From positions 1 to 28,902 of IMG/VR virus record IMGVR_UViG_3300009008_001612: 28,902 nucleotides of DNA; one strand, 5' to 3'. The position numbers were made by a program, and so were the translations under genes. The notes under the pieces were generated by a model, which had not been told where the DNA came from, made no database searches, and was given only the letters and a program-made list of their open reading frames with translations. This document shows positions 1-28,902 of the stretch, one piece after another; position 1 is the first letter of the stretch; every line of letters begins with the position of its first letter. Origin of the DNA: a virus.

Positions 1-65
1 AGTTGACCACTGAAGCCATCATCGACGAAGCTGAGAAGCTTTATCAGTTCGTGCTAAAGAAGTAG
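1..65 (+). CDS. 3' end of an unknown protein (partial)
   Basis: An open frame enters from the left edge and ends at TAG (63-65). The visible C-terminus is about 20 residues, ending in KLYQFVLKK, and looks like a charged amphipathic helix (contains EAIIDEAEKLYQ). The gene begins outside the window and I do not recognise it. It lies just upstream of the tRNA gene, in the same direction. The reading is supported only by an uninterrupted frame with phage-like composition, so it could be spurious. Confidence 0.5.
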   Translation, partial: LTTEAIIDEAEKLYQFVLKK

Positions 66-78
66 CATGATAGCCTCT

Positions 79-98
79 GCACCCGGGCTAAAGGGTGC
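79..98 (+). other. Hairpin upstream of the tRNA
   Basis: GCACCC (79-84) and GGGTGC (93-98) form a perfect 6-bp stem with an 8-nt loop, 7 bases before the tRNA. No T-run follows, so it is a poor intrinsic terminator. The left arm is part of an 8-base direct repeat (CTGCACCC, 77-84) of the tRNA 3' end (173-180). The right arm could therefore pair with either copy. It may act in tRNA processing or be a remnant of a lost tRNA. Confidence 0.4.
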
Positions 99-104
99 GC
101 TATG

Positions 105-181
<77 letters not shown>

Positions 182-203
182 TTTTGTTTAACAAGGAGAG
201 AGA

Positions 204-1325
204 ATGGCTAGAAAAAGCAAACAAACAAAGGCAGGTCGCGTATCTATGCACGATCTTATGAAGCTGGTAAATAAAAAAGCCGGCCGTGAGGTGGCACACG
301 ATCTTACCACTGATAATCCCACTTCGGTTAAGGAGTGGATCCCGACAGGCTCAAGATGGCTTGACTCTATTATTTGTAAGGGCCATCTCGGCGGCATCCC
401 TGTTGGTAAAATTACGGAGATCGCCGGTCTTCAATCGACTGGTAAATCTTATATGGCTGCACAAATTGCCGCCAACGCACAGAAGCAAGGAAAGCTAGTT
501 GTTTATTTTGATTCAGAATCGGCTATTGATCCAGACTTTTTAAGTCGTGCTGGTTGTGATCTGGAAAGCCTGATGTATGTTCAAGCATCGTCGGTTGAAT
601 TTGTACTAGAAACAATCGAAGAATTGCTCGGCGCCGCCGAAGATCCGCTGGTGTTTATTTGGGATTCGTTGGCGTTCACGCCATCTGTTTCAGACGTCGA
701 AGGCGATTTCAATCCCCAATCTACGGTTGCAACAAAAGCTCGTATTTTAGCCAAGGGCATGTCAAAGTTGGTCATCCCCATTGCTGATCAGAAAGCAACA
801 TTTATTGTGCTCAATCAGTTGAAAACTAACATTCCCCACGGCCCGATGGCGAGGCAGATTGCCATGACAACACCTTACGTCACGCCGGGGGGCAAGGCCA
901 TGCATTATTCGTACTCGTTACGCATATGGTTAACCGGCCGAAAGTCCAAAGCAGCCGCTGTGCTGGATGAAAAGGGCTTCAAGATTGGGTCTGAAGTTAA
1001 AGTAAAGCTTGAGAAATCACGCTTTGGGACGGAGGGCAGAAATTGTACCTTCCGAATTCTTTGGGGCACTCGCGATATAGGCATCCAGGACGAGGAGTCG
1101 TGGTTTGACGCCATTAAGGGTTCGAAACACATGCAGTCCGCGGGTTCTTGGTATACTTTATCAATCGGAGACTATTCAAAGAAATTTCAACCTTCTAAGT
1201 GGACTGAACTGGTGAAGGAAGACGAAGAGTTTAGAGCAAAGATACTCGAGCTTATGGAAGTTGAAGTAATTCAAAAGTTTGATAAACGCCAGGGAAGTGC
1301 TGCAGACTTTTACGAAAATGAGTGA
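204..1325 (+). CDS. RecA/UvsX-family recombinase
   Basis: A 373-residue ATP-dependent strand-exchange protein expected to coat single-stranded DNA in recombination-dependent replication and repair. The Walker A motif GLQSTGKS is at about residues 75-82, the acidic ESA segment with the presumed catalytic Glu at about 105-107, and the Walker B strand LVFIWDS at about 149-155. A QLKTNI segment near 205-210 matches the RecA loop region after the NQ sensor. The length fits bacterial RecA (about 350) and T4 UvsX (about 390). ATG at 204 has AAGGAG at 193-198, a good 5-nt spacing. The gene follows the tRNA and precedes a promoter serving the exonuclease gene. RecA-family membership is secure; whether it is closer to RecA or UvsX needs a tree. 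Confidence 0.93.
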   Translation: MARKSKQTKAGRVSMHDLMKLVNKKAGREVAHDLTTDNPTSVKEWIPTGSRWLDSIICKGHLGGIPVGKITEIAGLQSTGKSYMAAQIAANAQKQGKLVVYFDSESAIDPDFLSRAGCDLESLMYVQASSVEFVLETIEELLGAAEDPLVFIWDSLAFTPSVSDVEGDFNPQSTVATKARILAKGMSKLVIPIADQKATFIVLNQLKTNIPHGPMARQIAMTTPYVTPGGKAMHYSYSLRIWLTGRKSKAAAVLDEKGFKIGSEVKVKLEKSRFGTEGRNCTFRILWGTRDIGIQDEESWFDAIKGSKHMQSAGSWYTLSIGDYSKKFQPSKWTELVKEDEEFRAKILELMEVEVIQKFDKRQGSAADFYENE

Positions 1326-1332
1326 ATAGCAC

Positions 1333-1361
1333 TTGACAAAGTTACCAGAAGTGCTTATATT
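1333..1361 (+). promoter_or_regulatory. Sigma70-type promoter with overlapping inverted repeat
   Basis: -35 TTGACA (1333-1338), 17-nt spacer, -10 TATATT (1356-1361). A perfect 7-bp inverted repeat, AGCACTT (1328-1334) and AAGTGCT (1349-1355), overlaps the -35 box and abuts the -10 box. It could be an operator or a weak hairpin for upstream transcripts. The start would be near 1368, driving the VOC and exonuclease genes. Confidence 0.8.
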
Positions 1362-1515
1362 ATTCTTGTAGGCCTGGGGGCCCCATAAACCGCGTTTGAG
1401 CGCTTTCTGCACGATTTCGCGACTCCATATACTCTTAACGCTCTCTGAGTCCTCACGGGGCATTTGTGGGGAGCCCAAGGAGTGGTTAATCTTCAAGGAG
1501 CGAAAGAAAACAAAT
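1362..1515 (+). other. Long untranslated leader
   Basis: About 150 bases between promoter and next start codon, much longer than the other leaders here (about 20-35 nt). It contains the self-complementary run GGGGCCCC near 1377 and possible short stems, such as GGGC/GCCC around 1458-1476. An open frame runs through it in phase with the downstream gene, but I see no good internal start. It may be a structured 5' UTR or encode a small RNA. I recognise no known riboswitch class. Confidence 0.35.
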
Positions 1516-1821
1516 ATGGCCAAAATTGATCACATTGCGCTGGTTGTAGAAGAACCTTCCATCGCCGCCAAGTGGTACGAGTGTAATTTTAATGCTGAGG
1601 TTTTATATAGTGACGACTCATGGGCCATGGCAGAGTTCGAGAATATTAAGATAGCGTTTGTCAAAAAGGGCGCCCATCCAACACACATTGCCTTCGAAGT
1701 CGAAAATTTTGACGACATAGAAGGCAAAGAAAAAACACACAGAGATGGCTCCAAATCTGTTTACAAAAGTGATCCATGGGGTAACATTTACGAGTTAATT
1801 AATTATGAATATGAAAAGTGA
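1516..1821 (+). CDS. Small VOC (glyoxalase/bleomycin-resistance fold) protein
   Basis: A 101-residue single-domain protein of the vicinal oxygen chelate superfamily, whose members are metal-dependent lyases, dioxygenases or drug-binding proteins. It begins with the typical first strand MAKIDHIALVV. HIAFEV follows near residue 57, then DPWGNIYELI near 87-95, the usual D-P-x-G-x-x-x-E-L ending. His6, His57 and Glu93 are candidate metal ligands. ATG at 1516 was chosen because homology starts there. A purine-rich AAGGAG lies 15 nt upstream, which is longer than usual. The end overlaps the exonuclease gene by 17 nt, so the two are co-transcribed from the promoter at 1333. The substrate is unknown. 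Confidence 0.8.
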   Translation: MAKIDHIALVVEEPSIAAKWYECNFNAEVLYSDDSWAMAEFENIKIAFVKKGAHPTHIAFEVENFDDIEGKEKTHRDGSKSVYKSDPWGNIYELINYEYEK

Positions 1822-2800
1822 AAATAAAAGAGTGCTCATCATTGACGCACTGAACATGTATCTACGAGCTTATATCGTAGATCCGAGCCTGTCGCGACAT
1901 GGACAGCCTATTGGCGGCCTTAAGGGCTCCCTAAAGATTCTACAGAAATTGGTGCGCACCACCAAGCCTGACAATGTAATAATTGCTTGGGATGGGCCCG
2001 ATGGGTCACGCAAGCGCAAGACGATGGATAAGAACTACAAACAGGGCCGTAAGCCGATCCGTCTTAACAGAGCGTTCCACAACCTAACGGACGATGAAGA
2101 GATACAGAATAAAGTCTGGCAACAAAGCCGGCTGATTGAATATTTGAATGAAATGCCAATTATTCAGACTATGATCGATCAGGTAGAGGCCGACGATGTT
2201 ATATCATATGTGTGTAACATGTCGCACTACAAGGATTGGCAAAAGATCATCGTATCCAATGACAAAGACTTCATGCAGCTTTGCGAGAACCAGACAGTTC
2301 TGTGGAGACCGACCAAAGATGAACTATTGAACACTAAGAGAATCATTGAACAGACCGGCGTGCACCCAACCAACATGGCTCTGGCTAGGGCAATTATCGG
2401 GGATACCTCTGATAACTTGCCGGGAGTGAGGGGAGTGGGCTTCGGTACGGTTTCTAAAAGATTAAGCTTTTTGAGCGAAGAAGAAACACACACTATTGAT
2501 GGTGTCATTGAACACTGTGAGGCCATGCAAGAGGAAAGTAAATTAAAATTTTACCATAATATAGTTGAAAGTAGGGACCTAATTGAACACAACTATAAGA
2601 TGATGCAACTATACTCCCCACAGATGTCAATTCAATCTAAAACTTTCGTTAAAGAATCAATAGAAAATTTTGAATTTACCTTTAACAAAACTGGCATCCT
2701 AAAGATGATGATTGATGATGGATTTGGTGAGTTAAATTGGGAAGATCTGAAGACTTCCTTAAACAAAATTATAAGTGACTCTATTGACGCGACCGTATAA
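1805..2800 (+). CDS. 5'-3' exonuclease / flap endonuclease (FEN, RNase H-like)
   Basis: A 331-residue member of the FEN/5' nuclease family, like T4 RNase H and the Pol I 5' nuclease domain. Its role is removal of RNA primers and flaps during lagging-strand synthesis. Metal-binding acidic residues are visible in order: D14 (LIIDALN), D63 (AWDGPDG), E128/D130/D131 (VEADDVI), D153/D155 (SNDKDF) and D200/D203 (GDTSDN). A helix-hairpin-helix segment, GVRGVGFGT, follows near 207-215. The start is ATG 1805 or ATG 1811; neither has a strong ribosome site, and translational coupling to the VOC gene it overlaps is likely. All key residues are present, so it should be active. Confidence 0.93.
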   Translation: MNMKSENKRVLIIDALNMYLRAYIVDPSLSRHGQPIGGLKGSLKILQKLVRTTKPDNVIIAWDGPDGSRKRKTMDKNYKQGRKPIRLNRAFHNLTDDEEIQNKVWQQSRLIEYLNEMPIIQTMIDQVEADDVISYVCNMSHYKDWQKIIVSNDKDFMQLCENQTVLWRPTKDELLNTKRIIEQTGVHPTNMALARAIIGDTSDNLPGVRGVGFGTVSKRLSFLSEEETHTIDGVIEHCEAMQEESKLKFYHNIVESRDLIEHNYKMMQLYSPQMSIQSKTFVKESIENFEFTFNKTGILKMMIDDGFGELNWEDLKTSLNKIISDSIDATV

Positions 2801-2816
2801 TAAAGCTAACTTATCC

Positions 2817-2844
2817 TTGACTTTAGGCGAAGGAATGTTATACT
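2817..2844 (+). promoter_or_regulatory. Sigma70-type promoter
   Basis: -35 TTGACT (2817-2822), 16-nt spacer, -10 TATACT (2839-2844). The predicted start is near 2851, about 20 nt before the helicase ATG. Just downstream is TTATAGTGACG (2844-2854), an 11-mer repeated before the last gene of the window. Confidence 0.7.
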
Positions 2845-2870
2845 TATAGTGACGATAGTAAAGGGATAAA

Positions 2871-4259
2871 ATGCTAGCAGAAAAAGTAGACTTTGGAAGG
2901 TACGGAAAAGCCTTCCAGGAAGGGTTGGTTCAACTGATATTTGAGGAACGACCCTTCGCCGATCAGATAACCGAAGTGCTCGATGTAAATTTTTTAGAAC
3001 TTGAATATTTGCGGATATTTGTTACAAAAATTCTACGCCATCGTTCCAAATATGGGAAGCACCCTTCTTCTAATGCATTGGTCACAATTTTGCGAACAGA
3101 ACTCGACAGCGAAGACGAGACTGTTCGAGATCAAGTAAGAGAATACTTCGCCAGAGTACAGGCCAAAGAAGTAAGTGATAGCGACTATATCAAAGAAACA
3201 TCGCTTGAGTTTTGCAGAAAACAAAAACTCAAAGAAGCCATGATGGAGTCTGTTAATTTGCTTCAATCGTGTTCTTTCGATGAGATATCAACTGTTATCA
3301 ACGACGCGCTTAAGCTTGGTTCCGATAACAACTTTGGCTATGATTATTTGATTGACTTTGAAGAACGCTTTAAGCCAAAGTTTAGGAAGCCAGTCACAAC
3401 AGGCTGGTCAGAGATCGATAAGATTGTCAGTGGCGGACTTGGCAAGAATGAGCTTGGGGTGGTTATTGCGCCAACGGGTGCGGGCAAATCAATGGTGCTC
3501 GTCCACTTGGGCACCCAAGCAGTGAAAGAGGGAAAAACCGTAATACACTATACGCTAGAACTTCAAGACACTGTTGTTGCGTCTAGGTATGATAGCTGCA
3601 TAACAAGCTACCCCCTCTCAGAGTTAAAAAGTTTTAAAGATGAAATTTATGATGCGGTCAAAGATATCGATGGAAGGCTGATTGTAAAGGAATACCCTAC
3701 CAAGTCTGCCTCAACAAACACTATTAAAACACATCTTTCGAAGCTTATTAAGAGAGGTATCAAGCCGGCAATGATCGTGATTGACTACGCCGACTTGCTA
3801 AAGCCTGTAACAGTTCGTAAAGAAAAAAGAAACGAGCTTGAGTCAATTTATGAGGAATTGAGAGCAATATCGCAAGAGTTTGAGTGTCCAGTTTGGACTG
3901 CTTCGCAAACCAACCGCTCCGGCTTAAATGCGGAAGTTATTACGATGGAGCAAATCTCAGAAGCATTTAATAAATGTTTTGTCGCAGATTTTATTTTTAC
4001 AATATCGCGCACCATCGAGGATAAACAAAAGAATCAAGCAAAAATGTTCATCGCAAAAAACAGAAACGGGCCCGATGGCATAATTTATGATCTATTTATG
4101 GATACTTCAAATGTGTGTATAAAAATGCTTCCGAAAACTGTGCTGACAAACACCAACAATGGAAGCACTATACCACTAAATCCTGTTCCTAATACGGCTG
4201 CGGAACAGAAAAATATACTGCAGAGCCGGTACGAAAAGTTCAAAACAAGAAGGAAATAA
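2871..4259 (+). CDS. dnaB: Replicative DNA helicase, DnaB/gp41 type
   Basis: A 462-residue hexameric-type helicase that would unwind DNA at the phage fork. The N-terminal region (about 1-150) is helical, as in DnaB-family primase-interacting domains. The RecA-like C-terminal domain has Walker A APTGAGKS (about 200-207), YTLEL with the catalytic-Glu-like position (about 227-231), Walker B MIVIDYADLL (about 301-310) and the SQTNR segment (about 345-349) typical of DnaB motif H3. The length matches T4 gp41 (475) and DnaB (471). It starts at ATG 2871 behind its own promoter with AAGGG at 2861-2865. The ribonucleotide reductase gene follows after 5 bases, so both are probably one transcript. Confidence 0.93.
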   Translation: MLAEKVDFGRYGKAFQEGLVQLIFEERPFADQITEVLDVNFLELEYLRIFVTKILRHRSKYGKHPSSNALVTILRTELDSEDETVRDQVREYFARVQAKEVSDSDYIKETSLEFCRKQKLKEAMMESVNLLQSCSFDEISTVINDALKLGSDNNFGYDYLIDFEERFKPKFRKPVTTGWSEIDKIVSGGLGKNELGVVIAPTGAGKSMVLVHLGTQAVKEGKTVIHYTLELQDTVVASRYDSCITSYPLSELKSFKDEIYDAVKDIDGRLIVKEYPTKSASTNTIKTHLSKLIKRGIKPAMIVIDYADLLKPVTVRKEKRNELESIYEELRAISQEFECPVWTASQTNRSGLNAEVITMEQISEAFNKCFVADFIFTISRTIEDKQKNQAKMFIAKNRNGPDGIIYDLFMDTSNVCIKMLPKTVLTNTNNGSTIPLNPVPNTAAEQKNILQSRYEKFKTRRK

Positions 4260-4264
4260 TTATA

Positions 4265-6229
4265 ATGAGAACAATCGACAACATCAGAAAATTTAAATTA
4301 TCAGACACATTCATTGAGCAATATAGAGAAAAAGAAGTCCCATGGGGCCCCCTTGGATATGTAACGTTCAAGAGGACTTACTCGAGACGCTTAAGCGAGT
4401 TCGACCCAGAGGCTGAAGGCTCCGAAGAGTGGTTCCAGACATGCCGGCGAGTTATTGAGGGCATGTTTAATATGCAAAAGCAGCATGTGTTCCAGCTTGG
4501 ACTCGAGTGGAATGATAACAAGGCACAAAAAACCGCCAAAGATGCCTATGATCGATTGTTTAGTTTAAAATGGACCCCTCCAGGCCGCGGCCTGTGGATG
4601 ATGGGTACCAAATTTGTCGAGGAAAGAACTGCCGCTGGTCTTTTTAATTGTGCCTTTAGATCCACCAAAGATCTAGCTACCAAAGGGGGCTATTTGTTTG
4701 CTTGGATGATGGATGCACTAATGGTTGGCATCGGCGTAGGCTTTGATACTTTAGGCGCCGGCACCGTCACCATCGCCGAACCACAATTTACGAACGATAT
4801 ACATATTATTGACGACTCCCGCGAAGGCTGGGTACATTCAGTTAAATTGCTTTTAGACGGTTACTTCTTCGGTTCGCCAGTGCCAAAATTTGATTATTCT
4901 AGCATTCGGGACCTGGGCGCAGAGATTAAAGGCTTCGGAGGTACGTCTTCGGGCCCTGCACCATTGATTGAGTTGCACAAGAACTTGAAAGAATTATACG
5001 ACAGCCGAATCGGACAACAAATTAGCTCTGTCGACATTGTTGACACTGAAAACTTAGTTGGGAGATGTGTGGTATCAGGAAATGTTCGGCGCTCCGCAGC
5101 GCTCGCCCTCGGTGCGCACGATGACCTTCACTATCTTGAGATGAAAAATGATCAAGAAAAACTTTACCACCACCGATGGGGCTCTAACAACTCTTTCCAC
5201 GCAGTGGTCGGCATGGACTATGAGTGGCATGCTGAGCAGTCGCAAAAAAACGGTGAACCGGGCTACATTTGGCTTGACAATGCACGCACACGCGGCCGCA
5301 TGGCAGATCCTCCACGGGATGACGATAGGAGTGTGATGGGGTTTAACCCCTGTGTAGAACAACAACTTGAAGATGCAGAGCTTTGCTGTTTGGTCGAAAC
5401 ATTCCCAGCGAAACACGAAACGTATGAAGATTATTTAAAAACTTTAAAAATTGCTTACTTATATGGAAAGACCGTTACGCTCTCCAACACTCATTGGCCT
5501 GAGACGAACGCCAAGATGCTAAAGAATAGGCGGATAGGATTGTCTCAGTCGGGTGTTGTGCAGGCATTCAACAAACATGGTCGCCGCGAAATGCTCAACT
5601 GGTGCGACAAGGCCTACGCCCATGTGCAACAGCTTGATGAAGAATACTCAGACTGGCTCTGTATTCCGAAGTCCGTGCGCATGACCTCCATTAAACCATC
5701 TGGCACAGTGTCCCTATTAAACGGTAGCACACCCGGAGTACATTTCCCAGAAGATGAATACTATATTCGCCGCATTAGATTCTCGAAATCTAACGCTATG
5801 CTTGACACTTTAGCGAAAGCGGGTTATAATGTTGAAGAGGACAAGTATTCTCCCAACACTGTATGCGTTGAGTTTCCAGTCCATGAGAAATATTTTGTCA
5901 AAGGAAAAAAAGATGTGAGCATGTGGGAGCAGTTGGAGATCGCTGCACAATATCAGCACTATTGGGCTGACAACTCTGTGTCGATCACTGTAACCTTCCG
6001 GCCCCACGAGGCGCACCAAATCAAGAGTGCGCTAGAAATGTACGAAACCAGACTAAAGGCAGTTTCATTCCTGAAACATGAAGAGACTGGATATGAACAG
6101 GCGCCGTATGAAGCAATTACAAAAGAAAAGTATGAAAAAATCTCAGCAAAAATTAAACCTATCACCAGACTCAAAACCACTGGTGCTTCCGGCACTAAAT
6201 TTTGCGACGGTGAATCTTGTACCTTTTAG
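4265..6229 (+). CDS. nrdJ: Adenosylcobalamin-dependent (class II) ribonucleotide reductase
   Basis: A 654-residue monomeric reductase making deoxyribonucleotides with coenzyme B12. Key residues align with the Lactobacillus leichmannii enzyme. C129 in FNCAF corresponds to reducing Cys119. C363 and E365 in NPCVEQQ correspond to thiyl Cys408 and Glu410. C374 in ELCCLVE corresponds to Cys419, at the identical +11 spacing. The C-terminal shuttle pair lies in KFCDGESCTF. It is shorter than the 739-residue model, so some insertions are missing, but the catalytic set is complete. ATG 4265 has AGGA at 4251-4254. It lies in the helicase operon. The phage thioredoxin at 18016 is a candidate electron donor. 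It needs no oxygen or partner subunit, but depends on host B12. Confidence 0.93.
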   Translation: MRTIDNIRKFKLSDTFIEQYREKEVPWGPLGYVTFKRTYSRRLSEFDPEAEGSEEWFQTCRRVIEGMFNMQKQHVFQLGLEWNDNKAQKTAKDAYDRLFSLKWTPPGRGLWMMGTKFVEERTAAGLFNCAFRSTKDLATKGGYLFAWMMDALMVGIGVGFDTLGAGTVTIAEPQFTNDIHIIDDSREGWVHSVKLLLDGYFFGSPVPKFDYSSIRDLGAEIKGFGGTSSGPAPLIELHKNLKELYDSRIGQQISSVDIVDTENLVGRCVVSGNVRRSAALALGAHDDLHYLEMKNDQEKLYHHRWGSNNSFHAVVGMDYEWHAEQSQKNGEPGYIWLDNARTRGRMADPPRDDDRSVMGFNPCVEQQLEDAELCCLVETFPAKHETYEDYLKTLKIAYLYGKTVTLSNTHWPETNAKMLKNRRIGLSQSGVVQAFNKHGRREMLNWCDKAYAHVQQLDEEYSDWLCIPKSVRMTSIKPSGTVSLLNGSTPGVHFPEDEYYIRRIRFSKSNAMLDTLAKAGYNVEEDKYSPNTVCVEFPVHEKYFVKGKKDVSMWEQLEIAAQYQHYWADNSVSITVTFRPHEAHQIKSALEMYETRLKAVSFLKHEETGYEQAPYEAITKEKYEKISAKIKPITRLKTTGASGTKFCDGESCTF

Positions 6230-6237
6230 GAGGAAAA

Positions 6238-6471
6238 TTGAAAAATTTTAATCACCTTTTTGAAAAGCATGAATTAATTATTAATTGCAAACAAAGAAAT
6301 ACAGAGCTATGCCACTGGAGACCCACCGGCAACATAAAAGCCACTGCTGGTGACAACGTTTGTGTCTCCTTGGTGTGCACCCGGTGTGATGCCCGCACTA
6401 ACGTGTTCTTAGAACACAAGCAATATAAAAATCATGAGAAAATATTACTAAAGGAGATAGAGAGTGTTTAA
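6238..6471 (+). CDS. Small Cys-containing protein, possibly zinc-binding
   Basis: A 77-residue protein that I do not recognise. TTG at 6238 is the chosen start because a consensus AGGAGG lies at 6228-6233, overlapping the end of the reductase gene; an upstream start in the same frame would have no such site. It contains several cysteines and histidines, including ELCHW and a later CVSLVCTRCD segment that looks like half of a zinc ribbon. The tail is lysine-rich. It overlaps the GroES-like gene by 8 nt and so belongs to the same operon. Position alone does not define a role. Confidence 0.75.
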   Translation: MKNFNHLFEKHELIINCKQRNTELCHWRPTGNIKATAGDNVCVSLVCTRCDARTNVFLEHKQYKNHEKILLKEIESV

Positions 6472-6742
6472 GCCAGTCAACAGATATGTTTTAATTAATA
6501 ACACCAAACCAACAGTCGAGAACGAAACTCCCATGGGAATCCTCTTGCCAGACGACTATAAACCAGCAGAGGAAAGATATACATCTTATAACGTGCTTGG
6601 GTGGGCGGATGATATCAGGTTTGACCTGGATAAAGCCGACTCAATTATCGTTGATAACAGCATGATTGAAGAAATTACTGTGGATAACTCGACATATTCT
6701 ATTGTGCAGGATAATTATATCGTGGGGATTATCCGCAAATAG
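6464..6742 (+). CDS. GroES-like co-chaperonin
   Basis: A 92-residue protein with the pattern of the 10-kDa chaperonin family. It opens FKPVNRYVLI, like the PLHDRVLV start of GroES. A stretch resembling the mobile loop follows (ETPMGILLPDD, about 21-31, compare SAGGIVL), then the barrel strands and the closing DNYIVGIIR, like the ESDILAIV end of GroES. The GTG start at 6464 has AAGGAG at 6451-6456. It is co-transcribed with the ribonucleotide reductase, while the GroEL gene lies 17 kb away under its own promoter. It would cap a GroEL ring, either the phage's (24035) or the host's, as T4 gp31 does. Identity is fairly secure by pattern, although conservation is low. Confidence 0.8.
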   Translation: MFKPVNRYVLINNTKPTVENETPMGILLPDDYKPAEERYTSYNVLGWADDIRFDLDKADSIIVDNSMIEEITVDNSTYSIVQDNYIVGIIRK

Positions 6743-6753
6743 GAAAACATTTA

Positions 6754-7659
6754 ATGGACAAGAATTTTTATAACGAGGCGTCCGCGTCCAGATTGGGGTG
6801 GGAGCCTTCGTGGTTCAATGAAAGATTTTTTGACGACCGGCTGACCAGAGCGGTTAAGAAGTATCAGAGATCGAAGGGTCTGCCAGCCGACGGCCTCTGC
6901 GGTCCTGCGACCTTCCGGCGCCTTTGGACCGATCGCCAAGAAAATATTGACGAGCACGCACCGCCGACATGTCACTATTCAAACTACATTGTATACAACG
7001 GAAATTTTACACCCATCAAGTGGGACAAAGTAGTTTTATGGTCTGAAGCCGGCGCCCCCAAAGCGCGCCGCGGCACTTATTACGATTATACCGGAAGGCC
7101 AAAACGAAGGATCAGGTACTTTGTTAACCATTGGGATGTGTGTCTTAATTCTCGGTCTTGCCAAAGAGTGTTAGACAAGAGGGGCATTTCGGTGCATTTC
7201 TTGATCGACAATGATGGTACAATTTACCAAACGATGGATATGCAGCATGCTGCTTGGCATGCCGGCTCTGAACGAACCAACAGACCGTCCATAGGAGTAG
7301 AAATCACCAACGCATATTATCCAAAATATCAAAACTGGTATAAAAGACACGGTTTTGGCGAGCGCCCGATTATCGATAAAGCGTATGTTAATGGAAACGA
7401 AATTGGCCCGTATACGGACTTCTACCCTGAACAAATTAAAGCGCTCAAGGCCTTGTGGAAAGCGGTTAACGCCGCTACCGGCATTCCTCTCGAAACTCCG
7501 CTCAATCAGTTTGGCAATACTTCGAAAAACTATGAACAGCGCGTGGCTTACGGGAAATATAAAGGCTTTGTAAGTCACTACCACGTCAGTAAAAATAAAA
7601 TTGATTGTGCAGGCTTGGATATTAAGGCGCTTTTGGATGAGATAAAGGAAGAAAAATGA
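6754..7659 (+). CDS. Endolysin: N-acetylmuramoyl-L-alanine amidase with peptidoglycan-binding domain
   Basis: A 301-residue zinc amidase that would cut the bond between MurNAc and L-Ala at lysis. Residues about 8-58 form a PG_binding_1 domain (DDRLTRAVKKYQRSKGLPAD followed by GLCGPAT). An Amidase_2 domain (about 115-290) follows. It has FVNHWD with His126, HFLIDNDG at 148-155, HAAWHAG at 165-171 and HYHVSKNKIDCAG, where His277 and Cys285 have the same 8-residue spacing as His122/Cys130 of T7 lysozyme. No signal peptide or membrane segment is seen, so release would need a holin, and none is obvious in this window. The start is ATG 6754. The metzincin gene follows after 3 bases. Confidence 0.92.
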   Translation: MDKNFYNEASASRLGWEPSWFNERFFDDRLTRAVKKYQRSKGLPADGLCGPATFRRLWTDRQENIDEHAPPTCHYSNYIVYNGNFTPIKWDKVVLWSEAGAPKARRGTYYDYTGRPKRRIRYFVNHWDVCLNSRSCQRVLDKRGISVHFLIDNDGTIYQTMDMQHAAWHAGSERTNRPSIGVEITNAYYPKYQNWYKRHGFGERPIIDKAYVNGNEIGPYTDFYPEQIKALKALWKAVNAATGIPLETPLNQFGNTSKNYEQRVAYGKYKGFVSHYHVSKNKIDCAGLDIKALLDEIKEEK

Positions 7660-7662
7660 TTA

Positions 7663-8190
7663 ATGATGTTTTTTCTTCTATTTCTGTTGGCGTTTCAGAC
7701 AAATAACGGAATATCATATCCCGATCATAGATTTTATAAAGCTTCCTATTTCTCACAGAAACCATATCAAAAATATAAATGGACAACAGTACCAAATATT
7801 AGAGTATGTCAGAACACCGAAGTAGCTCTATCGAGAGTTCAGCGCGCCGTAGATTATTGGGAACGCCTCGGGTATGAGTTTGACGAAGTTTATCTGGATC
7901 GTTTTTCATACTGTATGAATCCGAAAGATAATGAGATAGCGATTGTGTTGCCCGAGCAAGGAATTGTTGACGACAAGATGGCCGCTACAAGAATATACAC
8001 AAGCAAGATTACGGGTGAGATAATTAAAGCAAAAATATATATCCTTCCGACGTCGGGCAGAAAAGAACGCGTGCTTGAACACGAAATTGGACACGCTCTT
8101 GGCTGGCAACATTACAATCGTAAAAATCATATTATGCATCCAAATTGGTGGCTCGGCGGTCATAGTTCCTATGGCCTGCAAAAAATGTAG
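7663..8190 (+). CDS. Secreted metzincin (matrixin-like) zinc metalloprotease
   Basis: A 175-residue protein with an N-terminal hydrophobic run (MMFFLLFLLAF), probably a short signal peptide or anchor, so it should act outside the cytoplasm. The zinc site HEIGHALGWQH (140-150) is a complete metzincin HExxHxxGxxH motif. The expected Met-turn HIMHP (Met158) lies 8 residues after it. The preceding region (DYWERLGYEF and following strands) fits the matrixin/astacin fold. The start is ATG 7663 or the adjoining ATG 7666, 3 bases after the amidase stop. A purine-rich GGAAG lies about 12 nt upstream. Partnership with the endolysin suggests a role in envelope breakdown, but modification of the host surface is also possible. 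Confidence 0.88.
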   Translation: MMFFLLFLLAFQTNNGISYPDHRFYKASYFSQKPYQKYKWTTVPNIRVCQNTEVALSRVQRAVDYWERLGYEFDEVYLDRFSYCMNPKDNEIAIVLPEQGIVDDKMAATRIYTSKITGEIIKAKIYILPTSGRKERVLEHEIGHALGWQHYNRKNHIMHPNWWLGGHSSYGLQKM

Positions 8191-8219
8191 TTGACATTTT
8201 GCACCATATGGGGTATACT
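8191..8219 (+). promoter_or_regulatory. Sigma70-type promoter
   Basis: -35 TTGACA (8191-8196), 17-nt spacer, -10 TATACT (8214-8219), starting on the base right after the metzincin stop codon. The start would be near 8226, about 16 nt before the lipoprotein ATG. The spacer contains the palindrome CCATATGG (8203-8210). It would give the next two envelope genes their own expression. Confidence 0.85.
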
Positions 8220-8241
8220 GTATTAAACATTTAGGAGAAAC

Positions 8242-8511
8242 ATGTTTACAAATTTATTGGTATTAACCATGCTTTCGTGTGTAGCAACAAACAACACACA
8301 AGAGTCTGACTCATCGCCGGAAGTAACAAATGAGGCTGCAGAAAGTCTGGATCGAATGATCGAGACGTCAGAGGCGATGTTGGAAAACATGAAGCTGATG
8401 AACCACAATCTAGAAATGATCTTCCGCGCTGTTACTAACTGCTCTACAGATCAAGAGTGCGAGGCTGAGCATGCCCGCCTCCAAGAACAGATCGATGCGA
8501 GGGCAAAATAG
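8242..8511 (+). CDS. Small putative lipoprotein with coiled coil
   Basis: An 89-residue protein. The first 12 residues are hydrophobic and end at MLSC, so Cys13 could be lipidated. The lipobox is imperfect, since Met rather than Leu/Val occupies -3. The mature part is Ser/Thr/Glu-rich, then a heptad-like amphipathic helix (about 35-65), then a Cys pair (C67 and C73 in NCSTDQEC) and a charged tail. ATG 8242 has AGGAG at 8233-8237. The stop codon shares one base with the GTG of the next gene, so the two are translationally coupled. Size and features recall outer-membrane spanin subunits (Rz1 or u-spanin), but I see no specific match. A superinfection-exclusion lipoprotein is an alternative. Confidence 0.75.
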   Translation: MFTNLLVLTMLSCVATNNTQESDSSPEVTNEAAESLDRMIETSEAMLENMKLMNHNLEMIFRAVTNCSTDQECEAEHARLQEQIDARAK

Positions 8512-9689
8512 TGAAAGTATTATCACTTTTAACAGCATTATCGCTTGGCTTCCCGGCATATGCCGAAGACTTAAGCGATAGCGAAACGTCTTATGCCGGC
8601 GCATCTATCTTAGAAGGAGACTGGGACGTATCGTTTGAAACCGCTACGGATATCGCTGATAGTGAGGACCGATTTCCTTACGCCTTCTTTGAGGGGAATA
8701 CGCTTTACGTGGGTAACTCGGATATATACGACAACACCATTGATGCCATTGTGGAATTTTTCTGGTTCCAGTCGTCAATCGATCGCGGCACGGATTTTTA
8801 TGTTGCCGTCATCAAGACTCGGGTTACTCCCGGGCACGATTGTTACTACGCGCCGTGGGATTGGGCCAGAGGCGCCCAGTGTAAATTATGGGCAGACGAG
8901 TGGTCAGATTGGGGTGAACATCCTGTTCTGAGTGTGGAAGCCATGACTGATGTTGAGCGCGAGCAAGGGGCTTTCCGTTGGGACTGGTCGATTCCGTTTG
9001 AGACTTATGGCATAGACGCTTACGGACAAGTCACCTTCCAAAACAAATATGGAATCGGAGAATCATCCGAGGGAGCGATAATGGCCCACGCTGAGTATCC
9101 CATCACGGAAGACGGCACCCTGAAAGCGGAAGGAAATGTACAAGTGAAGGGCTACCACTCAAAAGAATATTCAGTTCAAACGCAGTATGAGGTCACTCTC
9201 TACGAATGGGACGTTTTTGTTGATGGTCGAGCAGACTTGATGGCGTGGGACATGTACCTTAATCTTGGAGCAAGAGAAACACAATCAGCCTACCATGAAT
9301 ATTTCTTGAGCGTTCAAGTGGAAGAAGGGATGCCCTTCATGATCGATGAGCTAAATTTTGTTGGCAATTTCGATACTGGCTGGTATGATCCTTTCCATCA
9401 TGAATTAGGGGTGGCGTTGACGGATTTGATTATCTCGCAGCCTTTCTTTATTCCTGTTGATGAGCAAGAGGAAGATTCCCAGACCCCAGCAGAAGATACC
9501 GGTACCCAAGCCGAGCAGGACACCGCCGAGGAAGCAGCGCAAGAGCCCAACGATACAGAGTCCAATGTTCTCGTTGTTCTTAACACAACTCCCGACTCTG
9601 AATCAAAGGGTTGTTCCACTGTTGGGCGCACTGCGCTATCTGCTGCATTTATATCCGCGCTTCTTTTAGGTTTTAGAAGGCGCGATTGA
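8511..9689 (+). CDS. Exported surface protein with MYXO-CTERM-like sorting tail
   Basis: A 392-residue protein of unknown function with three clear export features. There is a signal peptide at 1-18 (basic MK, hydrophobic core, PAYA before the cut). An acidic Thr/Gln/Glu linker lies at about 317-351 and contains PAEDTGTQ. The C-terminal tripartite tail from about 367 has GCSTVG, a hydrophobic helix and the basic end LLLGFRRRD. A Gly-Cys, helix and Arg cluster is the plan of the MYXO-CTERM signal found in Myxococcota. The body (about 19-316) is rich in aromatic and acidic residues with alternating strands, suggesting a beta-rich fold. GTG 8511 overlaps the lipoprotein stop by one base. A GlyGly-CTERM-type tail is the alternative, but the Cys argues for the MYXO type. 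Confidence 0.82.
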   Translation: MKVLSLLTALSLGFPAYAEDLSDSETSYAGASILEGDWDVSFETATDIADSEDRFPYAFFEGNTLYVGNSDIYDNTIDAIVEFFWFQSSIDRGTDFYVAVIKTRVTPGHDCYYAPWDWARGAQCKLWADEWSDWGEHPVLSVEAMTDVEREQGAFRWDWSIPFETYGIDAYGQVTFQNKYGIGESSEGAIMAHAEYPITEDGTLKAEGNVQVKGYHSKEYSVQTQYEVTLYEWDVFVDGRADLMAWDMYLNLGARETQSAYHEYFLSVQVEEGMPFMIDELNFVGNFDTGWYDPFHHELGVALTDLIISQPFFIPVDEQEEDSQTPAEDTGTQAEQDTAEEAAQEPNDTESNVLVVLNTTPDSESKGCSTVGRTALSAAFISALLLGFRRRD

Positions 9690-10537
9690 TTTTTGAGCAC
9701 CAAGAAATAGTGGTGGGGAGCAGCCTCGACGCTGTATTGTTTGCTTATAGTAACGAATACCCACTGTTTTTTGAGTCACCTGCACCCCCCTTTAGATTTG
9801 ATTATTTAAATCCGGGAATCGATTTGTCATGTCTTAAAATCCCCAGAGCTGCAGAAAGTTTAACGACGTTTGGCAGCGAAAAGAAAATTGGCTTAGGTAA
9901 AGAATTGTTGTGGGAAAGACTGCTGTTTATAATGTCATTGGTTGGACACCTCCCATTATCGGATCTGTGCAACTCAATTAGGCACGATGAATCAAAAATC
10001 ACATGCTTCAACGAATATTCAAAAATAGCCGAAGTTAGCTACGAAAAAATGTACAATTTTAAGCAAGATGATAAAAATAACAAGCTTTTATGCCGTGACT
10101 GGATAGCTTTTAATAGCGGCGGTAAACACGATATAGATCTTATAGAAACATCCGATGATTTTGTTAATCAGATTTGGTTTTACCAATCTGATAGAATTTG
10201 CGGAAACACTAAAGTTAAAGATGCATGTGCCGTCTCCGTCGTTGACAAAGAATTGGTGGATGATTTTGAATTCAGTCAAACCATGGCTAGATTTAAGGTA
10301 GTAAAAGAAATGAAAGATAGGGGCATGAAAGGTTTGCTGAGCAGCTATGGCCCCAACGGCAATCCCAAGCATTATGATTTTAAAACGTCTATTATGTCAC
10401 GCTCCATTACATCTAATGCTCCGGTGAAGTGTTATAATCAGCACGGCGATACAGTGAATACTCCGAGTTTTAACAAAATGGTGCAGCAATTAGATAAAAG
10501 CTCACAGAGATATTGGAAGATATTGAGGCATTTATGA
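9686..10537 (+). CDS. Unknown protein, possibly with a Rossmann-like start
   Basis: A 283-residue cytoplasmic-looking protein that I do not recognise. It starts at TTG 9686, which overlaps the previous stop as TTGA. No strong ribosome site is visible, so translation is probably coupled. The N-terminal IVVGSSLDAVLFAY (about 8-21) has a strand, glycine turn, helix pattern, as at the start of nucleotide-binding folds, but a second Gly of GxGxxG is lacking. Later segments include DRICGNTKVKDACAVSVVD and LLSSYGPNGN. It ends in an ATGA overlap with the nucleotidyltransferase-like gene. That tight coupling suggests the two products work together. Confidence 0.72.
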   Translation: MIFEHQEIVVGSSLDAVLFAYSNEYPLFFESPAPPFRFDYLNPGIDLSCLKIPRAAESLTTFGSEKKIGLGKELLWERLLFIMSLVGHLPLSDLCNSIRHDESKITCFNEYSKIAEVSYEKMYNFKQDDKNNKLLCRDWIAFNSGGKHDIDLIETSDDFVNQIWFYQSDRICGNTKVKDACAVSVVDKELVDDFEFSQTMARFKVVKEMKDRGMKGLLSSYGPNGNPKHYDFKTSIMSRSITSNAPVKCYNQHGDTVNTPSFNKMVQQLDKSSQRYWKILRHL

Positions 10538-11427
10538 GTCAGCATATACATCTTGCGGGGATCATACCGATTGCCAACTTTGACGATACATTTAAGATGC
10601 CGTATCCGTGGTATCTACTTCCAGTCGATAATGCATTTTCGATGATACAAAAATCAGTATTCGAATGTGCGATAGCCGGTTGCCAAACAATATGGATAGT
10701 TGCAAATGATGATGTGTGTCCTATTATTAGGCATCATATCGGTGAGTGGACTTACGATCCAGTTTATTACTACCGCAAAGAAAAATTTTACAAAGACAAG
10801 AGGAAAGAGATCCCAATTTATTATGTACCCATACACCCAAAGGATAGGGAACGCCGAGACTCATATGGATGGTCGGCACTCTATGGGATGCACTCTGCAT
10901 GGTATGTGTCGCGCCGCCTATCAAAGTGGGTCGTGCCTGAAAAATATTATGTGTCGTTTCCTCAGTCTGCTTTTAATATCTACTCTCTCCGTGAACTTCG
11001 GCCAAAGATTAACCACCCTGCTGATAACTTCTTTTTGTCTTATGGAGATAGGACAGTTAAGGATAATGAATATCTACCGTTCACCATGTTCGGAGAGGAT
11101 TTTAAACAATGCAGAAGACATGTAAATTCTGAGACAACTAAAACTTATTACAATACGGAAGATGGCGAAAAATATCCCTCCAAAAAATTGCCAATTAATG
11201 AAAGATGGTCAGCGAGAAGTTTTGACATTAAAACTGTCTTTTCGCAAGTTAATGAAACTAATTCTTTTAGACGAGACATCGAGTGGTTTTATTCACTTGA
11301 TAGCTGGGAAAATTATCGCATGTTTATGTCCAGTGAAAATTTTATACAAAAGCCAGCTAATTCCTTGACAAAGGCCCACAAACATAATATAATATGTGAT
11401 GAAGAGGGGTACATTAATGAACAATAA
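10534..11427 (+). CDS. Nucleotidyltransferase-like (GT-A fold) protein
   Basis: A 297-residue protein starting at ATG 10534, four bases into the previous stop (ATGA); a longer TTG start at 10513 is less likely. The N-terminus reads GIIPIANFDD, then PYPWYLLPVDNAFSMIQKSV, then CAIAGCQTIWIVANDD. This resembles sugar-1-phosphate nucleotidylyltransferases, in which a first strand, a proline-rich turn, a helix and an AGC-x-x-I-x-I-V strand build the nucleotide site. The usual GGxGTRL loop is not preserved, so activity is uncertain. The remainder is rich in Tyr, Trp and Arg and I do not recognise it. The end overlaps the DNA polymerase gene by 11 nt. It may belong with the mannose-pathway genes at 27558-28645, or act on DNA or nucleotides given its neighbours. 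Confidence 0.7.
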   Translation: MSQHIHLAGIIPIANFDDTFKMPYPWYLLPVDNAFSMIQKSVFECAIAGCQTIWIVANDDVCPIIRHHIGEWTYDPVYYYRKEKFYKDKRKEIPIYYVPIHPKDRERRDSYGWSALYGMHSAWYVSRRLSKWVVPEKYYVSFPQSAFNIYSLRELRPKINHPADNFFLSYGDRTVKDNEYLPFTMFGEDFKQCRRHVNSETTKTYYNTEDGEKYPSKKLPINERWSARSFDIKTVFSQVNETNSFRRDIEWFYSLDSWENYRMFMSSENFIQKPANSLTKAHKHNIICDEEGYINEQ

Positions 11428-14400
11428 ACCAAATATTAAATTTGTTGGTCTGCACGCACACAGCGTAGCCGGCTCAATATTCGATGCTATCGGATATCCG
11501 CAAGCCCATATGGACTTTGCGTATAAAAATGGCTGCGAGGCGCTAGCGCTCACTGATCATGGGAACATGAACGGACTAGCATATCAGGTGCTGCATGCAA
11601 AGAAAATGCAGTCAGAGGGCAAAAACTTTAAACCTATTTTTGGTTGCGAGGCGTATTTCACACCATCGATTAGCGAATGGCATGAGGCCTACGAGAAAGC
11701 CATGGAAGACAAGAAGAAGGCGCGTTCTATTAAGAAGGACGAACAATCTGGCGCCACTGTTGAGGACGAGGGTGACAGCAAGAAGACACAAGGTATCTTG
11801 AAGCGCCGACGGCACTTGGTACTATTAGCCCAGAACCAGACTGGCCTCAACAATCTATTTAAACTGGTATCGGAGTCCTACAAGGCTGAAAACTTTTATC
11901 GATATCCGCGCATCGACTATGCTCTTCTCAAGAAATACAATGAAGGCATTATTGCCGCCTCTGCTTGTCTTGGTGGGGTGTACGCTGGAAACTATTGGGA
12001 GAATAGAGAAGAGGGTGACGAAGCAGTACTCGACGCTATGCGCGAGTCTACAAGATGTATGGTTGACATTTTCGGTGATCGCTGGTATGCCGAAGTGCAG
12101 TGGAACAATATCACAGAACAGCATGAGCTTAACCAATATGTGATTCAGGTGGCGCAGGAGTTTGGAGTTAAACTTATCACCACGGCCGACAGCCACTATC
12201 CCAATCCTGACGCGTGGAAGGACCGCGAACTTTATAAGCGCCTCGGATGGCTCGGCAAAGGCCGGCCTTCCTGGGCCGAAGATGAGTCTCAACTACCAGA
12301 AGGTGTTGAGGAGATAGGATATGAACTGTATCCCAAGAACGGTGATCAGATGTGGGAGAGTTACAAGCAGTACTCTGACGAGCAGGGTTTTGAATACGAT
12401 GATGACTTGGTTCTGCAGAGCATTGAAGAGACACACCGGATTGCGTTCGATCGCATCGAGTCGTTTCTGCCCGACAACACAGTGCGTCTGCCAGAGTTTG
12501 TGGTTCCCGCAGGGTTCACAGCAACGCAAGCATTGGTAAACTTTGCTCTCGAAGGACTGAAAGAAAAAGGGCTTCACACGAACAAGGAATATACTAATCG
12601 ACTGCAACGGGAACTCAACGTCATTGATGATCGCGGGTTCTCTAAATACTTTTTGACGATGAAATCCATTGTCGACGTCGCGACAGATACGATGCTCACT
12701 GGTCCTGGCCGCGGCTCTGCCGCTGGCTCCTTGGTGGCGTACGCCTTGAACATCACGCAGGTAGATCCCGTTAAGCATGGGCTTCTATTCTCCCGCTTCT
12801 TGCGTTCCGACGCGACTGATTACCCAGATATCGACTATGATGTATCTGATAGTATGTCTCTTAAAGAGAAGCTGGTGGAGATGTGGGGAGAGGATTGTGT
12901 CGCACCTATTTCAAACTGGAACACTCTGCAGCTCAAAAGTTTAATTAAGGACATCTCCAAATTATATAACATTCCCTTTACGGAGGCGAACACAGTAACC
13001 TCTATTATGATCCGCGAAGCCACCCCGGAAGCAAAACGTAAGCACGGCATCAAGGCAGGAGTGTACGCACCAACATGGGAAGAGGTAATGGAATATTCAC
13101 CCACCCTGCGGGCATATCTCAATAAGTATCCCACAGTAAAGACTCACGTTGAGGGCCTTGTCGGGCAGGTACGATCCTGTTCCCGCCATGCCGGTGGAGT
13201 TGTAATTGCTGAGAACTTAGATAAGAATATGCCGCTAATCAATTCCGGCGGCGTGCGCCAAGCACCGTGGGCAGAGGGACAGAACGTTCGACACCTTGAG
13301 CCTATGGGGTTCATCAAATTCGATCTACTCGGATTGTCAACGCTTAAGATGATGGAGGGCGCTATTGAACATATCTTACAGCGCCATCATGGAGTTGAAA
13401 AGCCGACATTCGCACAAATAAGGGACTATTATGAAGAGAACTTGCACCCTGATGTGATCGATCTGGAGGATCAAGAGGTGTACAAGAATGTTTTCCACAA
13501 GGGAAAGTGGGCCGGGATCTTCCAATTCACTGAGAGCGGCGCGCAGAACTTTTGCCGTCGTGCTAAGCCCAACAACATCATCGATGTGTCGGCTATTACG
13601 TCCATTTTCCGTCCTGGGCCGCTATCTGCCGGCGTTGATACAGATTATGTTGATGCCAAGGAAGCGCCGCATTACATCAAATATCTATCGGACGAGAGCC
13701 GCGAGATTACCGAAGAAACATACGGGTTCCTTATCTTTCAAGAGCAAATTGCGCTCTTGGCTCACAAACTTGGTGGACTAACCTTGGACGAAGGCAATAT
13801 GTTGAGAAAGGTTTTAACCAAGAAAGGTACCGGCAAGGGCTCCGTCAAGAGTAAGCTGCATGATAAATTTATTGCTGGCTGTTCCGCGAAGGGGATTTCT
13901 GTCGACGACGCTCAGTCCCTATGGGACAAGTTCGAGTACTTTTCAGGCTACGGATTTAATAAGTCTCATGCTGTTAGTTATTCGATCATATCTTTTCAGT
14001 GCGCATGGCTGTTTAATTACTATCCAGCAGAATGGATTGCGGCCTTCTTGGATAAAGAGCCCGAGTCAAGGAAAGAGAGAGCTATTAATACTGCGAAGTC
14101 TTTTGGATATAAGATAGCCCCAGTAGATCTAAATAAGTCCGGCCGTGTCTGGGAGATAGCTTCTGATAATCAAACCTTAATCCAGCCGCTAACTTCAATT
14201 AAGGGTTTCGGAGATTCAGCGCTCCAGCAAATTTTAGAACACCGACCATTTACTGACATTGAGAATCTGCTCTTTAGAGAAGAGATAACTTATTCAAAAT
14301 TGAATAAGAAGGCGTTAGATGCCTTGTGTCGCGCCGGCGCCATGGACAAGCTTGTGGACGAGAGGTTTACTGGACGTAAACATTTTTGGTCCGCTTCCGT

Positions 14401-14845
14401 GGTCGACCGACCCAAGAACAAGAAGAAATTTGCAGAAAACATCGATGCATACGCCGCCGAAGGAGATTTTTCTGAAGAGGAAATCATACACTTCAAGACA
14501 GAGTTAACGGGCGTGTTCCCAATGAACCTTGTGATCAGCGCCGATACTATTCAGCGTCTAAAGGACAAATATATTCCTCCCATCTCTGAGTTTGATCCAG
14601 AGTTGTGTGTCTGCTGGTTTATTCCGCGCAAGATAGTCCCAAAGAAAACGAAGAATGGTAAAAATTATTGGATTGTCGAAGTTATCGACTCTAATAACGA
14701 AACACAAAAGATTAGATGTTGGGGAATCCGACCGGAAAGGGACAGGATTTTCACCAATCGACCATATATGGCTAAGCTAAAATATGACGAACAGTGGGGC
14801 TTCTCAACTTATGCAGTAGGAAAGACATTTAAACTACTTGGCTGA
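11417..14845 (+). CDS. dnaE: DNA polymerase III alpha subunit (C-family replicase)
   Basis: A 1142-residue bacterial-type replicase. The N-terminal PHP domain has HAHS (13-16) and TDHGN (46-50). The palm contains GPGRGSAAGS (429-438) and YPDIDYD with D471 and D473, matching E. coli D401/D403. KFDLLGL with D636 matches D555. GRG/PGPLS-type finger segments and a C-terminal helix-hairpin-helix follow. An OB-like region near the end (PKKTKNGKNYWIVEVIDS) completes it. The length matches E. coli DnaE (1160). I chose ATG 11417, with AGAGG at 11403-11407; an upstream GTG at 11396 would add seven unconserved residues. All three catalytic aspartates are intact. No sliding clamp or loader gene is seen in the window. 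Confidence 0.96.
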   Translation: MNNKPNIKFVGLHAHSVAGSIFDAIGYPQAHMDFAYKNGCEALALTDHGNMNGLAYQVLHAKKMQSEGKNFKPIFGCEAYFTPSISEWHEAYEKAMEDKKKARSIKKDEQSGATVEDEGDSKKTQGILKRRRHLVLLAQNQTGLNNLFKLVSESYKAENFYRYPRIDYALLKKYNEGIIAASACLGGVYAGNYWENREEGDEAVLDAMRESTRCMVDIFGDRWYAEVQWNNITEQHELNQYVIQVAQEFGVKLITTADSHYPNPDAWKDRELYKRLGWLGKGRPSWAEDESQLPEGVEEIGYELYPKNGDQMWESYKQYSDEQGFEYDDDLVLQSIEETHRIAFDRIESFLPDNTVRLPEFVVPAGFTATQALVNFALEGLKEKGLHTNKEYTNRLQRELNVIDDRGFSKYFLTMKSIVDVATDTMLTGPGRGSAAGSLVAYALNITQVDPVKHGLLFSRFLRSDATDYPDIDYDVSDSMSLKEKLVEMWGEDCVAPISNWNTLQLKSLIKDISKLYNIPFTEANTVTSIMIREATPEAKRKHGIKAGVYAPTWEEVMEYSPTLRAYLNKYPTVKTHVEGLVGQVRSCSRHAGGVVIAENLDKNMPLINSGGVRQAPWAEGQNVRHLEPMGFIKFDLLGLSTLKMMEGAIEHILQRHHGVEKPTFAQIRDYYEENLHPDVIDLEDQEVYKNVFHKGKWAGIFQFTESGAQNFCRRAKPNNIIDVSAITSIFRPGPLSAGVDTDYVDAKEAPHYIKYLSDESREITEETYGFLIFQEQIALLAHKLGGLTLDEGNMLRKVLTKKGTGKGSVKSKLHDKFIAGCSAKGISVDDAQSLWDKFEYFSGYGFNKSHAVSYSIISFQCAWLFNYYPAEWIAAFLDKEPESRKERAINTAKSFGYKIAPVDLNKSGRVWEIASDNQTLIQPLTSIKGFGDSALQQILEHRPFTDIENLLFREEITYSKLNKKALDALCRAGAMDKLVDERFTGRKHFWSASVVDRPKNKKKFAENIDAYAAEGDFSEEEIIHFKTELTGVFPMNLVISADTIQRLKDKYIPPISEFDPELCVCWFIPRKIVPKKTKNGKNYWIVEVIDSNNETQKIRCWGIRPERDRIFTNRPYMAKLKYDEQWGFSTYAVGKTFKLLG

Positions 14846-14871
14846 GCTAATTATAGCACGAGGAAAAGACC

Positions 14872-15570
14872 GTGCGCGCATCTAAGTTACTAAAATGGAA
14901 AAGAACCCTCAACGAACTCAAGTTCAAACACAGCGAACTTGAGTTGATCGAGGATGTCAACGAATCACACGCTTCAGAGTTTCAGACTTACCTTGAAGAT
15001 TTCTGTAACGAAAAAGAGGTTGATTTGGAAGACTTGAATCGGAACCTCTTAGCTGCTCAAGCAATTAAAATTACTCCCCCAGAGGAAGTTGAAAAATTTA
15101 AACTGCCAGAAACTGAAATCGACGATGATGGCGCACTGGTCATCCACCATGAACCTCCAGGGCCACCGGACGTTGATGAAACTTTGGTGAAGGACGGGAA
15201 GGAACTGGCCGATGCGTTTGCCAAATTATTTAAGCAGATAGCACTTTATCTCCATCCCGACCGCTTACAAAAACTGAGTGACGAAGAGAAAAAGGAAAGA
15301 ATGGAACTTTTCAAAGAAGCGCAAAGAGCATTGAAAGAAGAGAGATACTATTTTTTGCTTGATTTGTCTGAGAGGTTCGGGGTGAGAACACCAAAAAACT
15401 ATAAACAGCAGACGCGTTGGATGAAGATCAAAATTGAAGAGCTTGATTCGAAGATCCGCCACGAAAAAACAACTTATAATTATAAGTACGCAGAATGCGA
15501 GAATGACGATGAAAGGCAACGACTGATGAGAAACTTTATTTATCAAGTATTTAAAGTCCACGTCGAATAA
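14872..15570 (+). CDS. J-domain (DnaJ-like) protein
   Basis: A 232-residue protein with a J-domain-like segment in its middle rather than at its start. LADAFAKLFKQIALYLHPDR holds the HPD motif at 128-130, followed by EEKKERMELFKEAQRALKEE, the usual helix III. J-domains stimulate Hsp70 (DnaK) ATPase and deliver clients. The flanks are strongly charged: an acidic helical N-terminus (1-110, with a Pro-rich stretch near 95-100) and a helical C-terminus. It lacks the Gly/Phe and zinc-finger regions of DnaJ. GTG 14872 has GAGG at 14861-14864. No Hsp70 gene is visible here, so it would recruit the host DnaK, perhaps to the polymerase encoded just upstream. Confidence 0.82.
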   Translation: MRASKLLKWKRTLNELKFKHSELELIEDVNESHASEFQTYLEDFCNEKEVDLEDLNRNLLAAQAIKITPPEEVEKFKLPETEIDDDGALVIHHEPPGPPDVDETLVKDGKELADAFAKLFKQIALYLHPDRLQKLSDEEKKERMELFKEAQRALKEERYYFLLDLSERFGVRTPKNYKQQTRWMKIKIEELDSKIRHEKTTYNYKYAECENDDERQRLMRNFIYQVFKVHVE

Positions 15571-15574
15571 ATAC

Positions 15575-15603
15575 TTGACACTTACCATGCTGAGTGTTAT
15601 AAT
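15575..15603 (+). promoter_or_regulatory. Sigma70-type promoter with inverted repeat in the spacer
   Basis: -35 TTGACA (15575-15580), 17-nt spacer, -10 TATAAT (15598-15603), both consensus. ACACTTA (15578-15584) and TGAGTGT (15591-15597) form a 7-bp inverted repeat with one G:U pair, ending right before the -10. The start would be near 15610, about 18 nt before ATG 15628. Confidence 0.88.
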
Positions 15604-15627
15604 ATTATTGTAATCAAGGAGAGCCAC

Positions 15628-15879
15628 ATGGCCACAACAAACAATCAGAAGAAACAATACGTGAAGGAGTACATTCGCTCCCTAGCGGCAATCGAAGGGT
15701 GTATTGAACCCTACCAGGAACAAAAGCGTGAATTGCGCTCAGAGTTTCGGGAAAACGGATGGCTCAATACGGATGAAATCCGAGCAGCAGTAAAGGCATA
15801 TCGTCTTTTCAAGGGTAAATTTAATATTGATGAGGTCGTGGATAATTTCAACGCGATTTCGGGGGGAACCAACGCATGA
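15628..15879 (+). CDS. Small helical protein, faintly GapR/DUF2312-like
   Basis: An 83-residue, mostly helical, charged protein. Its layout is a helix with IRSLAAIEGCIEPYQEQKRE, then GWLNTDEIRAAVKAYRLFKG. This resembles the small DUF2312/GapR family of nucleoid-associated proteins, which have a long N-terminal coiled coil and a short C-terminal helix, but the match is weak and by eye only. ATG 15628 has AAGGAG at 15617-15622. It is the first gene after a consensus promoter and overlaps the nuclease gene as ATGA, so it could regulate that operon or act with the nuclease. Confidence 0.75.
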   Translation: MATTNNQKKQYVKEYIRSLAAIEGCIEPYQEQKRELRSEFRENGWLNTDEIRAAVKAYRLFKGKFNIDEVVDNFNAISGGTNA

Positions 15880-17306
15880 AAGGAAACGATATTTACGATG
15901 TGAAAGAAACCAAAGAATCTTTACACATCATTAGAAAGAAATATAATCAAACCAAGCTAGACGATAGTTTTCAGCGCCGCGGCGGCGTGGAGCGTGGCTC
16001 CGGCTGGACAAAGAAGGCATCAGAACAGTACATGGAGTCTGTGTTTGCCGGCGCGGTGTTTAATAAGATAATGACCGCCGAGGTAGAGTCGTGCCATCGC
16101 TATGCGGTCGATATTGGGGATGAAGAATCCGAAAGATATTTTAAAACACTAATAGATGAAGGTCACAAATACGTTAGTATAGATGGGAACAATACTTCTA
16201 GCACATTTAATGCGTATCTTGACAACCAGTTCCCGGTTTATACTGATTTGGATCCAGCTACTCGCGGCCGAGGAAAAAAGAAGAAGTATTTTAAAGATTT
16301 GTCGGAGACAGAGCAAGATGATCTGCTTTACACGGAAAAGCTGACATACTATACATTCCGCAAAATCGGAATTATTGAGATGTGTAGCCTTTTTCGAAGA
16401 GAGAATACGTCAACCCATCTCAACAAGCAAGAATATCGCCAAGCTAGGTGGTCTGCCATGGCTAAATTTATCAGAGATATCGCCAACGAGCCACAAAATA
16501 GACTGATTTTCGAAAACCTAATGGCGTTGTCCACCGCAGACATGGATAAACGCAAGCATGAGGAGTCTTTAGCACAATTTGTTTACAAGCTGGCGACCAC
16601 ATATACGCTTGATCCCAGCGCTAAACACTTAGATGAGTTTTATGATCAAACCCCTGAGTTATCGACTAAAACAATGAATCTTGTCGCATCTGTTATGAAA
16701 GATCTGTCTTCGATTGCGAAAGAGGTTAAGTTAATTAAGAGCCACAAGCTCCCGCCGGGCGTAATGCACGTTCTTTTTGATTTAATCGCACACATTAATT
16801 CAGATTCAGAATTAAAAACAGTAAAGGTTGCAGATCATGAACGATTTATGGAATGGTTTTTAGAAACAGATCAGGCGTTTAGACAACTATCATTAAAGGT
16901 CTCCGAGGAAGAACGAAGCGAGAAGTCCTACATCTACTGGACCACTGTATATACGCAGAAGCACGCGCTTTTGAAAAGCTTAAACTTGTTCCGTCAAGTG
17001 CTAGTAAGAGATCTTGAAGATATGTTGGAGGATGACATTCTTGAATGCCGGAGAACGAGCCAAGATGCGTTTACCACAGCGCAGAAGATAAAACTATTTT
17101 ATCTGCAAAATCGCAAACTGAGATCTGGCCAAGAAGTTTCCATTTTGGATCTTTACACCGGCAAACTAGAAGCAGATCATATGATATCCGTTAAAGATGG
17201 CGGTAGTACGACAATTGATAATGGAGAACTGATGACGGTTTACGATAACCGCCAGAAAGGTGCCGCATCTAATCAACCACATTTTAATCACCAGAAGGGG
17301 CAATAA
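15876..17306 (+). CDS. DUF262-HNH nuclease (GmrSD-like architecture)
   Basis: A 476-residue two-part protein. The N-terminal region resembles DUF262/ParB-like NTPase-nuclease domains. SFQRRGG (31-37) followed by a conserved Trp (44) is like the FQR...W opening, and VSIDGNNTSSTFNAYL (100-115) sits where DUF262 has DGxQR. The C-terminus is a compact HNH nuclease: LEADHMI with D434 and H435, DGGS at 441-444, N449, and DNRQKG near 457-462. DUF262 plus a nuclease is the layout of type IV enzymes such as GmrSD that cut modified DNA. The middle (150-420) is helical and unrecognised. It is in an operon with an adenine methyltransferase. It could attack competing phage or host DNA, or act in DNA processing. 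Confidence 0.78.
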   Translation: MKGNDIYDVKETKESLHIIRKKYNQTKLDDSFQRRGGVERGSGWTKKASEQYMESVFAGAVFNKIMTAEVESCHRYAVDIGDEESERYFKTLIDEGHKYVSIDGNNTSSTFNAYLDNQFPVYTDLDPATRGRGKKKKYFKDLSETEQDDLLYTEKLTYYTFRKIGIIEMCSLFRRENTSTHLNKQEYRQARWSAMAKFIRDIANEPQNRLIFENLMALSTADMDKRKHEESLAQFVYKLATTYTLDPSAKHLDEFYDQTPELSTKTMNLVASVMKDLSSIAKEVKLIKSHKLPPGVMHVLFDLIAHINSDSELKTVKVADHERFMEWFLETDQAFRQLSLKVSEEERSEKSYIYWTTVYTQKHALLKSLNLFRQVLVRDLEDMLEDDILECRRTSQDAFTTAQKIKLFYLQNRKLRSGQEVSILDLYTGKLEADHMISVKDGGSTTIDNGELMTVYDNRQKGAASNQPHFNHQKGQ

Positions 17307-17310
17307 TATA

Positions 17311-17784
17311 ATGAATAAAAGCACACAAGTCGTTATGTTTTCATCCAAGACAGGCGCATGGGCCACACCGCAAGATTTTTTTGACAAACTTAATTGGAGA
17401 TTTGGGCCTTTTGATTTAGACCCATGCGCAAATTCCAACAATACAAAGTGCGCAAATTTCTTCACAGAAGCTGAAGATGGGCTTTCAAAGAATTGGGAAG
17501 GGTTTTCTAGCTTTATAAATCCGCCATATGGCCGCGGCATTGATAAGTGGATCAAAAAGGGATATGAAGAATCCCGGAAAGAAAACACTAAAGTTGTTAT
17601 GCTTATCCCCGCGAGAACAGACACCAAGTATTGGCATGATTATGTTATGAGAGCAGATGAGGTATACTTTATTAAGGGGCGTCTAAAGTTTGGAGATAGC
17701 GATAATAGCGCCCCGTTTCCGTCTGCGGTTGTGGTCTTCGACGGCACCAACAAGCAGCAGATCTTCGGAGCTATTAACAGATGA
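17311..17784 (+). CDS. Phage N6-adenine DNA methyltransferase (Dam, PF05869-type)
   Basis: A 157-residue methyltransferase of the short phage Dam family. WATPQDFFDKLNWRFGPFDL (18-37) then DPCA is the family signature, and the catalytic motif FINPPYGR lies at 68-75. KVVMLIPARTDTKYWHD follows as the next strand, and LKFGD-x-PSAVVVF as the end. The source of the methyl group is S-adenosylmethionine. ATG 17311 was chosen because AGAAGGGG lies at 17293-17300; a longer in-frame start at 17260 would run into the nuclease gene. It follows the nuclease by 4 bases and overlaps the next gene as ATGA. It could mark phage DNA for protection. The target sequence cannot be told from the protein. Confidence 0.92.
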   Translation: MNKSTQVVMFSSKTGAWATPQDFFDKLNWRFGPFDLDPCANSNNTKCANFFTEAEDGLSKNWEGFSSFINPPYGRGIDKWIKKGYEESRKENTKVVMLIPARTDTKYWHDYVMRADEVYFIKGRLKFGDSDNSAPFPSAVVVFDGTNKQQIFGAINR

Positions 17785-18044
17785 ATAGAAAAGAGCGCCG
17801 TACACTAAACAAGCAAGTGGGGGACCAATCGTCCGAAAAACTTGCGCAAAAAATTTCCCAGTTTGGCAAATTGCCACAGCAGTGCAGCGCGTGTTATAAA
17901 GATTTTGACAAACAGGATCAGGATATGATAAAATCTTGGTCCGTTGTCGTTAAGCAAGAAGTCGTTAGACTTTTTTGTCCACACTGCATACAAAAAACGA
18001 AGGAGGCTTTAGATTATGTCAGTACAGAGAATCGATCGAAATAG
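17781..18044 (+). CDS. Small protein with a two-CxxC zinc-ribbon pattern
   Basis: An 87-residue protein beginning with basic MNRKERRTLNKQ. It carries CSACYK (about 35-40) and CPHCIQ (about 66-71), two CxxC knuckles about 30 residues apart, which is the layout of a zinc ribbon. Nothing more specific is recognisable. It starts at the ATG within the ATGA overlap with the methyltransferase. Its last 29 bases overlap the thioredoxin gene, which has its own AGGAGG inside this frame. A DNA- or RNA-polymerase-binding role is possible but unproven. Confidence 0.8.
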   Translation: MNRKERRTLNKQVGDQSSEKLAQKISQFGKLPQQCSACYKDFDKQDQDMIKSWSVVVKQEVVRLFCPHCIQKTKEALDYVSTENRSK

Positions 18045-18390
18045 CGTCAAGCAAATTCTTGATGGCTACGTTCAGGAACAACATTCAGTTGTTATTAAAT
18101 TTTACGGAACCAATTGTGGATATTGCCACAACCTTGCTCCCCTCTATAAAAAAATATCAGACGATTATGAAGATGTTTTGTTTTACGCCTTTAATATGGA
18201 TGATGGGCAAGGATTTGAAGATAAATATGATTTTAATGGTGTGCCCACCATCTGCCATGTAAAAACGGCTGGCCACAAGACCCGAGTTAGTTTTTTATCA
18301 GAACCCGACGAGCCCGATGGCGGTGAGGAGGGAACATGGTATCACCACCAAGATCTTATAGATTTTATTGAGCAAAACAGACAGGAGTAA
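18016..18390 (+). CDS. Thioredoxin-like protein (CGYC active site)
   Basis: A 124-residue thioredoxin-fold protein. VVIKFYGTNCGYCHNLAPLY (25-44) contains the redox pair C34/C37 in the context of the family's WCxxC, with Asn replacing Trp. The cis-proline site GVPTICHV follows near 77-84. An acidic insertion (EPDEPDGGEEG) occurs close to the C-terminus. ATG 18016 has AGGAGG at 18001-18006. It overlaps the previous gene by 29 nt. A likely task is reducing the phage ribonucleotide reductase (4265), whose C-terminal Cys pair needs a dithiol donor. The CGYC dipeptide differs from CGPC and suggests a shifted redox potential. Confidence 0.9.
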   Translation: MSVQRIDRNSVKQILDGYVQEQHSVVIKFYGTNCGYCHNLAPLYKKISDDYEDVLFYAFNMDDGQGFEDKYDFNGVPTICHVKTAGHKTRVSFLSEPDEPDGGEEGTWYHHQDLIDFIEQNRQE

Positions 18391-18393
18391 CTT

Positions 18394-18741
18394 ATGCCAA
18401 CATTAAAAAATCTTGAAGCAGCATTGCTTACATTACAGGCCGAAGCACTGAGGCACTACGGCGCAATTGAAATTTTGATTAACAACCCAGTAGGGGTGCC
18501 CGACCACACTGATTATGTCGAGGAGATCGTCAAACACGCCAGGGGGCTTTCTGAGTGCGAAGAGGCTTACGGGTCTTTGCAAAAACATTTCGTACCGAAA
18601 CCGCCGCCGGCTACCCACACGGCTCCACGCCCCGCGCACGAGGGGTCGGTGCCGATTACGCCAGAAAATTCTCCCACCATGAAAAGGGCCCAAAACATTG
18701 TTGACGCAAGAAAGTCTCACGAGGAAGGAAACGATGATTAA
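18394..18741 (+). CDS. Unknown small protein with proline-rich linker
   Basis: A 115-residue protein that I do not recognise. Residues 1-65 look helical (LEAALLTLQAEALRHYGAIE). A Pro/His/Ala-rich flexible stretch follows (about 68-92, starting VPKPPPATHTAPRP), then a charged helix ending in EEGNDD. ATG 18394 has AGGAG a few bases upstream and follows the thioredoxin stop by 3 bases. Its end overlaps the IMPDH-like gene by 8 nt, and its last codons supply GAGGAAGG as ribosome site for that gene. Confidence 0.78.
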   Translation: MPTLKNLEAALLTLQAEALRHYGAIEILINNPVGVPDHTDYVEEIVKHARGLSECEEAYGSLQKHFVPKPPPATHTAPRPAHEGSVPITPENSPTMKRAQNIVDARKSHEEGNDD

Positions 18742-19768
18742 TACCGAGGCGCTAACCTACGATGATGTGCTACTGCAGCCGCAGTATTCCAACATACGTT
18801 CTAGGAGAGAAATTGATATTGGTGTAAAGTTAAAGAAAGACGTCGCCCTATCGCTTCCAGTAATATCATCACCCATGGACACAATTACCGGCGGCGACAT
18901 GTCTGCGATTATCGCGATTGCCGGCGGTATTGGGATCATTCACCGCTATAGCACGATTGAGAGGCAGGTCTTAGAGATTGTCCGTGCATATGAATTGTGC
19001 CCGAAGAATAATATAGTCGTCGGCGCCGCTGTTGGCGTCACTGGTGACTACCTTGAGAGAACCCAAGCATTAATTAGCGCCGGTATTGATATCATTTGCA
19101 TCGATATCGCCCATGGACATCACTTGCTCATGAAAGAAGCGCTAGCGGATATCAAAGCATTGTCAGATAAAGTACATATAATGGCCGGCAACGTGGCTAC
19201 ACTGCAAGGCGTCAACGACCTGGCTGACTGGGGCGCTGATTCCGTACGATGTAATATAGGCGGCGGCTCAATTTGCTCGACTAGAATCCAAACCGGTCAT
19301 GGTATTCCGGGGCTCCAAACTATTTTTGAATGCGCGAAAACAGATCGCGACGTTGGCATTATTGCCGATGGTGGAATCAGGAATTCCGGCGACATTGTTA
19401 AAGCCCTCGCAGCCGGCGCCGACGCAGTAATGTGTGGCTCCCTCTTATCGGGAACATCCGAAACGCCGGGTAATGTATGTGAAGGCCAGGATGGGTTTAA
19501 ATATAAGACGTATCGGGGGATGGCCTCGAAAGAAGCACAAATAAAATGGCGTGGAAAATACTCCTCTTTTGAAGGGGTAGCCAGCCAAGTGCCATATCGC
19601 GGCGCCGTTGAACCTCTCCTAGAAGATTTGAAGAGAGGGATCCGTTCAGGGTTTTCTTACACCGGTGCGCGCAATATCACTGAGTTACAGTCCAAAGCTG
19701 TATTCGTTAGGCAGACTAACGCTGGCTTTGGTGAGTCCAAAGCACACATTAATACTAGGAAATGGTAA
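18734..19768 (+). CDS. IMP dehydrogenase/GMP reductase family enzyme without CBS domains
   Basis: A 344-residue TIM-barrel enzyme. The N-terminus LTYDDVLLQP is the family signature. The active-site loop GGGSICSTR has catalytic Cys181. The phosphate site ADGGIRNSGD is at 211-220, VMCGSLLSGTSETPG at 232-246 and YRGM at 260-263. The sequence around 95-128 (VGAAVGVT then IDIAHGHH) is more like IMPDH, which makes XMP for GTP synthesis, than GMP reductase. However, the regulatory CBS pair normally inserted near residues 75-90 is missing, leaving a size typical of GMP reductase. ATG 18734 was chosen with GAGGAAGG at 18721-18728. Loss of CBS would remove nucleotide feedback. Confidence 0.88.
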   Translation: MINTEALTYDDVLLQPQYSNIRSRREIDIGVKLKKDVALSLPVISSPMDTITGGDMSAIIAIAGGIGIIHRYSTIERQVLEIVRAYELCPKNNIVVGAAVGVTGDYLERTQALISAGIDIICIDIAHGHHLLMKEALADIKALSDKVHIMAGNVATLQGVNDLADWGADSVRCNIGGGSICSTRIQTGHGIPGLQTIFECAKTDRDVGIIADGGIRNSGDIVKALAAGADAVMCGSLLSGTSETPGNVCEGQDGFKYKTYRGMASKEAQIKWRGKYSSFEGVASQVPYRGAVEPLLEDLKRGIRSGFSYTGARNITELQSKAVFVRQTNAGFGESKAHINTRKW

Positions 19769-20109
19769 TGCCCAAAGCGTTTGAAAATTATGGTAAAGAT
19801 ATAAAGCGTATAGTTTTCAACGTATCTGACCACGATCACGCTAAGCTTATCGTGCGCCTACGCCATAACTCGCTTACGCAGTCTGAATTTTTCAGAGCCG
19901 TAATTAACGGAGTGAATGAGAACGATGAAAATATTTTAAATTTTATTGGTTCGTGCGTCCTTGAAAAACAAAAGTTGAACAAAGGTAAAATTAAAAAATC
20001 GAACTCCTTAATATCAAAGGGCAAGGATTTGTCTAAAAACTTTGGTTTTGACAACGACGAGATAGAAGATATATTCGACTTAATTGCAGAAGAGCATCCG
20101 GACTTATGA
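19768..20109 (+). CDS. Unknown protein, possibly ribbon-helix-helix-like
   Basis: A 113-residue protein. The start ATG 19768 has AGGA at 19757-19760 with 7-nt spacing; an in-frame ATG at 19762 is too close to that site. The first 50 residues, IKRIVFNVSDHDHAKLIVRL then LTQSEFFRAVING, suggest a strand followed by two helices, as in ribbon-helix-helix DNA-binding proteins. The rest is a lysine-rich linker and an acidic helix ending EEHPDL. It shares one base with the IMPDH-like stop and overlaps the next gene as ATGA. Coupling to the sigma-like gene suggests a regulatory pair, which is inference only. Confidence 0.75.
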   Translation: MPKAFENYGKDIKRIVFNVSDHDHAKLIVRLRHNSLTQSEFFRAVINGVNENDENILNFIGSCVLEKQKLNKGKIKKSNSLISKGKDLSKNFGFDNDEIEDIFDLIAEEHPDL

Positions 20110-20354
20110 CAAAAGATGGATTGAATGAGTGTGCGCGAAAATGTTTGGCGAACAAAAGCATGTGCCGGCAAGAGGGTTGTCGGCATTTTATTGACTACCC
20201 CGCAGAATATAATTGTGTTTTGATTACTGTATATGAAAATGGTAATCTAACTTTAAGGGAAGTTGCCGACCGCCTGGGTGTCTCTTTCGCAAGGATCAAG
20301 CAGATCGAAAGTAAGGCATTAGCAAAATTAAAAAAGAGTGACTTACTACTTTGA
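20106..20354 (+). CDS. Sigma region 4-like HTH protein with N-terminal Cys cluster
   Basis: An 82-residue protein. The C-terminal half, LTLREVADRLGVSFARIKQI then ESKALAKLKK (48-77), closely follows sigma70 region 4.2, whose typical form is TLEEIGKRLGVSRERIRQIE. Region 2 and region 3 are absent, so it cannot be a full sigma factor. The N-terminal half has cysteines C9, C13, C20, C25 and C37 and a His next to C25, enough for a zinc or Fe-S site. It starts at the ATG of an ATGA overlap. It could bind -35 DNA or the polymerase beta flap and redirect host RNA polymerase, as T4 AsiA/MotA do by other means. Confidence 0.85.
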   Translation: MTKDGLNECARKCLANKSMCRQEGCRHFIDYPAEYNCVLITVYENGNLTLREVADRLGVSFARIKQIESKALAKLKKSDLLL

Positions 20355-20425
20355 TTAACATTTTAGGTCATTTATGAAAATTATTTACTATTTAAGTTTG
20401 AGTTTAAATTTAAGGAGAATCTATA
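20355..20425 (+). other. AT-rich intergenic spacer
   Basis: 71 AT-rich bases with tracts such as AGTTTAAATTTAAGG. AAGGAG near 20411-20416 serves the following ATG (20426). I see no convincing -35/-10 pair and no hairpin with a T-run. Confidence 0.5.
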
Positions 20426-21085
20426 ATGGCTCGCAAACCACTTTTAACCGAGGCTGAAATTCGCAGCTTCATGAAGCTTGCAAATTTGTCCCCAATTGGC
20501 GACGTCAAATTGCATGAGATGGGCTACGGCCCAGATATCCCCGTCGCGGAAGAGGATGAAGAGGACGAAGATCTTGAAGTCACCGCACCCATGGGTGCCG
20601 TCGACGATGCCGGATTAGACGAGCCAATGCCTGTTGACGATGTTCCGGTCGACGATATTGAAGACGTACCACTTGATGATATGGGCGACGAAACTGCTGA
20701 ACTGGGAGACGGCGATATAGAAGATCAATTTATGGATCTTGTAACTCAACTTGCCGACTTGCTCCAGATTGAAGTTGACATGACCAATCAAGGCGAAGGG
20801 CCCGAAATCGAGGATGACGAGCCTGTAGAGCCCGCTGACCCGGCTCTCGATGAGCCTCTTCCCGATCCCGGCGAGCCCGAAGGGGGTGATGTAGCCATGG
20901 CCGACGTGGATGATGAAGAAGAAGATGAACTTCCGGGCAGCATGGGTGTCTATGAAAACAAAGAAGCAATCGTAAATGAAGTCACTAAGCGTGTTGCGCT
21001 GCGTCTTAAGGCCGAAAACAGCAAGAAAGAGTTAGCAGAAGAGCTTACAGAGAAAATCTTTAACCGTCTTGTAAAAAACGGTTGA
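20426..21085 (+). CDS. Very acidic protein, possibly a virion or scaffold component
   Basis: A 219-residue protein with three zones. An N-terminal helix (LTEAEIRSFMKLANLSPIG, about 7-25). A long, very acidic low-complexity middle (about 40-165) dominated by Asp, Glu, Pro and Gly with repeating DDVPVDD-like units. A C-terminal helical, more basic zone (VTKRVALRLKAENSKKELAE, about 184-203, to the end KNG). I recall similar openings in proteins near capsid genes of large phages, and acidic core proteins are common in T4-like proheads, but no domain is recognisable. ATG 20426 has AAGGAG. Its stop codon lies inside the -35 box of the next promoter. The ClpP-like protease downstream could process it, which is speculation. 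Confidence 0.8.
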   Translation: MARKPLLTEAEIRSFMKLANLSPIGDVKLHEMGYGPDIPVAEEDEEDEDLEVTAPMGAVDDAGLDEPMPVDDVPVDDIEDVPLDDMGDETAELGDGDIEDQFMDLVTQLADLLQIEVDMTNQGEGPEIEDDEPVEPADPALDEPLPDPGEPEGGDVAMADVDDEEEDELPGSMGVYENKEAIVNEVTKRVALRLKAENSKKELAEELTEKIFNRLVKNG

Positions 21086-21110
21086 CAAGTTAGCGCTTAA
21101 TTGTTATAAT
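21082..21110 (+). promoter_or_regulatory. Consensus sigma70 promoter overlapping a terminator
   Basis: -35 TTGACA (21082-21087), exactly 17-nt spacer, -10 TATAAT (21105-21110). Both boxes are perfect. The -35 overlaps the stop codon of the acidic protein. The -10 shares its last two bases with the left arm of the following terminator hairpin. The start near 21117 lies inside that arm, so its transcripts would skip most of the stem. Confidence 0.92.
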
Positions 21111-21141
21111 AACCATCACACTACGCTGATGGTTATTTTTT
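21109..21141 (+). terminator. Rho-independent terminator
   Basis: A perfect 10-bp stem, ATAACCATCA (21109-21118) with TGATGGTTAT (21127-21136), loop of 8 nt, followed by a run of T (21136-21141). The stem is AT-rich at its base. It should stop read-through from the acidic-protein operon while sparing transcripts that begin at the overlapping promoter. Confidence 0.88.
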
Positions 21142-21149
21142 GAGTTAAA

Positions 21150-21557
21150 ATGAATCTTGAACACATAGCTTTAAATATATTAATATTCGTATTCGGGTAC
21201 TTTACCTGCCGCACATTTTACTTCTTCAAGTCGGTCCGTCGTTCTATTGTAATATTAAAGTTTTCACAGATCGTGTCACTCTCTATCTTTCTGAAGTGTA
21301 TAGAAGAATATTCAAACGCTAGCGCACACAAATTAATAGCATTGAACAAGTGTGGAATTTTATCTTCTGATCCAGTTTATCAGAAAGTTTCATTAGAAGC
21401 CGACGCACATATTGAAGATTTCAAGGCGAGAAGTGTATCGTCACTTAAATCATTGCATTCCGGATTTTTCGAGACGACAGTTGATTTTGATGATTGGAAT
21501 TCCGCCATGGCTTTTCTGAAAAAGAACAAAGAAGTCATGCAAACGTTTTTTAAATAA
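21150..21557 (+). CDS. Unknown protein with an N-terminal membrane anchor
   Basis: A 135-residue protein. Residues about 7-19 (ALNILIFVFGYFT) are hydrophobic and followed by basic VRRS, so it is probably anchored by one N-terminal helix with the rest in the cytoplasm. A second hydrophobic stretch (VILKFSQIVSLSIFL, 34-48) could be a further membrane helix. The C-terminal part is amphipathic helix. I do not recognise it. ATG 21150 has only a weak GAG upstream. It is the first gene after the promoter/terminator element and precedes the ClpP-like protease by 9 bases. Confidence 0.75.
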   Translation: MNLEHIALNILIFVFGYFTCRTFYFFKSVRRSIVILKFSQIVSLSIFLKCIEEYSNASAHKLIALNKCGILSSDPVYQKVSLEADAHIEDFKARSVSSLKSLHSGFFETTVDFDDWNSAMAFLKKNKEVMQTFFK

Positions 21558-21566
21558 GGGGGTAAC

Positions 21567-22235
21567 GTGTTTAAAAATGTTAAAAAGAAAATTACTAAGG
21601 CCGGCATCATTGATAAAATCAAGGAAGCGGCCCTCCCAAAGAAAAGCAAAGAAGATAAAGACAAGATTGTTTTAATTGATGCCGACGCTCTCGGAAACGA
21701 GCCCGATATGAGGGTTGTCGGCCTCTTCTCTGATGTCGAAGAAGAAAAGGTAGCAGAACTAGTTCAAGCTATTCTGTATTTAAACGAGCTAAACAAAGCC
21801 GAGAAGGATGAGGCCAAGAAGAAGCCAATCGATTTTTATATTTGTACAAACGGCGGCTCGGCAGACGATATGTTTGCCCTGTATGACATCATTGATATGG
21901 TAAAGAGAGAGACAGAGATTCACACCATTGGCGTTGGTAAGGTCATGTCGGCCGGTGTCTTGCTGCTAGCTGCTGGTACACGGGGTAAAAGAAAGATTGG
22001 CAAGCATTGCCGGGTTATGATTCATAATGTGATCGGCGGCAACCACGGCTCTCTTCCAAATTTAACAAACGAGCTTGAAGCTATTCAAACATTGCAAGAC
22101 GATTACGTGGACGCGTTGGTTGAAAATACCAAGTTAACAAAAAAGACGCTAACTAAAATGCTTAACGAAAAGGTTAACGTCTATTTATCAGCAGAAGAAG
22201 CAATAGAAGTAGGTATTGCAGATATAATTATTTGA
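21567..22235 (+). CDS. ClpP-like serine protease with Asn in the third catalytic position
   Basis: A 222-residue member of the ClpP family. ICTNGGSADD (92-101) matches the oxyanion-strand region. VGKVMSAGVLLLAAGTRGKR (123-142) places Ser128 at the nucleophile position, and CRVMIHNVIGG (148-158) gives His153. The segment before LSAEEAIEVGIAD has Asn204 where the catalytic Asp (B. subtilis D172) is expected. Listeria ClpP1 naturally has Ser/His/Asn there. A lysine-rich N-terminal extension (1-35) replaces the ClpP axial loops. GTG 21567 follows AAGGGGG. It may be the prohead maturation protease, since ClpP-type proteases serve that role in several phages, or may join host ClpP. Confidence 0.88.
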   Translation: MFKNVKKKITKAGIIDKIKEAALPKKSKEDKDKIVLIDADALGNEPDMRVVGLFSDVEEEKVAELVQAILYLNELNKAEKDEAKKKPIDFYICTNGGSADDMFALYDIIDMVKRETEIHTIGVGKVMSAGVLLLAAGTRGKRKIGKHCRVMIHNVIGGNHGSLPNLTNELEAIQTLQDDYVDALVENTKLTKKTLTKMLNEKVNVYLSAEEAIEVGIADIII

Positions 22236-22244
22236 GGTTTTAAC

Positions 22245-23981
22245 GTGGATATTACAGAGATATTAAAAGAAGAATATTCTAAGAAAGATGGACTAAAGCA
22301 AGCGACGAACTTGATGGAAATGATTGAAGAAGTCATCGCCGTCACCTCTTTGCTTAATGAAGAAGCTGTCCCAGATGTTATGCCGACGGATGATGCCGCG
22401 GCAATTGAAATGATTTTAAAGATGATTCCAAACATTGAGGTTTCGGAAATCGGATGGTCAGATGTTCGCACACCCGAAGGTGGCGCCGAAATTAAAGGGC
22501 CACAGCGCCGGCTGCTGGAAGACTATCTCAGCAACATTGGAGGCAAAGATTTCAAGGAACGCATTCAGAATGTTTCTAAGTTTTATGATACCGGCACCAA
22601 TATGATTTCAGAACAAGCCGGCAATGATCGCACCCAGCGTATTGTGCAGGCCATCTCTTATCTTGTATTCTATAAAACACTCACCAAGGTGATCACCAAC
22701 TTTAACGCATCGTCCGCTGGCTTCAGCTTTGAATCATTCTTAGCGGCGCTTGTCAATGGATTTCAGATCCCGGCCAACACTGGCACGATTGCTGACTATA
22801 TTGACCGCGCTGGCGAAGGCCCAATCCCAGTCAGTTTGAAATTATATAAAGAAGGTAGCCTTGAAGTGGGGGGAAGTTATACTGACTTGGTAAATGACTT
22901 AACCATGACAGGAGAACAAACCAGCAATTGGGCATCTTCGTTTCCCAATGCGATGAGGTATGTTGTTTGTACTAAAGCGTTAGAAGGTGATGACTTGGAA
23001 CAAGAAGGCGAAATTCGCTTCTACCAGTTTGATTTCACGCTTGATAATGTGGTTGACATTATAACTAAGTCAAAAGACACATCTAAAAAATGTATTATGT
23101 TGCCGCGAAGCGTAATAAACGGACTTAAAGGTGGCCAGCTTTCTGGCGTTGATCTTCAATTGCCCGATGCAGGCACGCTTCCTTCTCCCGAACAATTGGA
23201 AAAGGTATTTATCGACGCCCTCGCCGCCGAGATTAAAGAAAGAGAAATTCCTCTGAGTGATGAGGCATTCAAAGACCTACTTCAAGCGTTGAATTGGGCA
23301 AAGGAAGATTCGTTATTCCGGCCGGCAAACCCCGCTCGCTTTGGTGGTGTTGAACAGGGGGTTGTGCGTGGCATTTCAGAGACCGATCCGGCCGCTCGAA
23401 CAGCCATAGTAAAGAGCCTGTTCGCACCAAAAGGATCTCCGCCCCTGCTTCCATGGGCGCCCAATGGCCGGCAAGCCTTATCGACAGCGATCGGCAGAGC
23501 AAATGCTGTCGTCACTAGTAGACACAGTGCCTCCAAGAAAGCAGACGAGAGAAACCAAGAGATTGCGCGCATGGTACAAGAGGGAGAATTCCTGGACCCA
23601 GAAGAGTCAGCCAGACAATATGGAATGCTTAAGAGCGCCGACCGCAAGAAGATTGCTCTCAAGAATAGTTGGGGCTATCTCACAACCGGACACTTTTCTT
23701 TAAATCAAACGCAGGCTATTACTTCCGGCGACCCCACGAACACAATTAATATTGGCGCCATCAAAGTCGGCCGAGCCGAAGTTGCACGCGTGGTGAATTC
23801 TATTAGAGATATTCTCAACGAAGAAGTAACAGAGATTTTCAAATCATTGAAGATTCTTTCCGATAGCCTTAACCAATTCTTTGCCGGCGGCTTGGAAAAC
23901 GATACGCTTGCTGGAGATTCGATTGCGAACGCGAACAATATTAGCTCGAAAGAAATTTTACAACCCAAAAAAGACAAATAA
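22245..23981 (+). CDS. Unknown 578-residue protein with a possible PD-(D/E)XK-like segment
   Basis: I do not recognise the family with confidence. The N-terminal 70 residues are helical and acidic. The best motif block is AGFSFESFLAALVNG (about 158-172), TIADYID (181-187), PVSLKLYKEGS (195-205) and VGGSYTDLVNDL (208-219). The order E163, D184 and SLK (K199) resembles a PD-(D/E)XK nuclease core with Ser in place of the second acid. The C-terminal half has an Ala/Arg-rich helical region and ends in a helical, then polar tail (KPKKDK). GTG 22245 has GAGG at 22234-22237 and follows the ClpP-like stop by 9 bases. A virion protein is an equally fair reading given the neighbours. Confidence 0.8.
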   Translation: MDITEILKEEYSKKDGLKQATNLMEMIEEVIAVTSLLNEEAVPDVMPTDDAAAIEMILKMIPNIEVSEIGWSDVRTPEGGAEIKGPQRRLLEDYLSNIGGKDFKERIQNVSKFYDTGTNMISEQAGNDRTQRIVQAISYLVFYKTLTKVITNFNASSAGFSFESFLAALVNGFQIPANTGTIADYIDRAGEGPIPVSLKLYKEGSLEVGGSYTDLVNDLTMTGEQTSNWASSFPNAMRYVVCTKALEGDDLEQEGEIRFYQFDFTLDNVVDIITKSKDTSKKCIMLPRSVINGLKGGQLSGVDLQLPDAGTLPSPEQLEKVFIDALAAEIKEREIPLSDEAFKDLLQALNWAKEDSLFRPANPARFGGVEQGVVRGISETDPAARTAIVKSLFAPKGSPPLLPWAPNGRQALSTAIGRANAVVTSRHSASKKADERNQEIARMVQEGEFLDPEESARQYGMLKSADRKKIALKNSWGYLTTGHFSLNQTQAITSGDPTNTINIGAIKVGRAEVARVVNSIRDILNEEVTEIFKSLKILSDSLNQFFAGGLENDTLAGDSIANANNISSKEILQPKKDK

Positions 23982-23984
23982 AGC

Positions 23985-24013
23985 TTGACATTGTTCAATA
24001 AAGCGATTATAAT
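23985..24013 (+). promoter_or_regulatory. Consensus sigma70 promoter for groEL
   Basis: -35 TTGACA (23985-23990), 17-nt spacer, -10 TATAAT (24008-24013), both perfect. The start near 24020 leaves a leader of about 15 nt before GTG 24035. A short inverted repeat TTGA/TCAA (23985-23988 and 23995-23998) overlaps the -35. No CIRCE-type repeat is visible. Confidence 0.9.
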
Positions 24014-24034
24014 ATATTATCATTAGAGGTATCA

Positions 24035-25612
24035 GTGAGTCGAGAATACGACGATAATCAAACATTACAACAAAAGATTATGACGGGCGCTAACAAATTA
24101 GCTGACAACGTGGCGTCGACCCTTGGACCGAGAGGAAGGAATGTGCTGCTTCAAGAGAAAGGGCAACCGCCATTCATCACAAAAGATGGCGTGACTGTCG
24201 CCGCTTTTGTCGCGTGCGAAGATCCCTTCGAAAATGCCGCAGCCCAGATTATTAAACAAGCAGCCGTGGAGACGAACAACACTGCCGGCGACGGCACAAC
24301 AACTGCAACCGTTTTAGCCAGAGCAATACTCAGAGAATCACAAAAGTATGTTGTCTCTGGCGTTTCACCAATTGAACTTAAAAGGGGTATAGATGCTAGT
24401 ATTAAACAAGTATGTGATCGCCTTGACAATATGTCACGCCCGGTCACTAATGCAGAAGATATCGCTCACATCGCTACAATTTCTGCCAACAACGATTCAA
24501 ATATCGGAAATCTTATTACTATGGCTATTGATAGGGTCGGAGAAGATGGGTCTGTAACTATTGAAGAATCGCGCTCGGTTGAGACATCGATTGACGTAAC
24601 GGAAGGCTTTAGATTTAACGCTGGATATTGCGCCACTGCGTTTATTACTGACGAGCGGCGAGCGGCGATGGCCTATGAAGAGCCGCTGTTCCTGATAACA
24701 GACCACAAGATTTCGCAGGTTGAGCCGATTCTGCCAATCTTAGAAATGGTAGCGAGAGAGGGGCGCCCATTAGTTATTGTTGCAGAAGATATTGATGGCC
24801 AAGCGTTGGCTGCTCTGATCATGAACGCTGTGCGCGGCACACTAAAGATTGCAGCTATCAAGGCTCCGATGTATGGTGAAGAACGCCGCGCCCTTCTGAG
24901 TGATCTCGCTTTATCTGTAGGCGCCGAGTTTATAAAAAGAGAAGATGGTGCAAAAATGGCCGACGTAAAAATGTCAGATTTGGGAACTGCCCGGGCCATC
25001 GAGAGCACTAAAAATCTTACAACTATTATCGGCGGCAAATGTGATTTCAAACAAGTCGATGAAAGAATTGAGTCGCTAAAAAATCAAATTAAAGACACCG
25101 CCTCCCTCCCGGAATGTGAGAAGTTACAAAGTCGCGTTGTCAGGCTTTCATCTGGTGTGGCTATTATATCTGTGGGAGGAACCACAGAAGTAGAAATGAC
25201 AGAACGGAAGCACCGCATTGAAGATGCTCTTGAGGCTGTCAGATCCGCACAAGACGATGGTATCATCGGCGGGGGTGGTATTGCATTGTTGCGGGCCTCA
25301 CAGGGTATCACCATTGACCCAACTCACGATGATCAGCTTCATGGCTGCGCGGTCGTGCGAGAAGCCTGTGAAGAGCCATTTAGACAGATGGCTATTAATG
25401 CTGGAGAATCAGCCGACATACTAATTAAACTTGTGAACGAATCTGATTCTGATACTGGTTGGGATTTCCGCAACAATAAGTTAACAAACATGTTTGAAGG
25501 TGGTATAATTGATCCCGTAAAGGTCACAAAAACTGCATTGCAGAATGCTGCTAGCTGTGCTAGCACGCTTATCACTACTAATTTTGGTATAATTCAGACG
25601 GAGCTTGAGTAA
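24035..25612 (+). CDS. groL: Chaperonin GroEL (group I)
   Basis: A 525-residue group I chaperonin. ATP-binding residues are present: TLGPRGRNV (29-37), DGVTV (51-55) and AGDGTTTATV (84-93, Asp86 as in E. coli Asp87). The second equatorial half contains RIEDALEAVR, with the Asp equivalent to D398 needed for hydrolysis, and DGIIGGGGIALLRA. The length is near E. coli's 548, but the Gly-Gly-Met C-terminal tail is absent. GTG 24035 has AGAGGT at 24025-24030 and its own promoter. The next gene starts in the last base of its stop. With the GroES-like protein at 6464 it could form a complete phage chaperonin for folding virion proteins. Confidence 0.95.
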   Translation: MSREYDDNQTLQQKIMTGANKLADNVASTLGPRGRNVLLQEKGQPPFITKDGVTVAAFVACEDPFENAAAQIIKQAAVETNNTAGDGTTTATVLARAILRESQKYVVSGVSPIELKRGIDASIKQVCDRLDNMSRPVTNAEDIAHIATISANNDSNIGNLITMAIDRVGEDGSVTIEESRSVETSIDVTEGFRFNAGYCATAFITDERRAAMAYEEPLFLITDHKISQVEPILPILEMVAREGRPLVIVAEDIDGQALAALIMNAVRGTLKIAAIKAPMYGEERRALLSDLALSVGAEFIKREDGAKMADVKMSDLGTARAIESTKNLTTIIGGKCDFKQVDERIESLKNQIKDTASLPECEKLQSRVVRLSSGVAIISVGGTTEVEMTERKHRIEDALEAVRSAQDDGIIGGGGIALLRASQGITIDPTHDDQLHGCAVVREACEEPFRQMAINAGESADILIKLVNESDSDTGWDFRNNKLTNMFEGGIIDPVKVTKTALQNAASCASTLITTNFGIIQTELE

Positions 25613-25836
25613 TGTTTAAAGGACAGCTTTGTTATATACCGCAGGATGTTTATTTGGTGCAAGAGAATAACCGTAAATATCATAAAACTGAAAAACCAAT
25701 TAATGCGGTCGTTGTTGAATGTAATAGCTGGGATAAGTGGTGTAAAATATTATATAAAAATGAAATTTGGGATGTGAGTCTAAAACACACATACCCGTTG
25801 GAGGAAAATGTTAGTAAGATTGACAGAAGTTTGTAA
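25612..25836 (+). CDS. Small unknown protein, perhaps SH3-like
   Basis: A 74-residue protein, beta-rich by pattern (GQLCYIPQDVYLVQ, then INAVVVECNS and WCKILYKNEIWDVSLKHTYP), the sort of short barrel seen in many small phage proteins. I do not recognise a family. ATG 25612 shares one base with the GroEL stop, so translation is coupled. Its last 29 bases overlap the next gene. Confidence 0.72.
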   Translation: MFKGQLCYIPQDVYLVQENNRKYHKTEKPINAVVVECNSWDKWCKILYKNEIWDVSLKHTYPLEENVSKIDRSL

Positions 25837-26098
25837 TACTGGCGCCGTCACTAACAATGCACAATATTCTTTGCGAGAGGTTTATGTCAACCCAGAGCAT
25901 GTTGTGATGGTGCGAGAAGAACAGAGACTAAAACAAATAAATGAACAAAATAGTGTGATCGAAGGTTTAGATTCGAGTCACAGGTTTTCAAAACTTGTTA
26001 TTGATCGGGGAAACACAGGCACAGAAATTGTTGTCGTAGGTGCTCCCGATGTGATTGAGACAATATTGAAAAGACAAAAACAGGTATTAAAAGGTTAA
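25808..26098 (+). CDS. Small unknown protein, weakly FlbD-like
   Basis: A 96-residue protein that begins MLVRLTEVCNTGAV and continues LREVYVNPEHVVMVREE, then KLVIDRGNTGTEIVVVGAPD and a closing helix. The order of strands and the NPEHVVMV segment recall the short FlbD family (LTxLNG, N-x-IxxIE-x-PDTxI), but the match is weak. ATG 25808 has GGAGG at 25800-25804, within the previous gene. The next gene follows after 4 bases. Confidence 0.78.
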   Translation: MLVRLTEVCNTGAVTNNAQYSLREVYVNPEHVVMVREEQRLKQINEQNSVIEGLDSSHRFSKLVIDRGNTGTEIVVVGAPDVIETILKRQKQVLKG

Positions 26099-26102
26099 AC
26101 AT

Positions 26103-26477
26103 ATGAATAATAATAGAATTACATTGCAGTATTCGGTTGAAGAGAGTCAACTAAAATTTGAGGTGCATCGATTGGTTTGCAATGCTTTGCGAAGATTGAC
26201 GTCAATCACGTCCGATGAGCCGGCCGCCAACTCTATTCTGAGCATGTCTACGGTAGACGAGATTCGCGCGCTCCGTCTCGAATTAGCAAAAATTGATGTA
26301 CTTTTTGCTGATGTGGGCACCATCATTGAAAATTATGTTGATTACAAACACGAGCAACGTGTTTCGCAGTCTCCCGTCGCCGACGAAGTGCCGAGTGAGC
26401 CCCTGAATCTTGACGTCTTACAGGACAGAATACAAAACTTTAAGGAAAATCTGAAACTGCATGAGAACACCGATTAA
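26103..26477 (+). CDS. Unknown helical protein
   Basis: A 124-residue protein, mostly charged amphipathic helix (for example VDEIRALRLELAKIDVLFAD), with a Pro/Ser/Glu-rich stretch near 90-104 and a final helix LQDRIQNFKENLKLHE. A coiled coil or protein-binding adaptor is likely; no family is recognised. ATG 26103 follows the previous stop by 4 bases. It overlaps the D12-like gene by 17 nt. Confidence 0.76.
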   Translation: MNNNRITLQYSVEESQLKFEVHRLVCNALRRLTSITSDEPAANSILSMSTVDEIRALRLELAKIDVLFADVGTIIENYVDYKHEQRVSQSPVADEVPSEPLNLDVLQDRIQNFKENLKLHENTD

Positions 26478-27219
26478 AGATCTAAGGCATGTTTCAAAAG
26501 CGCTTCCTGTTTTAAAGACCCTCATCCCCCCTGAAAGCAAAGTGGAAACGTTTTTGTTGTTCTCCGGGGATTTGGAAATAAACTTGGCGGAAGCTGAACG
26601 ATATGTCACTGCTCATACGACAGAAATCCCGGTTTATGACTTTTGGATGACGATGTTTGAAGATCCGGGCTCTATCACCGATTATGTTAAGTTTTATTAT
26701 CCCTTCCCCGATCAAGATGTATTCAATGTTTTTCAAAAAACATTTAATCAGCAAAAAAATCCGTCCGCGAGAGCAGCACTTTTCTTCCTGCTAAATCGAT
26801 GCTCAGACCTGGGCACGATTTCGTCAGGCAACTTTGAACAGTCTAATTTTAATCCCTTGGCTTTGTCATATATAAAGAGATTCAAAAAGAACAATTTTGA
26901 CGTCAAGCTCGACAAGGATTTGATCGAGGCTCTTAATTTTGATATGGAAGCCGACTTTGTATTCATACCGGCCGGAAAGTTTAATTATTCCTTTTTTCAA
27001 GAAGGAATGAACACAGGTGACGAACAGACAAGATTTGATCACGAAGATCTCAGGGACACCGTGTCTAACTTGAAGATACCGACAATTGTGCTATACTCGT
27101 ATCACCCCAAAATACTAGAAATATATAAAGATTTTGATACCAAAATTTTAATTGATAAATATGGTAAAATTACAAAAGATAGAAAAATGTCGAAGGAGGT
27201 TTTAATTGCCAATTTTTGA
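26461..27219 (+). CDS. D12-class adenine methylase-like protein lacking the DPPY motif
   Basis: A 252-residue protein with the layout of D12-class (Dam-type) DNA adenine methylases. LKTLIPPESKVETFLLFSGD (about 18-37) matches the start with the SAM loop, although FxGGG is altered. EIPVYDFWMTMFEDPGSITD (55-74) matches the VxDxN-x-x-Y-x-x-x-x-x-P-x-x-L region. RAALFFLLNRCSDLGTISSG (104-123) matches the LNKxxFxGxxR block, and YHPKILEIYKDF the end. Where DPPY should stand (about 169-172) the sequence is FVFIPAGKF, so the catalytic motif is missing. It is probably a non-catalytic DNA- or SAM-binding relative. It overlaps both neighbours (17 and 14 nt). Confidence 0.7.
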   Translation: MRTPIKDLRHVSKALPVLKTLIPPESKVETFLLFSGDLEINLAEAERYVTAHTTEIPVYDFWMTMFEDPGSITDYVKFYYPFPDQDVFNVFQKTFNQQKNPSARAALFFLLNRCSDLGTISSGNFEQSNFNPLALSYIKRFKKNNFDVKLDKDLIEALNFDMEADFVFIPAGKFNYSFFQEGMNTGDEQTRFDHEDLRDTVSNLKIPTIVLYSYHPKILEIYKDFDTKILIDKYGKITKDRKMSKEVLIANF

Positions 27220-27556
27220 ATTAGGAAAAACCTTCGCGTTCTTTACAGTGGCCCAAGCCTGTGTTTGGTTTCAGTGCTATTCACATTACATTTGGTCTTG
27301 GTGGGAAGGCAAACCGTTTCACGCTGCCATAATATTTGGCATACCGGCTAGTGTTTTATTTTGGTATGGAACCAAAATTGCCGTCGATGCCACCGGAGCC
27401 GCATGGACGGCTAGGATGTTGGGCTTTGGCGCCTCTTACTTTACATTTCCTGTGTTGACTTGGTGGCTGTTGAACGAGAGTATGTTCACGACGAAAACTA
27501 TGTTGTGTATATTTTTATCATTTTTAATTGTTGGTATTCAATTATTTTGGAGATAG
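27206..27556 (+). CDS. Small integral membrane protein (about four helices)
   Basis: A 116-residue protein with hydrophobic segments at about 10-30, 38-58, 68-88 and 96-114, so probably four membrane helices, arranged somewhat like half of a DMT/EamA-type transporter. The TTG start at 27206 is supported by a full AAGGAGGT at 27193-27200; it overlaps the previous gene by 14 nt. Function is unknown. Being directly before two mannose-pathway genes, it might act with them, or it could be a holin-like protein, though it lacks the charged tail holins usually have. Confidence 0.78.
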   Translation: MPIFELGKTFAFFTVAQACVWFQCYSHYIWSWWEGKPFHAAIIFGIPASVLFWYGTKIAVDATGAAWTARMLGFGASYFTFPVLTWWLLNESMFTTKTMLCIFLSFLIVGIQLFWR

Positions 27557-27557
27557 T

Positions 27558-27890
27558 ATGAGAATTGTAGAAAAACCTTGGGGCTTCGAGCACATCTGGG
27601 CCGAAACCGACGCTTACGTTGCTAAGATGCTCCACATAAACCCAAAGCATCGACTGTCCCTCCAGTATCACAAGATCAAAGAAGAGACGGTCTACGTGCT
27701 GGAGGGCACGCTTCTGAACTGGACCGATGAAGAGAATCCTCCCCAGAAATATCCCCAAGGCGCCGTTTGCCACATTAAACCTAATCAGGTGCACCGCTTT
27801 GGGGCCGGCGACGAACTAGTTAGACTGATGGAAGTTTCCACCCCTCATCTTGATGATGTTGTAAGACTATCGGATGACTATGAAAGATGA
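27558..27890 (+). CDS. Cupin of the mannose-6-phosphate isomerase (ManC C-terminal) type
   Basis: A 110-residue single cupin domain. It begins with VEKPWGFEHIWAE and continues with LSLQYHKIKEETVYVLEG, PNQVHRFGAG and LVRLMEVSTPHLDDVVRLSD, then DDYER. This is the pattern of the type II phosphomannose isomerase domain fused to GDP-mannose pyrophosphorylase, here standing alone. Metal ligands would be His38, Glu43 and His79. The reaction is fructose-6-phosphate to mannose-6-phosphate. ATG 27558 has GGAG at 27549-27552; an earlier TTG frame start is not needed. It overlaps the phosphomannomutase gene as ATGA, which supports consecutive steps of one pathway. Confidence 0.88.
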   Translation: MRIVEKPWGFEHIWAETDAYVAKMLHINPKHRLSLQYHKIKEETVYVLEGTLLNWTDEENPPQKYPQGAVCHIKPNQVHRFGAGDELVRLMEVSTPHLDDVVRLSDDYER

Positions 27891-28645
27891 GCGATATATT
27901 TCTTTTTGATGTGGACGGAACCCTAACAGTTGCCAAGCAGAAGATGGACCCATTGTTTCAAAAAGATTTTTTGAAATGGATGGAAGGAAAAGAAGTTTAT
28001 ATTGTGTCCGGCGGCACATTTGAAAGAATTTTAAATCAAGTTGGCACCGATGTTCTTGACAAAACATCGGGCGTTTTTGCATGTATGGGCAATGCTTTCT
28101 TGCAGAAACCAGATCTTGTCAACGAGACTGGCTTTAACGAGTGGGAGCTAGTATATGCGAACAAGTTTGTCTATCCTAAGAACCTCAATCGCCGCTTAGA
28201 ATCTATTGTGGCAAAGTCTGATTTTTCAATCAAGACTGGCCGTCATTATGAAGAGCGCGTGGGTATGTTAAACTTTTCGATCGTCGGCCGCAACGCAAAT
28301 CAAGAGCAAAGAAAGCGTTATGAAGAATGGGATGCCGAGAAGCAAGAGAGAAAACAGATTGTTGAAGTTCTCAAGAAAAAGTTTAACACACTTGACTTTG
28401 TTATAGGTGGTGCTGTGAGCATGGACATATTCAACAAAGGAAACGACAAATCACAGATTATTAAAAGATATTTTGAAGAAGCATTAGAACACAACAAGTT
28501 TCACTTTGTGGGCGATAGAATTCCTTCCCCGGGCAACGATCACACGCTGGCCGAAAAACTGCGCAAACACCCGAATGGCGCTGCATACGAAGTTGAAACA
28601 TGGGAAGACACCGCTAAACTATTAAAGTCTTCGCCATTTGTGTAG
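27887..28645 (+). CDS. Phosphomannomutase, eukaryotic (PMM2-like, HAD) type
   Basis: A 252-residue HAD-superfamily enzyme that would convert mannose-6-phosphate to mannose-1-phosphate. LFDVDGTLT (6-14) contains the phosphorylated Asp8 and acid/base Asp10. VSGGTFERIL follows, then VGMLNFSIVGRNANQEQR, corresponding to the RNGMLNxSPIGR signature. GGAVSMDIFNKGNDKSQII corresponds to GGxxSxDxxPxGxDK, and FVGDRIPSPGNDH to FGDxxxxGGND. The length fits PMM (about 246-260). This family is typical of eukaryotes and scattered in bacteria, unlike the usual bacterial ManB. It begins in an ATGA overlap with the isomerase cupin, which would supply its substrate. All catalytic motifs appear intact. Confidence 0.92.
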   Translation: MSDIFLFDVDGTLTVAKQKMDPLFQKDFLKWMEGKEVYIVSGGTFERILNQVGTDVLDKTSGVFACMGNAFLQKPDLVNETGFNEWELVYANKFVYPKNLNRRLESIVAKSDFSIKTGRHYEERVGMLNFSIVGRNANQEQRKRYEEWDAEKQERKQIVEVLKKKFNTLDFVIGGAVSMDIFNKGNDKSQIIKRYFEEALEHNKFHFVGDRIPSPGNDHTLAEKLRKHPNGAAYEVETWEDTAKLLKSSPFV

Positions 28646-28687
28646 TTAACATCAAAAACAACTATTTATAGTGACGGAGTTTAGTAC
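28646..28687 (+). promoter_or_regulatory. Short intergenic region with repeated TTATAGTGACG element
   Basis: This 42-nt gap holds TTAACA (28646-28651) and, at 28666-28676, the 11-mer TTATAGTGACG also found at 2844-2854. A weak -35/-10 reading is possible (TTAACA, 17 nt from TATAGT), but neither box is close to consensus. GGAG at 28676-28679 may serve the ATG at 28688. Confidence 0.35.
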
Positions 28688-28902
28688 ATGGACATTTCAA
28701 CAGGTAGCTGGTTTAAATATTTACGCGAAGAAATCTTAACAGAAGGGCTGCGAGATATAGGGCTCCCCGAAAGGATCATCGATTTTATTGAGAACGCGAT
28801 GCCGAACGCGCCCGAGAAGTCAAAGACATACGCAGGCAATCAGTGGAAGGAATGGGAACTAAACCGAGGTTATGTCTCGCGACCGCAAGGGTTCTGGGTC
28901 GA
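28688..28902 (+). CDS. 5' end of an unknown protein (partial)
   Basis: An open frame of 71 full codons running off the right edge. It begins MDISTGSWFKYLREEILTEG, then LRDIGLPERIIDFIENAMPN and later GNQWKEWELNRGYVSRPQGF. Openings of this kind, a short helix with WFxYLREEIxxEG, are ones I associate with large-phage structural or prohead proteins, but no domain can be named from this fragment. ATG 28688 has GGAG about 8 bases upstream. Confidence 0.72.
   Translation, partial: MDISTGSWFKYLREEILTEGLRDIGLPERIIDFIENAMPNAPEKSKTYAGNQWKEWELNRGYVSRPQGFWV

What the first reader, a model, noticed from the sequence alone, without database searches (positions are those of the whole stretch)
8511..9689. 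Phage gene with a MYXO-CTERM-like cell-surface sorting tail
Signal peptide, acidic DTG linker and a terminal GC, hydrophobic helix and RRR tail are the design of host proteins processed by myxosortase-type enzymes. A phage using this pathway would display a protein on the infected cell's surface, for example to block other phages or predators. It also gives a strong clue to the host phylum.
Basis: partly seen in the sequence, partly recalled or inferred. Interest (0 to 1): 0.8.

Follow-up and report, generated by a model that had tools for sequence, protein, structure and literature searches.

The report
Phage protein tagged for host surface
A family of large marine phages carries a protein, taken once from Myxococcota-type bacteria, that still has the C-terminal tag those bacteria use to mount proteins on their outer surface, so the phage probably decorates the cell it infects; what the displayed protein does there is unknown.

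Summary
ORF 8511-9689 (392 aa) has a signal peptide, a conserved ~290-aa beta-rich domain, an acidic DTG linker and a tail KGCS–hydrophobic helix–RRRD. Its own tail scores below the curated MYXO-CTERM cut-offs (TIGR03382 7.9 bits vs 15.85). But 61 viral contigs encode relatives, and in 27 diverse tails Cys368 is the only invariant residue. The only NCBIfam models (of 18,950) that 28 members touch are CTERM/myxosortase ones. Chromosomal orthologs (38-50% identity, same layout) occur in eight related 'Deltaproteobacteria'-type genomes with many MYXO-CTERM proteins; seven of the eight encode a myxosortase. A profile of phage tails alone finds 17-49 tails per such genome against 1-6 in controls. 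The tree separates cells from phages once (100/100). No phage record checked has a CPBP protease. Among 73 comparable phage loci 24 carry the gene and 49 lack it; two keep deletion scars. Best explanation: an accessory, host-derived surface protein sorted by the host's myxosortase and T2SS. Its role (superinfection exclusion, contact effects) is inference. A weak fold match to leukocidin-type pore formers is an unproven lead. Host phylum: probably Myxococcota; CRISPR gave nothing.

The parts
8511..9689 (+). Gene for the 392-aa phage surface protein with MYXO-CTERM-type tail
8511..8564 (+). Signal peptide, residues 1-18 (GFPAYA|ED)
   Evidence: sequence; AF2 helix 2-12; equivalent in all relatives
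8574..9446 (+). Conserved beta-rich domain, residues 22-312 (no Pfam, PHROG or PDB sequence match)
   Evidence: pN/pS 0.10 among 11 phage members
8841..8882 (+). Phage-only Cys-Cys loop C111 to C124, absent from cell orthologs and from basal phages L065 and L067
9447..9596 (+). Acidic, DTG-containing, disordered linker, residues 313-362, hypervariable
   Evidence: (pLDDT <50)
9597..9686 (+). C-terminal sorting tail, residues 363-392 (SKGCS - helix 374-387 - RRRD)
9612..9614 (+). Codon of Cys368, the only invariant residue of the tail; predicted lipidation site
8232..9672 (.). Accessory segment missing from the close relative L122 (matches continue on both sides at 84-88% DNA identity); L122 keeps the codons RRRD* as a scar
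8242..8511 (+). Small predicted lipoprotein (MFTNLLVLTMLSC), travels with the CTERM gene in 4 loci only
7663..8190 (+). Secreted matrixin-like metalloprotease (HEIGHALGWQH); best NCBIfam model is a myxosortase-dependent metalloprotease, weak; it has no CTERM tail
6754..7659 (+). Endolysin (PG-binding + amidase_2), anchor for the presence/absence comparison
9686..10537 (+). Downstream gene; TTG start overlaps the CTERM stop and its Shine-Dalgarno (AGAAGG) lies in the RRR codons

Best explanation
The gene encodes a host-derived cell-surface protein that the phage makes during infection. Steps: (1) Sec export through the signal peptide; (2) the C-terminal helix holds the protein in the inner membrane, with the Arg cluster in the cytoplasm; (3) the host modifies Cys368 and its myxosortase cuts just after it; (4) the host's type II secretion system moves the folded protein to the outer surface, where a lipid on Cys368 anchors it and the acidic linker holds the beta-rich domain away from the membrane. 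Steps 1-2 are read from the sequence. Steps 3-4 are inferred from homology to the Myxococcus pathway and from the presence of the machinery in ortholog-bearing genomes. The gene is an accessory (moron-type) cargo gene captured once from a Myxococcota-type bacterium, then passed among and lost from large marine phages. Its most likely use is to alter the infected cell's surface, with superinfection exclusion as the leading but unproven guess (about 0.35 on its own). The confidence given is for the sorting mechanism and host-type statement.
For: Tail: C368 invariant in 37 phage and cell sequences while the linker is hypervariable and in 27 phage tails. NCBIfam hits of 28 members: seven families, all CTERM/myxosortase. 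Phage member L027 reaches 22.4 bits in the six-frame search, cut-off 20, though 17.7 in hmmscan. Reciprocal test: a phage-tail profile finds 17-49 matches per ortholog genome (best E 2e-6 to 7e-5) against 1-6 in eight control genomes (best 0.003-0.18). Orthologs: chromosomal, e.g. L051 beside lpx/msbA genes and L202 beside a protease that itself has a MYXO-CTERM tail; tails of L049, L199, L047 pass curated cut-offs. Machinery: 10-51 MYXO-CTERM proteins per genome in six genomes, none in 14 controls; Mrt_core over cut-off in 7 of 8; GspD over cut-off in 6 of 8. No CPBP protease in 19 phage records. One split of cells from phages, 100/100. Accessory: 24 with, 49 without; scars in L122 and L129. 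Pathway as in PMC11980579.
Against: The window's own tail is below both curated cut-offs. No direct host link: no full-length CRISPR spacer match, and no cultured relative. G007 has no clear myxosortase among its CPBP hits and G004 and G007 no over-cut-off GspD, although these MAGs may be incomplete. RR conservation in the window's own context is partly confounded by the downstream gene's Shine-Dalgarno. No localisation data.
Confidence: 0.78

Rival explanations
1. The tail is only a C-terminal membrane anchor: the protein is exported and stays tethered in the inner membrane facing the periplasm, acting for instance in lysis or DNA-entry block, without myxosortase processing.
For: Signal peptide plus TM helix plus basic end suffices for such an anchor; the gene lies next to an endolysin in the window's own phage group; the window tail misses the curated cut-offs.
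Against: An anchor does not need an invariant Cys at a fixed place before the helix; chromosomal orthologs have canonical MYXO-CTERM tails in myxosortase genomes; the phage-tail profile recovers the host's tagged set; in other phages the gene is far from any endolysin.
Confidence: 0.12
2. It is part of the lysis cassette: with endolysin, metalloprotease and lipoprotein it breaks the outer layers at the end of infection.
For: Adjacent to the amidase endolysin, a secreted matrixin and a lipoprotein in the window.
Against: Two thirds of comparable phages keep endolysin but lack this gene; matrixin and lipoprotein are not linked to it consistently; more distant phages carry it beside tRNAs, DnaE or sugar genes; bacteria carry orthologs as ordinary chromosomal genes.
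Confidence: 0.1
3. The displayed domain is a beta-pore-forming-type protein tethered on the surface, used against neighbouring cells, rival phages or predators.
For: Domain-only AF2 model: all nine PDB matches with E<=0.001 are leukocidin/alpha-hemolysin-family pore formers (best 1.9e-5, prob 1.00); the poorly modelled stretch 160-230 contains an amphipathic hairpin with a length-variable tip.
Against: TM-scores only 0.24-0.37 on a model with pLDDT 69; the full-length model gave no match; no sequence match to Pfam or PDB at E<=10. Alternating strands are common to all beta sandwiches.
Confidence: 0.2

Closest known systems
MYXO-CTERM proteins of Myxococcota (TIGR03901/TIGR03382; e.g. TraA, MXAN_4924), sorted by myxosortase MrtX (PMC11980579)
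   Same: Signal peptide, disordered linker, Cys motif, TM helix, Arg-rich end; orthologous domain with canonical tail in myxosortase genomes
   Different: Encoded by a phage; tail more divergent (usually a single Cys, window score below cut-offs); domain unrelated to TraA or any named family; C-terminal acidic residue(s) often follow the Arg cluster
Surface-exposed superinfection-exclusion lipoproteins of phages (Ltp of TP-J34; PMC3952083)
   Same: Phage-encoded, host-surface-exposed, accessory moron-type distribution shared between phages and bacteria
   Different: Ltp is an N-terminally anchored lipoprotein of Gram-positives; here the predicted anchor is at the C-terminus through a CTERM tail and the host has an outer membrane; no exclusion activity shown
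GlyGly-CTERM/rhombosortase and JDVT-, Synerg-CTERM systems
   Same: Tripartite C-terminal tag with intramembrane protease
   Different: GlyGly-CTERM not hit by any member; one member weakly touches Synerg-CTERM (0.44)

Membership tests
MYXO-CTERM sorting tag | N-terminal signal peptide on the precursor | tested here: met
   Sequence and hydropathy in window and relatives; SignalP not available
MYXO-CTERM sorting tag | Short signature with invariant cysteine, followed by TM helix and Arg-rich end | tested here: met
   C368 invariant in 37 sequences; helix 374-387; RRRD
MYXO-CTERM sorting tag | Score over the curated cut-off of TIGR03901 or TIGR03382 | tested here: not met
   Window: TIGR03382 7.9 vs 15.85, TIGR03901 not listed. 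Relative L027: 22.4 bits six-frame, 17.7 in hmmscan, cut-off 20. Cell orthologs L049, L199, L047 pass. So the window protein is not formally called a member by these models
MYXO-CTERM sorting tag | Profile similarity to the tagged set of myxosortase genomes | tested here: met
   Phage-tail profile: 17-49 matches per genome vs 1-6 in controls
MYXO-CTERM sorting tag | Myxosortase and T2SS present in the cell that makes it | tested here: inconclusive
   Present in 7 of 8 and 6 of 8 ortholog-bearing genomes; the phage's actual host is not identified
MYXO-CTERM sorting tag | Cys-dependent cleavage, lipidation and surface location | not testable with these tools
   Needs experiment
GlyGly-CTERM | Match to the GlyGly-CTERM model | tested here: not met
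   Not among families at E<=10 for 28 members
Leukocidin/alpha-hemolysin fold family | Sequence match to the family | tested here: not met
   No match at E<=10 in Pfam (40 members) or PDB sequences
Leukocidin/alpha-hemolysin fold family | Same fold | tested here: inconclusive
   Nine matches E<=0.001, TM 0.24-0.37, from one of two models
Superinfection-exclusion protein | Blocks infection by other phages | not testable with these tools
   No PADLOC match; no assay

The most novel reading that the evidence does not exclude
Several lineages of large marine phages use the myxosortase pathway of Myxococcota to mount a lipid-anchored, pore-former-like protein on the surface of the infected cell, changing how that cell interacts with neighbours, prey or rival phages.
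Probability: 0.18. Interest if true: 0.85.

Novelty: new variant of a known kind. Interest (0 to 1): 0.64.

Why it matters
The myxosortase paper of 2025 does not mention phages, and I found no paper describing a phage cargo protein of this pathway. If true, the host's surface-sorting system is a route that phages exploit in outer-membrane bacteria, as they exploit lipoprotein anchoring in Gram-positives. It also gives a probable host phylum for an uncultured group of large marine phages whose DNA polymerase is at most about 31% identical to the best-listed cultured relatives, and it names a small, testable tail and a domain family with no annotation.

Tried and rejected
CRISPR link: 977 spacers from Cas1 regions of relatives against 2.26 Mb of related phage DNA, best 18 of 35 bases, not evidence. 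DNA of the window against 58 relatives: mostly tRNA-Met and short stretches of the CTERM gene itself. Cultured phages: no match to the protein. Fold of the full-length protein: no significant PDB match, and a single BFVD match at 8.7e-4 with TM 0.10 and prob 0.20 that I disregard. Gene neighbourhood of cell orthologs: not conserved across all genomes, so no functional hint. The Gemmatimonadetes hit L046 is treated as a stray viral contig: 3.7 kb, coverage 0.07, genome without MYXO-CTERM proteins, and it nests in the phage clade. A phage-encoded sortase: none found. Defence family: none. One Pfam call on a 33-aa stretch was an error of mine.

Full report
What is there. The window is a 28,902-base record of IMG/VR type with phage genes: RecA/UvsX, class II RNR, endolysin, DnaE, Dam methylase, IMPDH, ClpP, GroEL. 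ORF 8511-9689 encodes 392 aa: signal peptide, a domain to about residue 312, an acidic linker and the tail SESKGCSTVGRTALSAAFISALLLGFRRRD. Against NCBIfam the only families found, at any level, were MXAN_0125 MYXO-CTERM (E 0.14) and GC_trans_RRR (E 5), both under cut-off. No Pfam family above chance and no PHROG was found.

The tail is conserved as a tail. A scan of viral contigs gave 45 and then, with an alignment, 61 loci, on contigs up to 293 kb. The domain is highly conserved (pN/pS 0.10 with saturated synonymous sites; linker and tail about 0.45). In the tail the residues drift, but Cys368 is invariant and is the only invariant column. The 28 members of A1 matched seven of 18,950 NCBIfam families, every one a CTERM or myxosortase-related model. 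A six-frame scan of two whole related phage contigs, 487 kb in all, found no other ORF with signal peptide plus such a tail. A confounder: in the window's context the RRR codons also serve as Shine-Dalgarno of the next gene; other contexts and bacterial orthologs keep the basic end without that neighbour.

Bacterial orthologs. One scan of about 85,000 genomes gave seven loci. L046 is best read as a stray viral contig. The other six lie in MAGs labelled Deltaproteobacteria or proteobacterium; L051 is plainly chromosomal, beside lpxA, lpxB and msbA homologs (names by reading the translations). They have the same layout, and the five whose 3' end is on the contig have MYXO-CTERM-type tails; L049 passes TIGR03901 and L047 passes TIGR03382, as does the later ortholog L199 for TIGR03901. 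Among 58 relatives of G006, eight genomes have a full or partial ortholog. Six of them hold 10 to 51 TIGR03901 proteins over cut-off, none in 14 control genomes. Seven of the eight encode a CPBP protease over the cut-off of Mrt_core, the myxosortase core model, and nearest to MrtP; six encode a T2SS secretin over cut-off. That these genomes are Myxococcota follows from the phylum-wide presence of MYXO-CTERM reported in PMC11980579 and, from my own knowledge, from UBA796 being a Myxococcota class in GTDB; the record titles do not say so.

Reciprocal test. A profile built only from the last 33 residues of 27 phage members found 17 to 49 matches in each of the eight ortholog genomes (best E 1.9e-6 to 7e-5) and 1 to 6 in eight control genomes (best 0.003 to 0.18). 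The control genomes are mostly smaller, but the gap is larger than the size difference. Many of the best places are the same as those of TIGR03901 (for example G004:C945, G002:C378, G004:C829, G007:C141, G005:C42).

Evolution. The domain tree puts seven cell sequences on one side of a branch with 100/100 support and all 33 viral ones (L046 counted among them) on the other: one transfer is enough, direction cell to phage being the likely one. The root is not fixed. The phage side gained a loop with two cysteines that cell orthologs and the basal phages L065 and L067 lack. Anchored on the endolysin, 24 of 73 comparable phage loci have the gene and 49 do not (many are near-copies, so this is a count of loci, not of events). 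The close relative L122 lacks the segment 8232-9672 yet keeps the codons for RRRD*, and L129 keeps FRRQH*, which reads as loss by deletion. The shared Shine-Dalgarno could also favour keeping those bases. In more distant phages the gene sits in several unrelated neighbourhoods, some next to tRNA genes.

Host. No spacer match. Six phage records carry tmRNA genes whose tags all begin ANNN, three of them ANNNxH[FY]; the same ANNN start occurs in the 11 tmRNAs examined from relatives of G006 (ANNNxH[FY] in 7), whereas ANNNxH[FY] occurs in none of 13 from another lineage, one of which does begin ANNN. This is supportive, not proof.

Mechanism. In Myxococcus xanthus, proteins with this tag are exported, held by the helix, cut by MrtX in a cysteine-dependent way and brought to the surface by the T2SS; lipidation is proposed there, not shown (PMC11980579). 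The phages have no CPBP protease of their own in 19 records, most of them fragments, so they would depend on the host's. Shown here: architecture, conservation, orthology, presence of machinery in ortholog genomes. Inferred: processing, surface location, host, and purpose.

What the domain does. Sequence searches are blank. Two AlphaFold models are of moderate confidence (pLDDT 70.6 and 69.1). The full-length one matched nothing credible. The domain-only one gave nine PDB matches with E at most 0.001, all leukocidin/alpha-hemolysin-type pore formers, best 1.9e-5, but with TM-scores of 0.24-0.37. I treat this as a lead at about 0.2. Accessory distribution, predicted surface exposure and derivation from a host surface protein are what one expects of a superinfection-exclusion or surface-modifying factor, as with phage lipoprotein Ltp (PMC3952083), but nothing here tests that.

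Verdict. A real, conserved, host-derived phage surface protein with a divergent MYXO-CTERM-type tail; a new variant of a known kind. The curated models do not call the window protein itself, so I state that it works like a MYXO-CTERM protein and is homologous to proteins that are, rather than that it is a certified member.

Noticed in passing
L277:12354-12761, L292:15409-15752, L038:3098-3429, L053, L056, L059: Related phages carry their own tmRNA genes with 14-residue tags beginning ANNN (e.g. ANNNYHFEADRLAA), resembling tags of the ortholog-bearing bacteria.
   Followed up: partly
window 27528-28645: A mannose-6-phosphate-isomerase-type cupin followed by a phosphomannomutase of the eukaryotic (PMM, HAD) family, PF03332 E 4.7e-29; a similar cupin lies directly upstream of the CTERM gene in L054 and L061.
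   Followed up: partly
window 8242-8511: Predicted lipoprotein found only in loci that also carry the CTERM gene (window, L009, L014, L022); its start MFTNLL and Shine-Dalgarno equal those of CTERM genes lacking it, suggesting an insertion or deletion at the signal-peptide start.
   Followed up: partly
L065:9780-9962: A 60-aa ORF just upstream of the CTERM gene, starting MDTGDTAEIQDTS and ending ISCTTFGVYSPLLLVIPLTAMWLRRIK: a remnant or minimal second tail of the same type.
   Followed up: no
L056:9956-11182: A relative whose tail continues past the RR with a Cys-rich extension (QEICEACGCIPCDCDWGNLDP).
   Followed up: no
L046 (DUCW01000115.1): A 3.7-kb contig with coverage 0.07 in a Gemmatimonadetes MAG is a stray piece of one of these phages.
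   Followed up: yes
window 6464-6742, 18698-19768, 21567-22235, 24035-25612: The phage encodes a GroES-like protein (by reading), IMP dehydrogenase, ClpP and a chaperonin of the GroEL/Cpn60 family (last three confirmed by Pfam).
   Followed up: partly
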